The position numbers and the translations under genes were made by a program. Shown one piece after another: positions 1 through 64,000 of a DNA stretch of 64,000 nt. The DNA lies in assembly GCF_019112525.1 (NCBI RefSeq), contig NZ_CP077800.1, positions 3,906,001 through 3,970,000 on the forward strand, read 5' to 3'. Within the stretch, counting starts at the first letter, position 1; each line of letters opens with the position of its first letter. The notes below the pieces were generated by a model, which was not told the DNA's origin, ran no database searches, and saw nothing but the letters and a program-made list of their open reading frames with translations. The stretch comes from Modestobacter sp. L9-4. GTDB lineage: Bacteria > Actinomycetota > Actinomycetes > Mycobacteriales > Geodermatophilaceae.

Positions 1-521
1 AAGTGGTAGCCCCGGGCCAGGTCGACGAAGCCGTCGGCGTGGTAGAGCCGGAAGGCCTTCGTGTCGGTGTCCGGGGTGCTCAGCAGGGCCACCGGTGCGG
101 CGGTGCCGGCGACCAGCGCGTGCAGCAGCTGGCGGCCCAGCCCGCGGCTCTGGTGGTCGGGGTGCACGTGCAGCTCGCAGACCTCGAACGCGCCGGGCAG
201 CCACTGCTTGGCCGTGCGCCGGTCCAGGGCGTTGCGCACCTGGTCGTGCCACCACTGTCCGGGGGCGACGAGGTAGCCGTAGCCGAAGCCGACCAGCTCC
301 TCGCCCGCCGTGCCGTCCCCCCGGGGAGCCTCGACGAAGGCACCGACCGCGCGGAAGCCGTTCCGCTCGGTGTGCTGGACGGCGTAGCCGTAGCGGCCGG
401 CGACGACGGAGTCGCCGTAGCCCATGGCCGCGCCGTAGATCGCCAGCGCCTCGTGCAGGTGCTCGCGCATCCAGGGCGTGGGCAGCTCGGCGACCCGGGT
501 GGCCGGGGTCGTGCCGGTCAC
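1..521 (-). CDS. GNAT-family N-acetyltransferase, cut by the left edge
   Basis: Reads right to left and runs off the window, so only about the first 173 residues are visible and the C terminus is missing. The visible part has a GNAT core: a beta4-like segment (FEVCELHVHPDHQSRGLGRQ) with the acetyl-CoA-binding R/QxxGxG/A-type loop (QSRGLGRQLL), followed by a beta5 segment and FRLYHADGF. This is typical of small-molecule or protein acetyltransferases; the substrate cannot be told. The GTG start at 521 overlaps the TGA of the upstream yba-like gene (GTGA, 518-521), so the two are probably translationally coupled. The family call is firm, the exact function is unknown. Confidence 0.8.
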   Translation of the reverse strand, partial: MTGTTPATRVAELPTPWMREHLHEALAIYGAAMGYGDSVVAGRYGYAVQHTERNGFRAVGAFVEAPRGDGTAGEELVGFGYGYLVAPGQWWHDQVRNALDRRTAKQWLPGAFEVCELHVHPDHQSRGLGRQLLHALVAGTAAPVALLSTPDTDTKAFRLYHADGFVDLARGYH

Positions 522-1042
522 CGGGCACCCGCCGTGGCGAGCTCGGCGGACGGGCCCGGGCCGACCTCGGCGGGGGTGCCCTCGGTCAGCTGCAGCAGCT
601 CGGCGTAGCTGGTGGGGAAGACGGTGTGCGGGTGCCCGGCGGCGGCCCACACCTGCTCGTGCCGGGCCAGCTCGACGTCGACCAGGGTGCCGATCGGCTC
701 GGGGTGCCCGATCGGGGCGACACCGCCGATGGCCTGCCCGGTGTGCTCCCGGACGAACTCCGGGGTGGCCCGGACGACGGCCGGGACGCCCAGCAGCTCG
801 GCCACCTGCGGCTCGGACACCCGGTGCGCGCCGCTGGTCAGGACCAGCAGCGGCTGGCCGCCCACGTCGAACACGAGGCTGTTGGCGATGGCGCCGACCG
901 GCACGCCGAGCCCGGCGGCGGCCTCGGCGGCCGTTCGGGCGCTGTCGGGCAGCACGCGCACCTCACCGGGGACGCCGGCGGCGCGCAGCAGCTGCACGAC
1001 CTCGGCGACCCGGGGGTGCTGCGGGATCTCCGCTGAGGTCAT
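518..1042 (-). CDS. YbaK/EbsC-family aminoacyl-tRNA deacylase-like protein
   Basis: A 174-residue single-domain protein of the YbaK/ProX editing family, which hydrolyses mischarged aminoacyl-tRNA (for example Cys-tRNA-Pro or Ala-tRNA-Pro) in trans. Recognisable parts are the central GVPVGAIANSLVFDVGG segment, the LLVLTSGAHRV strand, and the GQAIGGVAPIGHP loop near residues 115-130 that lines the editing pocket. The ATG at 1042 gives the usual family length; an upstream in-frame extension is Arg/Pro-rich and has no family similarity. It sits downstream of a GNAT gene on the same strand after a 149-base gap and overlaps the next GNAT by 4 bases. Substrate specificity cannot be assigned. Confidence 0.85.
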   Translation of the reverse strand: MTSAEIPQHPRVAEVVQLLRAAGVPGEVRVLPDSARTAAEAAAGLGVPVGAIANSLVFDVGGQPLLVLTSGAHRVSEPQVAELLGVPAVVRATPEFVREHTGQAIGGVAPIGHPEPIGTLVDVELARHEQVWAAAGHPHTVFPTSYAELLQLTEGTPAEVGPGPSAELATAGAR

Positions 1043-1191
1043 GCGCGCGATCCTGCCACCGGCCGGCGTCGCCCGCCGCACCCGGCACCGGCCGGCGGCA
1101 CCGCGCCCGGCGGCAGCGGGCGGTGGTGCGGCCGTCCCGGGCCGTCCACCCGCCGTCCCACGCCGCCGGTGACGTGCTCGGAGGGCCGGGG

Positions 1192-1737
1192 TCAGGGCAC
1201 AGCAGTGCCGGACAGGTGCTGCCACCGCCGGAGCTGCACCTCGGCGTCCCGGACGGTCGCCGTCTCCACCCCCGCCGGCGTGAAGCCCGAGCGACGCGCG
1301 ACCGCCTCGCTGGCCGTGTTGCCCAGGATCGTCTTGAGCACCACGCGGTCGTGGCCGACGTCGAGCGCCCAGCGGGTCAGCTGACGGGTCGCGGCCGTGG
1401 CGAGTCCGCGTCCCCGCCCCGCGGGGAGCAGGGCGTAGAAGACCTCGGGGTCGCGCTGACCGTTCATGGCGATGCCCGCGGTACCGGCGACGAGGCCGGT
1501 GGGGTCGCGCACGACGTAGCGGCCGCCGGTACCGGCCGCGGCTCCCCGGGTCCTGGTCTCGATGCGCGCGCGGGCGCCGGTCTCGTCCAGGTCGGGTGGG
1601 TACCTCGTCCAGCGCACCACGTCGGGCACGGCGGACAGCGCCACCTCCACCGGCCAGTCGCCCGGCGTCATCAGGCGCAGGTCGGCCCGGCCGTCGGTCA
1701 GCTCGGTGGGGAGTGCTCCCCGCAGCGTGTCGGCCAC
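1192..1737 (-). CDS. GNAT acetyltransferase, RimJ/RimL type
   Basis: A 181-residue GNAT protein of the Acetyltransf_3 (RimJ/RimL) type, which acetylates N-terminal or small-molecule amines using acetyl-CoA. The N terminus DLRLMTPGDWP is the typical beta1-alpha1 entry; FYALLPAGRGRGLATAATR near residues 110-128 is the acetyl-CoA loop; LKTILGNTASEAVARRSGF near 140-158 is the conserved N-x-x-S-x-x-V-x-x-x-x-G-F signature of this subfamily. The GTG start lies 49 bases after the MFS gene on the same strand. A possible -10 (CACGAT) lies 5 bases before the start. Substrate unknown. Confidence 0.85.
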   Translation of the reverse strand: MADTLRGALPTELTDGRADLRLMTPGDWPVEVALSAVPDVVRWTRYPPDLDETGARARIETRTRGAAAGTGGRYVVRDPTGLVAGTAGIAMNGQRDPEVFYALLPAGRGRGLATAATRQLTRWALDVGHDRVVLKTILGNTASEAVARRSGFTPAGVETATVRDAEVQLRRWQHLSGTAVP

Positions 1738-1786
1738 GGCTCATCGTGCACCGGGTCACCGCTCGTCCCGAGTCGGAGGACCGGGC

Positions 1787-3148
1787 TCACGGTGTGCCGG
1801 CTCCGCGGTGGTCGAGGACGGGCACCGGGTCGGCGTCGGCGACCGGGGGAGTGGTGGTGTCGAGCGGGTGGGCGACCTCGTCGGCGCGCAGCCGGGCCGC
1901 CACGATCGCGGCCACGGCGAGCAGCGGGGGCACCAGGCCGGCCAGGGCGAAGGTGGCCGGGACCCCGATCACCCCGCTCACCGGACCGGCCAGCGCCATC
2001 GAGACCGGCAGGAAGGCCAGCGAGACGAAGAAGTCCAGGCTGGACACCCGGCCGAGCATCGCCGGGGGCACGCGGCGCTGCAGCAGGGTGCCCCAGATGA
2101 CGGTGGCGCCCTGGAAGGCCGCCCCGGCGACGGCGGCGGCGAGCACGAACAGCCACAGCTCGGTGGCCACGCCGAAGACCGCCAGCGGGAGGCACCCCGC
2201 GCCCCACAGCATGATCATCACCGTCAGGTAGCGGCGCGGCAGCGGCCGGGAGGCGACGGCGAGGGACCCCACCGCCCCGGCGATCCCGAACGAGGCCAGG
2301 ACCAGCGAGTGCTCCGAGGGCCCGCCGCCGGTCTGCTCGCGCAGCGCGAAGGGGGTCAGCACCTCCAGCGGGCCGAGCACGACGAGCACCATCAGCGAGG
2401 CGAACACCAGCGTGGCGAGCAGCCACGGGGTGGCGACCATGTAGGAGAAGCCGGCCCGGACGTCGTGCAGCAGTGCGGCGACCGGGTGGCGGGCCGGTCC
2501 GCCGGCAGCCGCGGCCTCGGCGTCCAGGTCGCGGCGCACCGGCGTGGCCGGCAGCCGCAGCAGCGCCAGGACCGCTCCCAGCGCGGCCACCGCGGTGACG
2601 AGCAGGGCCGCGCCGGGGGAGGCGGCCGCGACGATCGCCCCGGCCGCGGCCGGGCCGGCGGCCTGCGTGAGCAGCGGCCGGAGCACCCCCTCCAGCCCGT
2701 TGGCGGCCAGCAGCTCGTCGGCGGGCAGCAGTGCGGGCACCAACGCCGAGTAGGCCGGGTAGTACAGCCCCTGGGCCAGGCCGATGAGCAGCGAGGCCAC
2801 CACCAGGTGCCACAGCTGGAGCAGCCCGGCCAGCGAGAGCGCGGCGACCACGCCGGTCGCGCCCAGCTCGGCGGCGGCGACGACCAGCAGCAGGCGCCGT
2901 TGCGGCACCCGGTCGGCGAGGGCGCCACCGAGCAGCGTGGTCAGCAGCATGCCCACGGCCGTGCCCGCGCTGACCAGGGACAGCGCCGCCGGACCGCCAC
3001 CGAGCTCGATCACCTGCCAGACCACGGCCAGCAGGTACAGGCCCGAGGAGGTCAGCGTCAGCACCAGCGAGACGGCCAGCCAGCGGTAGGCCGGGCGCCG
3101 GAGGGGCGTCAGCGCACGGGGCAGGGCGGGCACCGGTCCAGTCGACAC
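1787..3148 (-). CDS. MFS transporter, EntS-like multidrug or siderophore exporter
   Basis: A 453-residue major facilitator superfamily protein of the MFS_3/EntS group, with about 12 hydrophobic segments starting at AYRWLAVSLVLTLTSSGLYLLAVVW. It carries the family motif GGALADRVPQRRLLL between TM2 and TM3 and an MLGRVSSLDFFVSLAF segment in the C-terminal half, typical of exporters annotated as EntS or tetracycline/macrolide efflux. The GTG at 3148 is chosen because upstream in-frame sequence is Arg/Pro-rich and not membrane-like. It is divergent from the SOS operon; the LexA palindrome lies about 120 bases upstream of its start, so control by LexA is possible but unproven. Substrate unknown. 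Confidence 0.85.
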   Translation of the reverse strand: MSTGPVPALPRALTPLRRPAYRWLAVSLVLTLTSSGLYLLAVVWQVIELGGGPAALSLVSAGTAVGMLLTTLLGGALADRVPQRRLLLVVAAAELGATGVVAALSLAGLLQLWHLVVASLLIGLAQGLYYPAYSALVPALLPADELLAANGLEGVLRPLLTQAAGPAAAGAIVAAASPGAALLVTAVAALGAVLALLRLPATPVRRDLDAEAAAAGGPARHPVAALLHDVRAGFSYMVATPWLLATLVFASLMVLVVLGPLEVLTPFALREQTGGGPSEHSLVLASFGIAGAVGSLAVASRPLPRRYLTVMIMLWGAGCLPLAVFGVATELWLFVLAAAVAGAAFQGATVIWGTLLQRRVPPAMLGRVSSLDFFVSLAFLPVSMALAGPVSGVIGVPATFALAGLVPPLLAVAAIVAARLRADEVAHPLDTTTPPVADADPVPVLDHRGAGTP

Positions 3149-3269
3149 CGGTGCGGGCGCGCGGCGCAAACGAGTTGGTGTCGACCGTCGGTGCAGTGGC
3201 TGTAATGACACGGTCGTGGACACGGCCGTGTCGGCTTGACGTCCGAGACCCGTCTCCGGTCTACTCGAC

Positions 3270-3293
3270 GTGTTCGAACACGTGTTCGAACAC
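3270..3293. promoter_or_regulatory. LexA (SOS) operator made of two tandem 12-bp palindromes
   Basis: The sequence GTGTTCGAACAC occurs twice head to tail, and each 12-mer is its own reverse complement. Across the junction it forms TCGAACACGTGTTCGA (3274-3289), a perfect match to the Gram-positive/actinobacterial LexA box CGAAC-N4-GTTCG. It lies 108 bases before the DUF6504 start and upstream of the dnaE2 operon. A near-identical box precedes dinB at 16079. LexA binding is inferred from the match and from the neighbouring genes. Confidence 0.88.
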
Positions 3294-3400
3294 CGGTGGG
3301 TCCGCTCACCGGCCCGGGCCGTCATGCCTTCCCCGCATGCGCTTCCCCGCCGGGCCGGGGTGTGGGCCGGTCGGTGGGGCGAGGAGTTGGGGAGTCTGTC

Positions 3401-3724
3401 ATGAGCCGAGTGCTCGTCGGGGCCGGTGGCCGCGTCGGTGAAGAGGTGCAGGTCGAGCAGGGGTCGACGGGGCCGGCCCAGTTCTGGCGCGGCGAGACCC
3501 GCTACGTGGTGGGGGAGCTGCTCGACTCGTGGGTGGAGACCGCCCCCTGGTGGCAGCCCGACCCCGCCGGCCGGGGCGCGTCGCTCGACCTGGTCGCCAC
3601 CCGGCAGGTCTGGCGGGTCGAGGCCTCGCGGGCCGGGCGCTCGCGGATGAGCTCCGCCGGGGTGTTCGACCTGTCCTGGGAGCCGACGGCCGGCCAGTGG
3701 CTGCTCGTCCGGGCGCACGACTGA
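3401..3724 (+). CDS. DUF6504-family protein, first gene of the SOS operon
   Basis: A 107-residue protein with the pattern of DUF6504, a small family found in actinobacterial mutagenesis operons next to dnaE2 or Y-family polymerase genes. Visible features are the N-terminal VGEEVQVEQGSTGPAQFWRGETRYVVGELLDSWVE segment and the basic-hydrophobic TRQVWRVEA strand; there is no catalytic motif or membrane segment. The ATG at 3401 has a good Shine-Dalgarno (GGGGAG) 7 bases upstream. Its stop overlaps the next ATG (TGATG). Placement after a LexA box suggests a DNA-damage role, but its biochemical role is not known to me. Confidence 0.75.
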   Translation: MSRVLVGAGGRVGEEVQVEQGSTGPAQFWRGETRYVVGELLDSWVETAPWWQPDPAGRGASLDLVATRQVWRVEASRAGRSRMSSAGVFDLSWEPTAGQWLLVRAHD

Positions 3725-4224
3725 TGGGCGCCGCCCGGGTCCTGCCCGCCCCCGAGCAGGAGGAGATCCCGTTGCCCCCGGCCCTGCCCTCGGCCGCCGC
3801 CCAGCTGCTCGGCCAGGCCCACCGCGGGCTGGCCGAGGCGACCGGCAGCCCCGACGCCGGCTGGCGGTACGCCACCGCGCACCTGGCCGCGCTGCGCGCC
3901 GCCGCCGCGGTGCTGGCCGCCCGCACCCAGCCCGACGCCGACGCCGGCCGGCGCCGCCCCCGCAGCGCCTGGGTGCTGATCAGCCAGGTCGCCCCCGAGC
4001 TGGGCGAGTGGGCGGCGTTCTTCGCCGCCGGGGCGGCCAAGCGGGCCGCTGCGGAGGCGGGGCTGACGCACGCGGTCACCGAGCGGGAGGCCGACGACCT
4101 GGTCCGCGACGTGCGCACCTTCCTCGGTGTCGTGGAGACGACGATCAGCCGGCCGGCGCCGCCCCCGGCGCCGGTGCGCCTGCGGTCGATGGACGGCGGC
4201 CGTCGCCGGCCCTCCGCGTCGTGA
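3724..4224 (+). CDS. SAV_6107-family HEPN-domain protein
   Basis: A 166-residue, largely alpha-helical protein matching the SAV_6107 HEPN family of actinobacteria. The helical core runs from about residue 22 to 145 (QLLGQAHRGLAEA, WRYATAHLAALRAAAAVLAA, ELGEWAAFFAAGAAKRAAAEAG) followed by a Pro/Arg-rich tail. R48-YATA-H53 fits the Rx4-6H motif that in other HEPN proteins forms an RNase active site, but activity here is untested. It overlaps DUF6504 by one base (TGATG) and DnaE2 by four (GTGA 4221-4224), so it is co-translated with the mutagenic polymerase and probably SOS-induced. Its partner or substrate is unknown. Confidence 0.78.
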   Translation: MGAARVLPAPEQEEIPLPPALPSAAAQLLGQAHRGLAEATGSPDAGWRYATAHLAALRAAAAVLAARTQPDADAGRRRPRSAWVLISQVAPELGEWAAFFAAGAAKRAAAEAGLTHAVTEREADDLVRDVRTFLGVVETTISRPAPPPAPVRLRSMDGGRRRPSAS

Positions 4225-7200
4225 GTGACCCCTTCGTCCACCTGCACGTCGCCTCGGGCTACTCGATGCGGCACGGCGCCAACCACCCGGCCGACCTGGT
4301 CACCCGGGCGGTCGACCACGGCATGGGGGCCCTGGCGCTCACCGACCGCGACGGCCTCTACGGGGCGGTCAAGTTCGCCCTCGCCGCCCGCTCGGCGGGC
4401 ATCCGCCCGCTGTTCGGCGTCGACCTGGCCGTCGACCCGGTGGCCGGCGGCGAGCCCGGTGAGTCCGGGCGCACCCGCGCCGCCGACCTGCACCGCGCCC
4501 GCCACCCGGCCGGCCGCCGGGCGCCGGCGCGCGGCGGGGCCAGCGTCGACCCGCGGCTGCCCCGGGTCACCTTCCTCGCCAAGGACGGCGCCGGCTGGCG
4601 GTCGCTGTGCCGGCTGACCAGCGCCACCCACCTCGCCGGCACCCGCGGTGAGCCGGTCAGCTCGCTGACCCTGGCCGGGGAGCACGCCACCGGCCTGCTG
4701 GCGGTGCTCGGGCCCGGCTCCTCGGTCGGCCGGGCACTGGCCGACGGTCGCGCCGACCTCGCCCGGGCCCGGCTGGCCGCCTGGCGGTCGGTGTTCGGCC
4801 CCGGCCAGCTGGTGGTCGAGATCGTGCACCACCGCGGGCAGGGCGACCGCTCCCGCGCGCAGGCGCTGTTGGCGCTGGCCACCGAGGCCGGTGTGCCGGC
4901 GGTGCTCACCAACGCGGTCCGCTACGTCGACGCCTTCGACGCGCCCACCGCCGACGTCCTCGACGCCGCCCGCCGGCTGGTGCCGCTGGGGGAGCGGCAC
5001 GTCGACCGGCGCACCGCCGAGGGCCACCTGAAGTCGGGCAAGGAGATGGCCGAGGTCGCCGAGGACATCGCCGGCCCCGACCGCGACGTCGCCCTGCGGC
5101 TGATGGAGACCACCGCCCGGATCGCCGAGCAGTGCGCCGTCGACGTCCGCGAGGACCTCGGCATCGGCACCGTGCGCTACCCCGAGCTCGACGTGGTCAC
5201 CACCGCCGCCGAGCGCGGCATGGGCCCCGCACAGGTGCTGCGGGCCCGGTGCGAGGCCGGCTTCGGCCGGCGGGGGATGACCCCCTCGGGTGCGGTGCGC
5301 GAGCGGCTGGAGTCCGAGCTGGGGGTGATCGAGCAGCTGGGCTACCCGTCCTACTTCCTCACCGTCGCCGACGTCGTCGCCCTGATCAAGGAGCTGCGGG
5401 TGCGGGCCGCGGCCCGCGGCTCGGGCGCCGGCAGCCTGGTCACCTACCTGCTGGGCATCTCCGACGTCGACCCGATCCGCTACGGCCTGCTGATGGAGCG
5501 CTTCCTCTCCCCGCTGCGCCACCAGCTGCCCGACATCGACATCGACGTGGAGTCCGCCCGGCGGATGGAGGTCTACGACGCGGTGATCGACCGCTTCGGG
5601 GCGCACCGGGTCAGCTGCATCTCGATGATGGACACCTACCGGGTGCGGCACGCCATCCGCGACGTCGGTGCCGCGCTCGGGCTGCCGCCGGCCGAGGTCG
5701 ACGCGGTGGCCAAGGCGTTCCCGCACATCCGGGCCAACCAGGTGCACGCCGCGCTGCGCGACCTGCCGGAGCTGCGGGCCAGCCGGATGGGCTCCAAGCG
5801 GGGTGGCGGCAACGGTGACCTCGACCTGATGTTCGACCTGGTCGCCCGGCTCGACGGGCTGCCCCGGCACATCGCGCTGCACCCGTGCGGGGTGCTGCTG
5901 TCCGACGCGACGCTGCTGGACCGCACGCCGGTCGAGAGCAGCTACCTGGGCTACCCGATGAGCCAGTTCGACAAGGACGACGTCGAGGAGCTGGGGCTGC
6001 TCAAGCTCGACCTGCTCGGCATCCGGATGCAGTCGGCGATCGCCCACGCCATGGACGAGGTGGCGCGCGTCGACGGCGAGGAGCTCGTCATCGACGAGGT
6101 GCCGCGCGACGACCCGACCACCTTCGAGCTGATCCGCAGCACCCGCACGCTGGGCATGTTCCAGATCGAGTCACCGGGGCAGCGGGAGCTGGTCGGCAAG
6201 TTCGGTCCGCAGACCTTCGAGGACCTCATCGTCGACATCTCGCTGTTCCGCCCGGGGCCGGTGAAGAGCGACATGGTCACCCCGTTCCTGATGGCCCGGA
6301 ACGGCTGGCGCGACCCGGTCTACCTGCACCCGGCGCTGCAGCCGGCGCTGGAGGAGACCGCCGGGGTGGTGGTCTTCCACGAGCAGGTGCTGCAGATCGT
6401 GTCGGTGATGACCGGCTGCGACCTGGCCAGCGCTGACGAGGTGCGCCGTGCGCTCGGGGAGAAGGACGCCCACGCCGAGGTCAAGGCGTGGTTCGCCCCC
6501 CGGGCGCTGGAGGAGGGCTACGACGTCGAGGTGGTCGAGAAGGTGTGGGAGGTGCTGGTCGCCTTCGGCTCGTTCGGCTTCTGCAAGGCCCACGCCGCGG
6601 CCTTCGCGCTGCCCACCTACCAGTCGGCCTGGCTCAAGACCCACCACACGGCGGCGTTCCTCGCCGGGGTGCTCACCCACGACCCGGGCATGTACCCCAA
6701 GCGGCTGATCCTCGACGACGCCCGCAACTTCGGCGTGGCCGTGCTGGGGCTGGACGTGAACGCCTCGGCCGGCAGCTACCGGATCGAACGGGTCGACGGC
6801 GGCGGTGCCCACGACGGACCGGCCGACCCCGACCCGGAGCCCGACGAGGACGGCGGGGTGGAGCTCGTGCCCCGGCCGCCGTGGATGCCCGCGGCGATGC
6901 CCGAGCCCGGGCGGTACGGCATCCGGCTGTCGCTGGCCGACGTGAAGGGGATCAACGACGAGGAGCTCGCCCGGATCGTCGAGGGGCAGCCCTACCGGTC
7001 CCTCACCGACTTCTGGAACCGGGCGAAGGTGTCCCGGCCGGTGGTGGAGCGGCTGGTGCTGGCCGGCGGGTTCGACTCGATCTACGGGTTCGGGGTGCGC
7101 GACAGCGAGGGCGGGCGGCCGGCCCGGCGCCGCGAGCAGCTCACCCGGCGCGACCTGCTGCTGCAGATCGGCGAGCTCGACCGGTGGAGCCGCAGCGGGG

Positions 7201-8006
7201 CGAGGGCCAGCAGCACCGGCCAGCTGGGACTGGACCTGTTCGGCGCCGACAGCGGTGCCGAACCCGGGCTGTTCGACGTCGGCGAGGCCGGGGAGGACAC
7301 CGGCCAGCCGGAGTTCGTCAGCTCCGGGCTGCCGGAGTTCACCGACGCCGAACGGGTGCGCGCCGAGCTGGAGGTGCTGGGGCTCGACGCCAGCCGGCAC
7401 GTCATCGAGTTCTACCGGCCGTTCCTGGCCGCGCTCGGTGCGGTGCCGGCCGCCGACCTGCTGCAGTGCCGGAGTGGTGCGGAGGTGCTGGTGGCCGGGG
7501 TGAAGGTGGCCACCCAGACCCCGCCGATCCGGTCCGGGAAACGGGTGGTGTTCGTGACCCTCGACGACGGCACCGGGTGTGCGGACTCGACCTTCTTCGA
7601 GGACGTGCAGGGCCCCTACGCCTCGACCGTCTTCCACTCCTGGCTGCTGGTGGTCCGCGGGGTGATGCGCCGCACCGGGCCGCGCGGGGTCTCGATGCGG
7701 GCCACCGGCGCCTGGGAGCTGCCGGCGCTGCACGAGGCGTGGGAGGCCGGCGGCATGGCCGCGGTCGCGGAGCTGATGGCCACACCGGGGGAGTACACCG
7801 AGCAGGCGATCAGCGGGGCGGCGGCCTCCTACGGGCCCCGGCCGGTGGTGGTCCGGCCGGTGCTCGTCCACCCGACCGGCTTCCGCATGTCGCCCTACGC
7901 CGACATCAAGCCCGCCGGCGACGACGCCGCGACCGCGATCCGCCGCGCGGCGGCCGAACCCCCGCGCAAGCTCTGGCACTCCAGCCCCGGCAGCTCCGGC
8001 CACTGA
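4221..8006 (+). CDS. dnaE2: Error-prone DNA polymerase III alpha subunit DnaE2 (ImuC)
   Basis: A 1261-residue C-family polymerase, the SOS mutasome catalytic subunit that copies damaged DNA together with ImuB. The N-terminal PHP domain (HLHVASGYSMRHGAN) lacks the second His of the canonical HLHVHTEYS, as is usual in DnaE2. Catalytic aspartates lie in LPDIDIDVES near residue 436 and a third carboxylate follows further on; the fingers, helix-hairpin-helix and OB domain (DGTGCADSTFFED) are present. It is about 100-200 residues longer than typical DnaE2 because of low-complexity inserts near residues 73-113, 858-890 and 990-1033. GTG 4221 overlaps the HEPN stop. No imuA' or imuB is in the window. 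Confidence 0.95.
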   Translation: MSDPFVHLHVASGYSMRHGANHPADLVTRAVDHGMGALALTDRDGLYGAVKFALAARSAGIRPLFGVDLAVDPVAGGEPGESGRTRAADLHRARHPAGRRAPARGGASVDPRLPRVTFLAKDGAGWRSLCRLTSATHLAGTRGEPVSSLTLAGEHATGLLAVLGPGSSVGRALADGRADLARARLAAWRSVFGPGQLVVEIVHHRGQGDRSRAQALLALATEAGVPAVLTNAVRYVDAFDAPTADVLDAARRLVPLGERHVDRRTAEGHLKSGKEMAEVAEDIAGPDRDVALRLMETTARIAEQCAVDVREDLGIGTVRYPELDVVTTAAERGMGPAQVLRARCEAGFGRRGMTPSGAVRERLESELGVIEQLGYPSYFLTVADVVALIKELRVRAAARGSGAGSLVTYLLGISDVDPIRYGLLMERFLSPLRHQLPDIDIDVESARRMEVYDAVIDRFGAHRVSCISMMDTYRVRHAIRDVGAALGLPPAEVDAVAKAFPHIRANQVHAALRDLPELRASRMGSKRGGGNGDLDLMFDLVARLDGLPRHIALHPCGVLLSDATLLDRTPVESSYLGYPMSQFDKDDVEELGLLKLDLLGIRMQSAIAHAMDEVARVDGEELVIDEVPRDDPTTFELIRSTRTLGMFQIESPGQRELVGKFGPQTFEDLIVDISLFRPGPVKSDMVTPFLMARNGWRDPVYLHPALQPALEETAGVVVFHEQVLQIVSVMTGCDLASADEVRRALGEKDAHAEVKAWFAPRALEEGYDVEVVEKVWEVLVAFGSFGFCKAHAAAFALPTYQSAWLKTHHTAAFLAGVLTHDPGMYPKRLILDDARNFGVAVLGLDVNASAGSYRIERVDGGGAHDGPADPDPEPDEDGGVELVPRPPWMPAAMPEPGRYGIRLSLADVKGINDEELARIVEGQPYRSLTDFWNRAKVSRPVVERLVLAGGFDSIYGFGVRDSEGGRPARRREQLTRRDLLLQIGELDRWSRSGARASSTGQLGLDLFGADSGAEPGLFDVGEAGEDTGQPEFVSSGLPEFTDAERVRAELEVLGLDASRHVIEFYRPFLAALGAVPAADLLQCRSGAEVLVAGVKVATQTPPIRSGKRVVFVTLDDGTGCADSTFFEDVQGPYASTVFHSWLLVVRGVMRRTGPRGVSMRATGAWELPALHEAWEAGGMAAVAELMATPGEYTEQAISGAAASYGPRPVVVRPVLVHPTGFRMSPYADIKPAGDDAATAIRRAAAEPPRKLWHSSPGSSGH

Positions 8007-8009
8007 GCT

Positions 8010-8060
8010 CTGCACCCCCACGGCCCAGGACCCGGCGACTCCTGGGCCGTGGGGGTGCAG
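8010..8060 (+). terminator. Perfect 20-bp inverted repeat after dnaE2
   Basis: Left arm 8010-8029 begins CTGCACCCCCACGG and right arm 8041-8060 is its exact reverse complement, with an 11-base loop. It starts 3 bases after the dnaE2 stop. There is no T-tract, as is common in high-GC actinobacteria, so it is called a hairpin terminator by position and stem strength. Confidence 0.8.
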
Positions 8061-8140
8061 GCCGTTGGGGTGCGGGCCGTGGTGGTGCGGGCCGTGGGGG
8101 TGCAGGGCTGTGCGGGTGCAGGGCCGTACGGGCGCAGGCG
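8045..8140. repeat. Degenerate 15-bp tandem repeat, about six units
   Basis: Units resembling GGCCGTGGGGGTGCA follow one another from the right arm of the dnaE2 terminator hairpin onward, the last two being more diverged (GGGCTGTGCGGGTGCA and GGGCCGTACGGGCGCA). The first unit is part of the hairpin arm, so the array looks like slippage expansion of that arm. Together with the terminator it accounts for most of the 212-base gap before 8219. Confidence 0.7.
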
Positions 8141-8205
8141 TGCCCGCCGCCGGGCCCGGCGCAGCTGCTCGCCGGGTTCGGCTGGGGGCGCACCGCGGGC
8201 GGCAC

Positions 8206-8211
8206 TAGGCT
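8206..8211 (+). promoter_or_regulatory. -10 element TAGGCT for a leaderless methyltransferase transcript
   Basis: TAGGCT fits the actinobacterial TANNNT consensus and is followed by 7 bases and then the GTG start at 8219, so transcription would begin at or next to the start codon. No Shine-Dalgarno is visible before that GTG, in agreement. Confidence 0.5.
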
Positions 8212-8218
8212 CCGCGGG

Positions 8219-8953
8219 GTGTCGACCCCTCCCGCCGTCGCGGCGCAGGCTCCGGCCCGGACGGCGGCGATCTGGGCCGCCCTCGACCCGCTGGTCACCG
8301 CCGGCCCACCCCTGCGGGTGCTCGACCTGGGCGGGGGCAGCGGCATGTTCGCCGTCCCGCTGGCCCAGCTCGGCCACCAGCTGACCGTCGTCGACCCCAG
8401 CGCCGACGCCCTGGCCACGCTGCACCGCCGGGCTGCGGCTGCCGGCGCCGGCGACCAGGTGCGCGGCATCCAGGGCGACGGCGACCGGATGCTCACCGCG
8501 CTGCCCGAGGGCGACCTCTTCGACCTGGTGCTGTGCCACTTCGTGCTCGAGGTGGTCGACGACCCGGCCAGCACGCTGACCCAGATCGCCGGGGTCCTCC
8601 GCCCGGGCGGCCGGCTGTCGATCGCCTCGGCCAACCGGGCCGGCGCCGTCCTGGCCCGCGCCGTCGGCGGCCACCCGGTGGAGGCCCGCGCGCTGCTCAC
8701 CGACCGCGACCCGGCTCCCGCCCGCTCCGGCCCGGCCCGCCGGCGGTTCAGCCCCGAGGAGCTGCTCTCCCTGCTCGCCGCTGCCGGGCTCGAGCCGGGT
8801 GAGTGGCGCGGGGTGTCGGTGGTCGCCGACCTGCTCGGTGCCTCCTCCGGCGCCGACCAGGCCGCGCTGCGCGCCCTCGAGCTGGCACTGGCCGAGGCCT
8901 CGCCCTACCGGGACGTCGCCACCGGTCTGCACGTGCTGGCCACGCGACCGTGA
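8219..8953 (+). CDS. Class I SAM-dependent methyltransferase
   Basis: A 244-residue Rossmann-fold methyltransferase of the SmtA/UbiE-like group. Motif I is VLDLGGGSGMFAVPLAQLG near residues 34-52, with the acidic ribose-binding D of VVDPS after it. DLVLCHFVLEVVDDP is the motif IV/post-II region, and LRPGGRLSIASANRAG is the conserved beta5 LKPGG-type segment. The C-terminal part (FSPEELLSLLAAAGLE) is the usual lid. GTG 8219 is supported by the -10-like TAGGCT 7 bases upstream. The stop overlaps the next gene by 4 bases, suggesting that the methyltransferase and phosphodiesterase act together, but no substrate can be named. Confidence 0.85.
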   Translation: MSTPPAVAAQAPARTAAIWAALDPLVTAGPPLRVLDLGGGSGMFAVPLAQLGHQLTVVDPSADALATLHRRAAAAGAGDQVRGIQGDGDRMLTALPEGDLFDLVLCHFVLEVVDDPASTLTQIAGVLRPGGRLSIASANRAGAVLARAVGGHPVEARALLTDRDPAPARSGPARRRFSPEELLSLLAAAGLEPGEWRGVSVVADLLGASSGADQAALRALELALAEASPYRDVATGLHVLATRP

Positions 8954-10158
8954 CGTCCCGGCCCCGTCCCGAGCTCGCGGACGGCGGGGCCCTCCTCCCG
9001 GCCGGGTTCGCCGTCCCGGCCTACGGCGCGGCCACCCTCGCCGACGTCCTGCCCGGCGTCGCCGCCGCCCTGGGCGTGCCGGTCGCCCGAGGTGACCTCC
9101 CAGCCGACCCGCTCGACCTGGTCACCGCGCTCACCGGGGCCCGCCGGGTCGCCGTCCTGCTGGTCGACGGGCTCGGCGCGCAACTGGTCGCCGCCCACCC
9201 CGGTGAGGCGCCGGTGCTCACCGCGCTGGACACCCCGGCCGGCGTGCTGTCCGCGCCGTTCCCGAGCACCACCCCGGTCAGCCTCACCACGCTGGGCACC
9301 GGCCTGCCGCCGGGCAGCCACGGGGTGCTCGGCTTCGTCACCGAGGTGCCCGGCACCGGCCGCAGGCTCAACCACGTGCAGTGGCGGGACGACCCCGACC
9401 CGCAGCAGTGGCAGGCTCGGCCCACCGTCTTCGAGCAGGCCGCCGCCGCGGGCGTGACCTGCCGCGTGGTCGCACCGCACACCTTCGCCGGGTCCGGGCT
9501 CACCCGCGCCGCCTACCGCGGCGCTGCGTACGTGCCGGCGTTCAGCGGCGGTGACCTGGTCGCCGGGATGCTGACCGGGCTGGTCGAGGGCGGGCGCAGC
9601 CTGGTCTACGGCTACACCGCCGACCTCGACCTCACCGGGCACGTCCGCGGCGTCGACTCGGCCGCCTGGCGCGCCCAGCTCGGCCAGGTCGACCGGCTCG
9701 TCGAGCAGCTCGTCGCCGGCCTGCCCGAGGACGCCGCACTGCTGGTCACCGCCGACCACGGGATGGTCGACGTCCCCGACGACACGCGGCTGGACACCGG
9801 CACGGTCGCCGAGCTCGGCGCCGCCGTCCGGCTGCTCACCGGCGAGCCACGGGCCCGCTACGTGCACGCCGAGCCCGGTGCCGCCGACGACGTGCTGGCC
9901 ACCTGGCGTGCGGTGCTCGGTGACCGCGCGTGGGTGGTGAGCCGGGCCGAGGCGTTCGCGGCCGGGCTGTTCGGCGACGTCGACGCAGGCCTGGCCGACC
10001 GGGTGGGCGACGTCCTCGCACTGGCCCGCGGCAGCTGGGCGCTCCTCGACCTGGACGCCGAGCCGCACGGCGCCCAGCTGCGCGCCTTCCACGGCTCGCT
10101 CACCCCGGCCGAGCTGGAGATCCCGCTGCTGGTCGCCCGCGGCCGCGCGCTGCGCTGA
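8950..10158 (+). CDS. Alkaline-phosphatase-fold phosphodiesterase (nucleotide pyrophosphatase type)
   Basis: A 402-residue protein of the Phosphodiest/NPP-like branch of the alkaline phosphatase superfamily, widespread in actinobacteria as alkaline phosphatase family protein. Seen are the first metal-binding Asp (VAVLLVDGLG), the nucleophile region FPSTTPVSLTTLGTGLPPGSHGVLGF where a Thr or Ser attacks phosphate, and a metal-site VTADHGMVDVP. There is no signal peptide, so it is probably cytoplasmic. Residues about 3-18 (SRPRPELADGGALLPA) come from a palindromic repeat also seen elsewhere in the window. GTG 8950 overlaps the methyltransferase stop. The stop is 1 base from that of the convergent gene at 10160. 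Confidence 0.8.
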   Translation: MTSRPRPELADGGALLPAGFAVPAYGAATLADVLPGVAAALGVPVARGDLPADPLDLVTALTGARRVAVLLVDGLGAQLVAAHPGEAPVLTALDTPAGVLSAPFPSTTPVSLTTLGTGLPPGSHGVLGFVTEVPGTGRRLNHVQWRDDPDPQQWQARPTVFEQAAAAGVTCRVVAPHTFAGSGLTRAAYRGAAYVPAFSGGDLVAGMLTGLVEGGRSLVYGYTADLDLTGHVRGVDSAAWRAQLGQVDRLVEQLVAGLPEDAALLVTADHGMVDVPDDTRLDTGTVAELGAAVRLLTGEPRARYVHAEPGAADDVLATWRAVLGDRAWVVSRAEAFAAGLFGDVDAGLADRVGDVLALARGSWALLDLDAEPHGAQLRAFHGSLTPAELEIPLLVARGRALR

Positions 10159-10159
10159 C

Positions 10160-11170
10160 TCAGGCGCGGGCGGTGACCTGCAGGGACTGCGGGTGCCAGG
10201 TGCGCCAGCGGCCGGGCCGGACCGCGGCGCAGGTGAGCCGCTGGGCGACGTCGGACAGCCGGCTCTCCACGGTGACCACGACGTCGCCGTCCGGCCCGGT
10301 CATCGTCACCTCGAAGCACTCGACCCCGGCGGCGGAGGACTCCAGGGTGCGCACCCCGCGGGGCGGCAGGTCCCCGACTCCCAGTAGCCCCAACTCCTCG
10401 CGGGCGTGCTGCTGGGCGGCCTGCGCCGCGGGCGTCAGCCCGGCCTTGCCGCGCAGCCACGGCAGTGCGACCTCCCCGGCGGCGTGCGCGGCGACCAGCC
10501 CGGCGCCGTCGGCCGGCACCTGGCCGTAGACGTACCCCCACGGCAGGACGACGACGTTGGCGGCGAACCGGTCCCCGCCCAGGTGGCTGGTCTCCCAGAC
10601 GTCGACCGCCGCCCCGCTCAGCGGCAACGCCCGGGCCAGCGGCCGGCCGCGCACCGCGCAGCACGCGTCGTGCGCCCCGTGCGTGCAGACCAGGTAGGTG
10701 GGCAGCGTGCTGGCCTCCCCGACCGAACCGTCCCAGGGCAGCTGCAGCAGCTCGGCGTCGGAGCTGCGGGTCGACCAGTGCACGGTCTCCACCCCGGGGG
10801 TGGTGTCGGCGACGGCCCAGCGCATGCCGGAGTCCGCCAGCCGCTCACCGGGGCGCCGCACCATCTGGATCCGCATGCCCAGCTCCCGGGCGCGGGTGGC
10901 CAGCCGGGAGGCCACGGCCCGGTCGAAACGGGACTCCAGCAGGGCGTCGCGCCCCCACGGCCCGGGCTGCTCCACCAGCAGCCAGCGCCGCGCCGGGGGA
11001 GCGGTGGCCACCGGTGAGTCGCCACGCACCAGCGCCTGCACCGAGCAGCGCGCCTCGTCGAGCCGGCCCGCCGGGGTCGAGCGCGGCGGGACCGGCTCGC
11101 CGGTGTCCTGGCAGAACTGGGGGTCGACGCCCGTGGTCTCAGGCTCCGGTGCGGTCGTCACTGTCCCCAT
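10160..11170 (-). CDS. Sucrase/ferredoxin-like protein (thioredoxin-like 2Fe-2S fold)
   Basis: A 336-residue member of the Suc_Fer-like family. Signature parts are CSVQALVRGD near residues 42-51, the CTHGAHDACCAVRGRPLARAL cluster near 168-188 with three Cys and two His, and ETSHLGGDRFAANVVVLPWG near 199-218. In related proteins these hold a 2Fe-2S cluster on a thioredoxin-like fold. The C-terminal third (LTPAAQAAQQHAREELG onward) is helical. The ATG at 11170 lies inside the last codons of the JmjC gene (32-base overlap), so the two are tightly coupled. A role as electron donor or redox partner for the oxygenase is inference. The substrate is unknown. Confidence 0.8.
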   Translation of the reverse strand: MGTVTTAPEPETTGVDPQFCQDTGEPVPPRSTPAGRLDEARCSVQALVRGDSPVATAPPARRWLLVEQPGPWGRDALLESRFDRAVASRLATRARELGMRIQMVRRPGERLADSGMRWAVADTTPGVETVHWSTRSSDAELLQLPWDGSVGEASTLPTYLVCTHGAHDACCAVRGRPLARALPLSGAAVDVWETSHLGGDRFAANVVVLPWGYVYGQVPADGAGLVAAHAAGEVALPWLRGKAGLTPAAQAAQQHAREELGLLGVGDLPPRGVRTLESSAAGVECFEVTMTGPDGDVVVTVESRLSDVAQRLTCAAVRPGRWRTWHPQSLQVTARA

Positions 11171-12467
11171 GATGCGCCGTCCCGCCGGAGCGGGCGTCGG
11201 GGACGATCGCGATCGACTGGGTGACCAGCCGGCGGGCCAGCGTGAGCTGGCCGGCGGCGTCCAGACCGGGCAGGTCGCCCACCCGCAGCTCACCGGCGGA
11301 CAGCAGGGCGGCCAGCGCCGGACGGGTGTCGGCCGGGAGGTCGTGGGTGCGGCGACCGGCCACCAGGGCCACCCGCTCACCGACCGGCTCGCGCAGCTGG
11401 GCCCGCAGCAGCGGCCGCACCTGCAGCACGGTGCCGGCGTCCAGGGCGGCGATCGCGGTGGACTGGGCCAACGGCGAGACCGGAGCCGGGCGCACCTGCG
11501 CCCAGGCGCGCGAACGCAGGGAGTCGGCGACCGCGGCCGGGTCGACGTCGGCGATCCAGCGCTGCAGGCCGGTGAGCACCGCGGCGACGTCCTCGGTGGT
11601 GGCCGAGGGGTCGGCCAGGTCGACGCCCAGCGGCAGGGAGCTGCGCAGCGCCGGGTCCTCGGCGGCGAGCACGCGCACCAGGTCCAACGCCGACTCGACC
11701 GCGCCCCAGCGGGTGACCGGGTGCACGCCGATGGTCAGGTGCGCGCTGATCTCACCGAGCGCGACCGCGGAGTGGATGTAGCCGCGCGGCAGGTAGAGGG
11801 CGTCCCCGGGGCGCAGCACCGTGTCGATCACCGGCGGGCGCCGTGCTGCGGCGGCGACCTCGTCGGGGCGGTCGGTCCAGGGGTGGGTGCGCAGCGGGTC
11901 GGTGAGCACCGGCTCGTGGATGGTCCAGTGCTTCTCCCCGGCGACCTGCAGCACGAACACGTCGTGCACGTCGTAGTGCGGGGAGAACCCGCGCGAGGAC
12001 GGCGGGGTGACGTAGGCGTTGACCTGCGTGGGGTGCCCGAGGTCGGCGGCGAGCTGGTTGGCGAAGGCGATCAGCGGCGGCCACAGCCGGTGCAGGCCCT
12101 GCAGGACCACGGTGCTGCCCTCGGCGAAGAGCCGGAGCACCGCGTCGGAGGACACCTGGTCGGCCACCTCGGCACCGGCGCCCTGCGGGCTGGTGAACCG
12201 CTTGGGGTCGACGACCGCGCCGTCCTTGGCGATCCGCAGGAAGGGCGTGCGCAGCCCGCGGGTGCTCAGCAGCTCGTCGACGGCGTCCAGGTCCAGCAGG
12301 TCGGTGAAGGTGCCGCCCAGCTCTGCGGCGGTGGACAGCAACGGGGTGCGGGACCAGTGCTCGTCGGCGAAGACCTGCGGGTCGACGCGGATGCAGCGGC
12401 GCAGCGCCGGACGGGCGCCGTCCTCGGAGGAGGACGGCGCCCGGTCCTGCAGATCAGGGTCGGGCAC
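11139..12467 (-). CDS. JmjC/cupin_4-type 2-oxoglutarate Fe(II) oxygenase
   Basis: A 442-residue protein of the JmjC ribosomal-oxygenase-like group (YcfD/MINA53/NO66 relatives), enzymes that hydroxylate Arg or His side chains of proteins using Fe(II), O2 and 2-oxoglutarate. The iron triad is visible: H164-x-D166 in FSPHYDVHDVF and H232 in LPRGYIHSAVAL. GEKHWTIHEPV after the first motif and the winged C-terminal region match the family layout. The GTG start is only 2 bases after the stop of the repeat peptide gene and has a poor Shine-Dalgarno, implying coupling. Immediate linkage to a peptide with a repeated Gln-His-Asp motif makes that peptide the obvious substrate candidate; this is inference. 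Confidence 0.85.
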   Translation of the reverse strand: MPDPDLQDRAPSSSEDGARPALRRCIRVDPQVFADEHWSRTPLLSTAAELGGTFTDLLDLDAVDELLSTRGLRTPFLRIAKDGAVVDPKRFTSPQGAGAEVADQVSSDAVLRLFAEGSTVVLQGLHRLWPPLIAFANQLAADLGHPTQVNAYVTPPSSRGFSPHYDVHDVFVLQVAGEKHWTIHEPVLTDPLRTHPWTDRPDEVAAAARRPPVIDTVLRPGDALYLPRGYIHSAVALGEISAHLTIGVHPVTRWGAVESALDLVRVLAAEDPALRSSLPLGVDLADPSATTEDVAAVLTGLQRWIADVDPAAVADSLRSRAWAQVRPAPVSPLAQSTAIAALDAGTVLQVRPLLRAQLREPVGERVALVAGRRTHDLPADTRPALAALLSAGELRVGDLPGLDAAGQLTLARRLVTQSIAIVPDARSGGTAHHGDSDDRTGA

Positions 12468-12469
12468 GG

Positions 12470-12812
12470 TCAGGCCGAGCCGTCCGCGCCGCCGTCGTGC
12501 TGGCCGGGGGTGCCGCCGCCGGCACCGGAGTCGGCCGGGCCCTCGGCGCCACCGTCGGCACCGCCGTCGGCACCGCCGTCAGCGCCACCGTCGGCAGCGC
12601 CGTCCGCGCCGCCGTCCTGCTGGCCGGGGAAGCCGCCGCCGGCGCCCGAGTCGTCCGGGCCCTCGGCGCCACCGTCGGCGCCGCCGTCGTGCTGGCCGGG
12701 GGTGCCGGCACCGGCACCGGAGTCGGCCGGGCCCTCGGCGCCACCGTCGGCACCGCCGTCGTGCTGACCCGGGGTGCCCTCGCCGGCACCGGAGTCGGCC
12801 GGGCCCTCGGCG
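12470..12812. repeat. Four tandem copies of a 72-bp coding repeat, one with a 48-bp insertion
   Basis: The repeats underlying the acidic peptide are close to identical at the DNA level, including third codon positions, for example the shared block GTCGGCCGGGCCCTCGG on the plus strand. The insertion is itself a short 12-bp tandem (ADGG codons). This indicates recent expansion or gene-conversion homogenisation rather than old diverged repeats. Confidence 0.85.
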
Positions 12813-12841
12813 CTGGTCATGTCGTCGTCGTCGAAAGCCAT
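12470..12841 (-). CDS. Acidic tandem-repeat peptide, candidate JmjC substrate or multicore precursor
   Basis: A 123-residue protein with no recognised family. After MAFDDDDMTS it consists of a 24-residue unit repeated four times (residues 11-34, 35-58, 59-98, 99-123). Each unit runs AEGP-DSGAG-x-G-T/F-PGQ-H/Q-DGGADGG, and copy three carries a 16-residue (ADGG)4 insertion. It contains no Lys, Arg, Cys, Tyr or Trp and is strongly acidic, so it should be unstructured. ATG 12841 has a Shine-Dalgarno (CGGAG) at a proper distance; a GTG at 12895 would add 18 residues but has no spacing. The stop is 2 bases before the JmjC start. A short leader followed by repeated cores resembles RiPP precursors, but this is inference. 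Confidence 0.72.
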   Translation of the reverse strand: MAFDDDDMTSAEGPADSGAGEGTPGQHDGGADGGAEGPADSGAGAGTPGQHDGGADGGAEGPDDSGAGGGFPGQQDGGADGAADGGADGGADGGADGGAEGPADSGAGGGTPGQHDGGADGSA

Positions 12842-12940
12842 GGGGCTGCTCCGCTCGTCGCTGGTGGCGGTCGCCGGGAGGCGGCCGTCGGGCACTTCCT
12901 ACCGCAGTGATCCACCCGGCACACATCCGGTCACCTGTGG

Positions 12941-12960
12941 ACCGGTCGTGCACGACCGGT
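12941..12960. promoter_or_regulatory. Perfect 20-bp palindrome in the divergent promoter region
   Basis: ACCGGTCGTGCACGACCGGT is its own reverse complement and is flanked on both sides by TGTGG. It lies 19 bases before the acyl-CoA dehydrogenase start and 99 bases before the repeat-peptide start on the other strand. Size and symmetry fit an operator for a TetR-type or similar dimeric repressor, although no regulator gene is adjacent. Confidence 0.6.
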
Positions 12961-12979
12961 TGTGGCAGGGTCGGGATCG

Positions 12980-13981
12980 ATGTCCATCACGCTGGACACC
13001 GGTGAGCAGCGCCGGGACCCGGGAGAGGACGCCGTCCGGCGTGCCTCGGCCGACTTCCGCGAGCTGTTGCGCACCGGTTGGTCCCTCCCGCTGCCCGGTT
13101 CCGGCGCCACCCTCGAGCGCTGGCGCGCCCTGATGGGCCTGGGGGAGCGCGACCTCCCGCTCGCCCGGCTGGCCGAGGGCCACGCCGACGCCCTCGCCGT
13201 CCTCGCCGAGGTCGGCGGCCCCGAGCCGGCCGCCGGCGCCCGGCTCGGCGTGTGGGCGGCCGAACCACCGCAGGGCCGGGTGACCGCGACCCGCACGGCC
13301 GCGGGGTGGCGGCTGTCCGGCCGCAAGCAGTGGTGCTCCGGTGCGGGCGTGCTCACCGCCGCGCTGGTCACCGCCACCGCCGAGGACGGCCGGCGGCTGT
13401 TCCTCCTGGACCTGGACCGGGTCGGCGTGCGGGTCGACAGCTCGCCGTGGGCCAACGCCGGCATGGCCGGCAGCGACACCGCCGACGTCCACCTCACCGA
13501 CGTCCCGGTGGTCCCGGTCGGCGCACCCCGGGCCTACCTGGACCGCCCCGGGTTCTGGCACGGCGGCATCGGGGTCGCCGCCGTCTGGGCCGGGGGCGCC
13601 CGGGGCGTGGCCGCGACCCTGCTGCGCACCGCCGTCGAGCGCGGGCCCGACCCGCTGCGCGACGCCGCCGTGGGCGCGGTCGACGTCCTGCTCGCCGGGC
13701 TGGACGCCGCCCTGCAGACCGCCGCCGCCGAGGTGGACGCCGACCCGCGGGACACCGCCGGGACGGCGCAGCTGCGGGCCCAGCGGGTGCGGGCGCTGGC
13801 CGCCCGCACCGGCGACGAGGTGCTCGGCGTCGTCGGGCGGACGCTCGGCGCCGGTCCGCTGGCCCACGACGCCGCCCACGCCGCCCGGGTCGCGGACCTG
13901 ACCGTCTACCTGCGCCAGCACCACGGCGAGCGCGACCTGGCCGCCCACGGCGCCCTGGTGCGCGAGCGGGCCGCCCGGTGA
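12980..13981 (+). CDS. Acyl-CoA dehydrogenase-like flavoprotein, first gene of a glycolipid-like cluster
   Basis: A 333-residue protein of the acyl-CoA dehydrogenase fold, shorter than the usual 380-400. The middle beta domain is clear (GRVTATRTAAGWRLSGRKQWCSGAG, then ALVTATAEDGRRLFLLDL and the NAGMAGSDTADVHLTDVPV segment), while the C-terminal helical domain is compact. The exact dehydrogenase substrate is unknown. ATG 12980 was taken; an in-frame GTG at 12962 is an alternative. The stop overlaps PIG-L by 4 bases. This gene with PIG-L, a NodS-like methyltransferase and GT2 recurs in many bacteria as a set, which suggests it desaturates or oxidises an acyl group on the product of that set (inference). 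Confidence 0.8.
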   Translation: MSITLDTGEQRRDPGEDAVRRASADFRELLRTGWSLPLPGSGATLERWRALMGLGERDLPLARLAEGHADALAVLAEVGGPEPAAGARLGVWAAEPPQGRVTATRTAAGWRLSGRKQWCSGAGVLTAALVTATAEDGRRLFLLDLDRVGVRVDSSPWANAGMAGSDTADVHLTDVPVVPVGAPRAYLDRPGFWHGGIGVAAVWAGGARGVAATLLRTAVERGPDPLRDAAVGAVDVLLAGLDAALQTAAAEVDADPRDTAGTAQLRAQRVRALAARTGDEVLGVVGRTLGAGPLAHDAAHAARVADLTVYLRQHHGERDLAAHGALVRERAAR

Positions 13982-14721
13982 CCGAGGACCGGATAGCCGC
14001 CCCCGGCACCGCCGAGACCGCCTGGGCCGGCTGGCTGCCGCAGCAGGACTGGCCGGCCTGGACGCCGGACCCCGCCTGGACCCGGGTGGCGGTGTGCGCC
14101 GCCCACCCCGACGACGAGGTGCTCGGCGCGGGCGGGGTCATGGCCCTGCTGGCCGCGGCCGGTGTGCACCTGCACCTGGTGGCGGCCACCGACGGCGAGG
14201 GCAGCCACCCCGGCAGCACGGTGCTCACCCCGGCCGGGCTGGCCGCGGCCCGGGTCGCCGAGACCGACGCCGCGCTGGCCGAGCTGGGCGTGCGGGCGCC
14301 GGCGACCCGGCTGGGGCTGCCGGACTCCGGGCTGGCCGACTGCGAGGACGAGCTCACCGACCGGCTCACCGCCGTGGTGACCGGGTGCGACGCGGTCCTG
14401 GCGCCGTGGACCGGGGACGCGCACCCCGACCACGAGGCCGTGGGCCGAGCGGCGGTCGCGGCGGGAGCGGCCCTCGGCGTGCCGGTCTGGCAGTACCCGG
14501 TGTGGACCTGGCACTGGGCCGCCCCCGACGACCCCCGGGTGCCCTGGCACACCGCGCACCGGGTCGACCTGCCGCCGGACGTGCGCGCCGCCAAGCGGGC
14601 CGCGGTGGCCCGGTTCGTCACCCAGGTCGCCCCGCTGGGCCCGGCCGACGCCGACCGGGCGGTGCTGTCACCCGACGTGCTGGCCCACTTCGACCGCGAC
14701 CGTGAGGTGCTCCTGCGATGA
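13978..14721 (+). CDS. PIG-L family zinc deacetylase
   Basis: A 247-residue LmbE/PIG-L protein, a family that removes N-acetyl groups from GlcNAc-type sugars (MshB, GlcNAc-PI deacetylase). The zinc and catalytic motif AHPDDEVLGAGG begins near residue 40, and the second zinc region PWTGDAHPDHEAVG is near residue 142. GTG 13978 overlaps the dehydrogenase stop (GTGA) and the stop overlaps the next ATG (ATGA). In the four-gene context it probably deacetylates a glycan or amino-sugar precursor before N-acylation or N-methylation by neighbouring enzymes; the substrate is inferred only from family and context. Confidence 0.88.
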   Translation: MTEDRIAAPGTAETAWAGWLPQQDWPAWTPDPAWTRVAVCAAHPDDEVLGAGGVMALLAAAGVHLHLVAATDGEGSHPGSTVLTPAGLAAARVAETDAALAELGVRAPATRLGLPDSGLADCEDELTDRLTAVVTGCDAVLAPWTGDAHPDHEAVGRAAVAAGAALGVPVWQYPVWTWHWAAPDDPRVPWHTAHRVDLPPDVRAAKRAAVARFVTQVAPLGPADADRAVLSPDVLAHFDRDREVLLR

Positions 14722-15332
14722 GCCTGCCGCCGTCCTACTTCGACGCCGTGTACGCCGCGGCCGAGGACCCCTGGTCGATGCGCACCCGCTGGTACGAGCG
14801 GCGCAAGTACGCCCTCACCACCGCGGTGCTCCCACGGGAGCGGTACGGCGACGGGCTGGAGGTCGGCTGCTCGGTCGGTGAGCTGACCGCCCGGCTGGCC
14901 GCCCGCTGCGACCGGCTCACCGGCTGGGACGCCAGCGCCGCCGCCGTCGAGCGCGCCACCGCCCGGGTCGCCGGGGAGGCCCACGTGCGGGTCGAGCAGG
15001 CCACCGTCCCGGACGCACCGCTGCCCGCCGTCGACCTGCTGGTGCTCTCGGAGGTCCTCTACTACCTCGACGCCGCCGACCTGCAGACCTTCCTGGCCCA
15101 GGTGCGCACCGCCGTGCGGCCCGGCGGCACGCTGCTGGCCGTGCACTGGCGGCACCCGGTGGCCGACTACCCGCAGACCGGCGACGCGGTGCACGAGGCG
15201 CTGCGCGCGGCGCTGCCCTGGCCGCGGGTCGCAGTGCACACCGAGCCGGACCTGCTGCTGGACTGCTGGGTCGCCGCGGACACCGACGACGTCCGGGCGG
15301 CCTCGGTGGCCGCCGCGGAGGACCTCTGGTGA
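14718..15332 (+). CDS. NodS-like class I SAM methyltransferase
   Basis: A 204-residue methyltransferase. The N-terminal segment FDAVYAAAEDPWSMRTRWYERRKYALT is the characteristic NodS-type entry (NodS N-methylates chitooligosaccharides in rhizobia). Motif I is LEVGCSVGELTARLA, the acidic ribose binder is TGWDAS, and VRPGGTLLAVHW is the beta5 region. ATG 14718 overlaps the PIG-L stop and the stop overlaps the glycosyltransferase start. Together with deacetylase and GT2 this mirrors part of the NodB-NodS-NodC logic, although the organism is not a rhizobium and the product is unknown. Confidence 0.83.
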   Translation: MSLPPSYFDAVYAAAEDPWSMRTRWYERRKYALTTAVLPRERYGDGLEVGCSVGELTARLAARCDRLTGWDASAAAVERATARVAGEAHVRVEQATVPDAPLPAVDLLVLSEVLYYLDAADLQTFLAQVRTAVRPGGTLLAVHWRHPVADYPQTGDAVHEALRAALPWPRVAVHTEPDLLLDCWVAADTDDVRAASVAAAEDLW

Positions 15333-16066
15333 GCGGGGTCGACCTGCTCGGTGTGGTGGTGCCCGCCCGCGACGAGGCCGAGCTGCTGCCCGCCTGCCTG
15401 GCCGCGCTGGCCACCGCGGCCCGCGCGCCGGAGCTGTCGGGCACGGCGGTGGAGGTCGTGGTGGTCGCCGACGGCTGCACCGACGGCACGGTCGAGGTGG
15501 CCCGGGCGGCCGGGGTGACCGTGCTGGAGGGCCACGACGCGGCCGGCAACGTCGGGCAGGCCCGGCACCGCGGCGCGCGCTGGCTGCTGGCCGCCGCCGG
15601 CCGGGCCTGGGTGCCCGCCGACCAGGTCTGGCTGGCCTGCACCGACGCCGACAGCCGGGTGCCCGCCGACTGGCTCGCGGTGCACCGGACGGCGGCCGCC
15701 TCCGGCGTCGACGCCTTCGTCGGGACCGTCACCATCGACGACTGGACCGGCCTGGCCCCCGCGGCGGTGGCCGCCTACGACGCCGCCTACGACGCGTGGC
15801 GGGACGGCGGTGCGGGTGCGGTGCACCCGCACGTGCACGGCGCCAACCTCGGTGTGCGCGGCAGCGCCTACTCCCGGGCCGGTGGCTTCCCGCCGCTGAC
15901 CGTCAGCGAGGACCACGGCCTGGTCGACGCCCTGGTCCTCGCCGGGGCGAGCGTGCTGCGCAGCCCGCTGGCGCCGGTGCTGACCTCCTCCCGCCGGGTG
16001 GCCCGGTCACGAGGTGGTCTCGGCACCGACCTGCAGCGCCTGTCGGTGCAGTTCGGGTCGAGCTGA
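15329..16066 (+). CDS. Family 2 glycosyltransferase
   Basis: A 245-residue GT-A fold glycosyltransferase without transmembrane segments. The nucleotide-binding start LLGVVVPARDEAELLPACLAAL, the VVVVADGCTDGTVEVAR loop, and the metal-binding WLACTDADSRVP (DxD-like) motif are all visible; VHGANLGVRGSAYSRAGGFPPL and VSEDHGLVDALV form the acceptor side with a catalytic ED. It ends the four-gene overlapping operon, 13 bases before the dinB promoter region. It presumably adds a sugar to the scaffold modified by the upstream enzymes. Donor and acceptor are unknown. Confidence 0.87.
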   Translation: MSGVDLLGVVVPARDEAELLPACLAALATAARAPELSGTAVEVVVVADGCTDGTVEVARAAGVTVLEGHDAAGNVGQARHRGARWLLAAAGRAWVPADQVWLACTDADSRVPADWLAVHRTAAASGVDAFVGTVTIDDWTGLAPAAVAAYDAAYDAWRDGGAGAVHPHVHGANLGVRGSAYSRAGGFPPLTVSEDHGLVDALVLAGASVLRSPLAPVLTSSRRVARSRGGLGTDLQRLSVQFGSS

Positions 16067-16071
16067 CCCGC

Positions 16072-16077
16072 TAGCCT
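16072..16077 (+). promoter_or_regulatory. -10 element TAGCCT of the dinB promoter
   Basis: TAGCCT fits TANNNT and lies 1 base before the LexA palindrome, which would therefore cover the transcription start. The arrangement is that of a LexA-repressed promoter. It starts 5 bases after the glycosyltransferase stop. Confidence 0.55.
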
Positions 16078-16078
16078 C

Positions 16079-16094
16079 TCGAACACGTGTTCGA
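16079..16094. promoter_or_regulatory. LexA (SOS) box upstream of dinB
   Basis: TCGAACACGTGTTCGA is a perfect 16-bp palindrome and identical to the core of the SOS box at 3274. It lies 101 bases before the dinB start codon. LexA control is inferred from the match and the Y-family polymerase downstream. Confidence 0.9.
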
Positions 16095-16194
16095 CCGTGG
16101 GGACGGTCGGGGACGAGGGGACGTGCCGGGGGAAGCCGGCACGGGGAGCGGGGCTGCGCCGGGGGAAGCCGGTGCGGCGGGAGAGGGGTGTCCG

Positions 16195-17421
16195 GTGTCC
16201 GATCGCGCTGCCGGCTGCACGGTGCTGCACGTCGACATGGACGCGTTCTTCGCCAGCGTCGAGGTGCGCCGCCACCCCGAGCTGGCCGGCACGCCGGTCA
16301 TCGTCGGCGGGGTGGGCAACCGGGGCGTGGTCACCTCGGCCACCTACGAGGCCCGCGCGTACGGGGTGCACAGCGCCATGCCGACCTCCCGGGCCCTGCG
16401 GCTGTGCCCGACGGCCACCGTGCTCCCCGGCGACCTCGCGCTCTACACCGAGGTCTCCCGGTCGGTGATGGCGCTGTTCCGCACGATCACCCCGCTGGTG
16501 GAGCCGCTGAGCCTGGACGAGGCGTTCCTCGACGTCTCCGGCTCCGGCCGGCGGCTGGGCGACCCGGTGGCCATCGGCGAGCACATCCGGGCCCGGGTGT
16601 TCGACGAGCAGGGCATCACCTGCTCGGTCGGTGTCGCCGGCACCAAGTTCGTCGCCAAGCTCGCCTCCACCCGCTCCAAGCCCGACGGGCTGCTGGTGGT
16701 GCGCCCGGCCGAGGTCATGGACTTCCTGCACCCGCTGCCGGTCGGTGCGCTGTGGGGCGTGGGCGCCAAGACCGAGGAGGTGCTGCTGCGGCTGGGGCTG
16801 CGCACCGTCGGCGACCTGGCGCACGTCCCGGCCCGCACCCTGCAGCGCGCGGTGGGCGCCGCCGCCGGGGCGCACCTGCACGAGCTGTCCTGGGGCCGGG
16901 ACCCGCGGCGGGTGGTGCCGAACGAGCCGGACCGCTCGACCGGGGCGGAGGAGACCTTCGGCACCGACGTCGACGACCCGCAGGTGATCCACCGCGAGCT
17001 GCTGCACCTGGCCGAGCGCACGGCGGGGCGGCTGCGCTCCACCGGCCACCTGACCCGCACGGTGAGCATCAAGGTGCGCTTCGCCGACTTCACCACGATC
17101 ACCCGCTCGCGCACCCTGAAGGTGCCCACCGACGTCGGTCAGGAGCTCTACGACACCGCCCGCGCGCTGTTCGACGCCCTCGGCCTGGACCGCGCCCGCA
17201 TCCGGCTGGTGGGGGTGCGGGCCGAGGGGCTGGTCGAGGCCGACGCCACGGCTCGCCAGCTGGAGCTCGGCGCCCGCGAGCACGGCCGACGGGACGCCGA
17301 GCTCGCCGCCGACGCCGCCGCCCGGCGCTTCGGGGCCGGTGCCGTCCGCCCGGCCACCCTGCTCGGCCGCGGGCGCACCCCCGGCACCGGCCGCCCACCC
17401 CGCCCCGGAGCAGGGCGTTGA
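16195..17421 (+). CDS. dinB: DNA polymerase IV (Y-family translesion polymerase)
   Basis: A 408-residue Y-family polymerase that bypasses lesions with low fidelity. Visible motifs: VLHVDMDAFFASVE (first catalytic Asp), AYGVHSAMPTSRA, PLSLDEAFLDVSGS with the catalytic DE pair, CSVGVAGTKFVAKLAST, and the LWGVGAKTEEVLLRLGL helix-hairpin-helix. The little-finger domain (TVSIKVRFADFTTITRSRTL) is complete; a Pro/Arg-rich C-terminal tail could hold a clamp-binding peptide, but no clear one is seen. GTG 16195 follows GGAGAGGGG and gives the usual N terminus; upstream in-frame sequence holds a duplicated 15-base stretch and looks non-coding. The LexA box upstream predicts SOS induction. Confidence 0.95.
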   Translation: MSDRAAGCTVLHVDMDAFFASVEVRRHPELAGTPVIVGGVGNRGVVTSATYEARAYGVHSAMPTSRALRLCPTATVLPGDLALYTEVSRSVMALFRTITPLVEPLSLDEAFLDVSGSGRRLGDPVAIGEHIRARVFDEQGITCSVGVAGTKFVAKLASTRSKPDGLLVVRPAEVMDFLHPLPVGALWGVGAKTEEVLLRLGLRTVGDLAHVPARTLQRAVGAAAGAHLHELSWGRDPRRVVPNEPDRSTGAEETFGTDVDDPQVIHRELLHLAERTAGRLRSTGHLTRTVSIKVRFADFTTITRSRTLKVPTDVGQELYDTARALFDALGLDRARIRLVGVRAEGLVEADATARQLELGAREHGRRDAELAADAAARRFGAGAVRPATLLGRGRTPGTGRPPRPGAGR

Positions 17422-17542
17422 CCCCTGCGCACCCCGGTCGGGGGCGAGTTCCCGGCTCGGGCGTGTCGGCCCTGTGCCGATGAGAACAGCCCTCCAGGGT
17501 GTGTCGCGGACAACTCACCTTTCGCAGTGCGCCAACGCCTCG

Positions 17543-17548
17543 TAACAT
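17543..17548 (+). promoter_or_regulatory. -10 element TAACAT before the DUF3040 gene
   Basis: TAACAT is a good TANNNT match in a locally less GC-rich stretch, with TTCGCA 16 bases upstream as a weak -35. The start codon is 60 bases downstream and preceded by GGAGG. Confidence 0.45.
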
Positions 17549-17608
17549 CGGTGTCCCGCGGGCGGACTGCCGCCGGTGGCTGATTGCACTGCGCACCTGG
17601 AGGTCGAC

Positions 17609-18025
17609 GTGCCGCTCTCCGAGCACGAGCAGCGTCTGCTGGAGCAGATCGAGCGCGCCCTCGTCGACGACGATCCCAAGTTCGCCTCGACGGTCCGCAC
17701 CGGCGACCGGCGACAGAAGGCCCGCCGCAAGCTGCAGCTGGGCATCCTGCTCGTCGTCGTCGGCCTGGCACTCGTCGTGGCCGGCGTCGCGATCCCCTCG
17801 GCCTCGCTGGCCCAGGTGGTCGTCGGGGTCCTGGGCTTCCTGATCGCCTTCGGTGGCGCCGCACTGGGGCTGCTCAACTACAAGGCCGCCACCGGTGCGG
17901 TCGAGGTCGGCCCCGCCGGCAGCGGCCGTCCCGGCGCCGGAGGCTCCAGCCGGGTCGGCAAGGCCCGGCGCCAGCCGATGAAGAACCGTCTCGAGGAGCG
18001 CTTCCGCCGCCGCTACGACCAGTAG
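17609..18025 (+). CDS. DUF3040 membrane protein
   Basis: A 138-residue DUF3040 protein, an actinobacterial family usually found close to the dcw cluster, as here. The cytoplasmic N terminus PLSEHEQRLLEQIERALVDDDPKF is the family signature. Two hydrophobic segments follow (LGILLVVVGLALVVAGVAI near residues 47-65 and VVVGVLGFLIAFGGAALGLL near 71-90), and the C-terminal tail is basic (KNRLEERFRRRYDQ). GTG 17609 is supported by GGAGG 5 bases upstream. It is monocistronic, ended by an 18-bp hairpin. Function unknown; a link to envelope growth is suggested only by position. Confidence 0.85.
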   Translation: MPLSEHEQRLLEQIERALVDDDPKFASTVRTGDRRQKARRKLQLGILLVVVGLALVVAGVAIPSASLAQVVVGVLGFLIAFGGAALGLLNYKAATGAVEVGPAGSGRPGAGGSSRVGKARRQPMKNRLEERFRRRYDQ

Positions 18026-18056
18026 CCGCTGCGGGGTCCCACCCCGGGCAGTCCTC

Positions 18057-18096
18057 GCCGACAGCCGCCGTCCGCACCCGGACGGCGGCTGTCGGC
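18057..18096. terminator. 18-bp perfect hairpin terminator
   Basis: Arms 18057-18074 (GCCGACAGCCGCCGTCCG) and 18079-18096 are exact reverse complements with a 4-base loop. It lies between the convergent DUF3040 gene and prs homologue and can serve both strands. No T-tract. Confidence 0.85.
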
Positions 18097-18111
18097 GCTC
18101 CGGGGCCCGAC

Positions 18112-18159
18112 CTCAGGCGGTGGGCACCTCCGGCGGTACGCGCCTCAGGCGGTGGGCAG
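18112..18159. repeat. Duplicated 3' end of the prs-like gene
   Basis: The 16 bases CCTCAGGCGGTGGGCA occur at 18112-18127 and again at 18144-18159. The second copy contains the stop codon and last codons (PTA-stop) of the prs-like gene; the first copy is a downstream pseudo-end separated by 16 bases. Confidence 0.7.
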
Positions 18160-19095
18160 GGTGTCGAACAGCGCGCTGACCGACTCGCCGTCGTGGATCC
18201 GCTGGACCGCCTGGGCGAGCGCCGGGGCCACCGAGAGCACCGTCAGCTTCCCCGAGGGGTCGGCCGGCGCGGGCACGGTGTTGGTGCAGACGATCTCCAG
18301 CACGTCGGGCTGGGCGCCGATCCGCTCCAGGGCGCCGGCGGCGAACAGCCCGTGCGTGCACGCCACCCGGATCGACCGGGCGCCGGCGTCACGCAGCCGG
18401 TCGATGAGCTCCAGCACCGTGCTGCCCTTGGCGATCTCGTCGTCGAGCACGATCACGTCCCGGTCGGCGACGTCGCCGATGATCGCGTTGATCTGCACCC
18501 GGTCGTCGGCGTAGCGCTGCTTGGCCCCGGCGGCCACCGGCACCCCCAGCCGGCGGGCGAAGGCCGCTGCCTCCTTGGCGTTGCCCAGGTCGGGGGAGAC
18601 CACGGTGGTGCGGGACAGGTCCAGCGTGCGGAAGTGGTCGGCCAGCTCGCGCAGCGCGTGCAGGTGGTCGACCGGCACGCTGAAGAACCCGTGCACCTGC
18701 GGTGAGTGCAGCGTCATCGCCAGCACCCGGCTGGCCCCGGCGGCGACCATGAGGTCGGCGACCAGCCGCCCACCGATGGAGATCCGCGGGGCGTCCTTCT
18801 TGTCCGACCGCGCGTAGGCGTAGTGCGGGAGCACCACGGTGATCCGGGCGGCCGAGGCGCCCCGGGCCGCGTCGATCATCAGCAGCAGCTCGACCAGGTT
18901 CTCCTGCACCGGTGTGGCCAGCGACTGCACGAGGTAGACGTCGCGCTCGCGGCAGTTGGCCTGCAGCTGCACCTCGAGGCAGTCGTTGGCGAACCGCGTG
19001 GTGCGCACCGGCTGGAGCGGCACGCCCAGCTGGGCGCACATCTCCTGCGCGAGCTCGGGATGGGAGCTGCCGGCGAAGACGGCGATCTCACGCAC
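18145..19095 (-). CDS. Divergent ribose-phosphate pyrophosphokinase homologue
   Basis: A 316-residue PRPP-synthetase-family protein of the usual length, with ATP site segments (LPHYAYARSDKKD, aligned to YARQDRK of classical enzymes) and a C-terminal phosphoribosyl domain. It departs from classical Prs at the flexible loop (AKQRY in place of DKRRP) and in the PRPP loop (VLDDEIAKGSTV instead of DDIIDTAGT-like). It may be a second, specialised PRPP synthetase or a regulatory paralogue; a classical prs gene would be expected elsewhere in the genome. GTG 19095 has GGAG upstream and a -10-like box at 19145-19150. It is convergent with the DUF3040 gene. Confidence 0.8.
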   Translation of the reverse strand: MREIAVFAGSSHPELAQEMCAQLGVPLQPVRTTRFANDCLEVQLQANCRERDVYLVQSLATPVQENLVELLLMIDAARGASAARITVVLPHYAYARSDKKDAPRISIGGRLVADLMVAAGASRVLAMTLHSPQVHGFFSVPVDHLHALRELADHFRTLDLSRTTVVSPDLGNAKEAAAFARRLGVPVAAGAKQRYADDRVQINAIIGDVADRDVIVLDDEIAKGSTVLELIDRLRDAGARSIRVACTHGLFAAGALERIGAQPDVLEIVCTNTVPAPADPSGKLTVLSVAPALAQAVQRIHDGESVSALFDTLPTA

Positions 19096-19144
19096 AGGGG
19101 CACTCCAGGGCGGCTCGGGGGCGGGGCACGGGCTGGACGGGGCA

Positions 19145-19150
19145 ACCGTA
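19145..19150 (-). promoter_or_regulatory. -10 element TACGGT for the prs-like gene
   Basis: On the minus strand TACGGT (in GGTTACGGTTGC) fits TANNNT, 49 bases before the GTG start. It lies in the 76-base gap between the transglutaminase stop and the prs-like start, so prs can be transcribed independently. Confidence 0.4.
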
Positions 19151-19171
19151 ACCAGCCGGGCCGGGCCGGCC

Positions 19172-21523
19172 TCAGGCCGGTCGCGGCCGCCCGGGCACGT
19201 GGTCGGCCACCCAGCGGACCGCCGCGGTCAGCGTCGACGCCGGCCACACCGCCGCCTGCACGCGCTGCGACCGGGACACCGTCCGCAACAGGGCCCGCCG
19301 CACGGTGCGCAGCTGCCCGGCCAGCTCCGGGTCGCCGGCGGCACCGGCGGACGGCGGGCCGTAGACCGCGCGCTCCTGCGCCAGCGCCAGGGACCGCACC
19401 GCCTCGACCGCTGCCGGTTCGGCGCCGGAGAGCCGCTCGGCCAGCTGCCGGGCGAGCTGCCGGGACGTCACCGTCCCCGGGACCTCGATCCGCAGGTCGG
19501 TGGCGGTCGCCATCAGCTCACCCCACAGGGCGTCCGGGCTGCCGTCGGACAGCCGTCCCGCCCGCTGCCGACGGCGCACCAGGAAGGGCACCGCGGCCAG
19601 GCCCAGCACCAGCAGGGTGCCGCCGGCACCGGCCAGCCAGGGCGTCAGGTCCGTCCGGGGCTGGGCGAGGGGGGCCGCGCTCGGCACGGGCTCGTCGTCA
19701 CGGTCCAGCTCCGCGGTCGGCGCGGCCGGCACCGGGGCCTCGACCTGCGGGGTGACCGGGTCGACGGTGGCGTCGTCGGTGGCCGGGGTGCGCGGCGCCC
19801 AGGGCAGGTCGACCGCCCGGTTGGCCGCGATCGGCGTCGGGTCGAACGGGATCCAGCCCAGGCCGTCGAACCAGGCCTCGACCCAGGCGTGCGCGTCGTC
19901 GGTGGTGACCAGCCGCGTGCCGTCGTCCTGCACCTGACCCGGCGTGTAGCCCAGCACCACCCGGGCCGGCACGCCGGCAGCGCGCACCAGCACCGCCATG
20001 GCGCCGGCGTACTGCTCGCAGTAGCCCTGCTTCAGCCGCAGGAAGTCGACCAGGTCGTCGCCGGTGGTGCCGGGGGTGGTGGACAGGCTGTACTTGAACC
20101 CGTTGGCCGGGTCGGTGAAGTGGTCCTGGATCGCGCGGACCCGCTCGTAGGGCGCCTGGCCCGGGTCGGTGAGCTCCCCGGCCAGGTCGGTGACGCTGGG
20201 GTCCAGCTGGGGCAGCTGGGTGTAGCGCTGCACCGCGTCGCTGTCGGCGCCCGGGTCCGGGGCGGCGTCCAGCTGGTCGACGGTGGGCTCGGGCTGCTGC
20301 GCGCTCATCCGGTAGGTCAGCCCGGCGGTGGTCGTGTCGCGGCCGAACACGGTGCGGGCGTCGGCGTCGAAGCGCCAGTCGTCGGCGTCGTCGCCGCCGT
20401 CCTCCAGCTGCACCGACAGCGGCGAGTACAGCACCGGCATGAAGACGTCGTCGTGCTCGAGGACGGTGACCGTCGCGGCGACGGGGCGGGCGCTCTGGCC
20501 GCCGGTCAGCGGGGCGAGGGTGGCGTCGTCGGCGATCGACTCCTGGCCGTCGAGGTTGGTCAGCCGCCAGCCGCGGTCGGCGGTGTAGTCGTCCAGCGCG
20601 ACCGACCGCAGGTAGCCGGGGTCGGCCACCGAGGCATCGAGACGGAACAGGTCGATGGGCTCGGGGCGGTTGAGCTGCCCGGCCATCTCCGCCACCGGGT
20701 CCAGCGCCGTCCCGAGGCCGTTGCCGGTGCCCGAGCCGCCCAGCCCGGCGGCCAGCGACCCCTCCGACAGCGTGGGCACGAGCACCGGCAGCAGGACGCC
20801 GGCCACCAGTGCGAGGACGCCGGTGCGCAGCGCCGGCAGCGTGCCGGTGCCCAGCGCCGAACCGCTGCCGGCCCGGGAGTTCTCGACCAGCCGGCTGCGC
20901 TGGTCGGCCCACAGCAGCACCGCGAAGCCGGCGGCGGGAGCGGCGAAGGAGACCAGTGCGACGTCGCCGGTGATGGTGCTGACCGGCACGCAGTAGAGGA
21001 CCAGCAGCCCCAGGCCGCCGAGCGCGGGCTGGCGGGCGGGCACGGCCAGCAGGTCGACGGCCAGGGCGACGAGCGCGACGAACACCGTGGTCAGCGCGAG
21101 CAGCCCGGTCAGCGGCAGCGCCGGGGTGCCCTGCTCGCGCACCTCGTCGAGCCCGTCGGCCAGCAGCCCGCCCAGGTCCCCGAGGCTGGTGGGGGTGGGC
21201 ACGAGCCCGTACCAGGCGTCCGGCGACGCGAAGACCATGGTCAGCACGACCAGCACGAGCAGCAGCTGGCCCACCGGCACGAGCACCCGCGCGGGGGTCG
21301 CCAGCTGCGGCAGCCGCTCGGCCAGCCGCACCGCCGCGGCGCGCAGCGCCACCCCACCGAGCCCCACCGCGAGCACCGCGAGGGTCACCGGCGGCAGCCA
21401 GCCCAGGGTGGCGAAGACCGGTTGCAGGGCGAAGGAGCCCAGCAGGACGGCGACGGCGGCGGCGACCGCGGTGCCGGCGCGGCCCTGCGTCGGGCGGGCC
21501 AGCTCGTCGAGGGGGCGGCTCAT
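19172..21523 (-). CDS. Transglutaminase-like membrane protein (DUF3488 type)
   Basis: A 783-residue membrane protein. Residues 1-260 hold about seven or eight hydrophobic segments, then an extracytoplasmic region ends in a transglutaminase-like domain with the catalytic Cys in LKQGYCEQYAGAMAVLVRAAGVPAR and the His and Asp in DDAHAWVEAWFDGLGWIPFDPTP. A last transmembrane helix (LAGAGGTLLVLGLAAVPFLV) and a cytoplasmic DUF4129-like tail follow. It is the third gene of the widespread MoxR-DUF58-transglutaminase operon, with an ATGA overlap with DUF58. The operon is thought to assemble or mature envelope proteins; the actual target is unknown. Confidence 0.9.
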   Translation of the reverse strand: MSRPLDELARPTQGRAGTAVAAAVAVLLGSFALQPVFATLGWLPPVTLAVLAVGLGGVALRAAAVRLAERLPQLATPARVLVPVGQLLLVLVVLTMVFASPDAWYGLVPTPTSLGDLGGLLADGLDEVREQGTPALPLTGLLALTTVFVALVALAVDLLAVPARQPALGGLGLLVLYCVPVSTITGDVALVSFAAPAAGFAVLLWADQRSRLVENSRAGSGSALGTGTLPALRTGVLALVAGVLLPVLVPTLSEGSLAAGLGGSGTGNGLGTALDPVAEMAGQLNRPEPIDLFRLDASVADPGYLRSVALDDYTADRGWRLTNLDGQESIADDATLAPLTGGQSARPVAATVTVLEHDDVFMPVLYSPLSVQLEDGGDDADDWRFDADARTVFGRDTTTAGLTYRMSAQQPEPTVDQLDAAPDPGADSDAVQRYTQLPQLDPSVTDLAGELTDPGQAPYERVRAIQDHFTDPANGFKYSLSTTPGTTGDDLVDFLRLKQGYCEQYAGAMAVLVRAAGVPARVVLGYTPGQVQDDGTRLVTTDDAHAWVEAWFDGLGWIPFDPTPIAANRAVDLPWAPRTPATDDATVDPVTPQVEAPVPAAPTAELDRDDEPVPSAAPLAQPRTDLTPWLAGAGGTLLVLGLAAVPFLVRRRQRAGRLSDGSPDALWGELMATATDLRIEVPGTVTSRQLARQLAERLSGAEPAAVEAVRSLALAQERAVYGPPSAGAAGDPELAGQLRTVRRALLRTVSRSQRVQAAVWPASTLTAAVRWVADHVPGRPRPA

Positions 21524-22884
21524 GCCTGGGCTCCGGTGGGGAGAGGGGGTGGCGGGGTGACCGGTCCGGCGGCCGACGTCGCCGCGCCCAGCCGGCCCCA
21601 GACCTGGTCGACGGTCTGCTCGGGCCGGACGGCGAGCACCTGCCAGCCGGCCGACCGCAGCAGTGCCACGGCCTGCTCCTGCCGGCCGACGAGCTCGGCG
21701 CGGGCGCTGGGGGACAGCGGCCGGCGGCTGCGGGTGGCCCCGGCGTCCAGCCAGGCCACCGCATCGACCACGACCGCGACGTCGCTGCCGGGGCCCGAGC
21801 GGGCGCGGGCCAGGGCGGTGACGTCCTCGGGGCCGACCAGCCCGAGCAGGCAGATCGCCGGCCCGTCGACGGCCGCGCGGCGCAACGTCTCCACGCCCAC
21901 CTGCAGGCCCGGGTAGCGGGAGGCCTCCAGCTCGGCGAACCGGTCGAGCAGCTCGTCGGGGCCCAGGGTGCCGCGGCCCAGCGGGGCGGTGAGCTCGCCG
22001 GCGTCGGTGACCACCCGCAGCGCGGCGCCGCGCTGCAGCAGGTGGACGCCGATGCTCGCCGCGGCCTCGACCGCCCACTCCAGGGTGTCCGGTGCCTGCG
22101 CGCTGCCGCGGCCACCGGTCAGGTGGGCGCTGAGCCGGGTGTCCAGGAACAGGGTGGCCGCCGCCCGCCAGGGGCGCTCCTCCAGCCGCACCATCAGCTC
22201 ACCGGTGCGCGCGGTGGCCCGCCAGTGGACCAGCCGCAGGTCGTCGCCGTAGCGGTACTCGCGGGTGCTGACGTCGTCCTCGCCGTGCACCGCGATCGAG
22301 CGGCGCCCGCCCTCACCGCCGTTGCCGCCGGCACCGCTGAGCCCCCCGGTGCCCTGCAGCGGCCGCACCCGGGGGACGACCAGCAGCGAGGCGGTGTCAC
22401 TGCCCGCCGCGGTGCGCAGCACCAGGCCGAAGGGGTCGACCAGCCGCAGCCGCAGGGGCCCGAGGGTGAAGCGGCCGCGCCGGGTGCCGTGCAGCCGGTA
22501 GCGCAGCGGCGCGGTCGCCCCGGGGGACAGCCGCTCGACGACGAACTGCGGACGCCGGCCCAGCTCGGCCGGCAGCTGCTCGGTCAGCAGCCAGAGCCCA
22601 CCGGCCCGCCGGTCGGTGTTGGCCACCTCGACCAGGACCTCGGCGGTCTCGCCGCGGGGGAGGCGGGCGGGGGTCACGGTGCGCCGGGTCGCGACCCGGA
22701 AGCGCTGGCGGGCGACCCCGACGGCCGACACCAGCGGCAGGGCGAGCACGAAGAGCGCCAGCTGGACCAGCGCGCGCTCACCCAGGACGGCGCCCAGCAG
22801 CCCGAGGGTGAGACCTGCGGCGACCAGGCAGCGACCGCGGAGGGTCAGGGAGGAGGCGGCGTCGGCCAGCCGCGTACGGGCCAT
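21520..22884 (-). CDS. DUF58 domain protein
   Basis: A 454-residue protein with two N-terminal hydrophobic segments (CLVAAGLTLGLLGAVLG and LALFVLALPLVSAVGVA) and a DUF58 domain. The signature VSTREYRYGDDLRLVHWRATARTGELMVR lies near residues 215-243 and is followed by a von Willebrand-type fold (TLFLDTRLS, VAVVVDAVAWLD). It lies between MoxR, 17 bases upstream, and the transglutaminase gene it overlaps by 4 bases. DUF58 proteins are MoxR partners by gene neighbourhood; their biochemical role is unsettled. The C-terminal tail is Pro-rich. Confidence 0.9.
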   Translation of the reverse strand: MARTRLADAASSLTLRGRCLVAAGLTLGLLGAVLGERALVQLALFVLALPLVSAVGVARQRFRVATRRTVTPARLPRGETAEVLVEVANTDRRAGGLWLLTEQLPAELGRRPQFVVERLSPGATAPLRYRLHGTRRGRFTLGPLRLRLVDPFGLVLRTAAGSDTASLLVVPRVRPLQGTGGLSGAGGNGGEGGRRSIAVHGEDDVSTREYRYGDDLRLVHWRATARTGELMVRLEERPWRAAATLFLDTRLSAHLTGGRGSAQAPDTLEWAVEAAASIGVHLLQRGAALRVVTDAGELTAPLGRGTLGPDELLDRFAELEASRYPGLQVGVETLRRAAVDGPAICLLGLVGPEDVTALARARSGPGSDVAVVVDAVAWLDAGATRSRRPLSPSARAELVGRQEQAVALLRSAGWQVLAVRPEQTVDQVWGRLGAATSAAGPVTPPPPLPTGAQA

Positions 22885-22901
22885 GGATGCGGTGCGGTCG
22901 C

Positions 22902-23942
22902 TCAGTGCCCGCGCTGGACGGGGACGGAGGACAGCAGGTCGGTGACCACGCGCGCGGTGTCGCGGCGGGCGAGGGCGGCGTCCGGGGTGAGCAGCAGCCG
23001 GTGGGCCAGCACCGGCACCGCCATCGCCTGGACGTCGTCGGGCAGCACGTGGTCGCGCCCGGCCAGGGCGGCGGCGGCGCGGGCGGCCCGCAGCAGCTGC
23101 AGCCCGGCCCGCGGGGAGGCGCCCAGGCGCAGGTCGGGGGACCGGCGGGTGGCCTCCACCAGGGAGACGACGTACTGGCGGAGCGGCTCGGCGACGTGCA
23201 GCCGGCCCACGGCCGCGACCAGGGCGCGCACGCCCGCGGCGTCGACCACCGGCGTCAGGGCGGTGAGCGGGTCGGCCGTGGCGCGCTCGTCGAGCATGGC
23301 CAGCTCGGCGTCCCGGTCGGGGTAGCCCATCGACACCCGCGCGGTGAAGCGGTCGCGCTGGGCCTCGGGGAGGGGGTAGGTGCCCTCCATCTCCAGCGGG
23401 TTCTGCGTGGCGACCACCATGAACGGCCGGGCCAGCTCGTAGGTCACGCCGTCGACGGTGACCTGCCGCTCCTCCATGCACTCCAGCAGCGCGGACTGCG
23501 TCTTCGGTGAGGCCCGGTTGATCTCGTCGGCCACCACGATGTTGGCGAAGACCGCGCCGGGCTTGAACTCGAAGGCCCGGGAGTCGCGGTCGTAGACGGC
23601 CACGCCGGTCACGTCGCTGGGCAGCAGGTCCGGGGTGAACTGGATCCGGCGGACCGTGCCGTCGATCGTGCGGGCCAGGGTCTTGGCCAACGTCGTCTTG
23701 CCCACCCCGGGCACGTCCTCGATGAGCAGGTGGCCCTCGGCCAGCAGCACCACGAGTGCCAGCCGGACGACGTCGGGCTTGCCCTCCACGACCCGGCCGA
23801 TGGCCTCGGCGAGCCGGCCGCCCTCGATCGCGACGTCGACATCGGGGACCGGTGCGGCATCGGGGTCGGCGCCGTGCCGGGACGCGGAGCGCAGCTCCGT
23901 CGTGACCCGGTCCGGACGCAGCCCTGCCGTGCTCTCGCTCAC
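22902..23942 (-). CDS. MoxR-family AAA+ ATPase
   Basis: A 346-residue MoxR AAA+ ATPase, a chaperone-like enzyme working with VWA/DUF58 partners. Walker A is EDVPGVGKTTLAKTLA near residue 67, Walker B IVVADEINRASPKTQSALLECMEE near 127, and the sensor region VVATQNPLEMEGTYPLPEAQRDRF is complete; the C-terminal lid domain follows. GTG 23942 is chosen because it lies 7 bases after a -10-like TACCGT, and further upstream in-frame sequence is Pro/Arg-rich. It starts the operon with DUF58 and transglutaminase and is divergent from mraZ. Confidence 0.92.
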   Translation of the reverse strand: MSESTAGLRPDRVTTELRSASRHGADPDAAPVPDVDVAIEGGRLAEAIGRVVEGKPDVVRLALVVLLAEGHLLIEDVPGVGKTTLAKTLARTIDGTVRRIQFTPDLLPSDVTGVAVYDRDSRAFEFKPGAVFANIVVADEINRASPKTQSALLECMEERQVTVDGVTYELARPFMVVATQNPLEMEGTYPLPEAQRDRFTARVSMGYPDRDAELAMLDERATADPLTALTPVVDAAGVRALVAAVGRLHVAEPLRQYVVSLVEATRRSPDLRLGASPRAGLQLLRAARAAAALAGRDHVLPDDVQAMAVPVLAHRLLLTPDAALARRDTARVVTDLLSSVPVQRGH

Positions 23943-23949
23943 CCGGCAC

Positions 23950-23955
23950 ACGGTA
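23950..23955 (-). promoter_or_regulatory. -10 element TACCGT for leaderless moxR
   Basis: On the minus strand TACCGT is followed by 7 bases and the GTG start at 23942. It fits the TANNNT-N6-8-GTG arrangement seen repeatedly in the window. No Shine-Dalgarno precedes the start. Confidence 0.5.
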
Positions 23956-24100
23956 CGTGCAGATCGCAACCGCGGGGGGTGGTCGCGCGGCCCGCGACCT
24001 GCGGCTGCGGGGCCGGGAGGGGGCCGGGCGGAGGGGCCCGGGAGGCCGCTGTGGACCAGCCGTGGAGCCCGGTGGGGGGCGGGGGGCGACACGTGGCGGA

Positions 24101-24125
24101 GTGGTGTCTGGTGGGGGCCAGTGGG
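24101..24125 (+). promoter_or_regulatory. MraZ operator: three GTGG(G/T) boxes at exact 10-base spacing
   Basis: GTGGT at 24101, GTGGG at 24111 and GTGGG at 24121 are spaced exactly 10 bases apart. This matches the known MraZ binding pattern of three to four T/GTGGG boxes separated by 5 bases. The array ends 2 bases before the -10-like TACTGT, so bound MraZ would block the promoter and repress its own cluster. Confidence 0.8.
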
Positions 24126-24126
24126 T

Positions 24127-24132
24127 TACTGT
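24127..24132 (+). promoter_or_regulatory. -10 element TACTGT of the mraZ (dcw) promoter
   Basis: TACTGT fits TANNNT and sits directly downstream of the MraZ boxes, implying a 5' leader of about 70 bases before mraZ. The MraZ boxes occupy the -35 region. Confidence 0.55.
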
Positions 24133-24209
24133 GTCGCGCAATGGGGAGGCCGGGGCCCACGGATGGTGCCCGGTGACACCACAGGAGGACAGATGCAGGG
24201 GGTGATCCG

Positions 24210-24644
24210 GTGTTCGTCGGCAGCTACCCCCTGCGCCTCGACGAGAAGGGCCGGCTCGCCCTCCCTGTCCGGTACCGCGACCTGGTGGCCGACGGCATGG
24301 TGATCAAGAAGGGCCAGGAGCGCTGCGTCTACGGGCTCACCATGGCCCGGGTCGCCGAGCAGAGCGCCGCCCTCAAGGCGATGGCGCCCTCGGACACCAA
24401 CGGCGCCCGCATGCACGCGCGCATGAGCTTCGGCTCGATGGTCGAGGTGGAGGCCGACAAGACCGGCCGCATCACCATCCCGGCCAGCCTGCGCGAGTAC
24501 GCCGGCCTCGACCGCGACGTCGTCGTGGTCGGCGTCGACACCCGCTTCGAGATCTGGGACTCCGCCACCTGGGAGGCCTACGTGGCCGAGCAGGAGGCCG
24601 TGTTCGCGGCGATGGAGAGCGAGGGGATGCCGACCCTCTCCTGA
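24210..24644 (+). CDS. mraZ: Transcriptional regulator MraZ
   Basis: A 144-residue protein with two AbrB/SpoVT-like repeats: residues about 1-60 (FVGSYPLRLDEKGRLALPVRYRD) and about 75-130 (SFGSMVEVEADKTGRITIPASLREYAG). Each contains the DxxGR motif (DEKGR, DKTGR). MraZ forms ring-shaped oligomers that bind repeated TGGG boxes and repress the dcw operon; such boxes lie just upstream at 24101-24125. GTG 24210 gives the standard N terminus; an ATG at 24193 is in another frame. The product is acidic at its C terminus and of normal length. It is separated from rsmH by an unusually long 369-base gap. Confidence 0.95.
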   Translation: MFVGSYPLRLDEKGRLALPVRYRDLVADGMVIKKGQERCVYGLTMARVAEQSAALKAMAPSDTNGARMHARMSFGSMVEVEADKTGRITIPASLREYAGLDRDVVVVGVDTRFEIWDSATWEAYVAEQEAVFAAMESEGMPTLS

Positions 24645-24679
24645 GCCACCGGCCCCCACCCACCCCCGACCACCACCCG

Positions 24680-24783
24680 TCATCGAGCCTGCTTCCCCGC
24701 GGCTCGAGGGCACCCCGGTCATCGAGCCTGCTTCCCCGCGGCTCGACGGCACCCGGCAGCGAGCCGACTTCCCCCCGGCTCGA
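24680..24783. repeat. Three direct repeats, each a small hairpin, in the mraZ-rsmH gap
   Basis: A 28-base unit beginning TCATCGAGCCTGCTTCC and ending CGGCTCGA occurs at 24680-24707 and 24719-24746 identically, and in degenerate form at 24757-24783. The period is 39 then 38 bases. Each unit folds as TCGAGCC-loop-GGCTCGA with an 11-base loop. The rest of the 24645-25013 gap is C-rich (many CCCAC runs) with no convincing gene; rsmH is preceded by GGAGAGGA. Confidence 0.8.
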
Positions 24784-25013
24784 CGCCACCGCCCCACAGC
24801 CCGACCGCGTCATCCGCCCGGCCGCCCCAGCAGGGCACCTCCTGGTACCGCTTCCCCGGCGCCAGGCGGGCCCTGCGGGGCGGCGGGCCAGGGCGGGCGC
24901 CCCACCCGGGCGCCACCGCCCACCACCGTCCCCACCGCGCCCCACCCCCCACTGCACCCCACCCCGGGACAGCAGCGCCCCGCGCCACCGAGCAGCCCGG
25001 AGAGGACCCGTCG

Positions 25014-25991
25014 ATGAGCAGCCCCGAGCCCACCGGGCCCGCGCTGCACGTCCCCGTCCTCCTCGACCGGGTCACCGAGCTCCTCGGCCCCGCGCTGCGC
25101 GCCCCGGGCGCGGTGTTCGTCGACTGCACGCTGGGCCTGGCCGGCCACTCCCTGGCCCTGCTGGACGCCCACCCGCGGCTGCGGCTGATCGGCCTGGACC
25201 GCGACCCCGACGCCCGTGCCGAGGCCGCCGCCCGGATCGCCGCGGCCGGCCACACCGACCGGGCCACCCTGGTGCCCGCCGTCTTCGACGAGCTGCCCGA
25301 CGTCCTGGACCGCCTGGGCGTGCCCGAGGTGCAGGGCGTGCTGTTCGACCTGGGCGTCTCCTCCCTGCAGCTGGACCGGCCCACCCGCGGTTTCAGCTAC
25401 TCCACCGACGCGCCGCTGGACATGCGGATGGACCCCAGCGGTCCCCGCACCGCCGCCGACGTGGTGAACACCTACTCCCACGGCGAGCTCGCCCGGGTGC
25501 TGCGCGTCTACGGCGAGGAGCGCTTCGCCGGCCGGATCGCCTCCGCCATCGAGCGGGAGCGGGGCAGAGAGCCGTTCACCGGCACCGCCCGGCTGGCCGA
25601 GCTGGTGCGCGACGCGATCCCCGCCGCCACCCGCCGCACCGGTGGGCACCCCGCCAAGCGGACCTTCCAGGCGCTGCGCATCGAGGTCAACGACGAGCTG
25701 GGGGTGCTGACCCGGGCCCTGCCGGCGGCCATCGAGGCCCTCGCGGTCGGCGGCCGGATCGCCGTCATCAGCTTCCACTCCCTCGAGGACCGCATCGTGA
25801 AGCAGACGCTGGCCGCCGAGGCGACCGACCGCACCCCGCCGGGCATGCCGGTCCCGATGCCCGAGCACGCCCCGGTGCTGCGGCTGGTCACCCGCGGCGG
25901 TGAGGCCCCCGGCGAGGCCGAGCTCGCCGTCAACCCGCGGGCCGCCTCGGCCCGCGTGCGCGCCGCCGAGCGCGTCCGGCGGGCCTCGTGA
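25014..25991 (+). CDS. rsmH: 16S rRNA (cytosine-1402-N4)-methyltransferase
   Basis: A 325-residue RsmH (MraW), which methylates N4 of C1402 in 16S rRNA. The N terminus [13 protein letters not shown] and the SAM motif [16 protein letters not shown] are typical; note VDCTLG and AGHS rather than the usual [42 protein letters not shown] and [15 protein letters not shown] are diagnostic family motifs. ATG 25014 has GGAGAGGA upstream. It follows mraZ as usual. The stop overlaps a GTG that opens a 21-codon reading frame leading to ftsL. Confidence 0.96.
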
Positions 25992-26053
25992 GCGCCTGCA
26001 CCGGCCCGGCCACCCGGTGGACGCCGGCCCGCGCCGGCCGGGGCGCGTCGTGA
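25988..26053 (+). other. 21-codon reading frame linking rsmH and ftsL by two GTGA overlaps
   Basis: GTG 25988 overlaps the rsmH stop (GTGA) and the frame ends in a TGA that overlaps the ftsL GTG at 26050 (GTGA). It would encode [20 protein letters not shown] plus one residue. The sequences around the two junctions (CCTCGTGAGC, CGTCGTGAGC) look duplicated. It may pass ribosomes from rsmH to ftsL or may be chance; no protein function is proposed. Confidence 0.3.
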
Positions 26054-27009
26054 GCCAGCCGGCCCGGACCACGCCCGGCACCGGCCCGCAGCCGCCGCTG
26101 CCGCGGACGGGGTCCTCCCGGACGTCGGCGTCCCGGACCGGTGCCCCCCGCACCGGTTCCTCGCGAGTCGACCCGTCCCGCACCGACCCGTCCCGCACCT
26201 ACCCGCCCCGCACGGCCGGGTCCGGTACCGCCGCCTCCCGCACCGCCGCCCCCCGGGTCGGCGGTCCCCGCACCCCGGTGGCGCGCACGCCGATGCGCAG
26301 CGCGCCCACCGCCCGGGCCGCGGCGCCGCGGGCCACCACCGGCCCGGTGCACGTGCCCCGCAGCGCGCCGTCGCGGCGCACCGGCCCGGTCGCCCCGCTG
26401 CCGCAGCTGCGGCTGGTGCCCCCGGCCACCCGCGCCCCGGGCCGTGGCACCACGCGGCAGCGCCGCCGCGCACCGTTCGTGGCGCTGCTCGTGGCCCTGC
26501 TGGTGGCCACCACGCTCGGGCTGCTGGCGCTGAACACCGCCATCGCCGTCGACTCGCTGCGGGCCACCCAGCAGCGCGCGGCCAACGCCGAGCAGGCCGA
26601 GGAGGTCTCCCGGCTGCAGCAGCAGGTCGTGGCCGCCGACACCGCGGCCGAGCTGGCCCGTGCCGCCGCGGCGGCCGGGCTGGTCCAGCCGGGCGCCCCG
26701 GCGCACCTGGTGCTGCAGCCCGACGGCACCTCGGTGCTCCTGGGGACGGCCGTCCCGGCGCCCGACCCGAACGCCCCCGACCCGAACGCGCCCGCCGCCC
26801 AGACGCCCGGCACGGCACCCACCGGCACGGCACCCACCGCCCCGGCACCCACCGGCACGGCACCGGCAGTCCCGGCGCCCGCCGCCGTCGGCGACCCGGC
26901 CCCGACCGAGCCGGCCCCGACCGAGCCCGCGCCGACCGACCCGGTCCCCACCGAGCCCGCGCCGGGGGGCACCGCCCCCGACCTCGCGTCGCCGACCCCC
27001 GGGAACTGA
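26050..27009 (+). CDS. ftsL: FtsL-like divisome protein with long disordered extensions
   Basis: A 319-residue protein in the ftsL position. Residues about 1-138 are basic and disordered, rich in SRT/PRT tripeptides. One transmembrane helix follows (APFVALLVALLVATTLGLLALNT near 139-162), then a short coiled-coil (RATQQRAANAEQAEEVSRLQQQVVAADTA) and an FtsL-like end segment (PAHLVLQPDGTSVLLG). The last 85 residues or so are a Pro/Thr/Ala linker with PTEPA repeats. FtsL binds FtsQ and FtsB-type partners to activate FtsWI; sequence conservation is always weak, so the call rests on topology and position. GTG 26050 was chosen by overlap; later starts are possible. Confidence 0.75.
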   Translation: MSQPARTTPGTGPQPPLPRTGSSRTSASRTGAPRTGSSRVDPSRTDPSRTYPPRTAGSGTAASRTAAPRVGGPRTPVARTPMRSAPTARAAAPRATTGPVHVPRSAPSRRTGPVAPLPQLRLVPPATRAPGRGTTRQRRRAPFVALLVALLVATTLGLLALNTAIAVDSLRATQQRAANAEQAEEVSRLQQQVVAADTAAELARAAAAAGLVQPGAPAHLVLQPDGTSVLLGTAVPAPDPNAPDPNAPAAQTPGTAPTGTAPTAPAPTGTAPAVPAPAAVGDPAPTEPAPTEPAPTDPVPTEPAPGGTAPDLASPTPGN

Positions 27010-27013
27010 CCCC

Positions 27014-28885
27014 GTGCCCCCAGCAGGCCAGCAGCCGCCGATCCGCCGTCCCGCCGTCCCGCGCCGGGACGTCGGCCGCGCACCCGGGCCGGCCCGTCGG
27101 ACGGCTCCCCCCGGGCCGCGCAGCGAGCCCGGTCCGCGGCGCCGTCGGCCGACGCTGGGCCTGCAGCAGCGCGACACCCGCAACCGGTGGGGTCTGGCCC
27201 TGCTGATCACCCTGCTGGTGGTGGTCGTCGGCAAGCTGGTGGTCCTGCAGGGCGTCGACGGCGCCGCCTACGCCCAGGCGGCCGAGGCCGACCGGATGTC
27301 GGTGTCGCCGATCGAGGCCGCCCGCGGTGAGATCACCGACCGCACCGGGCGGGTGCTGGCCTACTCCGTGGACGCCGAGCGGGTGGTCGCCGACCCGAAG
27401 GCGGTCACCGACCCGACCCGCACCGCGCTGGCGCTCACCACGCTGCTCGGCGTCCCGACCGAGGAGCTCACCGAGAAGCTGTCCCGGGACAGCCGCTACG
27501 TGGTGCTCAAGCCCAAGGTGCCCACCGACGTCACCGACCAGATCCGCGAGCTGCCGCGGGCCGACCGCGCCGGCATCCTCTTCGAGGACGACCCGGTGCG
27601 GCTCTACCCCGCCGGCCCGGTGGGCGGTCAGGTCGTGGGCTTCGTGGGCACCGACGGAGCCGGGCTGGCCGGCATCGAGCGCACCTTCCAGGACCAGCTG
27701 ACCGGCACCGACGGCGAGGAGCGCACCGAGGTCGACGGCAGCGGCAACCCGATCCCCTCGGGCATCGACGACACCACCCCGGCCGTCGACGGCAGCACGG
27801 TGCAGCTGACCATCGACGAGGACCTGCAGTACGTCGTGCAGCAGCGGCTGGACGCCGCCTGCGCCGACGGGGCCACCACCTCCGGCTCCGCGGTCGTGCT
27901 GGACGTGCACACCGGTGAGGTCGCGGCGATGGCCGCCTGCCCCGGCTACGACCCGGCGCACTACGGCGACACCGATCCCGAGCTGCTGGGCAACCCGGTG
28001 GTCTCCGACGTCTACGAGCCCGGTTCGGTGATGAAGGCGGTGACCCTGGCCGCCGCCATCGACCAGGGCAAGGCCACCAAGGACACCGTGCTCAGCGTCA
28101 ACGGCCACATCGAGGCCGGGGACGTGGTGGTCAAGGACGCCACCGACCACGCACCGCGCAACTACACGGTCACCGGGATCCTGGCGAAGTCCAGCAACGT
28201 CGGGGCGATCATGCTGGCCCGCGAGGTCGGCGACCAGACCCTGGAGAAGTACCTGCACGACTTCGGCATCGGCCTGCAGACCGGGGTCGAGCTGCCCGGG
28301 GAGAGCGCCGGCATCCTGGAGCCCTCGGCCGACTGGACCGCCAGCCGCGCGGCCAACGTGCCGATCGGGCAGGGCGTGTCGGTGACCACCCTGCAGATGG
28401 CGTCGGTCTACCAGACCCTGGCCAACGGGGGAGTGCGCATCCCGCCGCGGATCGTCTCCTCGGTCACCGCCGCCGACGGCACGGTCACCCCCACGCCGCG
28501 CCCCGACGGCACGCGGGTGGTCAGCCAGGACACCGCGAGCCAGCTGACCTACATGCTGGAGGCGGTCGTGGGCAAGGGCGGCACCGCGCCGCTGGGCGCC
28601 GTCGACGGCTTCCGGGTGGTCGGCAAGACCGGCACCGCCCAGCGGGCCAACCCGGCCTGCAGCTGCTACGCCGGCGGTGGCTACTTCACGACCTTCGTCG
28701 GCTACGCCCCGGCCGACGACCCGCAGTACGTCGTCGCCGTCGACCTGGAGCGCCCCACCAGCGACGCCGAGGGCGGCCAGGTCGCCGCCCCGGTGTTCTC
28801 CGACGTCATGCGGTTCGCGCTGACCTCCGGCGGCGTCGTCCCCTCGGGCTCGCCGCGGCCCGACTTCACCCTCCTGGCCCCCTGA
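27014..28885 (+). CDS. ftsI: Septal peptidoglycan transpeptidase FtsI (PBP3/PbpB)
   Basis: A 623-residue class B penicillin-binding protein crosslinking septal peptidoglycan. A cytoplasmic Arg/Pro-rich tail of about 56 residues precedes the membrane anchor (WGLALLITLLVVVVGKLVVLQ). The pedestal domain (EAARGEITDRTGRVLAYS) and the transpeptidase domain follow. Active-site motifs: SVMK in YEPGSVMKAVTLAAAID near residue 336, SSN in LAKSSNVGAIM, and KTGTAQ near residue 538. No PASTA domain. GTG 27014 is 4 bases after the ftsL stop. It works with FtsW, encoded downstream. Confidence 0.95.
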   Translation: MPPAGQQPPIRRPAVPRRDVGRAPGPARRTAPPGPRSEPGPRRRRPTLGLQQRDTRNRWGLALLITLLVVVVGKLVVLQGVDGAAYAQAAEADRMSVSPIEAARGEITDRTGRVLAYSVDAERVVADPKAVTDPTRTALALTTLLGVPTEELTEKLSRDSRYVVLKPKVPTDVTDQIRELPRADRAGILFEDDPVRLYPAGPVGGQVVGFVGTDGAGLAGIERTFQDQLTGTDGEERTEVDGSGNPIPSGIDDTTPAVDGSTVQLTIDEDLQYVVQQRLDAACADGATTSGSAVVLDVHTGEVAAMAACPGYDPAHYGDTDPELLGNPVVSDVYEPGSVMKAVTLAAAIDQGKATKDTVLSVNGHIEAGDVVVKDATDHAPRNYTVTGILAKSSNVGAIMLAREVGDQTLEKYLHDFGIGLQTGVELPGESAGILEPSADWTASRAANVPIGQGVSVTTLQMASVYQTLANGGVRIPPRIVSSVTAADGTVTPTPRPDGTRVVSQDTASQLTYMLEAVVGKGGTAPLGAVDGFRVVGKTGTAQRANPACSCYAGGGYFTTFVGYAPADDPQYVVAVDLERPTSDAEGGQVAAPVFSDVMRFALTSGGVVPSGSPRPDFTLLAP

Positions 28886-28963
28886 TCCACCCCTCGACGC
28901 CGGACCGGGCGACCCGGGCGACACGAGGTGGACCGGTGGCCGGGCGCGGAGGTGCCACGCCGG

Positions 28964-28969
28964 TAGATT
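28964..28969 (+). promoter_or_regulatory. -10 element TAGATT for an internal, leaderless murE promoter
   Basis: TAGATT fits TANNNT and lies 8 bases before GTG 28978. It is in the 92-base gap between ftsI and murE, the first real gap after the ftsL-ftsI block, so the mur genes probably have their own promoter. Confidence 0.5.
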
Positions 28970-28977
28970 GGGTCGTC

Positions 28978-30534
28978 GTGACCCCGACCGCCTCCGGGTC
29001 GGCTCCCCGACCTGCGGGGAACCGACCTGTACCGCTCACCGACCTGGCCGACCTGACCGGCGCCCCCGTACAGGGGGCCGCCACGGTCGCCGTCTCCGGC
29101 GTCACCCTCGCCTCCGGCGCGGTCCTGCCCGGCGACCTCTACGCCGCGCTCCCCGGCGCCCGCACGCACGGCGCCGCGTACGTGCCCGAGGCACTGGCCC
29201 GCGGTGCGGTCGCGGTGCTCACCGACGCCGCCGGCCGCGCCGCGATCACCGACCTCGACGTCCCCGTCTGCGTCGTCGAGGACCCGCGCGCGGTGCTGGG
29301 GCCCGTCGCCGGCCGCGTGTACGGCCGCCCCAGCGAGCAGCTGACCGTGCTGGGCATCACCGGCACCAACGGCAAGACGACGACGAGCTACCTCGTCGAG
29401 GCCGGGCTGGCCGCCGCCGGCCGACCCAGCGGCCTGATCGGCACCGTGCAGACCCGCACCCGAGGTCGCGGCGCCGACGGCGAGCCGGTCACCACCGAGC
29501 TGCCCAGCGTCCGCACCACCCCCGAGGCGCCTGACCTGCACGCCCTGCTGGCCACGATGGTCGAGTCGGGGGTGCAGGCGGTGGTGATGGAGGTGTCCAG
29601 CCACGCGCTGGTGCAGGGCCGCGTGGGCGGGGTGGGCTTCGCCGCCGCCGGGTTCACCAACCTCTCCCGCGACCACCTGGACTTCCACGGCGACGTCGAG
29701 AGCTACTTCCGGGCCAAGGCGCTGCTGTTCGACGGGCGCGCCGCGGTCGAGGTCGTCGACGTCGACGACGAGCACGGACGCCGGCTGGTCCGCCCCGGCA
29801 CGGTCACCGTCAGCACCGCGGGGCGGGACGCCGACTGGTCGGCCGCCGACGTGACCACCCTCGCCGCCGGCGGCTCCACCTTCACCCTGCGCGGTCCCGG
29901 TGGGCGCAGCTGGCCGGCCCATCTGCGGCTGCCCGGTGACTTCAACGTGGCCAACGCCGTGCTGGCGGTCGCGCTGCTGGACGCCGTGGGCGTGCCGGTG
30001 GAGACCGCGCTGGCCGGGCTGGCCGACACCGTCGTCCCCGGCCGGATGGAGCCGGTGGACGCCGGCCAGCCGTTCATGGCGGTCGTGGACTACGCGCACA
30101 CGCCGGACGCGGTCGCGACCGCGCTGGCGGCGCTGCGCGGGCCGACCACCGGCCGGCTGGTCACCGTGCTCGGCTGCGGCGGCGACCGGGACGCCGGCAA
30201 GCGCCCGGCGATGGGCGCGGCCGCGGCTGCCGGCAGCGACGTGCTGGTGGTGACCGACGACAACCCGCGCTCGGAGGACCCGCAGGCGATCCGGGCCGCG
30301 ATGCGCGCCGGTGCGGAGGAGGTGCCGGCCCAGCAGCGGGCCGAGCTGCTCGAGATCGGCGACCGGCGGGCTGCACTGGCCGCGGCCGTCGCCCTCGCGC
30401 GACCGGGTGACACGCTGCTGGTGGCCGGCAAGGGCCACGAGACAGGCCAGGAGGTGGGAGGTTCCGTGCTGCCCTTCGACGACCGTGCGGTGCTCCGCGA
30501 GCTGCTCGCCGCCCGCGCGGAGGTGACCGCGTGA
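28978..30534 (+). CDS. murE: UDP-MurNAc-L-Ala-D-Glu:meso-diaminopimelate ligase
   Basis: A 518-residue Mur ligase adding the third stem-peptide residue in the cytoplasm. The ATP site is LGITGTNGKTTTSYLVEAG near residues 122-140; the carbamylated-Lys region and LVVTDDNPRSEDPQAIR near residue 423 are seen. The DNPR motif is the marker of meso-DAP specificity, expected for this group. GTG 28978 is chosen for the -10-like box just upstream; GTG 28936 in frame would add 14 residues without similarity. The stop overlaps mraY by 4 bases, leaving no room for murF, which normally lies here. Confidence 0.95.
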   Translation: MTPTASGSAPRPAGNRPVPLTDLADLTGAPVQGAATVAVSGVTLASGAVLPGDLYAALPGARTHGAAYVPEALARGAVAVLTDAAGRAAITDLDVPVCVVEDPRAVLGPVAGRVYGRPSEQLTVLGITGTNGKTTTSYLVEAGLAAAGRPSGLIGTVQTRTRGRGADGEPVTTELPSVRTTPEAPDLHALLATMVESGVQAVVMEVSSHALVQGRVGGVGFAAAGFTNLSRDHLDFHGDVESYFRAKALLFDGRAAVEVVDVDDEHGRRLVRPGTVTVSTAGRDADWSAADVTTLAAGGSTFTLRGPGGRSWPAHLRLPGDFNVANAVLAVALLDAVGVPVETALAGLADTVVPGRMEPVDAGQPFMAVVDYAHTPDAVATALAALRGPTTGRLVTVLGCGGDRDAGKRPAMGAAAAAGSDVLVVTDDNPRSEDPQAIRAAMRAGAEEVPAQQRAELLEIGDRRAALAAAVALARPGDTLLVAGKGHETGQEVGGSVLPFDDRAVLRELLAARAEVTA

Positions 30535-31613
30535 AGTCGGTGCTGGTCGCCGCCGCGGTGGGGCTGATCGTGTCGATCCTGCTCACGCCGCTGGCCATCA
30601 AGGCGTTCCGCCGGCAGGGCTTCGGGCAGGAGATCCGCGACGACGGCCCCGAGAGCCACCTGTCCAAGAAGGGCACGCCCACGATGGGCGGCACGGTCAT
30701 CGTGCTGGCCACCGTGCTCGGCTACCTGGTCGCCCACCTGTTCCTGATCAACCAGGACGGCCGCGGGGTCACCGCCACCGGCCTGCTGCTGCTGTTCCTG
30801 CTGATCGGCATGGGCACCGTCGGGTTCCTCGACGACTTCCTCAAGATCCGCTACCGGCGCAGCCTGGGGCTGAACAAGACGGCCAAGCTGGTCGGCCAGC
30901 TGGTCGTCGGGCTCACCTTCGCCGTCCTGGCCCTGGTCGAGGACGGCAACGACGGCACGGCGGTGGCGACCAAGGCGGTCTCCTTCGTCCGGGACATCGC
31001 GCCGCTGACCATGCCGGCGTTCCTGTTCTGCGCGGTGGCCTACCTGTTCATCGCCGGCTTCTCCAACGCGGTGAACCTCACCGACGGCCTCGACGGGCTG
31101 GCCGCCGGCTGCTCGGCGATGGTCTTCGGCTCCTACGTGGTCATCTCGTTCTGGCAGTTCGGCCACGACTGCAGCTCCGCGCTCGCCCTCGACGGTTGCT
31201 ACACCGTCCGCGACCCCCTCGACGTCACCCTGGTCGCGGCGTCGGCGATGGGCGCCTGCCTGGGCTTCCTGTGGTGGAACACCTCGCCGGCCCGCATCTT
31301 CATGGGCGACACCGGCTCGCTGGCCCTGGGCGGGCTGATGGCCGGGCTGGCCATCGTCACCCGCACCGAGCTGCTGCTGGTCGTCCTCGGCGGGCTGTTC
31401 GTCGCGGTGACCCTCTCGGTGGTCATCCAGGTGGCCTTCTTCCGGGCCACCCGCCGCCGGGTGTTCCGGATGGCGCCGCTGCACCACCACTTCGAGCTCG
31501 CCGGGTGGGCGGAGAACACCGTCATCGTCCGGTTCTGGCTGGTCACCGGGATGGCAGTGGCCTTCGGGCTCGGGCTGTTCTACGCCGACTGGCTCTCCTT
31601 CGCAGGTCTGTGA
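30531..31613 (+). CDS. mraY: Phospho-N-acetylmuramoyl-pentapeptide transferase
   Basis: A 360-residue polytopic enzyme making lipid I from UDP-MurNAc-pentapeptide and undecaprenyl phosphate. About ten transmembrane helices. Diagnostic motifs: SHLSKKGTPTMGGTVI near residue 42, VGFLDDFLKIRYRRSLGLNKTAKL near 98, NAVNLTDGLDGLAAG near 180, and FMGDTGSLALGG near 258; the HHH region MAPLHHHFELAGW near 318. These supply the Mg-binding aspartates and the catalytic site. GTG 30531 overlaps the murE stop (GTGA), and TGATG joins it to murD. Confidence 0.97.
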   Translation: MKSVLVAAAVGLIVSILLTPLAIKAFRRQGFGQEIRDDGPESHLSKKGTPTMGGTVIVLATVLGYLVAHLFLINQDGRGVTATGLLLLFLLIGMGTVGFLDDFLKIRYRRSLGLNKTAKLVGQLVVGLTFAVLALVEDGNDGTAVATKAVSFVRDIAPLTMPAFLFCAVAYLFIAGFSNAVNLTDGLDGLAAGCSAMVFGSYVVISFWQFGHDCSSALALDGCYTVRDPLDVTLVAASAMGACLGFLWWNTSPARIFMGDTGSLALGGLMAGLAIVTRTELLLVVLGGLFVAVTLSVVIQVAFFRATRRRVFRMAPLHHHFELAGWAENTVIVRFWLVTGMAVAFGLGLFYADWLSFAGL

Positions 31614-33016
31614 TGGCCGTCCTCGTCGCCGGGCTCGGCGTCTCCGGGGCGGCCGCCGCGCGGGTGCTGCTCGCCCGCGGGGACGACGTGGCGCTCACCG
31701 ACGCCCGGGAGCCCGCGGTGCTGGCCGAGCTGGTCGCCGCCGGCGGCCGCTGGCTCGGCCCCCTGACCACGCCCCCTGAGGACGTCGACCTGGTGGTCAC
31801 CTCCCCGGGCTGGCGGCCGGACTCCCCGTTGCTGGTGGCCGCCGCCGAGCGCGGCATCGAGGTCATCGGGGAGCCCGAGCTCGCCTGGCGGCTGCGGGTC
31901 GCAGCGCCGGGCGGGGAGCCCGCGCCCTGGTACGCCGTCACCGGCACCAACGGCAAGACCACCACCGTCACGATGCTCGAGCAGGTGCTGCTGGCCGGTG
32001 GCCTGCGCGCGGTGGCCGCGGGCAACGTGGGTCGGCCGCTGGTCGAGGTGGTCACCGCCACCGACGCCGACGGGCGGCCCAGCTTCGACGCCATCGCCGT
32101 GGAGCTGTCGAGCTTCCAGCTGCACTGGTCGAGCTCGATCGCCCCGGCGGCGGCGTGCGTGCTCAACGTCGCCGACGACCACGTCGACTGGCACGGGTCG
32201 TTCACCGCCTACCGCGACGCCAAGGCCCGGCTGCTGCGGCTGGCCCCGGTCGCGGTCGCCGACGCCGGCGACCCGGTCGCCGCCTCACTGGTGGTCGCCC
32301 ACCCGCACCCGGTCACCGTGACGCTGGCCGAGCCCGCCCCCGGCCAGCTCGGCGTGCGGGGGAGCGACCTGGTCGACCGGGCCTTCGCCGACGACCCGGC
32401 CGGCGAGGTGCTCGTGTCGACCGGTGAGCTGCAGGTCAGCGGGCCGCACAACCTGGTCAACGCGATGGCCGCCGCGGCCCTGGCCCGGGTCGCGGGGGTC
32501 GACGCCGACGGCGTGCGCCGGGGGCTGGCCGCCTTCTCCGGCGGTGCCCACCGCAACGTGCTGGTCGGGACGGTCGGGGGAGTGGACTTCGTCGACGACA
32601 GCAAGGCGACCAACCCGCACGCGGCCGCCGCGTCGCTGGCCGCCTACCCGCGCGTGGTCTGGATCGCCGGTGGCCTGCTCAAGGGCGCCGACGTCGACCC
32701 GCTGGTCGCCGCGGTCGGGCCGCGGCTGGCCGGGGTCGTGCTGCTGGGCCGGGACCGGGAGGAGCTGGCCCGCTCGCTCGCGCGACACGCCCCGACGGTC
32801 CCGCGCACGGTGGTGGCCAGCGGCGACGATGGGGCCATGGGTGCCGATGTGACGTACGGGGACGGTGTGATGCGGCAGGTCGTGGCCGCCGCCGCCGCGC
32901 TGGCGAGCCCCGGTGACACCGTCCTGCTCGCCCCCGCGGCGGCCTCGATGGACGTGTTCACCGACTACGCCCACCGGGGACGAGCCTTCGCCGACGCCGT
33001 CCGGGCGCTGGGCTGA
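31613..33016 (+). CDS. murD: UDP-N-acetylmuramoyl-L-alanine:D-glutamate ligase
   Basis: A 467-residue Mur ligase adding D-Glu to UDP-MurNAc-L-Ala. The N-terminal Rossmann-like domain (VLVAGLGVSGAAAARVLLARG) binds the uridine nucleotide, the central domain has AVTGTNGKTTTVTMLEQV near residue 105, and the C-terminal domain contains VDFVDDSKATNPHAAAASL (the DSKATN motif typical of MurD) near residue 325 and APAAASMDVFTDYAHRG. ATG 31613 shares one base with the mraY stop (TGATG). Normal length and complete. Confidence 0.96.
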   Translation: MAVLVAGLGVSGAAAARVLLARGDDVALTDAREPAVLAELVAAGGRWLGPLTTPPEDVDLVVTSPGWRPDSPLLVAAAERGIEVIGEPELAWRLRVAAPGGEPAPWYAVTGTNGKTTTVTMLEQVLLAGGLRAVAAGNVGRPLVEVVTATDADGRPSFDAIAVELSSFQLHWSSSIAPAAACVLNVADDHVDWHGSFTAYRDAKARLLRLAPVAVADAGDPVAASLVVAHPHPVTVTLAEPAPGQLGVRGSDLVDRAFADDPAGEVLVSTGELQVSGPHNLVNAMAAAALARVAGVDADGVRRGLAAFSGGAHRNVLVGTVGGVDFVDDSKATNPHAAAASLAAYPRVVWIAGGLLKGADVDPLVAAVGPRLAGVVLLGRDREELARSLARHAPTVPRTVVASGDDGAMGADVTYGDGVMRQVVAAAAALASPGDTVLLAPAAASMDVFTDYAHRGRAFADAVRALG

Positions 33017-33024
33017 GCCCGGCG

Positions 33025-34746
33025 ATGACCGCGAGCACCCGCGAACGCCGGAGCGCAGCCGTCGTCCACGAGCCCCCCACGCCCCCCACGCCCCCCGCGC
33101 GCAGCGGGGCGTTCCGGTTCCGCGGGCCGGCGTGGCTCGAGGGGCCGATGACCAGCTCGCACATGGTGCTCGGCTCGGCCGGGATGCTGCTGGCCATCGG
33201 GCTGGTCATGGTCTTCTCCGCCTCCTCGATCGAGGCGGCGCTGGACGACCAGCCGGCCTGGCTGCCCGGCGTCCGGCAGATCGTCTTCGCCGTCCTCGGC
33301 CTGGTCGCCATGCTGGTCGCGATGCACCTGCCGATCGGCCGGATCCGCCGGTTCGCCGGCTGGGGCATGATCGCCGCCTTCGGCCTGCTGACGCTCGTCC
33401 TCGTGCCCGGCCTCGGGGTGGAGCTCAACGGCTCGCGCGCCTGGTTCGACCTCAAGGTCACGAACTTCCAGCCCTCCGAGCTGGCCAAGCTGGTGTTCGC
33501 GCTCTGGGGCGCGCACGTCATCGCACTGCGCGAGCGGTACCTGACCACCCGGTCGCTGCTGGTCCCCGTGCTGCCCGCCTTCGCGCTGATGAGCCTGCTG
33601 CTGCTGGCCGAGCCCGACATGGGCGCGGTGGTCAGCCTGTCGCTGGTCGTCGCCGGGCTGATGTGGGCCGGTGGGCTGTCCCGCCGCTACATCGCCGGTG
33701 CGGTCGGCCTGGCCGCCGCGCTGGTGGCCCTGATGGTGGCGGTGGCCCCCTACCGCGCGGCCCGCATCACCGCCTTCCTCGACCCCTTCGCCGACCCCTC
33801 CGACGGCGGGTACCAGGCCATCCACGGCTTCTACGCGCTGGCCTCCGGCGGGGTCGCCGGCGTCGGGCTGGGCAACAGCGCGATGAAGTGGAACCTGCTG
33901 CCGCACGCCGAGTCCGACTACATCTTCGCCATCATCGGCGAGGAGATGGGCTTCCTCGGCTGCCTGGTGGTGATCAGCCTCTACGCGGTGCTGGCCTGGG
34001 CCGGGTTCCGGATCGCCCGCCGCTCGGCCGACCGGTTCGTCCAGCTGGCCAGCATCGCCATCACCGTGTGGCTGATCGGCCAGGCCACCATGAACATGGG
34101 CTACGTCGTCGGCCTTCTCCCGGTCACCGGCGTCACCCTGCCGCTCATCTCCGCCGGTGGCACCTCGCTGGTGCTCACCCTCTTCATCGTCGGGCTGCTG
34201 GCCCGCTTCGCCCGGGCCGAGCCCGCCGCGGTGGCCCACCTGCAGTCCCAGCCCCGCGGCCGGCTGGCCCGGCTGTTCTCCCCGGCACCGGCCATCGCGG
34301 TCGACCCGATCCCGGCCCGCCGCCGCTCCGGCAGCCGCGGCAGCACCCGGTCGACCAGCAGCCCCCGGCCGGTGGAGCGGTTCGACCGCCGCGGTGAGCC
34401 GCTGCGTGGGGTGCGTCCCGACCCGGCCGGCCCCCGCGACCTGCGCGCCGTCCGCCGGACGCCGGGCCCCGCGCCGGCCCGTGCCCCCCGGCCGCCGGGC
34501 TGGGGCCCCACCCCGGAGGAGCGCTGGGCGCCTGCCGACCGGCAGACTGTCCGGAGCCGGCAGCCCGCCGGTGACCGCCCGTCCGTGCTCCGCCGGCCCC
34601 CGTCGGCCGCTGGACCCGTGCCGCGCGACGTCCCCCGCGACGTCCCGCGCGAGCGCAGCTGGTCCGGCGACCCCTCGACCGCGCGCGCCCGGCCGGCGCC
34701 GCGGTCCCACCCCCCGCGAACGGAACGGCCAGGACGCCTGCAGTGA
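33025..34746 (+). CDS. ftsW: Septal peptidoglycan glycosyltransferase FtsW
   Basis: A 573-residue SEDS protein polymerising lipid II at the septum with FtsI. The first 35 residues are Pro-rich and cytoplasmic. About ten transmembrane helices start at [22 protein letters not shown], with the SEDS signatures [28 protein letters not shown] (catalytic Asp region) and [32 protein letters not shown]. The C-terminal 165 residues or so are a disordered Arg/Pro-rich tail, longer than in most FtsW and probably cytoplasmic. ATG 33025 is 8 bases after murD; the stop overlaps murG by 4 bases. Confidence 0.96.
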
Positions 34747-35897
34747 CCGACCCCTCGAACGACGCCCGGCCGGCCGGGCAGGTGCACGTGGTGCTCGCCG
34801 GTGGCGGCACCGGCGGGCACATCGAGCCCATGCTCGCCCTGGCCGACGCGCTCACCCGCCGGCGCACGCCCGCCGGCGAGCCCGCGGTGCGGGTCACCTG
34901 CCTGGGCACCTCCCGCGGCCTGGAGACCCGGCTCGTGCCCGCCCGCGGTTACGACCTGCGGCTCATCCCGCCGGTGCCGCTGCCGCGCAAGCCCACCCCG
35001 GACCTGCTCCGGGTGCCCGGGCGGGTGTGGCAGGCGGTCTCCCAGACGCGCGCCCTGCTCACCGAGCTCGGAGCCGACGTCGTGGTCGGGTTCGGCGGCT
35101 ACGTGGCGCTGCCGGCCTACCTCGCCGCCCGCGGTGCCCGCGTGCCGGTCGTCGTGCACGAGGGCAACCCGCTGCCGGGCCTGGCCAACCGGGTCGGCGC
35201 ACGGCTGGCCGCCCGGGTCGCGGTGACCACGGCGGGCACGCCGCTGCGCGGTGCTGAGCACGTGGGCATGCCGCTGCGCTCGGCGATCACCGGCCTGGAC
35301 CGGGCCGGACTGCGTGCCGAGGCCCGCGCCGCCTTCGGCCTGGACGCCGACCGGCCGACGCTGCTGGTGTTCGGCGGCTCCCAGGGCGCGGCCTCGCTGA
35401 ACCGGGCCGCCGTCGGTGCCGCCGACGCGCTGACCGCCGCCGGGGTGCAGGTGCTGCACGCCCGCGGGCCCAAGAACACCGACGTGACGGTGCCCGCCCG
35501 CCCGGCGGGGTCGGCGCCCTACGTGGTCGTCGACTACCTGGAGCGGATGGACCTCGCCTATGCCGCCGCCGACCTGGCGCTGTGCCGGTCCGGCGCGGTC
35601 AGCGTGGCCGAGCTGTCGGCGGTCGGGCTGCCCGCGGCCTTCGTCCCGCTGCCCATCGGCAACGGCGAGCAGCGGCTCAACGCGCTGCCGGTGGTCGAGG
35701 CCGGTGGCGGGCTGCTGGTGGCCGACGCCGACCTGACGCCGTCCTGGGTCCAGGAGCAGCTGGTGCCCGTGCTCACCGACGCCGACCGGCTGGCCACGCT
35801 GGCCGCACACGCGGCCGCCGCGGGCACGCCGGACGCCGACGAGCGGCTGGCCGACATGGCGCTGGCCGCCGCCGCCACCCGGAGGGGAACCCGATGA
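34743..35897 (+). CDS. murG: Lipid II synthase (UDP-GlcNAc transferase) MurG
   Basis: A 384-residue GT28 enzyme that adds GlcNAc to lipid I on the inner membrane face. The N-terminal [18 protein letters not shown] near residues 20-37 is the signature (E in place of the more usual Y/F-P context), then [14 protein letters not shown], and [14 protein letters not shown] near 140. The C-terminal UDP-GlcNAc site has [12 protein letters not shown] near residue 210 and [27 protein letters not shown] near 280. GTG 34743 overlaps ftsW, and ATGA joins it to murC. Confidence 0.96.
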
Positions 35898-37351
35898 GCG
35901 CCGACGACGTGGCCGCCTGGACCGGGCCGATCCCGCCGCTGGAGGAGCTGGGGTCGGTGCACTTCGTCGGCATCGGCGGGGCCGGCATGAGCGGCATCGC
36001 CCGGATCATGCTGGCCCGCGGGGTGCGCGTCTCCGGCACCGACCGCCGCGACTCCCCGGCCCTGCGCGCCCTGGCCGCCTTGGGCGCCCGGGTGGAGGTC
36101 GGCCACGACGGCGCCCACCTGGGCGACGCCGCGACCGTGGTGGTCTCCACCGCGATCCGCGACGACAACCCGGAGCTGGTCTCCGCCCGCGAGCGGGGCC
36201 TGCGGGTGCTGCCCCGGGCCGTCGCGCTGGCCGCGGTGATGGCCGGGCGGCGCAGCGTCGCGGTGGCCGGCACGCACGGCAAGACCTCGACCACCTCGAT
36301 GCTCACCGTCGCCGTGCAGGCCTGCGGGGTCGACCCGTCCTTCGCCATCGGCGGCACGCTGAACGAGTCGGGGTCCAACGCGCACTCCGGCCAGGGCGAC
36401 GTCTTCCTCGCCGAGGCCGACGAGAGCGACCGGTCGTTCCTGCTGCTGGCCCCGCTCGGCGCGATCGTCACCAACGTCGAGGCCGACCACCTGGACAACT
36501 ACGGCGACCTCGCCGCGGTCGAGGCGGCCTTCGACACGTTCGTGGGCACCGTGCCGGCCGAGGGGTTCCTCGTGCTCTGCGCCGACGACCCGGGCGCCGC
36601 CCGGCTGGCCGGCCTGGGGTCCACCGCGCGGGTGCGCACCTACGGCGAGGGGGCGGACGCCGACCTGCGGCTGGTCGACCTGCGGGTCGCCGCCGACGGC
36701 ACCCGCTACACCGCCGTCCTCGACGGACGTGAGCTCGGCGAGGTGCACATCCAGCTGCCGGGTGCGCACATGGCGCTCAACAGCGCCGCCGCCCTGCTCG
36801 CCGGCCTGGAGCTGGGGCTGCCGGCCGCCGGGCTGATCGCCGGGCTCGAGCGCTTCGGCGGGGTCCACCGGCGGTTCGAGCTCAAGGGCACCGCGGCCGG
36901 GGTGCGGGTGTACGACGACTACGCCCACCACCCGACCGAGGTCGCCGCGCAGCTGCGCGCCGCCCGGGCGGTGGTCGGGTCCGGACGCCTGGTCGTGCTC
37001 TTCCAGCCGCACCTCTACAGCCGGACGGCGCAGTTCGCCCAGGGCTTCGGCGAGGCGCTGGGCCTGGCCGACCTGGTGGTGGTGATGGACGTCTACGGCG
37101 CCCGTGAGGACCCGGTGCCCGGTGTGACCGGGCGGCTGGTGGCCGAGGCGGTCCCCGGGGCCGACCGGGTCTGGTTCGAACCGTCCTGGTCCGCGGCCGC
37201 ACCGCGGGTGGCCGGGCTGGCCCGCCCCGGTGACCTGGTGGTCACCATGGGCGCCGGCGACGTGTCGATGGTCGGCCCCGAGGTGCTCGCGGCGCTCACC
37301 GACCCGGAGGCGGCCGACGGCGCGGCGGACGGGACGGAGCCGTCCCGGTGA
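35894..37351 (+). CDS. murC: UDP-N-acetylmuramate:L-alanine ligase
   Basis: A 485-residue Mur ligase that adds L-Ala first in the stem peptide. The N-terminal domain has [19 protein letters not shown] near residue 19, the ATP site [18 protein letters not shown] near residue 125 (GTHGKT is typical of MurC), and [15 protein letters not shown] and [12 protein letters not shown] follow. In the C-terminal domain [11 protein letters not shown] is visible. ATG 35894 overlaps murG; the stop overlaps ftsQ. A short acidic-Ala tail ends the protein. Complete and of normal length. Confidence 0.97.
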
Positions 37352-38190
37352 GCCGGGTCGGGACGACCACCAACGACCGCGCGGGCGCACCCCGGCGCCG
37401 GAGCGGGTCATCCCGGCGCGGTGCCGCGGCGGAGCAGGCCCCGTCGGTGGTCCCGTCGGGACCCCGGCGCGCCCGCCGCCGGGGCGCCCGCCGCCCGGTG
37501 GACCGGCGCCGCCGGCTGGCCGTCGGGATCGGGTCGGCCGTGCTCCTGGTGGCCGTCGCGGCCTGGGTCGTGCTCGCCAGCCCGTTGCTGTCGGTGCGCA
37601 CCGTGCAGGTCGACGGGGCCTCGGCCCTGGCCGGCGACGAGGTCGTCACCGCGGCCGGCATCGCGGTCGGCACCCCGCTGGCGCGGGTCGACACCGCCGC
37701 CGCCGCGACCCGCGTCGGTGGGCTCCCGCAGGTGGCCTCGGTCGAGGTCACCCGCGGCTGGCCCGGCACCGTGGTGGTGACCGTCGTCGAGCGGGTGCCG
37801 GTCGCGGTCGTGCAGACCGCCGGCGGGCGCCAGCTGGTCGATGCCGGGGGAGTGGTGTTCGAGACGGTCACCGGTCCGGTGCCCGACGGCGTCGTCCCCC
37901 TCGAGGTGTCCGCGCCCGGCCCCGACGACGCCGCCACGCGGGCCGCGCTGGGGGCGGTTACCGCGCTGCCCGCCGAGGTACGCGCGCAGTTGACCGGGGT
38001 CACGGCGCGCACCGCCGACGACGTCACCCTGACCCTCACCGACGGCCGGAGCGTGCGGTGGGGCAACGCCGACCTCACCGACCGCAAGGCCCGGGTGCTG
38101 GGCGCGCTGCTGCAGCAGGTGGAGGCCGGCGCCATCGAGCCCGGCGCGCTGCTGGACGTCAGCACCCCGGACGCCGTCGTCCTGCGCTGA
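37348..38190 (+). CDS. ftsQ: Divisome protein FtsQ
   Basis: A 280-residue bitopic protein. About 57 basic, Pro/Arg-rich cytoplasmic residues precede one transmembrane helix (LAVGIGSAVLLVAVAAWVVLAS). The extracytoplasmic POTRA domain follows directly (LSVRTVQVDGASALAGDEVVTAAGI to GLPQVASVEVTRGWPGTVVVTVVERVPVAVV), then the FtsQ beta domain with LTDGRSVRWGNADLTDRKARVLGALL. FtsQ bridges early and late divisome proteins. GTG 37348 overlaps murC. A compound hairpin lies 28 bases after the stop, so most readthrough to ftsZ may be limited. Confidence 0.93.
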   Translation: MSRVGTTTNDRAGAPRRRSGSSRRGAAAEQAPSVVPSGPRRARRRGARRPVDRRRRLAVGIGSAVLLVAVAAWVVLASPLLSVRTVQVDGASALAGDEVVTAAGIAVGTPLARVDTAAAATRVGGLPQVASVEVTRGWPGTVVVTVVERVPVAVVQTAGGRQLVDAGGVVFETVTGPVPDGVVPLEVSAPGPDDAATRAALGAVTALPAEVRAQLTGVTARTADDVTLTLTDGRSVRWGNADLTDRKARVLGALLQQVEAGAIEPGALLDVSTPDAVVLR

Positions 38191-38217
38191 CGGATGCCGG
38201 CGCCCGCGCGCCCGGGA

Positions 38218-38258
38218 CCCTGCGGCGAGGCCGGGCGACACGCCCGGGGTCCGCAGGG
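38218..38258 (+). terminator. Compound hairpin after ftsQ
   Basis: Outer arms CCCTGCGG (38218-38225) and CCGCAGGG (38251-38258) enclose an inner CCGGGC/GCCCGG hairpin with a GACAC loop. Placed between ftsQ and the ftsZ promoter, it may terminate or attenuate the upstream transcript. Confidence 0.55.
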
Positions 38259-38459
38259 ACCTGAGATCTCTCCGACCGTCGAGCTGTCCTCCACCCGCAG
38301 GACGTCTGCACCTCTACGTGAGACGATTGCGCGCGGGTCGTCACCAGGCGTGAGACGTCTGTGACTGGCGGGTCGCCTGATCCGGGTGGGAGATCACAGT
38401 CCGGACACGCCGAGCCCGGTGGGGTGCTTGCTGGCGTGCCAGGGCACACCTAACTTCGA

Positions 38460-38529
38460 CCACACACCCACCAGTTGACATAACTATAAGGCTTAACCTG
38501 AGGATGAAGGTCCAGTTGGGGAGCGCGGC
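38460..38529 (+). promoter_or_regulatory. ftsZ promoter and ribosome-binding region
   Basis: An AT-rich stretch, rare in this window, contains TTGACA at 38475-38480 and TATAAG at 38485-38490, followed by GCTTAACCTGAGGAT. A consensus -35 is present, but the partner -10 at 16-18 bases is unclear; TATAAG could itself be a -10 with an upstream -35. GGGGAG at 38518-38523 is the Shine-Dalgarno of ftsZ. The 339-base gap 38191-38529 also holds the ftsQ hairpin and otherwise no gene. Confidence 0.65.
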
Positions 38530-39813
38530 ATGACACCTCCGCACAACTACCTCGCGGTCATCAAGGTCGTCGGCATCGGCGGCGGCGGCGTGAACGCGGT
38601 CAATCGGATGATCGAGGTCGGCCTCAAGGGCGTCGAGTTCATCGCGATCAACACAGACGCGCAGGCGCTGCTGATGAGCGACGCCGACGTCAAGCTCGAC
38701 GTCGGTCGCGAGCTCACCCGTGGTCTGGGCGCCGGCGCCCAGCCCGACGTCGGCCGCCAGGCCGCCGAGGACCACCGCGAGGAGATCGAAGAGGTGCTCA
38801 AGGGCGCCGACATGGTCTTCGTGACGGCCGGCGAGGGTGGTGGCACCGGTACCGGTGGCGCCCCCGTCGTCGCCTCGATCGCGCGCAAGCTCGGGGCCCT
38901 GACCATCGGCGTGGTCACCCGTCCGTTCTCCTTCGAGGGGAAGCGGCGGGCGGTCCAGGCCGAGTCGGGCATCGAGGAGCTGCGCAACGAGTGCGACACG
39001 CTCATCGTGATCCCGAACGACCGGCTGCTGCAGCTGGGCGACCGGAACGTGAGCGTGATGGACGCCTTCCGCACCGCCGACCAGGTGCTGCTGTCCGGCG
39101 TCCAGGGCATCACCGACCTCATCACCACGCCCGGCCTGATCAACCTGGACTTCGCCGACGTCAAGTCGGTCATGTCCGGTGCGGGCTCGGCGCTGATGGG
39201 CATCGGCAGCGCGCGCGGTGACAACCGCGCGCTGCTGGCCGCCGAGCAGGCCATCGCCTCCCCGCTGCTGGAGGCCTCGATGGAGGGCGCCCACGGCGTC
39301 CTGCTGTCGATCTCCGGCGGCTCGGACCTCGGCCTGTTCGAGATCAACGAGGCCGCCTCGCTGGTCAGCGACGCCGCCCACCCCGACGCGAACATCATCT
39401 TCGGGGCCGTCATCGACGACGCCCTCGGCGACGAGGTGCGGGTGACGGTGATCGCCGCCGGCTTCGACAGCGGCCGGCCCAGCAACCGCAAGGACGCCGG
39501 CACCACGCTGCTCGCGACCGCCGCCCCCGTGGCGCCGGCCGTCCCCAGCGCGCCGGTCAGCGCACCGGCACCTGTCCGGGCCGCCGCGCCCGCGCAGACC
39601 GGTGAGCGGCTGGTCAGCCAGCCGCCGGCCGCCGCTCCGCCGGCTGCTGCCGCCCCGCGTCCGGTGCAGCCCGTCGCCCCGGCGCAGGGTGGTGGGGTCA
39701 CCGTCCCGCCGCTCCCGCCGATCGCCGGGCCGAACAAGGACGCCCGACGGCCGCTGGGGTCCGAGGACTTCGAGGAGGAGCTCGACATCCCCGAGTTCCT
39801 CCGCTCGCAGTGA
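38530..39813 (+). CDS. ftsZ: Cell division protein FtsZ
   Basis: A 427-residue tubulin-like GTPase that builds the Z ring. Residues about 8-315 are the GTPase fold: [26 protein letters not shown], the tubulin signature [16 protein letters not shown] near residue 101, and the T7-loop region [12 protein letters not shown] near 200 with the catalytic NxxD-x-D. An Ala/Pro linker of about 85 residues follows, ending in the C-terminal peptide [13 protein letters not shown], the docking site for SepF (encoded three genes downstream) and FtsW. The start ATG 38530 is preceded by GGGGAG and its own promoter. Confidence 0.98.
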
Positions 39814-39826
39814 CGGTGGCGCACCA

Positions 39827-40558
39827 GTGAGCTCCGGACCGGCCGTCCCGACGGCGGTGCGACCCCGACGGGTCGTCACCGACCGCCGGGGCGGCCGTTC
39901 CGTTGCGCCCTACGACTCCTTCAACCTCGGCGTCCACGTCGGGGACGACCCGGCCGACGTCGCCGCCAACCGGGCCCGCCTGGCCGGCGAGCTCGGTGTC
40001 CCCGGTGAGCAGGTCGTGTGGATGACCCAGGTGCACGGCACCGGGGTCGCCATCGTCGAGGACGCCGGGGAGAACCCGGTCGCCGACGTCGACGCCCTGG
40101 TGACGGCGACGCCGGGCCTGGTGCTGTGCGTCCTGGTCGCCGACTGCGTGCCGGTGCTGCTGGCCGACCCGGTCGCCGGGGTGGTCGCGGCGGTGCACGC
40201 CGGCCGCGAGGGCGTGCGTCGCGGTGTCGTCCCGGCAGCGCTCGCGGCGATGACCCGGCTGGGCGCCCGCCCGGCCGACGTCGAGGCGCTGCTGGGACCG
40301 GCCGTCTGCGGGCTGGACTACGAGGTGCCCGCCGCGATGCAGGCCGAGGTCGCCCGGGTGGCCCCGGCCAGCGACGTGCGCACCCGGCAGGGCACCCCGG
40401 GGCTGGACCTGCGGGCCGGGATCGCCGAGGTCCTCCGGGGCGCGGGGGTCCGCCAGGTCGTGCACGACCCCCGGTGCACCGTCGAGGACCCGCGGTTGTT
40501 CAGCCACCGCCGCGACGGGGTCACCGGCCGCCAGGCCGGGGTCGTCTGGCTCGGATGA
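39827..40558 (+). CDS. pgeF: PgeF/YfiH-family protein (purine nucleoside phosphorylase / peptidoglycan editing factor)
   Basis: A 243-residue protein of the Cu-oxidase_4/LACC1 family. In E. coli the homologue YfiH (PgeF) removes wrongly built UDP-MurNAc-L-Ser; other homologues cleave purine nucleosides. Signatures: DSFNLGVHVGDDPADVAANR near residue 27, WMTQVHGTGVAIV near residue 65 with the metal His, LVADCVPVLLADPVAGVVAAVHAGREGVRRGV near residue 105 (Cys and His), and GPAVCGLDYEVP. The family position right after ftsZ is conserved in actinobacteria. GTG 39827; the stop overlaps yggS (ATGA). Confidence 0.9.
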   Translation: MSSGPAVPTAVRPRRVVTDRRGGRSVAPYDSFNLGVHVGDDPADVAANRARLAGELGVPGEQVVWMTQVHGTGVAIVEDAGENPVADVDALVTATPGLVLCVLVADCVPVLLADPVAGVVAAVHAGREGVRRGVVPAALAAMTRLGARPADVEALLGPAVCGLDYEVPAAMQAEVARVAPASDVRTRQGTPGLDLRAGIAEVLRGAGVRQVVHDPRCTVEDPRLFSHRRDGVTGRQAGVVWLG

Positions 40559-41400
40559 CCGAGGACCCCCTCGCCCAGCAGGCTCGTGGCCCCCGGCCCC
40601 GTCCCGAGGCCCGCCCCGAGCTCGCGAGGGGGGAGGGGGACGGGGTCCTCCGGCTCGCCGAGCAGCTGGCCGCGAACCTGCGGGCGGTCCGGGAGCGGAT
40701 CGACGCCGCTGCCCGGGCCGCCGGCCGCGACCCGGCCACGGTCGCCCTGCTGGCGGTCAGCAAGACCCACCCCGCCGAGGCGGTGGCGGCCCTGGCCGCG
40801 CTCGGCCAGCTCGACTTCGCCGAGAACCGGGTGCAGGAGCTGTCGGGCAAGGCGGCCGCACTGGCCGAGGACCGGGGCGTCCCCGCGCTGCGGTGGCACC
40901 TGGTCGGCCAGCTGCAGCGCAACAAGGCGGCGGCCGTCGTCCGGCTGGGTGCCACGGTGCAGTCGGTCGACCGCGAGCCGCTGCTGCAGGCGCTGGCCCG
41001 CGCCGCGGAGACCCAGGAGCGGGTCGTCGACGTCTTCGTCCAGGTCGACCTCGGCGGGCCCGAGGGGCAGCTGGGGGAGCGGGGCGGTGCCCCGCCCGAC
41101 GACGTGCCCCGGCTCGCCGACGCCGTGGGTGACGCCGCCGGTCTCCGGCTGCGCGGCCTGATGGCGGTGGCCCCGCGGGGCACCGACCCGGCGCCGGCCT
41201 TCGAGCGGCTGGCCGCGCTCGCCGCCCGGGTGCGGGCCGACCATCCTGCTGCCTCGGAGCTATCGGCAGGCATGAGCGGCGACCTGGAGGCCGGTGTGAC
41301 TGCTGGTGCCACTGTGGTGCGTGTCGGTACCGCGTTGTTCGGCGTGCGGCCCCTAGCCTCCGGAGCGGAGGACCCGCACGGCACCCGTGCGCGGTCCTGA
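40555..41400 (+). CDS. PLP homeostasis protein YggS/PLPBP
   Basis: A 281-residue alanine-racemase-N-type protein that binds pyridoxal phosphate without known catalysis and controls PLP and amino-acid balance. The PLP Lys is in [15 protein letters not shown] near residue 70; [27 protein letters not shown], and [11 protein letters not shown] near the C terminus are family motifs. The family start normally is close to residue 33 ([16 protein letters not shown]); residues about 9-32 are encoded by a dispersed palindromic repeat (40597-40651), so this N-terminal extension looks like repeat capture. ATG 40555 overlaps pgeF. Precedes sepF as in other actinobacteria and Gram-positives. Confidence 0.93.
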
Positions 41401-41482
41401 GTCACACCAGCACCACGCGACCCACCGATCCGCCGGCCGCAGCACGAGCCGGCGGCGCCGACGAGAACTGAGGAGACGTCCG

Positions 41483-42367
41483 ATGGCCGGAGCCATGCGA
41501 AAGATGGGGGTCTACCTCGGCCTCGTCGAGGACGACGACACCCGGGGCGGGTACGACCGCTACGCCTCGCGGCAGGGCGACTACGACCGTGACGAGCGCG
41601 GCTACGAGCGGGGCGGGTACGACCGCTACACCGCCGAGCACGACGACACCTACGGCGAGCCGGTCCCCGCCGGTGCCGACAGCCGCTACGGCGGCGGGCA
41701 GTTCGCCGAGGCCGGTTACGGCGACACCGGCTACGGCGCGCCCGGGTACGACACCGAGCACCCGGGGAGCCACTTCGCCGGCGACCGCTTCGACGACCGG
41801 GGCCCCGAGCGCGCACCCGAGCCCGAGGTCTCCCTCGGCCGCCGGCCGGCCGCCGCCCCGCGCACGCTGGGGCTCGCCCCCGCGCCAACCCTGGGCAGCA
41901 CCTCGGCCCGGCTCGCCGGTGGGTCGGGCATCGGCGCCGGCAGCGCCGGCCTGGGCGGCAGCGGCTCGGCCCGCAGCCGGATCGGCGCCGTGTCCGGGGC
42001 CGCGGGCCTCGCGGTGAGCGAGCCGATGTCGGTGCAGGCCGCACCGGAGCCGGCCCCGGCCCCCGTCCCGGCCCCCAAGCCGACGCCGAACTACCGGATC
42101 ACCACCGTGCACCCCAAGGACTACAACGAGGCGCGCACGATCGGCGAGCGGTTCCGCGACGGCATGCCGGTGATCATGAACCTCACCGAGATGGAGCACG
42201 CCGACGCCAAGCGCCTGGTCGACTTCGCGATCGGTCTGACCTTCGGTCTGCACGGTAGTATCGAGCGCGTCACGGCCAAGGTCTTCCTGCTCAGCCCGCA
42301 GGACGTGGACGTGACGGCTGAGGACAAGGCCCGCATCCGTGAGGGCGGTTTCTTCCAGCAGCCCTGA
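41483..42367 (+). CDS. sepF: Cell division protein SepF
   Basis: A 294-residue SepF, the membrane anchor of FtsZ in bacteria lacking FtsA. The first residues ([18 protein letters not shown]) form the membrane-binding helix. The linker, about residues 18-200, is unusually long: a Tyr/Gly/Asp/Arg-rich part ([30 protein letters not shown]) and then a Gly/Ser/Ala part. The SepF core begins near [14 protein letters not shown] and continues with [37 protein letters not shown] and [14 protein letters not shown] 41483 has AGGAGA upstream. Partner: the FtsZ C-terminal peptide encoded at 39775-39810. Confidence 0.94.
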
Positions 42368-42420
42368 TCCACCGCACGCCCCGCCCACCGCGCACGACGT
42401 GCCCTGAACGATCGAGGACC

Positions 42421-42717
42421 GTGAACGTACTGCTGGACATCGTGGCGTCGGTCCTGCTCGTCTTCCTGATCCTGCTGTTCGCCCGGTTCGTCGTGGACTG
42501 GGTGATGGTCCTGGCCCGCAGCTGGCGTCCGCAGGGTCTCGTCGCCGCCGGGCTCGAGGTCGTCTACTCGACCACCGACCCGCCGCTCAAGGCGGTGCGG
42601 AAGGTCGTGCCGCCGTTGAACCTGGGGTCGATCCGGCTCGACCTGGGGTTTATGGTGCTCCTGATCGCGGTCGTGGTGCTGCGCAGCATCGTGCAGAACC
42701 TCGCTGCGTCCGTCTAG
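42421..42717 (+). CDS. YggT-family membrane protein
   Basis: A 98-residue YggT protein with two hydrophobic segments (LLDIVASVLLVFLILLFARFVVDWV at residues 3-27 and IRLDLGFMVLLIAVVVLRSIVQNL near 70-94) enclosing the loop TTDPPLKAVRKVVPPLNLGSIRLD, in which DPPLKxVRxxxPP is the family signature. It lies between sepF and wag31, its conserved place in actinobacteria and Firmicutes. The GTG start directly follows GAGGACC. Proposed roles concern septation and osmotic or potassium homeostasis; none is settled. Confidence 0.9.
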   Translation: MNVLLDIVASVLLVFLILLFARFVVDWVMVLARSWRPQGLVAAGLEVVYSTTDPPLKAVRKVVPPLNLGSIRLDLGFMVLLIAVVVLRSIVQNLAASV

Positions 42718-42820
42718 TCGCCGGACCTCGCTGAGGCCGCGGCGGGGGTCGGTCACCCTGCTCGGTCGGTCGCTGTCCTGAGAACCTCCCTGTCGTCCCG
42801 TCCCACCTGAGGTGAGCCGC

Positions 42821-43540
42821 ATGCCACTGACTCCCGCCGACGTCCACAACGTCGTCTTCAAGAAGCCGCCGATCGGCAAGCGCGGCTACGACGAGGACGA
42901 GGTCGATGCCTTCCTGGACGTGGTGGAGGCCGAGCTGGCCCGCCTCATCGAGGAGAACAACGACCTGCGCAGCTCCGGCTCGCGCACCGACCGGCCCGAG
43001 TCCGCGCCGATGACGGTGGCCGCCCCGCCGCCCCCGCCGGCCCAGACCTCCGCCCAGGTCCGCGAGGACGACAGCATCCGGGCCTCCCGCATGCTCGCCC
43101 TGGCCACCGAGACCGCCGAGCGGCACGTCAACGAGGCCAAGGCGCAGGCCGACCAGATGGTCGGCAGCGCCAAGACCTCCAGCGACCGGATGATGAGCGA
43201 GGCCCGCGCCAAGAGCGAGCAGATGGTCGGCGAGGCCAAGAACCGCGCCGACGCCATGCTCGGCGACGCCCGCACCCGGGCCGACACGATGGAGCGCGAG
43301 GCCCGCGCCAAGGCCACCGCCCTCGCCCAGGACGCCGAGCGCAAGCACGTCGAGGCCATGGGCTCGCTGGAGGAGAAGCGGGCGAGCCTGGAGCGCAAGG
43401 TCGACGAGCTCCGCACCTTCGAGCGCGAGTACCGCACCCGGCTGCGTTCCTACCTCGAGTCGCACCTGCGCGACCTCGACAGCCGCGGCTCCGCCGAGCC
43501 CGCCTCGAACAACCGGCAGAACCAGCACGTCAGCGCGTAA
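42821..43540 (+). CDS. wag31: Polar growth protein Wag31 (DivIVA)
   Basis: A 239-residue DivIVA-family coiled-coil protein that marks curved membrane at the poles and directs actinobacterial tip growth. The N-terminal membrane-binding domain [45 protein letters not shown] is strongly conserved. A Pro-rich loop near residues 65-85 precedes a long coiled coil (about 90-225) with alanine-rich heptads such as [20 protein letters not shown]. It is the last gene of the dcw-linked block and is closed by a hairpin terminator. Confidence 0.95.
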
Positions 43541-43559
43541 GCGCCGCCCGCGCTCGGCA

Positions 43560-43591
43560 CAGCCCCTCCGGACCCCGGTCCGGAGGGGCTG
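43560..43591 (+). terminator. Hairpin terminator closing the dcw block
   Basis: CAGCCCCTCCGGA (43560-43572) pairs exactly with TCCGGAGGGGCTG (43579-43591) around a 6-base loop. It starts 20 bases after the wag31 stop. No T-tract. Confidence 0.85.
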
Positions 43592-43625
43592 TGCGTGTTC
43601 CGGGGGGTCGACGGGGCGGCGCCGT

Positions 43626-43631
43626 TAGCAT
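43626..43631 (+). promoter_or_regulatory. -10 element TAGCAT for a leaderless transcript
   Basis: TAGCAT fits TANNNT and is 6 bases before GTG 43638. No Shine-Dalgarno precedes that start. Confidence 0.5.
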
Positions 43632-43637
43632 CCGGCT

Positions 43638-44189
43638 GTGCTCCTGGCCGCCGTGCTGCTCGTGCTCGGTGCCGCCGGGTTGTTCGCCGCGGGGCTGGCG
43701 CAGGGGTCGGCCGCCCTGCAGTGGGCCTCGTTCGCCAGCAGCCTGGCCGCGGCCGCGGTGCTGGCACTGGGTGCTGTGACCCGACGCTCGGCCCGCACCC
43801 ACCGGCCCGCCGTCCGCTCGGCCCTGGCCCCGGCGGGTGCACCTCTCGTCCCGGCTCCCGACGTCGCCAGAGCAGCGCCGACGACCGGCGCCCACGCCGT
43901 GCGCGAGCCGGCTGCCGCGGTGGTGAGCCGTGCCGAGGTGACCGGCGGGGACCCGGGTGTGGAGGAGGTCGCGGTCGCCGACCTGCTGCTGGTGCTCGAC
44001 CTGACCACCGACGTGCTGGTCGTCGACGAGCACCCGCGCTACCACCTGCCCGGCTGCCCGCACCTGCGCGGCGTGCCGACCGTCCCGCTCCCGATGGTCG
44101 AGGCCCGCACCGACGGCTTCACGCCGTGCGCGGTCTGTACCCCCGACCACGTCCTCGCCGACCGCGAGCGGTCCCGCCGCACCGGCTAG
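43638..44189 (+). CDS. Small membrane protein with a C-terminal Cys/His cluster
   Basis: A 183-residue protein of unknown function. Two hydrophobic helices at the N terminus (LLAAVLLVLGAAGLFAAGLAQG and WASFASSLAAAAVLALGAV) place it in the membrane. An Ala/Pro linker follows. The C-terminal part VLVVDEHPRYHLPGCPHLRG and TDGFTPCAVCTPDHV has a C-P-H and a C-x2-C pattern, resembling a small metal-binding or redox site. It starts at GTG 43638 next to a -10-like box and ends convergently with ileS, with a palindromic bidirectional terminator between them. Confidence 0.7.
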   Translation: MLLAAVLLVLGAAGLFAAGLAQGSAALQWASFASSLAAAAVLALGAVTRRSARTHRPAVRSALAPAGAPLVPAPDVARAAPTTGAHAVREPAAAVVSRAEVTGGDPGVEEVAVADLLLVLDLTTDVLVVDEHPRYHLPGCPHLRGVPTVPLPMVEARTDGFTPCAVCTPDHVLADRERSRRTG

Positions 44190-44201
44190 GCCCCGCCCCC
44201 C

Positions 44202-44256
44202 GGCCCCCGTGCCGGGCCCCGCCGCGAGCTCGCGAGCGGTGGGGGGCACGGGGGCC
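44202..44256. terminator. Bidirectional palindromic terminator, copy of a dispersed repeat
   Basis: GGCCCCCGTGCC (44202-44213) pairs perfectly with GGCACGGGGGCC (44245-44256). Inside, CCCCGCCGC and GCGGTGGGG extend the stem around GAGCTCGCGA. It fills the 72-base space between two convergent genes. The same architecture recurs between the convergent genes at 58868-58951. Confidence 0.8.
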
Positions 44257-44261
44257 CTCCC

Positions 44262-47200
44262 TCAGGCGCGGGCGATCCAGATCCGCGACCCCGACGGGCC
44301 CTCGAGGGCCTCGCCGTCGCCGGTCGTCTGCGCGTGCACCGAGCTGGCCAGCACCTCACCGGCCACCTGCTCGGCCTGCTCGGTCAGCGCCTGGGCCACG
44401 GCGTCCTCGCCGGTCCACCACAGCTGGATGCGGTCGCTGACGGCCAGGCCGGTGGTCTTGCGGGCCTCCTGCACCAGCCGGACCACCTCGCGCACCAGCC
44501 CGGCGCGCTCCAGCTCGGGAGTGAGGGTGAGGTCCAGCGCGACGGTCAGCCCGCCGGCCGAGGCCACGGTCCAGCCCTCGCGCGGGGTCTCGGTGACGAT
44601 CAGGTCGCCCTCGGCCAGCGGGACGTCGGCGCCCTCGACCGGCACGGTGGCCGTGCCGGCGCGGTAGGCGGCGACGAGCTCGGCCGGGTCGGTGGCGGCG
44701 ACGGCCGCGGCGACGGCCTGCACCTGCTTGCCCAGCCGGCGGCCCACCGCGCGGAAGTCCACCTTCACCGAGACGTCGACCAGCGAGCCGCCGACCGCGG
44801 CGAGCTCCGTCAGCTCGGCGACGTTGAGCTCGTCGGCGACCTCGGCGACCAGGTCGCGGGGGAGCTGCGACCACCCGGGGGCCGCGACCAGGGCCCGGGC
44901 CAGCGGCTGGCGGGTGCGGGACTTCGCCGAGGTGCGCGCGGAGCGGCCCAGCTCGACCAGCCGGCGCACCAGCGTCATCTGCGCCACCAGCTCGTCGTCG
45001 CGGGCCTCGGCGTCCACGGTGGGCCAGCTGGCCAGGTGGACCGAGTCCGCGGCGCCGGTGAGCCCCGGGGCGACGACGGTGCCCCACACCCGCTCGGTGA
45101 CGAACGGGGTGAACGGCGCCATCAGCCGGGTCAGACCGTCGAGCACCTCGTGCAGCGTGCCCAGGGCCGACGGGTCGCCGTCCCAGAAGCGGCGGCGGCT
45201 GCGCCGGACGTACCAGTTGGACAGGTCGTCGACGAACTCGGCGATCAGCCGGCCGGCGGTCTGGGTGTCGAAGTCCTCCAGCGCGCGGGTGACCCCGTCG
45301 GTGACGGAGGCGAGCTCGGCCAGCGCCCAGCGGTCCAGCAGTGGCCGTTCCGCGCGCGGGGGCGCGGGGGTGGTCGCGGGGTCCCAGCCGTTGGTGGAGG
45401 CGTAGAGGGTGAAGAAGCTGGCGGTGTTCCAGTAGGTCAGCAGCACCTTGCGCACGACCTCGGACAGCGTCTCGTGCCCGACCCGGCGGGCCGACCACGG
45501 CGAGCCGCCGGCGAGCATGAACCAGCGGACGGCGTCGGCGCCGTGCCGGTCCATCAGCGGCATGGGCTCCAGGATGTTGCCCAGGTGCTTGCTCATCTTG
45601 CGGCCGTCCTCGGCCAGGATGTGGCCCAGGCACAGCACGTTCTCGTAGCTGCTCTGCTCGAACACCAGGGTGCCGACGGCCATCAGCGTGTAGAACCAGC
45701 CGCGGGTCTGGTCGATCGCCTCGGCGATGAACTGCGCCGGGTAGGCCGCCTGGAACTCCGCGTTGTTGCGGTGCGGGGCGCCCCACTGGGCGAAGGGCAT
45801 CGAGCCGGAGTCGTACCAGGCGTCGATGACCTGCCGGACCCGGCGGTAGGTGCCCTCCTCGCCGTCCACGGTGAAGGTGACGTCGTCGATGAAGGGCCGG
45901 TGCGGGTCCAGGTCGGACAGGTCGCGGCCGGTCAGCTCCGACAGCTCGGCCAGCGAGCCGACGACGACCATCCGGGACGGGTCGGCGTCGTTGCGCCAGA
46001 TCGGCAGCGGCGTGCCCCAGTACCGGTCGCGCGAGAGCGCCCAGTCGACGTTGTTGTTGAGCCAGTCGCCGAAGCGACCCTCCTTGATGTTCTCCGGGTA
46101 CCAGTTCGTGCGCTCGTTCTGCGCCAGCAGCTGGCCCTTGACCTCGCTGGTGCGGATGTACCAGGAGGGCTGCGCGTAGTACATGAGCGGCGTGTGGCAG
46201 CGCCAGCAGTGCGGGTAGCTGTGCTCGTAGCGCAGCTCCCGGTACAGCACGCCCCGGTCCTGCATGTCCTGCACGAGCGTCGGGTCGGCGGCCTTGAAGA
46301 AGTGGCCGCCCACCAGCGGGACGTCGGCGGTGAAGTGCCCGGTCGGGTCGATCGGGTTCACGACCGGCAGCCCGTAGGCCCGGCCCACGGCGAAGTCGTC
46401 GGCGCCGAAGGCCGGCGACTGGTGCACCAGCCCGGTGCCGTCCTCGGTGGTGACGTACTCGGCCAGGACGACGTAGTGCGTCTCGACGTCCTCGGGGAAG
46501 TCGACGAGGGTGAACGGGCGCTGGTAGCGGGTGCGCTCCCAGTCGCGGCCGGTGGTGCGGGCCAGGACCTGCGCGCCCTCGCCGAGTGCTGCGGTCAGCA
46601 GCGGCTCGGCCACGACCAGCGGGCGGCCCTGCTCGTCACCGGCCGGGCGGGCCACGACGTAGGTGACGTCGGGGTGCACCGCGACGGCGGTGTTGCTCGG
46701 CAGCGTCCACGGCGTCGTCGTCCAGACCAGCAGGTCGGCCTTCTCGGCCCACTCGCCGGTGGTGACCGGCATCCGCACGTAGACCGAGGGGTCGACCAGC
46801 GTCTCGTAGCCCTGGGCCACCTCGTGGTCGGAGAGGCCGGTGCCGCAGCGCGGGCAGTAGGGGGCGACCCGGTGGGACTCCACCAGCAGGCCCTTGTCGA
46901 ACACCTGCTTCAGCGACCACCAGACGCTCTCGATGTAGCTGGCGTCCATCGTGCGGTAGGCGGTCGACATGTCGACCCAGTAGCCCATCCGCTCGGTGAG
47001 CTCGGCGAAGGCACCGACGTGCCGCTCGACGGACTCCCGGCAGCGGGCGTTGAACTCCGCGATGCCGTAGGCCTCGATGTCGGGCTTGCCGGCGAAGCCC
47101 AGCTCCTGCTCGACGGCGATCTCCACGGGCAGGCCGTGGCAGTCCCAGCCGGCGCGGCGGGGCACGTGGTAGCCCTGCATCGTCTTGAACCGGGGGAAGA

Positions 47201-47417
47201 CGTCCTTGAACGCGCGCGCCTCGATGTGGTGGGTGCCCGGCCGCCCGTTCGCCGTCGGCGGGCCCTCGTAGAACACCCACTGGGGGCGGTCGGTGGAGCC
47301 CTCCAGGGTGCGGGCGAAGACCTCGTCGGTCGCCCACTGCGCCAGCACCTCGTGCTCGAGGGCCGGCAGGTCGACCTGGGGCGGGAGGGCCTGGAAGGGG
47401 CCGGAGGGTGCACTCAC
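44262..47417 (-). CDS. ileS: Isoleucyl-tRNA synthetase, eukaryote-like (type 2)
   Basis: A 1051-residue class I synthetase. The N-terminal catalytic domain has the modified HIGH motif in YEGPPTANGRPGTHHIEARAFKD and the KMSKS equivalent DGRKMSKHLGNI near residue 610. The editing domain (LVWTTTPWTLPSNTAVAVHPD) and the CPRC and CWRC zinc-like Cys pairs are visible, as is the C-terminal anticodon-binding part (SNWYVRRSRRRFWDG). Length and the GTHH/KMSKH forms place it in the type 2 group, which is often less sensitive to mupirocin. GTG 47417 is chosen over an upstream Gly-rich extension. Only 97 bases separate it from the divergent antiporter gene. Confidence 0.95.
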   Translation of the reverse strand: MSAPSGPFQALPPQVDLPALEHEVLAQWATDEVFARTLEGSTDRPQWVFYEGPPTANGRPGTHHIEARAFKDVFPRFKTMQGYHVPRRAGWDCHGLPVEIAVEQELGFAGKPDIEAYGIAEFNARCRESVERHVGAFAELTERMGYWVDMSTAYRTMDASYIESVWWSLKQVFDKGLLVESHRVAPYCPRCGTGLSDHEVAQGYETLVDPSVYVRMPVTTGEWAEKADLLVWTTTPWTLPSNTAVAVHPDVTYVVARPAGDEQGRPLVVAEPLLTAALGEGAQVLARTTGRDWERTRYQRPFTLVDFPEDVETHYVVLAEYVTTEDGTGLVHQSPAFGADDFAVGRAYGLPVVNPIDPTGHFTADVPLVGGHFFKAADPTLVQDMQDRGVLYRELRYEHSYPHCWRCHTPLMYYAQPSWYIRTSEVKGQLLAQNERTNWYPENIKEGRFGDWLNNNVDWALSRDRYWGTPLPIWRNDADPSRMVVVGSLAELSELTGRDLSDLDPHRPFIDDVTFTVDGEEGTYRRVRQVIDAWYDSGSMPFAQWGAPHRNNAEFQAAYPAQFIAEAIDQTRGWFYTLMAVGTLVFEQSSYENVLCLGHILAEDGRKMSKHLGNILEPMPLMDRHGADAVRWFMLAGGSPWSARRVGHETLSEVVRKVLLTYWNTASFFTLYASTNGWDPATTPAPPRAERPLLDRWALAELASVTDGVTRALEDFDTQTAGRLIAEFVDDLSNWYVRRSRRRFWDGDPSALGTLHEVLDGLTRLMAPFTPFVTERVWGTVVAPGLTGAADSVHLASWPTVDAEARDDELVAQMTLVRRLVELGRSARTSAKSRTRQPLARALVAAPGWSQLPRDLVAEVADELNVAELTELAAVGGSLVDVSVKVDFRAVGRRLGKQVQAVAAAVAATDPAELVAAYRAGTATVPVEGADVPLAEGDLIVTETPREGWTVASAGGLTVALDLTLTPELERAGLVREVVRLVQEARKTTGLAVSDRIQLWWTGEDAVAQALTEQAEQVAGEVLASSVHAQTTGDGEALEGPSGSRIWIARA

Positions 47418-47514
47418 GTCCCCATCATCCCCGACCCCGCCACCGCCCCGACGCAACCGGCGTCATCCGGGCGGCACACCGGTACGGGACACTGCCCCGC
47501 ATGGGGGCCCGGCG

Positions 47515-49026
47515 ATGAACACCACGGTCACCGCGGCGCTCGCCGTCGGCGCCCTGGTGGTCCTCGTCGCCGCCGTCGCGCTGCGGCTGGCCGACCGGAT
47601 CGGGCTGCCCTCGCTGCTGCTCTACCTCGCCCTCGGCGTCGCCCTGGGCGAGAGCGGCGTGGGCGTCGAGTTCGAGGACGTCGCCCTCACCCAGACCCTC
47701 GGGGTCGCCGCCCTGGTGGTCATCCTGGCCGAGGGCGGGCTGACCACCCGCTGGGCCGACGTCCGCCGGGCGGTGGGCCCGGGCATCGCGCTGTCCACGG
47801 TCGGGGTGGTGGTCAGCGTCGCCGTGGTCGCCGTGGTCGCGGTCTGGCTGCTCGACTACTCCTGGGCCTTCGCCCTGCTGCTGGGCGCGGTGGTGACCTC
47901 CACCGACGCCGCCGCGGTGTTCTCCACGCTGCGCCGGCTGCCGCTGCCGCGGCGGATGGTGGCCACCCTGGAGCTGGAGTCCGGGCTCAACGACGCCCCG
48001 GTGATCCTGCTGGTGCTCGCCCTGTCCGAACAGCTCACCGGCGGGCACACCCACCCCTGGTACCTGGTGCTGGCCGAGGTGCTCGGCGAGCTGGCCGGGG
48101 GAGCGGTGATCGGCGTCGGCCTGGGCTTCGGCGGCGCCTGGCTGCTGCGCCGGGCCGCGCTGCCCCTGGTCGGCTTCTACCCGCTGGCGACGCTGGCGCT
48201 GTGTGTGCTGGCGTTCTCCTCCGCCGACCTGGCGCACACCTCGGGCTTCGTGGCCGTCTACCTGTGCGGGCTGGTGCTGGGCAACTCCGCGCTCCCGCAC
48301 CGGGCCGGCACGATCGGCTTCGCCGAGGGCATGGCGAGCCTGGCCCAGATCGGGCTGTTCGTGCTGCTGGGGCTGCTCGTCTCGCCGTCCCGGCTGCCCG
48401 GGGCGCTGCTGCCCGCGCTGCTGATCGGCGGGGCGCTGCTGCTGCTGGCCCGCCCGCTGTCGGTGGCGGTGAGCCTCGTCGGCTTCCGGATGCCGGTCTC
48501 CCAGCAGGTGTTCGTCTCCTGGGCGGGCCTGCGAGGTGCGGTCCCGATCGTGCTGGCGACCTTCCCGATCGCCGCCCAGGTGCCCGGCGCCACCCGCGTG
48601 TTCGACACGGTCTTCGTGCTCGTCGTCGTCTTCACCCTGGTGCAGGGGTGGTCCCTGCCCACCGTCGCCCGGTGGCTGCGGATCGCCACCCCGGTCACCC
48701 CGCGCGACATCGACGTGGAGTCCGCCCCGCTGGACGAGCTCGGTGCCGAGCTCATGCAGCTGCGGGTGCCGGAGACCTCCCGGCTGCACGGCGTCTACCT
48801 GCCCGAGCTCCGGCTGCCGGAGAACGCCTCGGTGGTGCTCGTCGTCCGCGACGGCCAGCCGTTCGTCCCCGACCGCACCACGCGGCTGATGCGCGGGGAC
48901 CAGGCGCTGCTGGTGACCGCCCGCGGCTCCCGGCTGGAGGCCGAGCGCCGGCTGCGCGCCGTCAGCCGCGGCGGCCGCCTGGCCACCTGGCGCGGCGAGT
49001 TCGGCGAGCCCAGCGAGACCGACTGA
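47515..49026 (+). CDS. Cation/proton antiporter of the NhaP2/CvrA (CPA1) type with an RCK-C domain
   Basis: A 503-residue inner-membrane antiporter. About 12-13 transmembrane helices cover residues 5-385, with typical segments LADRIGLPSLLLYLALGVALGE, GAVVTSTDAAAVFSTLR (the helix 5-like ion-binding region), ELESGLNDAPVILLVL and WAGLRGAVPIVLATFPI. A cytoplasmic TrkA-C (RCK_C) domain follows near residues 415-480 (LMQLRVPETSRLHGVYLPELRLPENASVVLVVRDG), which in NhaP2 proteins senses nucleotide or ions. K+/H+ exchange is the likeliest activity. ATG 47515. Divergent from ileS, convergent with mqo. Confidence 0.88.
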   Translation: MNTTVTAALAVGALVVLVAAVALRLADRIGLPSLLLYLALGVALGESGVGVEFEDVALTQTLGVAALVVILAEGGLTTRWADVRRAVGPGIALSTVGVVVSVAVVAVVAVWLLDYSWAFALLLGAVVTSTDAAAVFSTLRRLPLPRRMVATLELESGLNDAPVILLVLALSEQLTGGHTHPWYLVLAEVLGELAGGAVIGVGLGFGGAWLLRRAALPLVGFYPLATLALCVLAFSSADLAHTSGFVAVYLCGLVLGNSALPHRAGTIGFAEGMASLAQIGLFVLLGLLVSPSRLPGALLPALLIGGALLLLARPLSVAVSLVGFRMPVSQQVFVSWAGLRGAVPIVLATFPIAAQVPGATRVFDTVFVLVVVFTLVQGWSLPTVARWLRIATPVTPRDIDVESAPLDELGAELMQLRVPETSRLHGVYLPELRLPENASVVLVVRDGQPFVPDRTTRLMRGDQALLVTARGSRLEAERRLRAVSRGGRLATWRGEFGEPSETD

Positions 49027-49120
49027 CCCCCCCTGCGTCGACGGCGGTCTGGCCACCGGGGCGACCGTCGAGCCGGTGCGGGACACGGCCGGACGGTCGC
49101 CGAGGTGGCTGTACCCGGCC

Positions 49121-50605
49121 TCAGCCCCGCAGTTCCAGGGTCTTCGTCGTGTCGGCGCGGACCTCGGCCAGCAGCTCGGGGTTGTCCGAGAGCTGGTGGC
49201 CGTAGGAGGGGATGGCCTCCTGCAGCAGCGGGCGCCAGCCGTCGATCCGGTCGGGGAAGGCCCGCTCCAGCAGCGTGAGCATGGCCGCCGTCGCGGTCGA
49301 GGCGCCCGGGGAGGCGCCCAACAGGCCGGCGATGGTGCCCTCGGCACCCACGATGAGCTCTGTGCCGAACTGCAGGACGCCGCGCTTGGTGTTCGGGTCC
49401 TGCTTGATGACCTGCACGCGCTGGCCGGCGGTGATCAGCTCCCAGTCGCCGGACTCGGCGGTGGGCACGAACTCCTCCAGCGCCTTGAACCGCGAGCCGG
49501 TCGACTGCAGCACCTGCCCGATCAGGTACCTCGTCAGCGGGATGTTGGCGATGCCCGCGCCCAGCATCGAGCCGAGGTTGCCGCTGCGCACCGAGCGCGG
49601 CAGGTCCCACATCGACCCGGACTTCAGGAACTTGGGCGAGAAGCCGGCGTAGGGCCCGAACAGCAGCGACTGCTCGCCGTCGATGAGCCGCAGGTCCAGG
49701 TGCGGCACCGACATCGGCGGCGCCCCGACCTTGGCCTGGCCGTAGACCTTGGCCTGGTGCCGGGCGACCAGCTCGGGGTTGCGGCTGCGCAGGAACTGGC
49801 CACTGACCGGGAAGCCACCGAACCGGCGGATCTCCGGGATGCCCGAGCCCTGCAGCAGGGGCAGCGCGCCACCGCCGGCGCCGACGAACAAGAACCTGCT
49901 GCGCACGGTCCGCTTGGCGCCGGTGTCCAGGTCGGTGACGGTGGTGGCCCAGCGCCCGTCGGTCTCCCGGCGCACCTTGGCCACCCGGTGCCGCAGGTGC
50001 AGCTGCACGCCGCGGGCGACGGCCGCGTCGACGAGCAGCCCGGTGAGCGCGCCGAAGTTCACGTCGGTGCCGGAGAGGGACCGGGTGGCGGCGACGGCCT
50101 CGGTGGGGTCGCGGCGCTCCATCATCAGCGGGACCCAGTCGGTCAGCTCACCGGGGGAGTCGGTGTGCTCCAGTCCGGCGAACAGCGGCTGCGGTGCCAG
50201 CGCCTCGTAGCGGTTGCGCATGTAGCGGTGGCCGTCGGGGCCGGTGACGAAGCTGATGTGCGGCACGGAGGTGATGAAGGACTTGGGCGAGTCGGTCAGC
50301 CCGCTGCGCACCAGGTGCGACCAGAACTGCCGGGACACCTGGAACTGCTCGTTGATCCCGATGGCCTTGGTCGGGTCGACCGTGCCGTCGGGGCGGGCCG
50401 GGGTGTAGTTCAGCTCGCACAGCGCGGAGTGCCCGGTGCCGGCGTTGTTCCACGGCCCGGAGCTCTCCCCGGCCACCGCGGTGCCGGACTCGAACACCTG
50501 GACGGTCCAGTCCGGCGCGACGATCCCCAGCAGGGCGGCGAGCGTGGCGCTCATGATGCCGCCGCCGACGAGGACGACGTCGGGGTTGTGAGCGTCGCTG
50601 GTCAC
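49121..50605 (-). CDS. mqo: Malate:quinone oxidoreductase
   Basis: A 494-residue FAD enzyme that oxidises malate to oxaloacetate and passes electrons to the quinone pool at the membrane face. The N-terminal FAD-binding motif is VVLVGGGIMSATLAALLG; family motifs ESSGPWNNAGTGHSALCELNYTP, LFVGAGGGALPLLQGSGIPE, GGFPVSGQFLR and GAPPMSVPHLDLR are present, and the C terminus contains GASPGASTATAAMLTLLERAFP. GTG 50605 has the strong Shine-Dalgarno GGAGGAAGATC. It is divergent from lspA across 260 bases and convergent with the antiporter (94-base gap with no gene). Confidence 0.96.
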   Translation of the reverse strand: MTSDAHNPDVVLVGGGIMSATLAALLGIVAPDWTVQVFESGTAVAGESSGPWNNAGTGHSALCELNYTPARPDGTVDPTKAIGINEQFQVSRQFWSHLVRSGLTDSPKSFITSVPHISFVTGPDGHRYMRNRYEALAPQPLFAGLEHTDSPGELTDWVPLMMERRDPTEAVAATRSLSGTDVNFGALTGLLVDAAVARGVQLHLRHRVAKVRRETDGRWATTVTDLDTGAKRTVRSRFLFVGAGGGALPLLQGSGIPEIRRFGGFPVSGQFLRSRNPELVARHQAKVYGQAKVGAPPMSVPHLDLRLIDGEQSLLFGPYAGFSPKFLKSGSMWDLPRSVRSGNLGSMLGAGIANIPLTRYLIGQVLQSTGSRFKALEEFVPTAESGDWELITAGQRVQVIKQDPNTKRGVLQFGTELIVGAEGTIAGLLGASPGASTATAAMLTLLERAFPDRIDGWRPLLQEAIPSYGHQLSDNPELLAEVRADTTKTLELRG

Positions 50606-50814
50606 GATCTTCCTCCGTGCATCGAGTGGATTCCCGTCCCATCGTCGTCCGCGCCCGCCTGCTGCACGCCCCGGACCGGACGGTCTCCGGCGAACAGGGG
50701 GATGAGTTGGCTCACAGCGGACCTCCTGCCGAGGGTGCCCTGCGCCGGGCCCGCGCGCAGCCCGGCAGCCGGGAGGGCTCCAGCGTGGCAGACGGGCCGT
50801 CCGGCCCTCGCCGC

Positions 50815-50820
50815 TATCGT
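50815..50820 (+). promoter_or_regulatory. -10 element TATCGT before lspA
   Basis: TATCGT fits TANNNT and would give a leader of about 40 bases carrying AGGAGGA before the lspA start. The rest of the 260-base gap (50606-50865) holds no convincing gene. Confidence 0.45.
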
Positions 50821-50865
50821 CGTCGCCGACGTGGCCGCCGGGGTCGCGGACAGGAGGACGGCGCG

Positions 50866-51492
50866 GTGTCCGAGCAGTCCCACCCCACCCCGGGGCCGGT
50901 GAGCGGGTCCTCCGCCGCCACCCCTCCGCCGCGCCGCTCCCGGGCCCGGTTGCTGCTCGGGCTGGCCCTCGCCGTGCTCGTCCTGGACCTCGGCACGAAG
51001 CTGCTGGTCGTCGCCACCATCGACCGCGGCGAGAACATCCGCACGCTGGGCGGGGCCGTCTACCTGACCCAGGCGCGCAACACCGGCGCGGCGTTCGCCT
51101 TCGCCGAGGGCGCCACCGTGGTGTTCACCCTCATCGCCCTGGCGGTGGCGGTGGTCATCGTGCGCAGCGCCCGCCGGCTGTTCTCCACCGGCTGGGCGGT
51201 CGCGCTGGCCCTGGTCCTCGGTGGCGCGGTCGGCAACCTGGTCGACCGGGTCTTCCGCGACCCGGGGTTCCTGCGCGGCGGCGTCGTCGACTGGATCTCG
51301 GTGTTCGGGCCGAACGGCGAGCACTACCCGATCTTCAACGTGGCCGACTCCGCGATCGTCTGCGGCGGCGTGCTGGGTGCGCTGCTGGCCTTCCGCGGCA
51401 TCGAGTTCGACGGCGGCCGGACGAAGGACAAGGAGGCCGCGCGCACGGCCGCGGCCGACGCCGAACGGGACGCCGGGACCGCCGCCGGCTGA
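50866..51492 (+). CDS. lspA: Lipoprotein signal peptidase (signal peptidase II)
   Basis: A 208-residue aspartic membrane peptidase that cleaves the signal peptide from diacylated prolipoproteins. Four hydrophobic helices begin at [21 protein letters not shown], where the D-x-x-T-K motif is visible. [32 protein letters not shown] (first catalytic Asp) and VVDWISV with [17 protein letters not shown] (second catalytic Asp) are diagnostic. The N-terminal 30 residues are Ser/Pro-rich and the C-terminal 35 are charged. GTG 50866 is supported by AGGAGGA 8 bases upstream. Confidence 0.96.
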
Positions 51493-51531
51493 TGGAGGAC
51501 CCCTCTGCCCACCAGTCGGGAGCTCGCGGCG

Positions 51532-51549
51532 GGCCCCTGCGGAGGGGCC
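51532..51549 (+). terminator. Short hairpin between lspA and the RluD gene
   Basis: GGCCCCT (51532-51538) pairs with AGGGGCC (51543-51549) around GCGG, just downstream of a GGGAGCTCGCGG stretch. This resembles a reduced copy of the dispersed palindromic repeat. It would separate lspA from the next transcript. Confidence 0.5.
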
Positions 51550-51554
51550 ACAAT
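51549..51554 (+). promoter_or_regulatory. -10-like CACAAT for a leaderless RluD transcript
   Basis: CACAAT is followed by GAACCG and then GTG 51561. The same ACAAT-N6-GTG layout precedes the gene at 57833. Confidence 0.4.
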
Positions 51555-51560
51555 GAACCG

Positions 51561-52526
51561 GTGACGAGCCACTCTGGACCGACCACCACCGGCGGACGGC
51601 GCGGTGAGCTGCGCTCCGTCCCGGTGCCCGACGGCCTGGAGGGCCAGCGGGTCGACCAGGCGCTGGCGCGGATGTTCGGCATCAGCCGCGGTGTGGCCGC
51701 CGACCTCGCCGACGCCGGGGCCGTGGTCGTCGACGGCCGGCCGCGCGGCAAGGGCGACCGGCTGACCGGCGGCAGCTGGCTGGAGGTCGAGCTGCCCCCG
51801 CCCCCGGGCGAGCCGGCCGCACCGCAGCCGGTGGCCGGCATGACCGTCGTGTACGACGACGACGACGTCGTGGTGATCGACAAGCCGGTCGGCGTCGCCG
51901 CGCACGGCAGCCCGGGCTGGACCGGGCCCACCGTCACCGGCGGGCTGGCCGCGGCCGGGTACCGCATCTCCACCAGCGGTGCGGCCGAGCGGCAGGGCAT
52001 CGTGCACCGGCTGGACGCCGCCACCACCGGGCTGATGGTGGTGGCCAAGAGCGAGCGCGCCTACACGCTGCTCAAGGCCGCCTTCAAGGAGCGCACCGTC
52101 GACAAGGGCTACCACGCCCTGGTGCAGGGCCACCCCGACCCGTCCAAGGGCACCATCGACGCCCCCATCGACCGGCACCCCAAGCACGACTGGCGCTTCG
52201 CCGTCGTCACCGGTGGGCGCCCGTCGGTCACCCACTACGAGGTCATGGAGGCCTTCCCGTCGGCCAGCCTGGTCGACATCCACCTGGAGACCGGGCGCAC
52301 CCACCAGATCCGGGTGCACTTCTCCGCGCTGAAGCACCCCTGCGTCGGCGACCTGACCTACGGCGCCGACCCGGCGCTGGCCGCCCGGCTGGGCGTGGGC
52401 CGGCAGTGGCTGCACGCCGTCCGGCTCGGGTTCGCCCACCCGGCCGACGGTCGCTGGGTGCAGTTCACCAGCGAGTACCCGGCCGACCTCGCCGGTGCCC
52501 TGGCGCTGCTGCGCAGCGAGAACTGA
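51561..52526 (+). CDS. rluD: RluD-family 23S rRNA pseudouridine synthase
   Basis: A 321-residue RluA/RluD-type synthase that isomerises uridines in 23S rRNA helix 69. Residues about 20-80 form an S4 RNA-binding domain ([35 protein letters not shown]). The catalytic Asp is in [21 protein letters not shown] near residue 155; [28 protein letters not shown] near 255 is also diagnostic. GTG 51561 is preferred because of the adjacent -10-like box; ATG 51492, overlapping the lspA stop, would add 23 residues through a hairpin region. The lspA-rluD order is common in bacteria. Confidence 0.92.
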
Positions 52527-52538
52527 GCCGCGCCCCTC

Positions 52539-53342
52539 GTGTCCGCCCCCGACCTCACCTCCTTCGCCGACCTCGGTCCGGCGCAGCTGGCCGCGGCGGT
52601 GATCGCCGTCTACCTGGTCGTGGGGGAGCCGTTCGTCGGGTACGTCCTGCACCGGCGCTTCGAGGGGCGGCTGCGGTCCGACCCGGCCGCCCGGCGGTCG
52701 TTCTACCGGCGGCTGCTGGTGCTCGAGTGGGGCCTGGCGGCGGTGACGCTGGTGGTGTGGCTGGCCGCCCCCCACGTCGGTGCCGCCGACGTGGGTCTCC
52801 GGCTGCCGACCGGTCTGCCGGGCCCGCTCACCTCGGTCGTCGTCGTCGCGCTGCTGGTGCTGGCGGTGCTGTCGGTCCGGGCGCTGCGGTCCGGGGCGCT
52901 GGCCGGGCCCCCGCCGGAGGCGCTGCGCCGCACCCGCCCCGGTGACGCCCGGCACGCCGAGCCGCCCGGCCACGCCGCGCTCGCGCTGCTGCCGCGCAGC
53001 ACCGGTGAGCGCCGGCTGTTCGCGCTCGTCGGCGTCACCGCCGGGGTGTGCGAGGAGTGGCTGTACCGCGGCTTCTTCCTGGCCGTGGTCGCCGCGCTGG
53101 CCCCGGGGCTCCCCGCCCTCGTGCTCGTGCTGGTCGCCGGGGTGGCCTTCGGCCTGGCGCACGCCTACCAGGGGCCGACCGGGGTGCTGACCACCGGCGT
53201 GCTCGGCGCGCTGCTGGCCGGCGTGTACCTGTCCACCGGGTCGCTGTTGCTGCCGGTGCTGCTGCACGCCGCGATCGACCTGCGCTTCCTGCTCGTCCCC
53301 TCCTCCGCGCTGCCGTCCGCCTCCGTCGTCCCGGTCCGGTGA
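52539..53342 (+). CDS. CPBP-family intramembrane glutamic endopeptidase (CAAX/Abi)
   Basis: A 267-residue membrane protein with about six hydrophobic segments. The catalytic motifs of the CPBP/Rce1 family are present: CEEWLYRGFFLAV (EExxxR) near residue 169, FGLAHAYQG (FxxxH) near residue 204, and LLHAAIDL (HxxxD-like) near residue 243. Such proteins act in protein maturation or bacteriocin immunity; no substrate is evident here. GTG 52539 is 12 bases after the rluD stop, so they are likely co-transcribed. No bacteriocin-like gene is adjacent. Confidence 0.87.
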   Translation: MSAPDLTSFADLGPAQLAAAVIAVYLVVGEPFVGYVLHRRFEGRLRSDPAARRSFYRRLLVLEWGLAAVTLVVWLAAPHVGAADVGLRLPTGLPGPLTSVVVVALLVLAVLSVRALRSGALAGPPPEALRRTRPGDARHAEPPGHAALALLPRSTGERRLFALVGVTAGVCEEWLYRGFFLAVVAALAPGLPALVLVLVAGVAFGLAHAYQGPTGVLTTGVLGALLAGVYLSTGSLLLPVLLHAAIDLRFLLVPSSALPSASVVPVR

Positions 53343-53436
53343 GCGGGCCGGGCGGGCTCCGGGACGTCGCGGTGCACCACGTCGCGGACGACGACCCACG
53401 GCCGGTGCGCGAGCGGCGCCGATGAGAATGGACCGC

Positions 53437-53886
53437 GTGAGCACCCCGGCCGCCCGCCTCGCCACGCCCGCCGACTGGCCGGAGGTGTCCGCGCTCCGGC
53501 AGCGGGTCTTCGTCGCCGAGCAGGGCGTGCCGGCCGAGCTGGAGCTCGACGAGCGCGACGCGGCCGCCGTCCACGCCCTGAGCCGGGACGACGCCGGTCG
53601 GGTGGCCGCCACCGGCCGGCTGCTGCCCGACGCCGCCGGCCCGGGGCGGGCGATCGTGGGACGGATGGCCGCCGACGCCAGCGTCCGGGGCCGTGGGCAC
53701 GGGTCCGCGGTGCTCGCCGTCCTGGAGGCCGAGGCCGCCGCTCGGGGGCAGCGGGCGGTCGAGCTGCACGCCCAGGTGAGCGCCCGCGGCTTCTACGACC
53801 GGGCCGGCTACACGGCGGTGGGGGAGCAGTACGAGGAGGCCGGGATCACCCACGTGACGATGGTCAAGGAGCTCCCGGCGCGCTGA
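53437..53886 (+). CDS. GNAT acetyltransferase, ElaA-like
   Basis: A 149-residue GNAT protein resembling ElaA. LATPADWPEVSALRQRVFVAEQGVPAELELDERDA is the ElaA-type N terminus; VGRMAADASVRGRGHGSAVLAVLEAEA near residues 71-98 contains the acetyl-CoA loop RGRGHG; HAQVSARGFYDRAGYTAVGEQYEEAGITHVTMVK is the conserved end. GTG 53437 lies 7 bases after GAGAAT, a possible -10; an ATG at 53422 in the same frame is the alternative and would add 5 residues. Substrate unknown. The 267-base gap after it contains the dnaE1 promoter. Confidence 0.85.
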   Translation: MSTPAARLATPADWPEVSALRQRVFVAEQGVPAELELDERDAAAVHALSRDDAGRVAATGRLLPDAAGPGRAIVGRMAADASVRGRGHGSAVLAVLEAEAAARGQRAVELHAQVSARGFYDRAGYTAVGEQYEEAGITHVTMVKELPAR

Positions 53887-53992
53887 CGGGCACGCCGGCC
53901 GCGAGACCGGGGTGACGATCGGCCAGGAGGCGCGACCGGGCCGTGACGGAGTGGTCCGGATCGCGGAGACACGTCCTGTCGGACCCTCGGCG

Positions 53993-53998
53993 TAGGAC
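53993..53998 (+). promoter_or_regulatory. -10-like TAGGAC in the dnaE1 upstream region
   Basis: TAGGAC(T) is the best -10 candidate in the 267-base region 53887-54153, giving a leader of about 150 bases. GAGGAGC before the GTG at 54154 is the Shine-Dalgarno. Nothing else in this gap looks like a gene. Confidence 0.35.
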
Positions 53999-54153
53999 TG
54001 TCCAGGTGCGAGGATCGACAGGTGCCGACCTCGCGTCCGCACACCGCGCCAGCACCGAACGGCCTTCCCCGCCGGTCACCCAGAACGACCCGCCGCCCCT
54101 GACCACCCGCCGGTGGTCAGTCGGCCGCACGACCGTGAGGAGCACCACCCACC

Positions 54154-57100
54154 GTGAGCAGCACCCCCTCGTCCGACTCGTTCGCACACCTGCACGTGCA
54201 CACCGAGTACTCGATGCTCGACGGGGCGGCGAAGCTGGGTGAGGTGACGAAGGCGGCGGCCGCCGAGGGCATGCCGGCGCTGGCGATGACCGACCACGGC
54301 AACGTGTTCGGCGCCTACGACTTCTACAAGCAGGCGAACGCCGCCGGGGTCAAGCCGATCATCGGCATGGAGGGCTACTACACGCCCGGCTCGCGCTTCG
54401 ACCGCGCACCGTACGACTTCGGCGACAAGCTCATCGACGAAGAGGGCGACGGCGGCAACAACCGCGGCAAGGCCGCCTACACGCACATGACGATGCTGGC
54501 CCGCACCACCGAGGGGATGCACAACCTCTTCCGCATCTCCTCCATGGCCAGCCTCGAGGGCCAGTACCGCAAGCCGCGCTTCGACCGCGACCTGCTGGAG
54601 AAGCACGGCAAGGGCCTGATCGCCACCACCGGCTGCCCGTCGGGCGAGGTGAACATGTGGCTGCGCGCCGGCAAGTACGACAAGGCCGTCGCCGCCGCGG
54701 CCGACTTCCAGGACATCTTCGGCAAGGAGAACTTCTACGCCGAGGTCATGGACCACGGCCTGAACATCGAGAAGAAGACCCGGCCGGACCTGCTCAAGAT
54801 CGCCAAGGACCTCGGCATCCCGCTGCTGGCCACCAACGACCTGCACTACACCCACCGTGAGGACGCCCAGGCCCATGATGCGCTGCTGTGCATCCAGACC
54901 GGGTCGCGGCTCAACGAGCCCAACCGCTTCAAGTTCAACGGCGACGGCTACTACCTGAAGTCCTCGGCCGAGATGCGCGCGCTGTTCAGCGAGCTCCCCG
55001 AGGCCTGCGACAACACCCTGGTCGTCGCCGAGCAGTGCGAGGTCCAGTTCACCGAGGGTGCGGACCTCATGCCGCGCTTCCCGCTGCCCGAGGGGGAGGA
55101 CGAGACCTCCTGGTTCATCAAGGAGGTCGAGGCCGGGCTGCACAAGCGGTACCCCGCCGGCATCCCGGACGCCGTGCGCAAGCAGGCCGACTACGAGACC
55201 GGGATCATCGCCCAGATGGGCTTCCCGGGGTACTTCCTCGTGGTCGCGGACTTCATCAACTGGGCCAAGGACAACGGCATCCGGGTCGGCCCCGGCCGTG
55301 GCTCGGCCGCCGGCTCCATGGCCGCCTACGCCATGGGCATCACCGACCTGGACCCGCTGGCGCACGGGCTGTTCTTCGAGCGGTTCCTCAACCCCGAGCG
55401 CGTGTCCATGCCCGACGTCGACATCGACTTCGACGACCGGCGCCGCGGCGAGGTCATCCAGTACGTCTCGCAGAAGTACGGCGAGGAGCGGGTCAGCCAG
55501 ATCGTCACCTACGGCACGATCAAGGCCAAGGCCGCGATCAAGGACGCCGCCCGGGTGCTCGACCGGCCCTACTCCGTCGGTGACGAGCTGACCAAGCTCA
55601 TGCCCCCGGGCGTCATGGGCAAGGACATCCCGCTGTCGGGGATCTTCGACCCCAAGCACGACCGCTACAAGGAGGCCGCGGAGTTCCGCGCCCGCTACGA
55701 GTCCGACCCCGGTGCCGCCGAGGTCGTCGACCAGGCCCGCAAGCTCGAGGGCCTGAAGCGCCAGTGGGGCGTGCACGCCGCCGGCGTCATCATCGGCCGC
55801 TACCCGCTGATCGACAGCATCCCGATCATGCGGCGCGAGGCCGACGGCGCGATCATCACGCAGTTCGACTACCCGACCTGCGAGACGCTCGGCCTGCTCA
55901 AGATGGACTTCCTGGGCCTGCGCAACCTCACCGTCCTCGACGACGCGCTGCGCAACATCGTGATCAACGGCAAGGACCCGGTCGACCTCGACGAGATCAG
56001 CAAGGACCTCACCGACCCGGCCACGTACGCCCTGCTCTCCCGCGGCGACACCCTGGGCGTCTTCCAGTTCGACGGCGGCCCGATGCGGTCGCTGCTGCGG
56101 CTGATGCGCCCGGACAACTTCGAGGACATCTCCGCCGTCGGTGCCCTCTACCGGCCCGGCCCGATGGGTGCCAACTCGCACACCAACTACGCGCTGCGCA
56201 AGAACGGCCAGCAGGAGATCACCCCGATCCACCCGGAGCTGGCCGAGCCGCTCGCGGAGATCCTGGGCGGCACCTACGGCCTGATCGTGTACCAGGAGCA
56301 GGTCATGTCGATCGCGCAGAAGGTCGCCGGGTACTCCCTCGGCAAGGCCGACCTGCTGCGCCGCGCGATGGGCAAGAAGAAGAAGTCGGTCCTGGACGCC
56401 GAGTACGTCGGCTTCGAGGCCGGCATGAAGGCCAACGGCTTCTCCGCCGCGGCGGTCAAGACGCTCTGGGACATCCTGGTGCCCTTCGCCGACTACGCGT
56501 TCAACAAGGCGCACTCGGCGGCCTACGGCCTGATCTCCTACTGGACGGCCTACCTCAAGGCCAACTACCCGGCCGAGTACATGGCCGGGCTGCTCACCAG
56601 CGTCCAGGACGACAAGGAACGGCGGCCGGTCTACCTGGCCGAGTGCCGCCGGATGGGCATCAAGGTCCTCCCGCCCGACGTCAACCAGTCCTCCTGGGAC
56701 TTCACCGCCGTCGGTGGCGACATCCGCTTCGGCCTGGCCTCGGTGCGCAACGTCGGGCACAACGTCGTCGCCTCGATCGTCAAGGCGCGCGAGGAGAAGG
56801 GCGCGTTCAAGGACTTCGCCGACTTCATGCGCAAGATCGACACGGTGGCCTGCAACAAGAAGGTCATCGAGTCGCTGGCCAAGGCCGGTGGCTTCGACTC
56901 CCTGGGCCACTCGCGGCAGGGCATCGCAGCGATCCACGCGCAGGCCGTCGACTCGGCGATGAGCCTCAAGCGCCGGGAGGCCGAGGGCCAGTTCGACCTC
57001 TTCGGCAGCTTCGGTGAGGACGACGGAGCGGGCATCGGTGACCCGCTCAGCGCCGCGCTGGACATCCCGATCCCCACCGCGGACTGGTCGAAGTCGGAGA

Positions 57101-57723
57101 AGCTGGTCTTCGAGCGCGACATGCTCGGCCTCTACGTCTCCGACCACCCGCTGCACGGCATCGAGCACGTCCTCACCTCGCACGCCGACACCTCGCTGGC
57201 CGAGATCCTGTCCGGCGGCGTGGAGGACGGCGCCAACGTGACCATCGCCGGCATCCTCACCGCGGTCGGGCCGCGCACCAACAAGCAGGGCGCGCCGTGG
57301 GCGATCGCCACGCTCGAGGACCTCGAGGCCGGCATCGAGGTGCTGTTCTTCCCCAAGACGTGGGCCGAGGTGTCGGAGAAGGTCGTCCGCGACCAGGTCA
57401 TCGCGGTCAAGGGCCGGATCAGCCGCCGCGACGACACCCCGTCGCTGTTCGCCGCCGAGGTCACCATCCCGGAGATCACCGAGGGCCCCCGCGGCCCGGT
57501 GCTGGTCAGCCTGCCGGCGGCACGGTGCACGCCGCCGGTGGTGGAGCGGCTGCGCGAGGTGCTGGGCAGCCACCCGGGCACGACCGAGGTGCAGCTCAAG
57601 CTGCTCAACGGCGGCCGGGAGACGGTGCTGCGGCTGGACCAGGGGCTGCGGGTGCGGCCGAGCACGGCGCTGATGGGCGACATCAAGGCGCTGCTGGGCC
57701 CCACCAGCGTCGCCCTGCTGTGA
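54154..57723 (+). CDS. dnaE: Replicative DNA polymerase III alpha subunit DnaE1
   Basis: A 1189-residue C-family polymerase, the main chromosomal replicase. The PHP domain starts FAHLHVHTEYSMLDGA with all metal ligands apparently intact, including LATNDLHYT, as expected for the proofreading PHP exonuclease of actinobacteria. Catalytic aspartates lie in MPDVDIDFDDRRRGEVIQY near residue 420; GPGRGSAAGSMAAYAMGITD, the beta-clamp-type and OB regions (VTIAGILTAVGPRTNKQGAPWAIATLED) and KSEKLVFERDMLGLYVSDHPL are complete. GTG 54154. Its PHP is intact in contrast to DnaE2 in the same window. Confidence 0.98.
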   Translation: MSSTPSSDSFAHLHVHTEYSMLDGAAKLGEVTKAAAAEGMPALAMTDHGNVFGAYDFYKQANAAGVKPIIGMEGYYTPGSRFDRAPYDFGDKLIDEEGDGGNNRGKAAYTHMTMLARTTEGMHNLFRISSMASLEGQYRKPRFDRDLLEKHGKGLIATTGCPSGEVNMWLRAGKYDKAVAAAADFQDIFGKENFYAEVMDHGLNIEKKTRPDLLKIAKDLGIPLLATNDLHYTHREDAQAHDALLCIQTGSRLNEPNRFKFNGDGYYLKSSAEMRALFSELPEACDNTLVVAEQCEVQFTEGADLMPRFPLPEGEDETSWFIKEVEAGLHKRYPAGIPDAVRKQADYETGIIAQMGFPGYFLVVADFINWAKDNGIRVGPGRGSAAGSMAAYAMGITDLDPLAHGLFFERFLNPERVSMPDVDIDFDDRRRGEVIQYVSQKYGEERVSQIVTYGTIKAKAAIKDAARVLDRPYSVGDELTKLMPPGVMGKDIPLSGIFDPKHDRYKEAAEFRARYESDPGAAEVVDQARKLEGLKRQWGVHAAGVIIGRYPLIDSIPIMRREADGAIITQFDYPTCETLGLLKMDFLGLRNLTVLDDALRNIVINGKDPVDLDEISKDLTDPATYALLSRGDTLGVFQFDGGPMRSLLRLMRPDNFEDISAVGALYRPGPMGANSHTNYALRKNGQQEITPIHPELAEPLAEILGGTYGLIVYQEQVMSIAQKVAGYSLGKADLLRRAMGKKKKSVLDAEYVGFEAGMKANGFSAAAVKTLWDILVPFADYAFNKAHSAAYGLISYWTAYLKANYPAEYMAGLLTSVQDDKERRPVYLAECRRMGIKVLPPDVNQSSWDFTAVGGDIRFGLASVRNVGHNVVASIVKAREEKGAFKDFADFMRKIDTVACNKKVIESLAKAGGFDSLGHSRQGIAAIHAQAVDSAMSLKRREAEGQFDLFGSFGEDDGAGIGDPLSAALDIPIPTADWSKSEKLVFERDMLGLYVSDHPLHGIEHVLTSHADTSLAEILSGGVEDGANVTIAGILTAVGPRTNKQGAPWAIATLEDLEAGIEVLFFPKTWAEVSEKVVRDQVIAVKGRISRRDDTPSLFAAEVTIPEITEGPRGPVLVSLPAARCTPPVVERLREVLGSHPGTTEVQLKLLNGGRETVLRLDQGLRVRPSTALMGDIKALLGPTSVALL

Positions 57724-57743
57724 GCCCGCGGCCGGTCCCCGTG

Positions 57744-57780
57744 CCCGGTCCGGGCGCCTCGCGAGGGCGTCCGGACCGGG
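57744..57780 (+). terminator. Hairpin terminator after dnaE1
   Basis: CCCGGTCCGGGCGCC and GGGCGTCCGGACCGGG pair with one mismatch and a small asymmetry around TCGCGA, 20 bases after the dnaE1 stop. No T-tract. Confidence 0.75.
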
Positions 57781-57820
57781 GCCCGGGCGACCTGCCAGGG
57801 AGTTCCCCGGTGGCTGTGTC

Positions 57821-57826
57821 GACAAT
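57821..57826 (+). promoter_or_regulatory. -10-like GACAAT for a leaderless transcript
   Basis: GACAAT is followed by 6 bases (GGCCCG) and GTG 57833. It matches the layout before the RluD gene. Confidence 0.4.
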
Positions 57827-57832
57827 GGCCCG

Positions 57833-58867
57833 GTGACCGACCCCCGATCCGCCGGGCCGCTGCCCCCCTTCCCGGCGCGTCCCGGCTCCGCGGGCGGTCC
57901 GGACCCCGCTCCGGGGACCGACACCGAGCAGATCCCCACCGGCGACCCGCAGCCGTTCCCGGCCTCCGGTCCGCAGCCGTTCCCGGCGTCGGGTCCGCAG
58001 CCGTTCCCGGCGTCGGGTCCGCAGCCGTCCTCGGCCTCGGGTCCGCAGCCGTCCTCGGCCTCGGGTCCGCAGCCGTTCCCGGCCTCGGGTCCGCAGCCGT
58101 TCCCGGCGTCCGGGCCGCAGCCCGTGTCCGGGCCCGGGCAGCCGGCCTCGGCGGAGCCGTTCGGTGCCCACCCGTCAGGGGTCCCGCTGCCGGGTGCTCC
58201 GTCAGGTGCCGAGTCCCCGGGCGGTCAGCCCGGCGGGGTCGAGCCGGTCGGTGAGCCGGGGCCGCCGGTCCCGCCGTGGGCGCAGGCCCGCCGGGCGGGC
58301 GTCCCGGGGCTGCGGGGGAGCCGGCAGGACCTGCGGACCGGGCTGCTCACCGTGCTGGTGCTCGCCCTGTCCGGGCTGCCCGCGGGCGCGCTGTGGCTGT
58401 GGCTGGCGCCGCGGGCGGACTACCGGGTGACCGAGACCGACGTCGTCCCGGTCAGCGGGCTGCCCAACTCCGAGCTGTTCATGTCCGACGACGGCGTCTT
58501 CGTGCTCGTCCTGGCCGCGCTCGGGCTGCTGGCCGGGCTGGTGGTCTGGCGGCTGCGCAGCCGGCGGGGCGCACTGCTGCTGACCGCGCTGGCCACCGGG
58601 GTGCTCGCCGCCGGGGTGGTCGCCTGGCAGCTGGGCGCGTGGCTGGGCGCCGGTCCCACAGAGGCCGACCTGACCGAGGTGGGCCGCACGGTCACCACCG
58701 GGCTGGGGCTGCGGGCCACCGCCGCGCTCGCGGTCGGGCCGTTCCTGGCGGTGGTGGTCTACCTGGTGGCCGCCACCTACACCTCGCGTCAGGACCTGGG
58801 CCGCCCCGAGCCCGACGACCAGCCGCTGCGTCTCCCGCTCCCGCCGGTCCCGCCGCCGGCCACCTGA
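57833..58867 (+). CDS. DUF2567-like membrane protein with an octapeptide-repeat N terminus
   Basis: A 344-residue protein. Residues 1-160 are a disordered Pro/Ser/Gly domain with eight consecutive octapeptides of the form GPQPFPAS (two of them GPQPSSAS), about residues 37-102. Four hydrophobic segments follow: LLTVLVLALSGLPAGALWLWLAP, VFVLVLAALGLLAGLVVWRL, ALLLTALATGVLAAGVVAWQLGAWL and ALAVGPFLAVVVYLVAATYT. The topology resembles actinobacterial DUF2567 proteins that lie upstream of hisD, as here. Function unknown. It ends convergently with the LON-domain gene, with a palindromic terminator between. Confidence 0.65.
   Translation: MTDPRSAGPLPPFPARPGSAGGPDPAPGTDTEQIPTGDPQPFPASGPQPFPASGPQPFPASGPQPSSASGPQPSSASGPQPFPASGPQPFPASGPQPVSGPGQPASAEPFGAHPSGVPLPGAPSGAESPGGQPGGVEPVGEPGPPVPPWAQARRAGVPGLRGSRQDLRTGLLTVLVLALSGLPAGALWLWLAPRADYRVTETDVVPVSGLPNSELFMSDDGVFVLVLAALGLLAGLVVWRLRSRRGALLLTALATGVLAAGVVAWQLGAWLGAGPTEADLTEVGRTVTTGLGLRATAALAVGPFLAVVVYLVAATYTSRQDLGRPEPDDQPLRLPLPPVPPPAT
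57945..58127. repeat. 24-bp coding tandem repeat, about eight units
   Basis: Units of the type CCGCAGCCGTTCCCGGCGTC-GGGT encode GPQPFPAS; two central units carry TCC-TCG in place of TTC-CCG. The DNA similarity between units is high, which indicates recent slippage expansion. Confidence 0.85.
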
Positions 58868-58894
58868 CAGCCGAGGCCCTGGCCCCTCTGCCGG

Positions 58895-58944
58895 CCCCCT
58901 CGCAGGGCCCCGCCGCGAGCCCGCGAGTGGTGGGGGCGAGGGGG
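58895..58944. terminator. Bidirectional palindromic terminator, second copy of the dispersed repeat
   Basis: CCCCCTCGC (58895-58903) pairs with GCGAGGGGG (58936-58944), and CCCCGCCGC with GTGGTGGGG inside via wobble pairs around a GAGCCCGCGA core. It lies between two convergent genes, as does the copy at 44202-44256, and both are followed by CCCTCC(C)TCA in which TCA is the minus-strand stop or near it. Confidence 0.75.
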
Positions 58945-58951
58945 TCCCTCC

Positions 58952-59863
58952 TCAGTTCGAGGTCATCGGGGTGGCGAACTGCCGCAGCGGTACCGGGACG
59001 GCGCCCAGCGTGCGCAGCAGCGTGAGCTCCCGGCGCAGCAGCCGGGACTCCAGGGCCAGCCGGCGGCGGGTGGCCGACTCCGCCAGCAGCGCCTGCCGGT
59101 CCTCGGTGGTCAGCAGCGCCGCGGAGGCGACCAGGTAGGACAGCCCCCGGGCGTCGTCGGCGACCTCGCGCAGCAGCGCCGCCGTGCCGCCGAGCTCCCC
59201 GCCGTCCTCGTCGTCGTCGCCGAGCAGCTCGTCGGGGGTGAGCGCCTCGAGCACCTCCTCCGGCAGCCCGCCGACGTCCCCCGACTGGCGGATCGCCACG
59301 TCGGCGACGTACCGGGCGAACAGCTCGCGGACGTTGCCGGCGAGCACCCCCAGCGACCCGCGGGCCACCTCGCTGAGCACGTCCTCCGGCACGATCCCGG
59401 CCCCGGTGTCCGGGCCGGTGAGCCCGTCGGCGTCCCCGGCGGCGTCCTCGGCCGCCTCCTCCTCGCCCAGCCACTCGACCAGCGCCTGCAGGTAGGGCGG
59501 CTCACCGGGGCCGGAGGGCACCAGGACGTCGAGCAGCCGGAACCGCTCACCGCCGACGGCGACCAGCTGGTACCCGCCGTCGCGCTGCGGGGCGATCACC
59601 CGCACCACCGCGGTGCAGCCGACGTCGTACAGCGCCTCGGCGGGGGAGACCTGCTCGACCTCCCAGCCCTGCCGGATGGCCACCACCCCGAAGTGGCGCG
59701 GCTGGCCCTCGGGCAGGTCGGTGAGGTCGGCGACGAGCCGCCGGTAGCGGGGCTCGAAGATCTGCAGCGGCAGGACCACGCCGGGGAACAGCGGGGTCTC
59801 CAGCGGGAAGAGCGGGATGACCTCGCGGCCGCCTGCGCCCTCACCGTTCCCGCTCGCCGTCAC
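58952..59863 (-). CDS. LON substrate-binding (LON N-terminal) domain protein
   Basis: A 303-residue protein with only the Lon N-terminal substrate-binding domain and no ATPase or protease part. Residues 14-100 carry the signature [31 protein letters not shown] and [30 protein letters not shown]. The C-terminal half is helical and acidic, with a DDDEDGG run. Such free-standing domains are common in actinobacteria next to hisD; some relatives are cereblon-like. Role unknown. The GTG start lies 6 bases after a -10-like TAGGCT. Divergent from hisD. Confidence 0.87.
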
Positions 59864-59869
59864 GCCGGG

Positions 59870-59875
59870 AGCCTA
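59870..59875 (-). promoter_or_regulatory. -10 element TAGGCT for the leaderless LON-domain gene
   Basis: On the minus strand TAGGCT is followed by CCCGGC and the GTG at 59863. It is identical to the element at 8206-8211 and has nearly the same spacing. Confidence 0.5.
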
Positions 59876-59904
59876 CGGCCAGCAGGACCGTCGTACCGGG
59901 CGTC

Positions 59905-59910
59905 TACCGT
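59905..59910 (+). promoter_or_regulatory. -10 element TACCGT of the hisDCB promoter
   Basis: TACCGT fits TANNNT, 35 bases before the hisD GTG, leaving room for GGAGGT at 59935-59940 as Shine-Dalgarno. It is divergent to the LON-domain promoter 30 bases away. No attenuator-like leader peptide was seen. Confidence 0.45.
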
Positions 59911-59945
59911 TTGGTCGTTCTGCTGCCCGTACCCGGAGGTGCTCC

Positions 59946-61250
59946 GTGCTGTCCCGCATCGACCTGCGAGGGTCCGCTCTGCCCGGGCCCCGTGAGCTCG
60001 CCCATCTGCTGCCGCGTGCCGGCACCGACATCGACGCGGTGCTCGCCACGGTCCGGCCGATCTGCGAGGACGTGCGGCTGCGCGGTGCGGAGGCGGTCCG
60101 GGAGATCACCGCGCGCCTCGACCGCGTCGACGTCCCCGACATGGCCGTGCCCCAGGCCGCCCTCGACGAGGCGCTGGCCGGCATCGACCCGACCGTGCGC
60201 GCCGCGCTGGAGGAGTCGATCCGCCGGGTGCGGATCGTGCACTCCGACCAGCGCCGCACCGACGTCACCACCCAGGTCGCCCGCGGCGGCACCGTCACCG
60301 AGCGCTGGCTCCCGGTGCGCCGCGTCGGGCTGTACGTGCCCGGTGGCCTCGCCCCGCTGCTGAGCTCGGTGGTGATGAACGTCGTCCCGGCCCAGATCGC
60401 CGGCGTGGAGTCCATCGCCGTGGCCAGCCCGCCGCAGCGCGACAACGGCGGCCTGCCCGACCCCGGCGTCCTGGCGGCGTGCGCGCTGCTCGGCGTCACC
60501 GAGGTCTACGCCGTCGGCGGTGCGCAGGCGATCGCCGTCTTCGGCTACGGCGCCGGTGCCTGCGAGCCGGTCGACCTGGTCACCGGCCCGGGCAACGTCT
60601 ACGTCACCGCGGCCAAGCGGCTGCTGCGCGGCCTGATCGGCATCGACTCCGAGGCCGGCCCGACCGAGGTCGCCGTCCTCGCCGACGACACCGCCGACCC
60701 CGGGCACGTGGCCGCGGACCTGATCAGCCAGGCCGAGCACGACCCGCTGGCCGGCGCCGTCCTGGTCACCACCAGCGAGGAGCTCGCCGACGCCGTGCTC
60801 GCGCAGGTGCCCGCCCAGGTCGCGGCCACCAAGCACACCGAGCGGATCACCACCGCCCTCAACGGCACCCAGTCCGGCATCGTGCTGGTCGACGACCTCG
60901 ACGCCGGCCTGGCCGTGGTCGACGCCTACGCCGCCGAGCACCTGGAGATCCAGACCCGCGACCCGCGCGAGGTGGCGATGCGGGTGCGCAACGCCGGTGC
61001 GGTCTTCGTCGGGCCATGGGCGCCGGTGTCGCTGGGCGACTACATCGCCGGGTCCAACCACGTGCTGCCCACCGGCGGCTGCGCCCGGCACTCCAGCGGG
61101 CTGAGCGTGCAGACCTTCCTGCGCGGCATCCACCTCGTGGAGTACGACGAGCAGGCCCTCGCCGAGGTCGCCGGGCACATCGACGCCCTGGCCCACGCCG
61201 AGGACCTGCCCGGGCACGCGGCCGCCGTCCGCGTCCGGCAGCGGCCGTGA
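59946..61250 (+). CDS. hisD: Histidinol dehydrogenase
   Basis: A 434-residue NAD- and zinc-dependent enzyme of the last two steps of histidine synthesis (histidinol to histidine). Motifs seen: [30 protein letters not shown] near residue 120, [48 protein letters not shown] near residue 235, [14 protein letters not shown] with the zinc His, [13 protein letters not shown] with the catalytic EH, and [31 protein letters not shown] 59946 has GGAGGT upstream and gives a standard start. The stop overlaps hisC by 4 bases. Confidence 0.97.
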
Positions 61251-62353
61251 CCGGCCTGGAGGAGCTGCCGCTGCGCCCGGAGCTGCGGGGCAAGACCGCC
61301 TACGGGGCGCCCCAGCTGGCGGTCGCACACCAGCTCAACACCAACGAGAACCCCTACCCGCTGCCCGGCGGGCTGCTGGCCGACCTCGGCACGGCGCTGG
61401 CCGAGGCCTCCCGCGGGCTCAACCGGTACCCCGACCGCGACGCAGTCGCGCTGCGCACCGACCTCGCCACCTACCTGACCCACACCAGCGGGGAGCAGGT
61501 CGGCGTCGACCAGGTGTGGGCGGCCAACGGCTCCAACGAGGTGCTCCAGCAGCTGCTGCAGACCTTCGGCGGCGCGGACCGCACGGCGCTGGGCTTCACG
61601 CCGTCCTACTCGATGCACCCGATCATCGCCGGCAGCACGAGCACCGCCTGGGTCGACGGGCACCGGCGGGCGGACTTCACGATCGACACCGCCGCGGCGG
61701 TCGCCCAGGTGCGCGAGGTGCGCCCGGACGTCGTCTTCGTGACCAGCCCGAACAACCCGACCGGCACCGCGGTCGACCTGGACACCATCGCCGCGCTCTA
61801 CGACGCGACCGACGGCGTGCTCGTGGTCGACGAGGCCTACACCGAGTTCGCCCGCACGGGCACCGTGTCCGCGCTGTCGCTGCTGCCCGGGCGTCCGCGC
61901 CTGGTGGTCAGCCGCACGATGAGCAAGGCGTTCGGCATGGCCGGGCTCCGGCTGGGCTACCTGGCCGCCGACCCCGCGGTGGTCCAGGCCGTGCAGCTGG
62001 TGCGCCTGCCCTACCACCTGAGCTCGCTCACCCAGGCCGCCGCCCGGGCCGCGCTGGCACACACCGACGAGCTGCTGGCCACCGTCGAGGCGGTGAAGGC
62101 CCAGCGCGACCGGATCGTCGCCGCACTGCCCTTGCTCGGCCTGACCAGCGTGCCCAGCGACGCCAACTTCGTGCTGTTCGGCCACTTCGCCGATGCCCCC
62201 GCGGCCTGGCAGGCGCTGCTCGACCGCGGCGTCCTGGTCCGCGACGTCGGCCTGCCCGGCTGGCTGCGGGTGACCGCCGGCACGCCGGAGGAGACCGACG
62301 CCTTCCTCACCGCCCTGGGTGAGGTGGCCCCGAGCCACCGCCTGGGAGACTGA
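61247..62353 (+). CDS. hisC: Histidinol-phosphate aminotransferase
   Basis: A 368-residue fold-type I PLP aminotransferase converting imidazole-acetol phosphate to histidinol phosphate. [15 protein letters not shown] near residue 23, [33 protein letters not shown] near residue 165, [11 protein letters not shown], and the PLP Lys in [22 protein letters not shown] near residue 226 are all present; the C-terminal [19 protein letters not shown] includes the phosphate-binding Arg. GTG 61247 overlaps hisD; hisB starts 4 bases after its stop. Confidence 0.96.
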
Positions 62354-62357
62354 GGCC

Positions 62358-62954
62358 ATGAGCAGGACTGCACGCATCGAGCGGGCCACCAAGGAGACCA
62401 CCCTCGTCGTCGAGGTCGACCTGGACGGCACGGGCACCTCGGACATCGCCACCGGGGTCGGGTTCTACGACCACATGCTCACCGCGCTGAGCAAGCACAG
62501 TGGCATCGACCTCACCGTGCGCGCCGACGGCGACCTGCACATCGACGCCCACCACACCGTCGAGGACGTCGCCATCGCGCTGGGCCAGGCCTTCGCCGAG
62601 GCCCTCGGCGACAAGCGCGGCATCACCCGTTACGGCGACGCGACCATCCCGATGGACGAGGTGCTGGTGCAGGCCGCGGTCGACCTGTCCGGCCGGCCCT
62701 ACTTCGTGCACGCCGAGCCCGAGAACATGACGCCGATGATCGGGCCGGACTACCCGACGTCGCTGACCAAGCACGTGCTCGAGTCCTTCGCGTTCAACGC
62801 CAAGATCAGCCTGCACGTGCGGGTGCTCTACGCCGGCCGCGACGCCCACCACATCGTCGAGGGCCAGTTCAAGGCGCTCGCCCGGGCGCTGCGCACCGCC
62901 GTCGCGCTGGACCCGCGGGTCACCGACGTCCCCTCCACCAAGGGCGCGCTGTGA
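62358..62954 (+). CDS. hisB: Imidazoleglycerol-phosphate dehydratase
   Basis: A 198-residue monofunctional HisB of the actinobacterial type, without the fused histidinol phosphatase of enterics. Manganese-binding His motifs are in [38 protein letters not shown], and [30 protein letters not shown] is also conserved. ATG 62358 is 4 bases after hisC. The stop overlaps the next small gene (GTGA 62951-62954). hisH, hisA and hisF, which often follow in this group, are not within the window. Confidence 0.97.
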
Positions 62955-63130
62955 ACTTCGGCATCGCCCTGCTGGTGGTCGGCGGGTTCTTCCTCGGCGG
63001 TGCCTTCAGCATCTTCCGGGCCGACTCCGACACCAAGGGCCGCACCACGGCGCAGCTGGTCTTCGCCGGCATCCTGCTGGTCGCGGCCCTGCTGGCCACG
63101 GTCAGCGGCATCCTCTACCTGGCGGGCTGA
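62951..63130 (+). CDS. Small two-helix membrane protein coupled to hisB
   Basis: A 59-residue protein that overlaps hisB by 4 bases (GTGA). It consists of two hydrophobic segments, [18 protein letters not shown] at residues 5-22 and [25 protein letters not shown] at about 33-57, joined by a charged turn (RADSDTKGR). Similar small membrane proteins are seen between hisB and hisH in actinobacteria. No enzymatic residue is apparent. Function unknown; the overlap suggests co-translation with the his genes. Confidence 0.7.
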
Positions 63131-63175
63131 CGGCCTCTCCGCACGGTCCACCAGCGACGTGCGAGTCGTGGACGG

Positions 63176-63526
63176 TCACCCGAGGCGGGCGGCGAAGTCC
63201 TCGGCGGTGCGCAGCTGCCGGCGCAGCGTCGCCACCCGCTCGGCGGCCTGCTCGCGGAAGGCGGCCAGCCGGGCCGGGTCGGCCCCCGGGCCGGCGTCGA
63301 GCAGGTCCAGCAGCTCGCGCATCTCCTCGAGGCTGAACCCCAGCGGCTTCATCTGCATGATCACCCGCAGCCGTTCCACGTCGTCCTCGACGTAGAGCCG
63401 GAAGCCGCCGTCCGAGCGCGCCGACGGGACGGCGAGGCCGACCTCCTCGTAGTACCGGATCGTGCGCAGCGACAGCCCGATCCGCTCGGCCACCTCACCG
63501 ATCTGCATCCGCCCGGCGGTGGTCAC
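63176..63526 (-). CDS. MerR-family transcriptional regulator
   Basis: A 116-residue regulator with the winged helix-turn-helix MQIGEVAERIGLSLRTIRYYEEVGLAVPSARSDGGFRLY at residues 7-45 and a dimerising helix after it (EEMRELLDLLDAGPGADPARLAAFREQAAERVATLRRQL). There are no Cys residues, so it is not a classical metal sensor. GTG 63526 overlaps the SulP stop by 4 bases, so it is expressed with and may control the transporter. The ligand is unknown. It is convergent with the his-linked genes over a 45-base gap. Confidence 0.88.
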   Translation of the reverse strand: MTTAGRMQIGEVAERIGLSLRTIRYYEEVGLAVPSARSDGGFRLYVEDDVERLRVIMQMKPLGFSLEEMRELLDLLDAGPGADPARLAAFREQAAERVATLRRQLRTAEDFAARLG

Positions 63527-64000
63527 TGCGCGCCGCCGAGCCTGCCGGCGAGCCGCTGGTGGTAGTGGCCGGTGACGTCGGTGAGCCCGGTGATCTCCAG
63601 GGTCTTGCCGCGGGCGGCGTACTTCTGACCCACCGCGTCGAGCACGGCGACCGACGAGGCGTCCCACACGTGCGCCGCGGAGAGGTCCAGGACGACGTGG
63701 TCGGGGTCGCCGGCGTAGTCGAAGCGGTCGACCAGCTCGTTGGCCGAGGCGAAGAACAGCGCCCCGCGGACGGCGTAGACGCGCTCGCCGTCGGGGCCGT
63801 CGGTGGGCGTGAGGGTGACCAGGTGGGCCACCCGGCGGGCGAAGAGCACGCAGGCGACGACCACACCGACCCCCACGCCGATCGCCAGGTTGCCGGTGAC
63901 CACCACGACCACGACGGTGACGACCATGACGGCGGTCTCGCTGCGCGGCATCGACCGCGCGGTGCGCAGGCTGTGCCAGTCGAAGGTGGTGAGCGCGACG
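63523..64000 (-). CDS. SulP-family anion transporter with STAS domain, cut by the right edge
   Basis: Only the C-terminal 159 residues or so are visible. They show the end of the SulP membrane domain (FDWHSLRTARSMPRSETAVMVVTVVVVVVTGNLAIGVGVGVVVACVLFARRV), then a STAS domain (VYAVRGALFFASANELVDRFDY, VVLDLSAAHVWDASSVAVLDAVGQKYAARGKTLEITGL) with the D-x-S type core DASS. SulP proteins carry sulfate, bicarbonate or dicarboxylates. The stop overlaps the MerR start. The N terminus lies beyond the window. Confidence 0.9.
   Translation of the reverse strand, partial: VALTTFDWHSLRTARSMPRSETAVMVVTVVVVVVTGNLAIGVGVGVVVACVLFARRVAHLVTLTPTDGPDGERVYAVRGALFFASANELVDRFDYAGDPDHVVLDLSAAHVWDASSVAVLDAVGQKYAARGKTLEITGLTDVTGHYHQRLAGRLGGAQ

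Follow-up and report, generated by a model that had tools for sequence, protein, structure and literature searches.

JmjC proteins of the NO66, MINA53 and YcfD kind are ribosomal oxygenases, and the two nearest solved relatives of the enzyme described here, NO66 and MINA, are named histidine hydroxylases in the titles of their structures. A JmjC precedent for side-chain hydroxylation of a ribosomal precursor peptide is BipG, an ornithine γ-hydroxylase acting on a RiPP precursor in the biphenomycin pathway, where, according to passages of its description, it modifies one ornithine alongside an MNIO, a radical SAM enzyme, an arginase and a TldD-type protease (PMC12707348). The residue that we predict as the product here, 3-hydroxyaspartate, also has precedents in ribosomal peptides: PesHI, which is an MNIO and not a JmjC enzyme, makes β-hydroxyaspartate at one Asp of a RiPP (passages of PMC13060819), and SmaO is mentioned as a RiPP enzyme with the same product (passages of PMC13097080). 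As for the third protein of our locus, it shares both its Pfam family, PF06999, and a predicted thioredoxin-like ferredoxin fold with yeast Apd1 and other Suc_Fer proteins, as portrayed in excerpts of PMC11126956.

The window, that is, the whole 64,000-nt stretch of DNA that was analyzed, encodes on its minus strand a near-fused trio consisting of a 123-aa Asp/Gly/Ala repeat peptide, the presumed substrate (12470..12841), a 442-aa JmjC oxygenase with a GTG start (11139..12467) and a Suc_Fer-like, Apd1-type protein (10160..11170). Coordinates of the coding sequences and Pfam matches confirm this arrangement as originally noted, including the JmjC start 2 nt past the peptide stop and the Suc_Fer-like start 32 nt within the JmjC gene. 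Unlike in the BipG pathway, no modifying enzyme other than the JmjC protein is obvious here, and the presumed substrate is a multicore Asp repeat, many times repeated where PesHI modifies one Asp. The reading that we favor, and consider reasonably probable, is that this three-gene cassette uses a NO66-like JmjC protein to β-hydroxylate aspartates of a multicore, RiPP-like peptide that may serve to bind metal.

The peptide opens with a conserved-pattern leader, MAFDDDDMTSA (12809..12841, minus strand), followed by a repeat region (12473..12808, minus strand) composed of four copies of the 24-residue unit EGP[AD]DSGAGxGxPGQ[HQ]DGGADGxA and additional DGGA tetrads. A GGAG noted by eye 7 nt ahead of the ATG (12849..12852, minus strand) is a plausible ribosome-binding site, and the reading frame is supported by a pair-by-pair comparison of the four long units, which gives 6, 15 and 37 differences at codon positions 1, 2 and 3. 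Repeated Gln-His-Asp sites had been predicted; the repeats are there, but the tripeptide is not constant, since one unit of the window peptide reads QQD, and the residue preceding DGGAD in DGGA-type peptides (1,102 sites) is mostly Ala (A 639, H 238, Q 77, S 57, G 50, T 18, R 11 and rarer others). The predicted layout of a short acidic leader followed by repeated cores, as in a multicore RiPP, has fared better: 139 of 172 DGGA-type peptides and 13 of 16 DxDG-type ones match the leader pattern, with variable cores after it, the other 33 DGGA-type leaders failing in some cases by misplaced trimming and in several genuinely. A similar acidic-I/V leader can be seen by eye in most of 10 loci from other classes. 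Judged by sequence, these peptides thus look like ribosomally encoded precursors with an N-terminal leader and a separate core.

The JmjC protein matches Pfam JmjC_2 (PF08007, E = 4.3e-27), and its predicted model (pLDDT 88.5) has NO66 as the best Foldseek hit (E = 3.9e-27, prob 1.00, TM 0.64). In this model, it is closest in fold to NO66 and displays the fold of the ROX enzymes, the C-terminal helical and mixed α/β part of NO66, MINA53 and YcfD being present as well. At its very C-terminal end, strands are followed by helices, an order that may bear on a RiPP recognition element (RRE); ROX enzymes carry a winged helix in any case. The iron triad aligns with that of NO66, MINA53 and YcfD, as does the Lys of the G-x-K-x-W motif (K179), which we presume to bind 2-oxoglutarate. 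The triad (H164, D166, H232) is intact, as had been noted, and invariant in alignments of 29 and 48 rows, with a Val at the D166 position in one of the 14 DxDG-type rows of a wider alignment. While NO66 has I-E after HxD, peptide-linked JmjC proteins have His-Asp (H168-D169) in every row of the groups compared.

Peptide and oxygenase are conserved as a pair, the point on which the original prediction had set its test. Of 135 close JmjC homologs, 134 have a repeat peptide immediately upstream according to an automatic filter, vs. 0 of 3,749 other same-strand ORFs (among 240 loci, 19 were left out as duplicate JmjC sequences and 11 as cut upstream), so that the modifying enzyme is encoded with its presumed precursor, as in RiPP clusters. 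This background count and the codon-position test rule out a chance ORF in GC-rich DNA. By falling JmjC-score bin, the proportions are 134/135, 40/47, 3/5, 3/9 and 0/14, but these bins are not independent of the search profile (A1) because it was derived from loci of the peptide–JmjC kind, and many His-free repeat peptides, along with those that have a single core, escape the filter; they came to light in a second pass or on inspection. Homologs were taken from a first search (91 of 104 match rows lie in loci examined, 13 being left out as fragments, second copies or weak matches), from a wider JmjC search (30 loci, 40 regions, some larger regions and another 18 were taken in, the remaining rows left out) and from the best 80 of at least 567 confirmed stretches. 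Genera carrying the system include Micromonospora, Salinispora, Kribbella, Actinokineospora, Cellulomonas, Herbiconiux, Geodermatophilus and Modestobacter. Outside the class, Asp-bearing repeats occur at all 10 best-scoring loci (L275-L284, 10 of 15 new ones) out of 28 matching genomes from other classes of the phylum; a local peculiarity of the window is rejected by this and the other homolog searches. Related JmjC genes without a repeat peptide were looked for: L158, which looks frame-shifted, is the sole miss among the closest homologs, but L224 and L226, inside the DGGA enzyme clade, have an acidic, non-repetitive upstream peptide and are partial counter-examples, and at several more distant JmjC loci no Asp-rich peptide was seen upstream.

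The nature of the peptide also follows that of the enzyme. Among 210 distinct JmjC proteins with upstream room, 172 have DGGA, 16 DxDG and 5 DPDP cores, and 17 are unlabelled; the DPDP label is a loose rule, and two of its five members (L090 and L091) are regex artefacts that were used so in the tree as well. At L089 and L091, the small upstream peptide belongs, by eye, to a DNDGND type. A single-core D-x-D-G-T-D type is found at 16 of 18 further loci, one being without it and one cut. On an enzyme tree of 81 rows, including 45 DGGA-type rows drawn at random, peptide type changes 10 times vs. 33.6 when shuffled, with none of 200 shuffles as low, although near-copies contribute to this figure. 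Such behavior bears on the idea that the JmjC protein modifies a ribosomal protein, as the ribosomal oxygenases NO66, MINA53 and YcfD do, with the repeat peptide as an unrelated or regulatory passenger of the operon. The predicted ROX-type fold agrees with this idea, and in the window's genome only this JmjC_2 gene exceeds the family cut-off, but one would not expect a passenger to remain adjacent to the enzyme through several classes and to change type with it, and some distant relatives (three of DPDP type) sit in a RiPP-like setting with an S9 peptidase and an ABC transporter nearby. We therefore regard a ribosomal target as improbable.

Which residue would be modified is best judged by comparing cores. 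It had been predicted that His in the (Q)HD sites is the residue that the oxygenase hydroxylates, in keeping with the action of NO66 and MINA on ribosomal proteins, and these His hydroxylases are indeed the closest folds; moreover, His is the second commonest residue before DGGAD and is present in 141 of 172 DGGA-type cores. As a general rule, however, the prediction fails, and His modification appears unlikely, because no His exists in 31 of the 172 DGGA-type and 15 of the 16 DxDG-type cores (cut by a rule), in the single-core DSDGTD cores or, by eye, in 8 of the 10 cores from other classes. Since Asp is the one residue common to every linked core motif, aspartates rather than histidines are the likely targets. 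An oxidation of Asp or of the Asp-Gly backbone other than simple β-hydroxylation, such as desaturation, decarboxylation or cleavage, has a parallel in the two-step conversion of Asp to β-hydroxy-Asp and on to aminomalonate mentioned for SmaO/SmaX in passages of PMC13097080. We give this little weight, the nearest solved JmjC_2 enzymes being named hydroxylases in their structure titles.

For the Suc_Fer-like protein (PF06999, E = 2e-17), the best structural neighbors are thioredoxin-like [2Fe-2S] ferredoxins, although the match is weak (E = 9.1e-3, prob 1.00). C162, C171 and H196 are invariant in 36 rows, as are extra Cys at 170 and 314, while position 200 is, by eye, Asp (as in the window protein), or Cys in five rows. 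Position 200 presumably corresponds to the second His of the Apd1 ligand pair HX3H, and the 2Cys-2His cluster ligands of the Apd1 type were thus not found in these rows. The protein had been proposed to supply electrons or keep iron reduced. A [2Fe-2S] partner is indeed frequent: Suc_Fer lies beside 8 of the 10 loci from other classes, and in another clade 20 of 22 genomes carry an FhuF-like [2Fe-2S] protein downstream of JmjC (22 of the 25 family-f31 genomes with a JmjC match). A needed electron donor is doubtful, however, given that Suc_Fer is absent genome-wide from 10 of 10 Micromonosporaceae-like genomes that retain the pair, and from one other genome; in three further genomes, it is on a different contig. 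No Suc_Fer gene was seen at the Salinispora locus either. The Fe-S partner is frequent yet dispensable. 2-Oxoglutarate oxygenases turn over without ferredoxin.

Taken as β-hydroxylation of aspartates, the system might work as follows. The short acidic leader, conserved in sequence, would probably dock on the JmjC protein, by sequence and model an Fe(II)/2-oxoglutarate oxygenase of the NO66/MINA/YcfD fold, which would move along the repeats and β-hydroxylate Asp in Asp-Gly or Asp-x-Asp units. The polyacidic, multiply hydroxylated product would probably be retained in the cell, because no signal sequence is seen by eye and, as anticipated, no protease or transporter was recognized by eye among recurring neighbors within 3 kb of DGGA-type loci (genus-labelled named loci, best 25 clusters). 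A leader peptidase or exporter, usual but not universal in RiPP clusters, was thus not recognized among these neighbors. This result, and the variable length of the acidic, low-complexity repeat (5-23 counted units, median 12), would also suit an unmodified scaffold, one binding or regulating the JmjC or Fe-S protein, a role that we find very unlikely in view of the leader and Asp cores common across peptide types, which is the layout of a modified precursor, and of the single-core relatives. For the hydroxylated peptide, the likeliest use may be to bind a hard metal ion, Fe(III) or Ca(II) for example. Suc_Fer, whose place is taken in another clade by the unrelated FhuF-like protein, would then have an accessory redox role, perhaps in reducing the bound iron, and would be inessential to the oxygenase step. 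As a more speculative extension, which we hold only tentatively, β-hydroxyaspartate-rich repeat peptides might be intracellular iron or calcium buffers or depots throughout the phylum, made by one NO66-like JmjC protein with interchangeable Suc_Fer- or FhuF-type [2Fe-2S] reductases.

FIH hydroxylates ankyrin repeats. If our reading is true, the cassette would offer a parallel in bacteria to such hydroxylation of repeat proteins, and RiPP-like peptides would gain a large family in which a JmjC protein is the sole obvious modifying enzyme. Enzyme and substrate would then share one operon, which would open the specificity of the NO66-type fold to direct tests; that unrelated [2Fe-2S] partners replace one another is a concrete lead toward a metal-related role. 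NCBIfam holds no meaningful family for any of the three proteins, PHROGs gave matches without function only, no phage homolog was found, and four repeat strings are absent from the open-license PMC papers searched. Iyer et al. 2010 reportedly treated peptide-modifying dioxygenases, so that an earlier mention there is possible, but the pair looks like an undescribed peptide-modifying system.

Regarding regulation, IdeR boxes show no excess in 186 upstream regions. There is partial support for GTT-N14-18-GGGTA[CT], a pattern partly picked after viewing the sequences and presumably corresponding to the SigB/SigF consensus: it occurs upstream of 29 of 170 DGGA-type loci (0.4 on average when shuffled, 0 of 166 in the control), matches that are not independent because 22 of the 25 listed are Micromonosporaceae-like. 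In the window, a tentative promoter-like GTGTG-N-CGGTA (12900..12924, minus strand), chosen after the sequences were viewed, precedes the peptide gene and is matched at other Modestobacter loci too.

In the 4.22-Mb single-contig genome of Modestobacter sp. L9-4, the window indeed holds the three near-contiguous minus-strand CDSs of the original prediction: a 123-aa repeat peptide (MAFDDDDMTSAEGPADSGAGEGTPGQHDGGADGG...; 12841-12470), a 442-aa JmjC protein (12467-11139; Pfam JmjC_2, 4.3e-27) whose GTG start codon lies 2 nt past the peptide stop, and a protein assigned by Pfam as Suc_Fer-like (11170-10160), which starts 32 nt within the JmjC gene. Among four long peptide units, pairwise differences at codon positions 1, 2 and 3 number 6, 15 and 37, the pattern expected of a translated peptide frame. 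We place this operon as a RiPP-like system around a NO66-type JmjC enzyme and Asp-repeat multicore peptides. One JmjC is already established as acting on a RiPP precursor (BipG, an ornithine gamma-hydroxylase; PMC12707348), and bacterial homologues of JmjC in RiPP-like settings are mentioned elsewhere (PMC12710340). By eye, the region is flanked by plus-strand ORFs resembling an error-prone DNA polymerase III alpha subunit (DnaE2-like; 4008-8006) and a Y-family polymerase (16087-17421).

The coupling of peptide to oxygenase is strongly supported. Searching 150 genomes from the order gave JmjC matches in 90, and searching 394 from the class gave them in 127; the named loci are the best 80 of at least 567. 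Adjacency was counted over 240 JmjC loci (221 distinct proteins; 11 loci cut upstream), ranked by score against a JmjC profile built from such loci, and an ORF directly upstream was accepted as a repeat peptide if it had at least 10% Asp and at least 25% repeated 4-mers. Such a peptide precedes 134/135 JmjC genes above 550 bits, 40/47 at 450-550, 3/5 at 370-450, 3/9 at 240-370 and 0/14 at 100-240 bits, against 0/3,749 other same-strand ORFs. The sole miss above 550 bits, in Kribbella pratensis (L158), looks frame-shifted, with its repeat-like sequence lying out of phase. The 450-550-bit bin has seven misses; inspection by eye or a second pass showed Asp-rich, His-free upstream peptides, mostly of a GDADQGDS type, in six of them (L072, L073, L074, L078, L079 and L082). 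In the search for JmjC relatives lacking a repeat peptide, the partial counter-examples are the seventh miss, L224, and L226 in the 370-450-bit bin. Both have acidic, non-repeat upstream peptides (...DGDDPELAGADLDEDQSEGRGPTIEPGA in L226) and enzymes within the clade of DGGA-type peptides; here the repeats would have been naturally lost or replaced. No Asp-rich peptide was seen at several distant JmjC loci (e.g., L083, L084, L086-L088, L230 and L239), and the pairing is thus confined to particular JmjC clades rather than common to all JmjC_2 proteins.

As for the peptides, 210 distinct JmjC had enough upstream sequence for typing by core motif, which assigned 172 to the DGGA type, 16 to the DxDG type (GDADQGDS, DADADSTD, DGTD and similar) and five, two of them artefacts, to DPDP under a loose rule. 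The other 17 carry no type label; five of them have a peptide with a single core (...VEVEDLAEVTSRDITAGGDSDGTDSSSDFI and near variants). When 18 more loci from this enzyme family were read, 16 had such a peptide, one lacked it and one was cut. Mapped onto a maximum-likelihood tree built from 81 JmjC, peptide type requires 10 changes, whereas shuffled labels require 33.6 on average and in 0/200 shuffles so few, a contrast to which near-copies contribute. Outside the class, JmjC matches were found in 28 genomes; the 10 best-scoring loci of other classes all have Asp-bearing repeats upstream (e.g., DADGTDGDGTDGTDGDS or DADAADADASD), and eight adjoin Suc_Fer. One of these ten, L281, has a strongly divergent ADGTDQGVEGGTYGPRD repeat in a 466-aa upstream ORF. 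In the same order as Modestobacter, distant JmjC loci L089 and L091 show a 43-aa upstream peptide with an AADNDGNDG end and Suc_Fer ~470-490 bp downstream. The motifs DGGADGG, EGPADGG, HDGGADG and GPADSGAG had no match in the open-licence PMC literature searched.

The nearest solved relatives of the JmjC profile are NO66 (1.9e-37), MINA, a Rhodothermus YcfD-like enzyme, YxbC and YcfD, and NO66 is also the top structural match (E=3.9e-27, TM 0.64) of an AlphaFold2 model (pLDDT 88.5). Two JmjC alignments (29 and 48 rows) show no variation at H164, D166 or H232. In a third, wider alignment V replaces D166 in one of 14 DxDG-type rows, and N150, Y152, K179 and H168-D169 are kept in all rows of the peptide-linked groups; K179 aligns with the Lys of GRKLW in NO66, whereas NO66 has I-E in place of H168-D169. 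That NO66 and MINA are, by their record titles, His hydroxylases is the main structural argument for hydroxylation of peptide His, as originally proposed. His as a general target is not supported: by rule-cut cores 31/172 DGGA-type and 15/16 DxDG-type peptides are His-free, as are, by eye, the DSDGTD cores and 8/10 cores of other classes. In DGGA-type cores the residue preceding DGGAD is A in 639 cases, H in 238, Q in 77, S in 57, G in 50, T in 18 and R in 11, with rarer others, and Asp is the sole residue common to all core motifs. A leader pattern (acidic residues, usually I/M, then T/S) is present in 139/172 DGGA-type and 13/16 DxDG-type peptides, part of the misses being trimming artefacts, and is truly absent from several lineages (e.g., peptides beginning MSEQNPEGPADGG). 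We infer an enzyme that recognizes either the leader or the repeat units and oxidizes Asp, putatively by beta-hydroxylation, with leader docking as a probable and metal binding as a possible further feature. The D-x-D-G-x-D single core resembles calcium-binding loops.

The Fe-S partner had been proposed to supply electrons or keep iron reduced; what is left of the electron-donor idea is a putative accessory redox role. The Suc_Fer-like protein belongs with Apd1 by Pfam and weakly by fold, but without the two-His ligand set of Apd1; in 36 aligned rows C162, H164, H167, C170, C171, H196 and C314 are invariant, and position H196+4 is Asp, or Cys in five. Same-strand Suc_Fer lies within the locus examined for 93/135, 39/47, 3/5, 4/9 and 3/14 JmjC in falling score order. 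Among 18 genomes picked for lacking Suc_Fer beside JmjC, seven encode it elsewhere (three, of one family, ~7-8 kb downstream), and genome-wide search found none in 11, including 10/10 Micromonosporaceae-like genomes. In the single-core clade, an unrelated same-strand protein, with an FhuF_C 2Fe-2S domain (Pfam) in both copies tested, lies 158-6,364 bp downstream of JmjC in 20/22 genomes; one other has it on another contig, and one lacks both it and the peptide. Such an exchange of partners suggests that what goes with the product is a [2Fe-2S] redox function and not any one protein; the partner may act as a reductase. At L235-L238, L242 and L252-L267 the single-core peptide reads GGDSDGTDSSSDFI (and close variants) upstream of JmjC, with the FhuF-like gene downstream in most. 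IdeR boxes show no excess across 186 upstream regions, which counts against iron regulation. A conserved GTT-N-GGGTAC promoter-like element resembling SigB/SigF stress promoters lies upstream of DGGA peptides in Micromonosporaceae-like loci (e.g., L036, L039, L040 and L046).

Among the best 25 ORF clusters neighboring genus-labeled named loci, only the repeat peptide and Suc_Fer (plus its antisense frame) span at least seven genera; clusters of three to six genera mostly reflect Micromonosporaceae or Geodermatophilaceae synteny, with one upstream gene recurring in four Micromonosporaceae genera and Cryobacterium. Three DPDP-type relatives (L243 of Streptomyces clavuligerus, L246 and L247) differ in that JmjC is accompanied by S9 peptidase and ABC transporter genes; they look like cassettes for an exported RiPP, so the DGGA product may stay within the cell. 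At L243:5808-7203, on a plasmid, the distant JmjC accompanies a precursor-like peptide (...VIADNDPSDPPIAIADPDPFDPVI), as it does at L246 and L247. On a Pseudanabaena galeata plasmid (L285), a LanM lanthipeptide synthetase is encoded ~2.8 kb away from a JmjC_2 homologue annotated as a cupin domain-containing protein.
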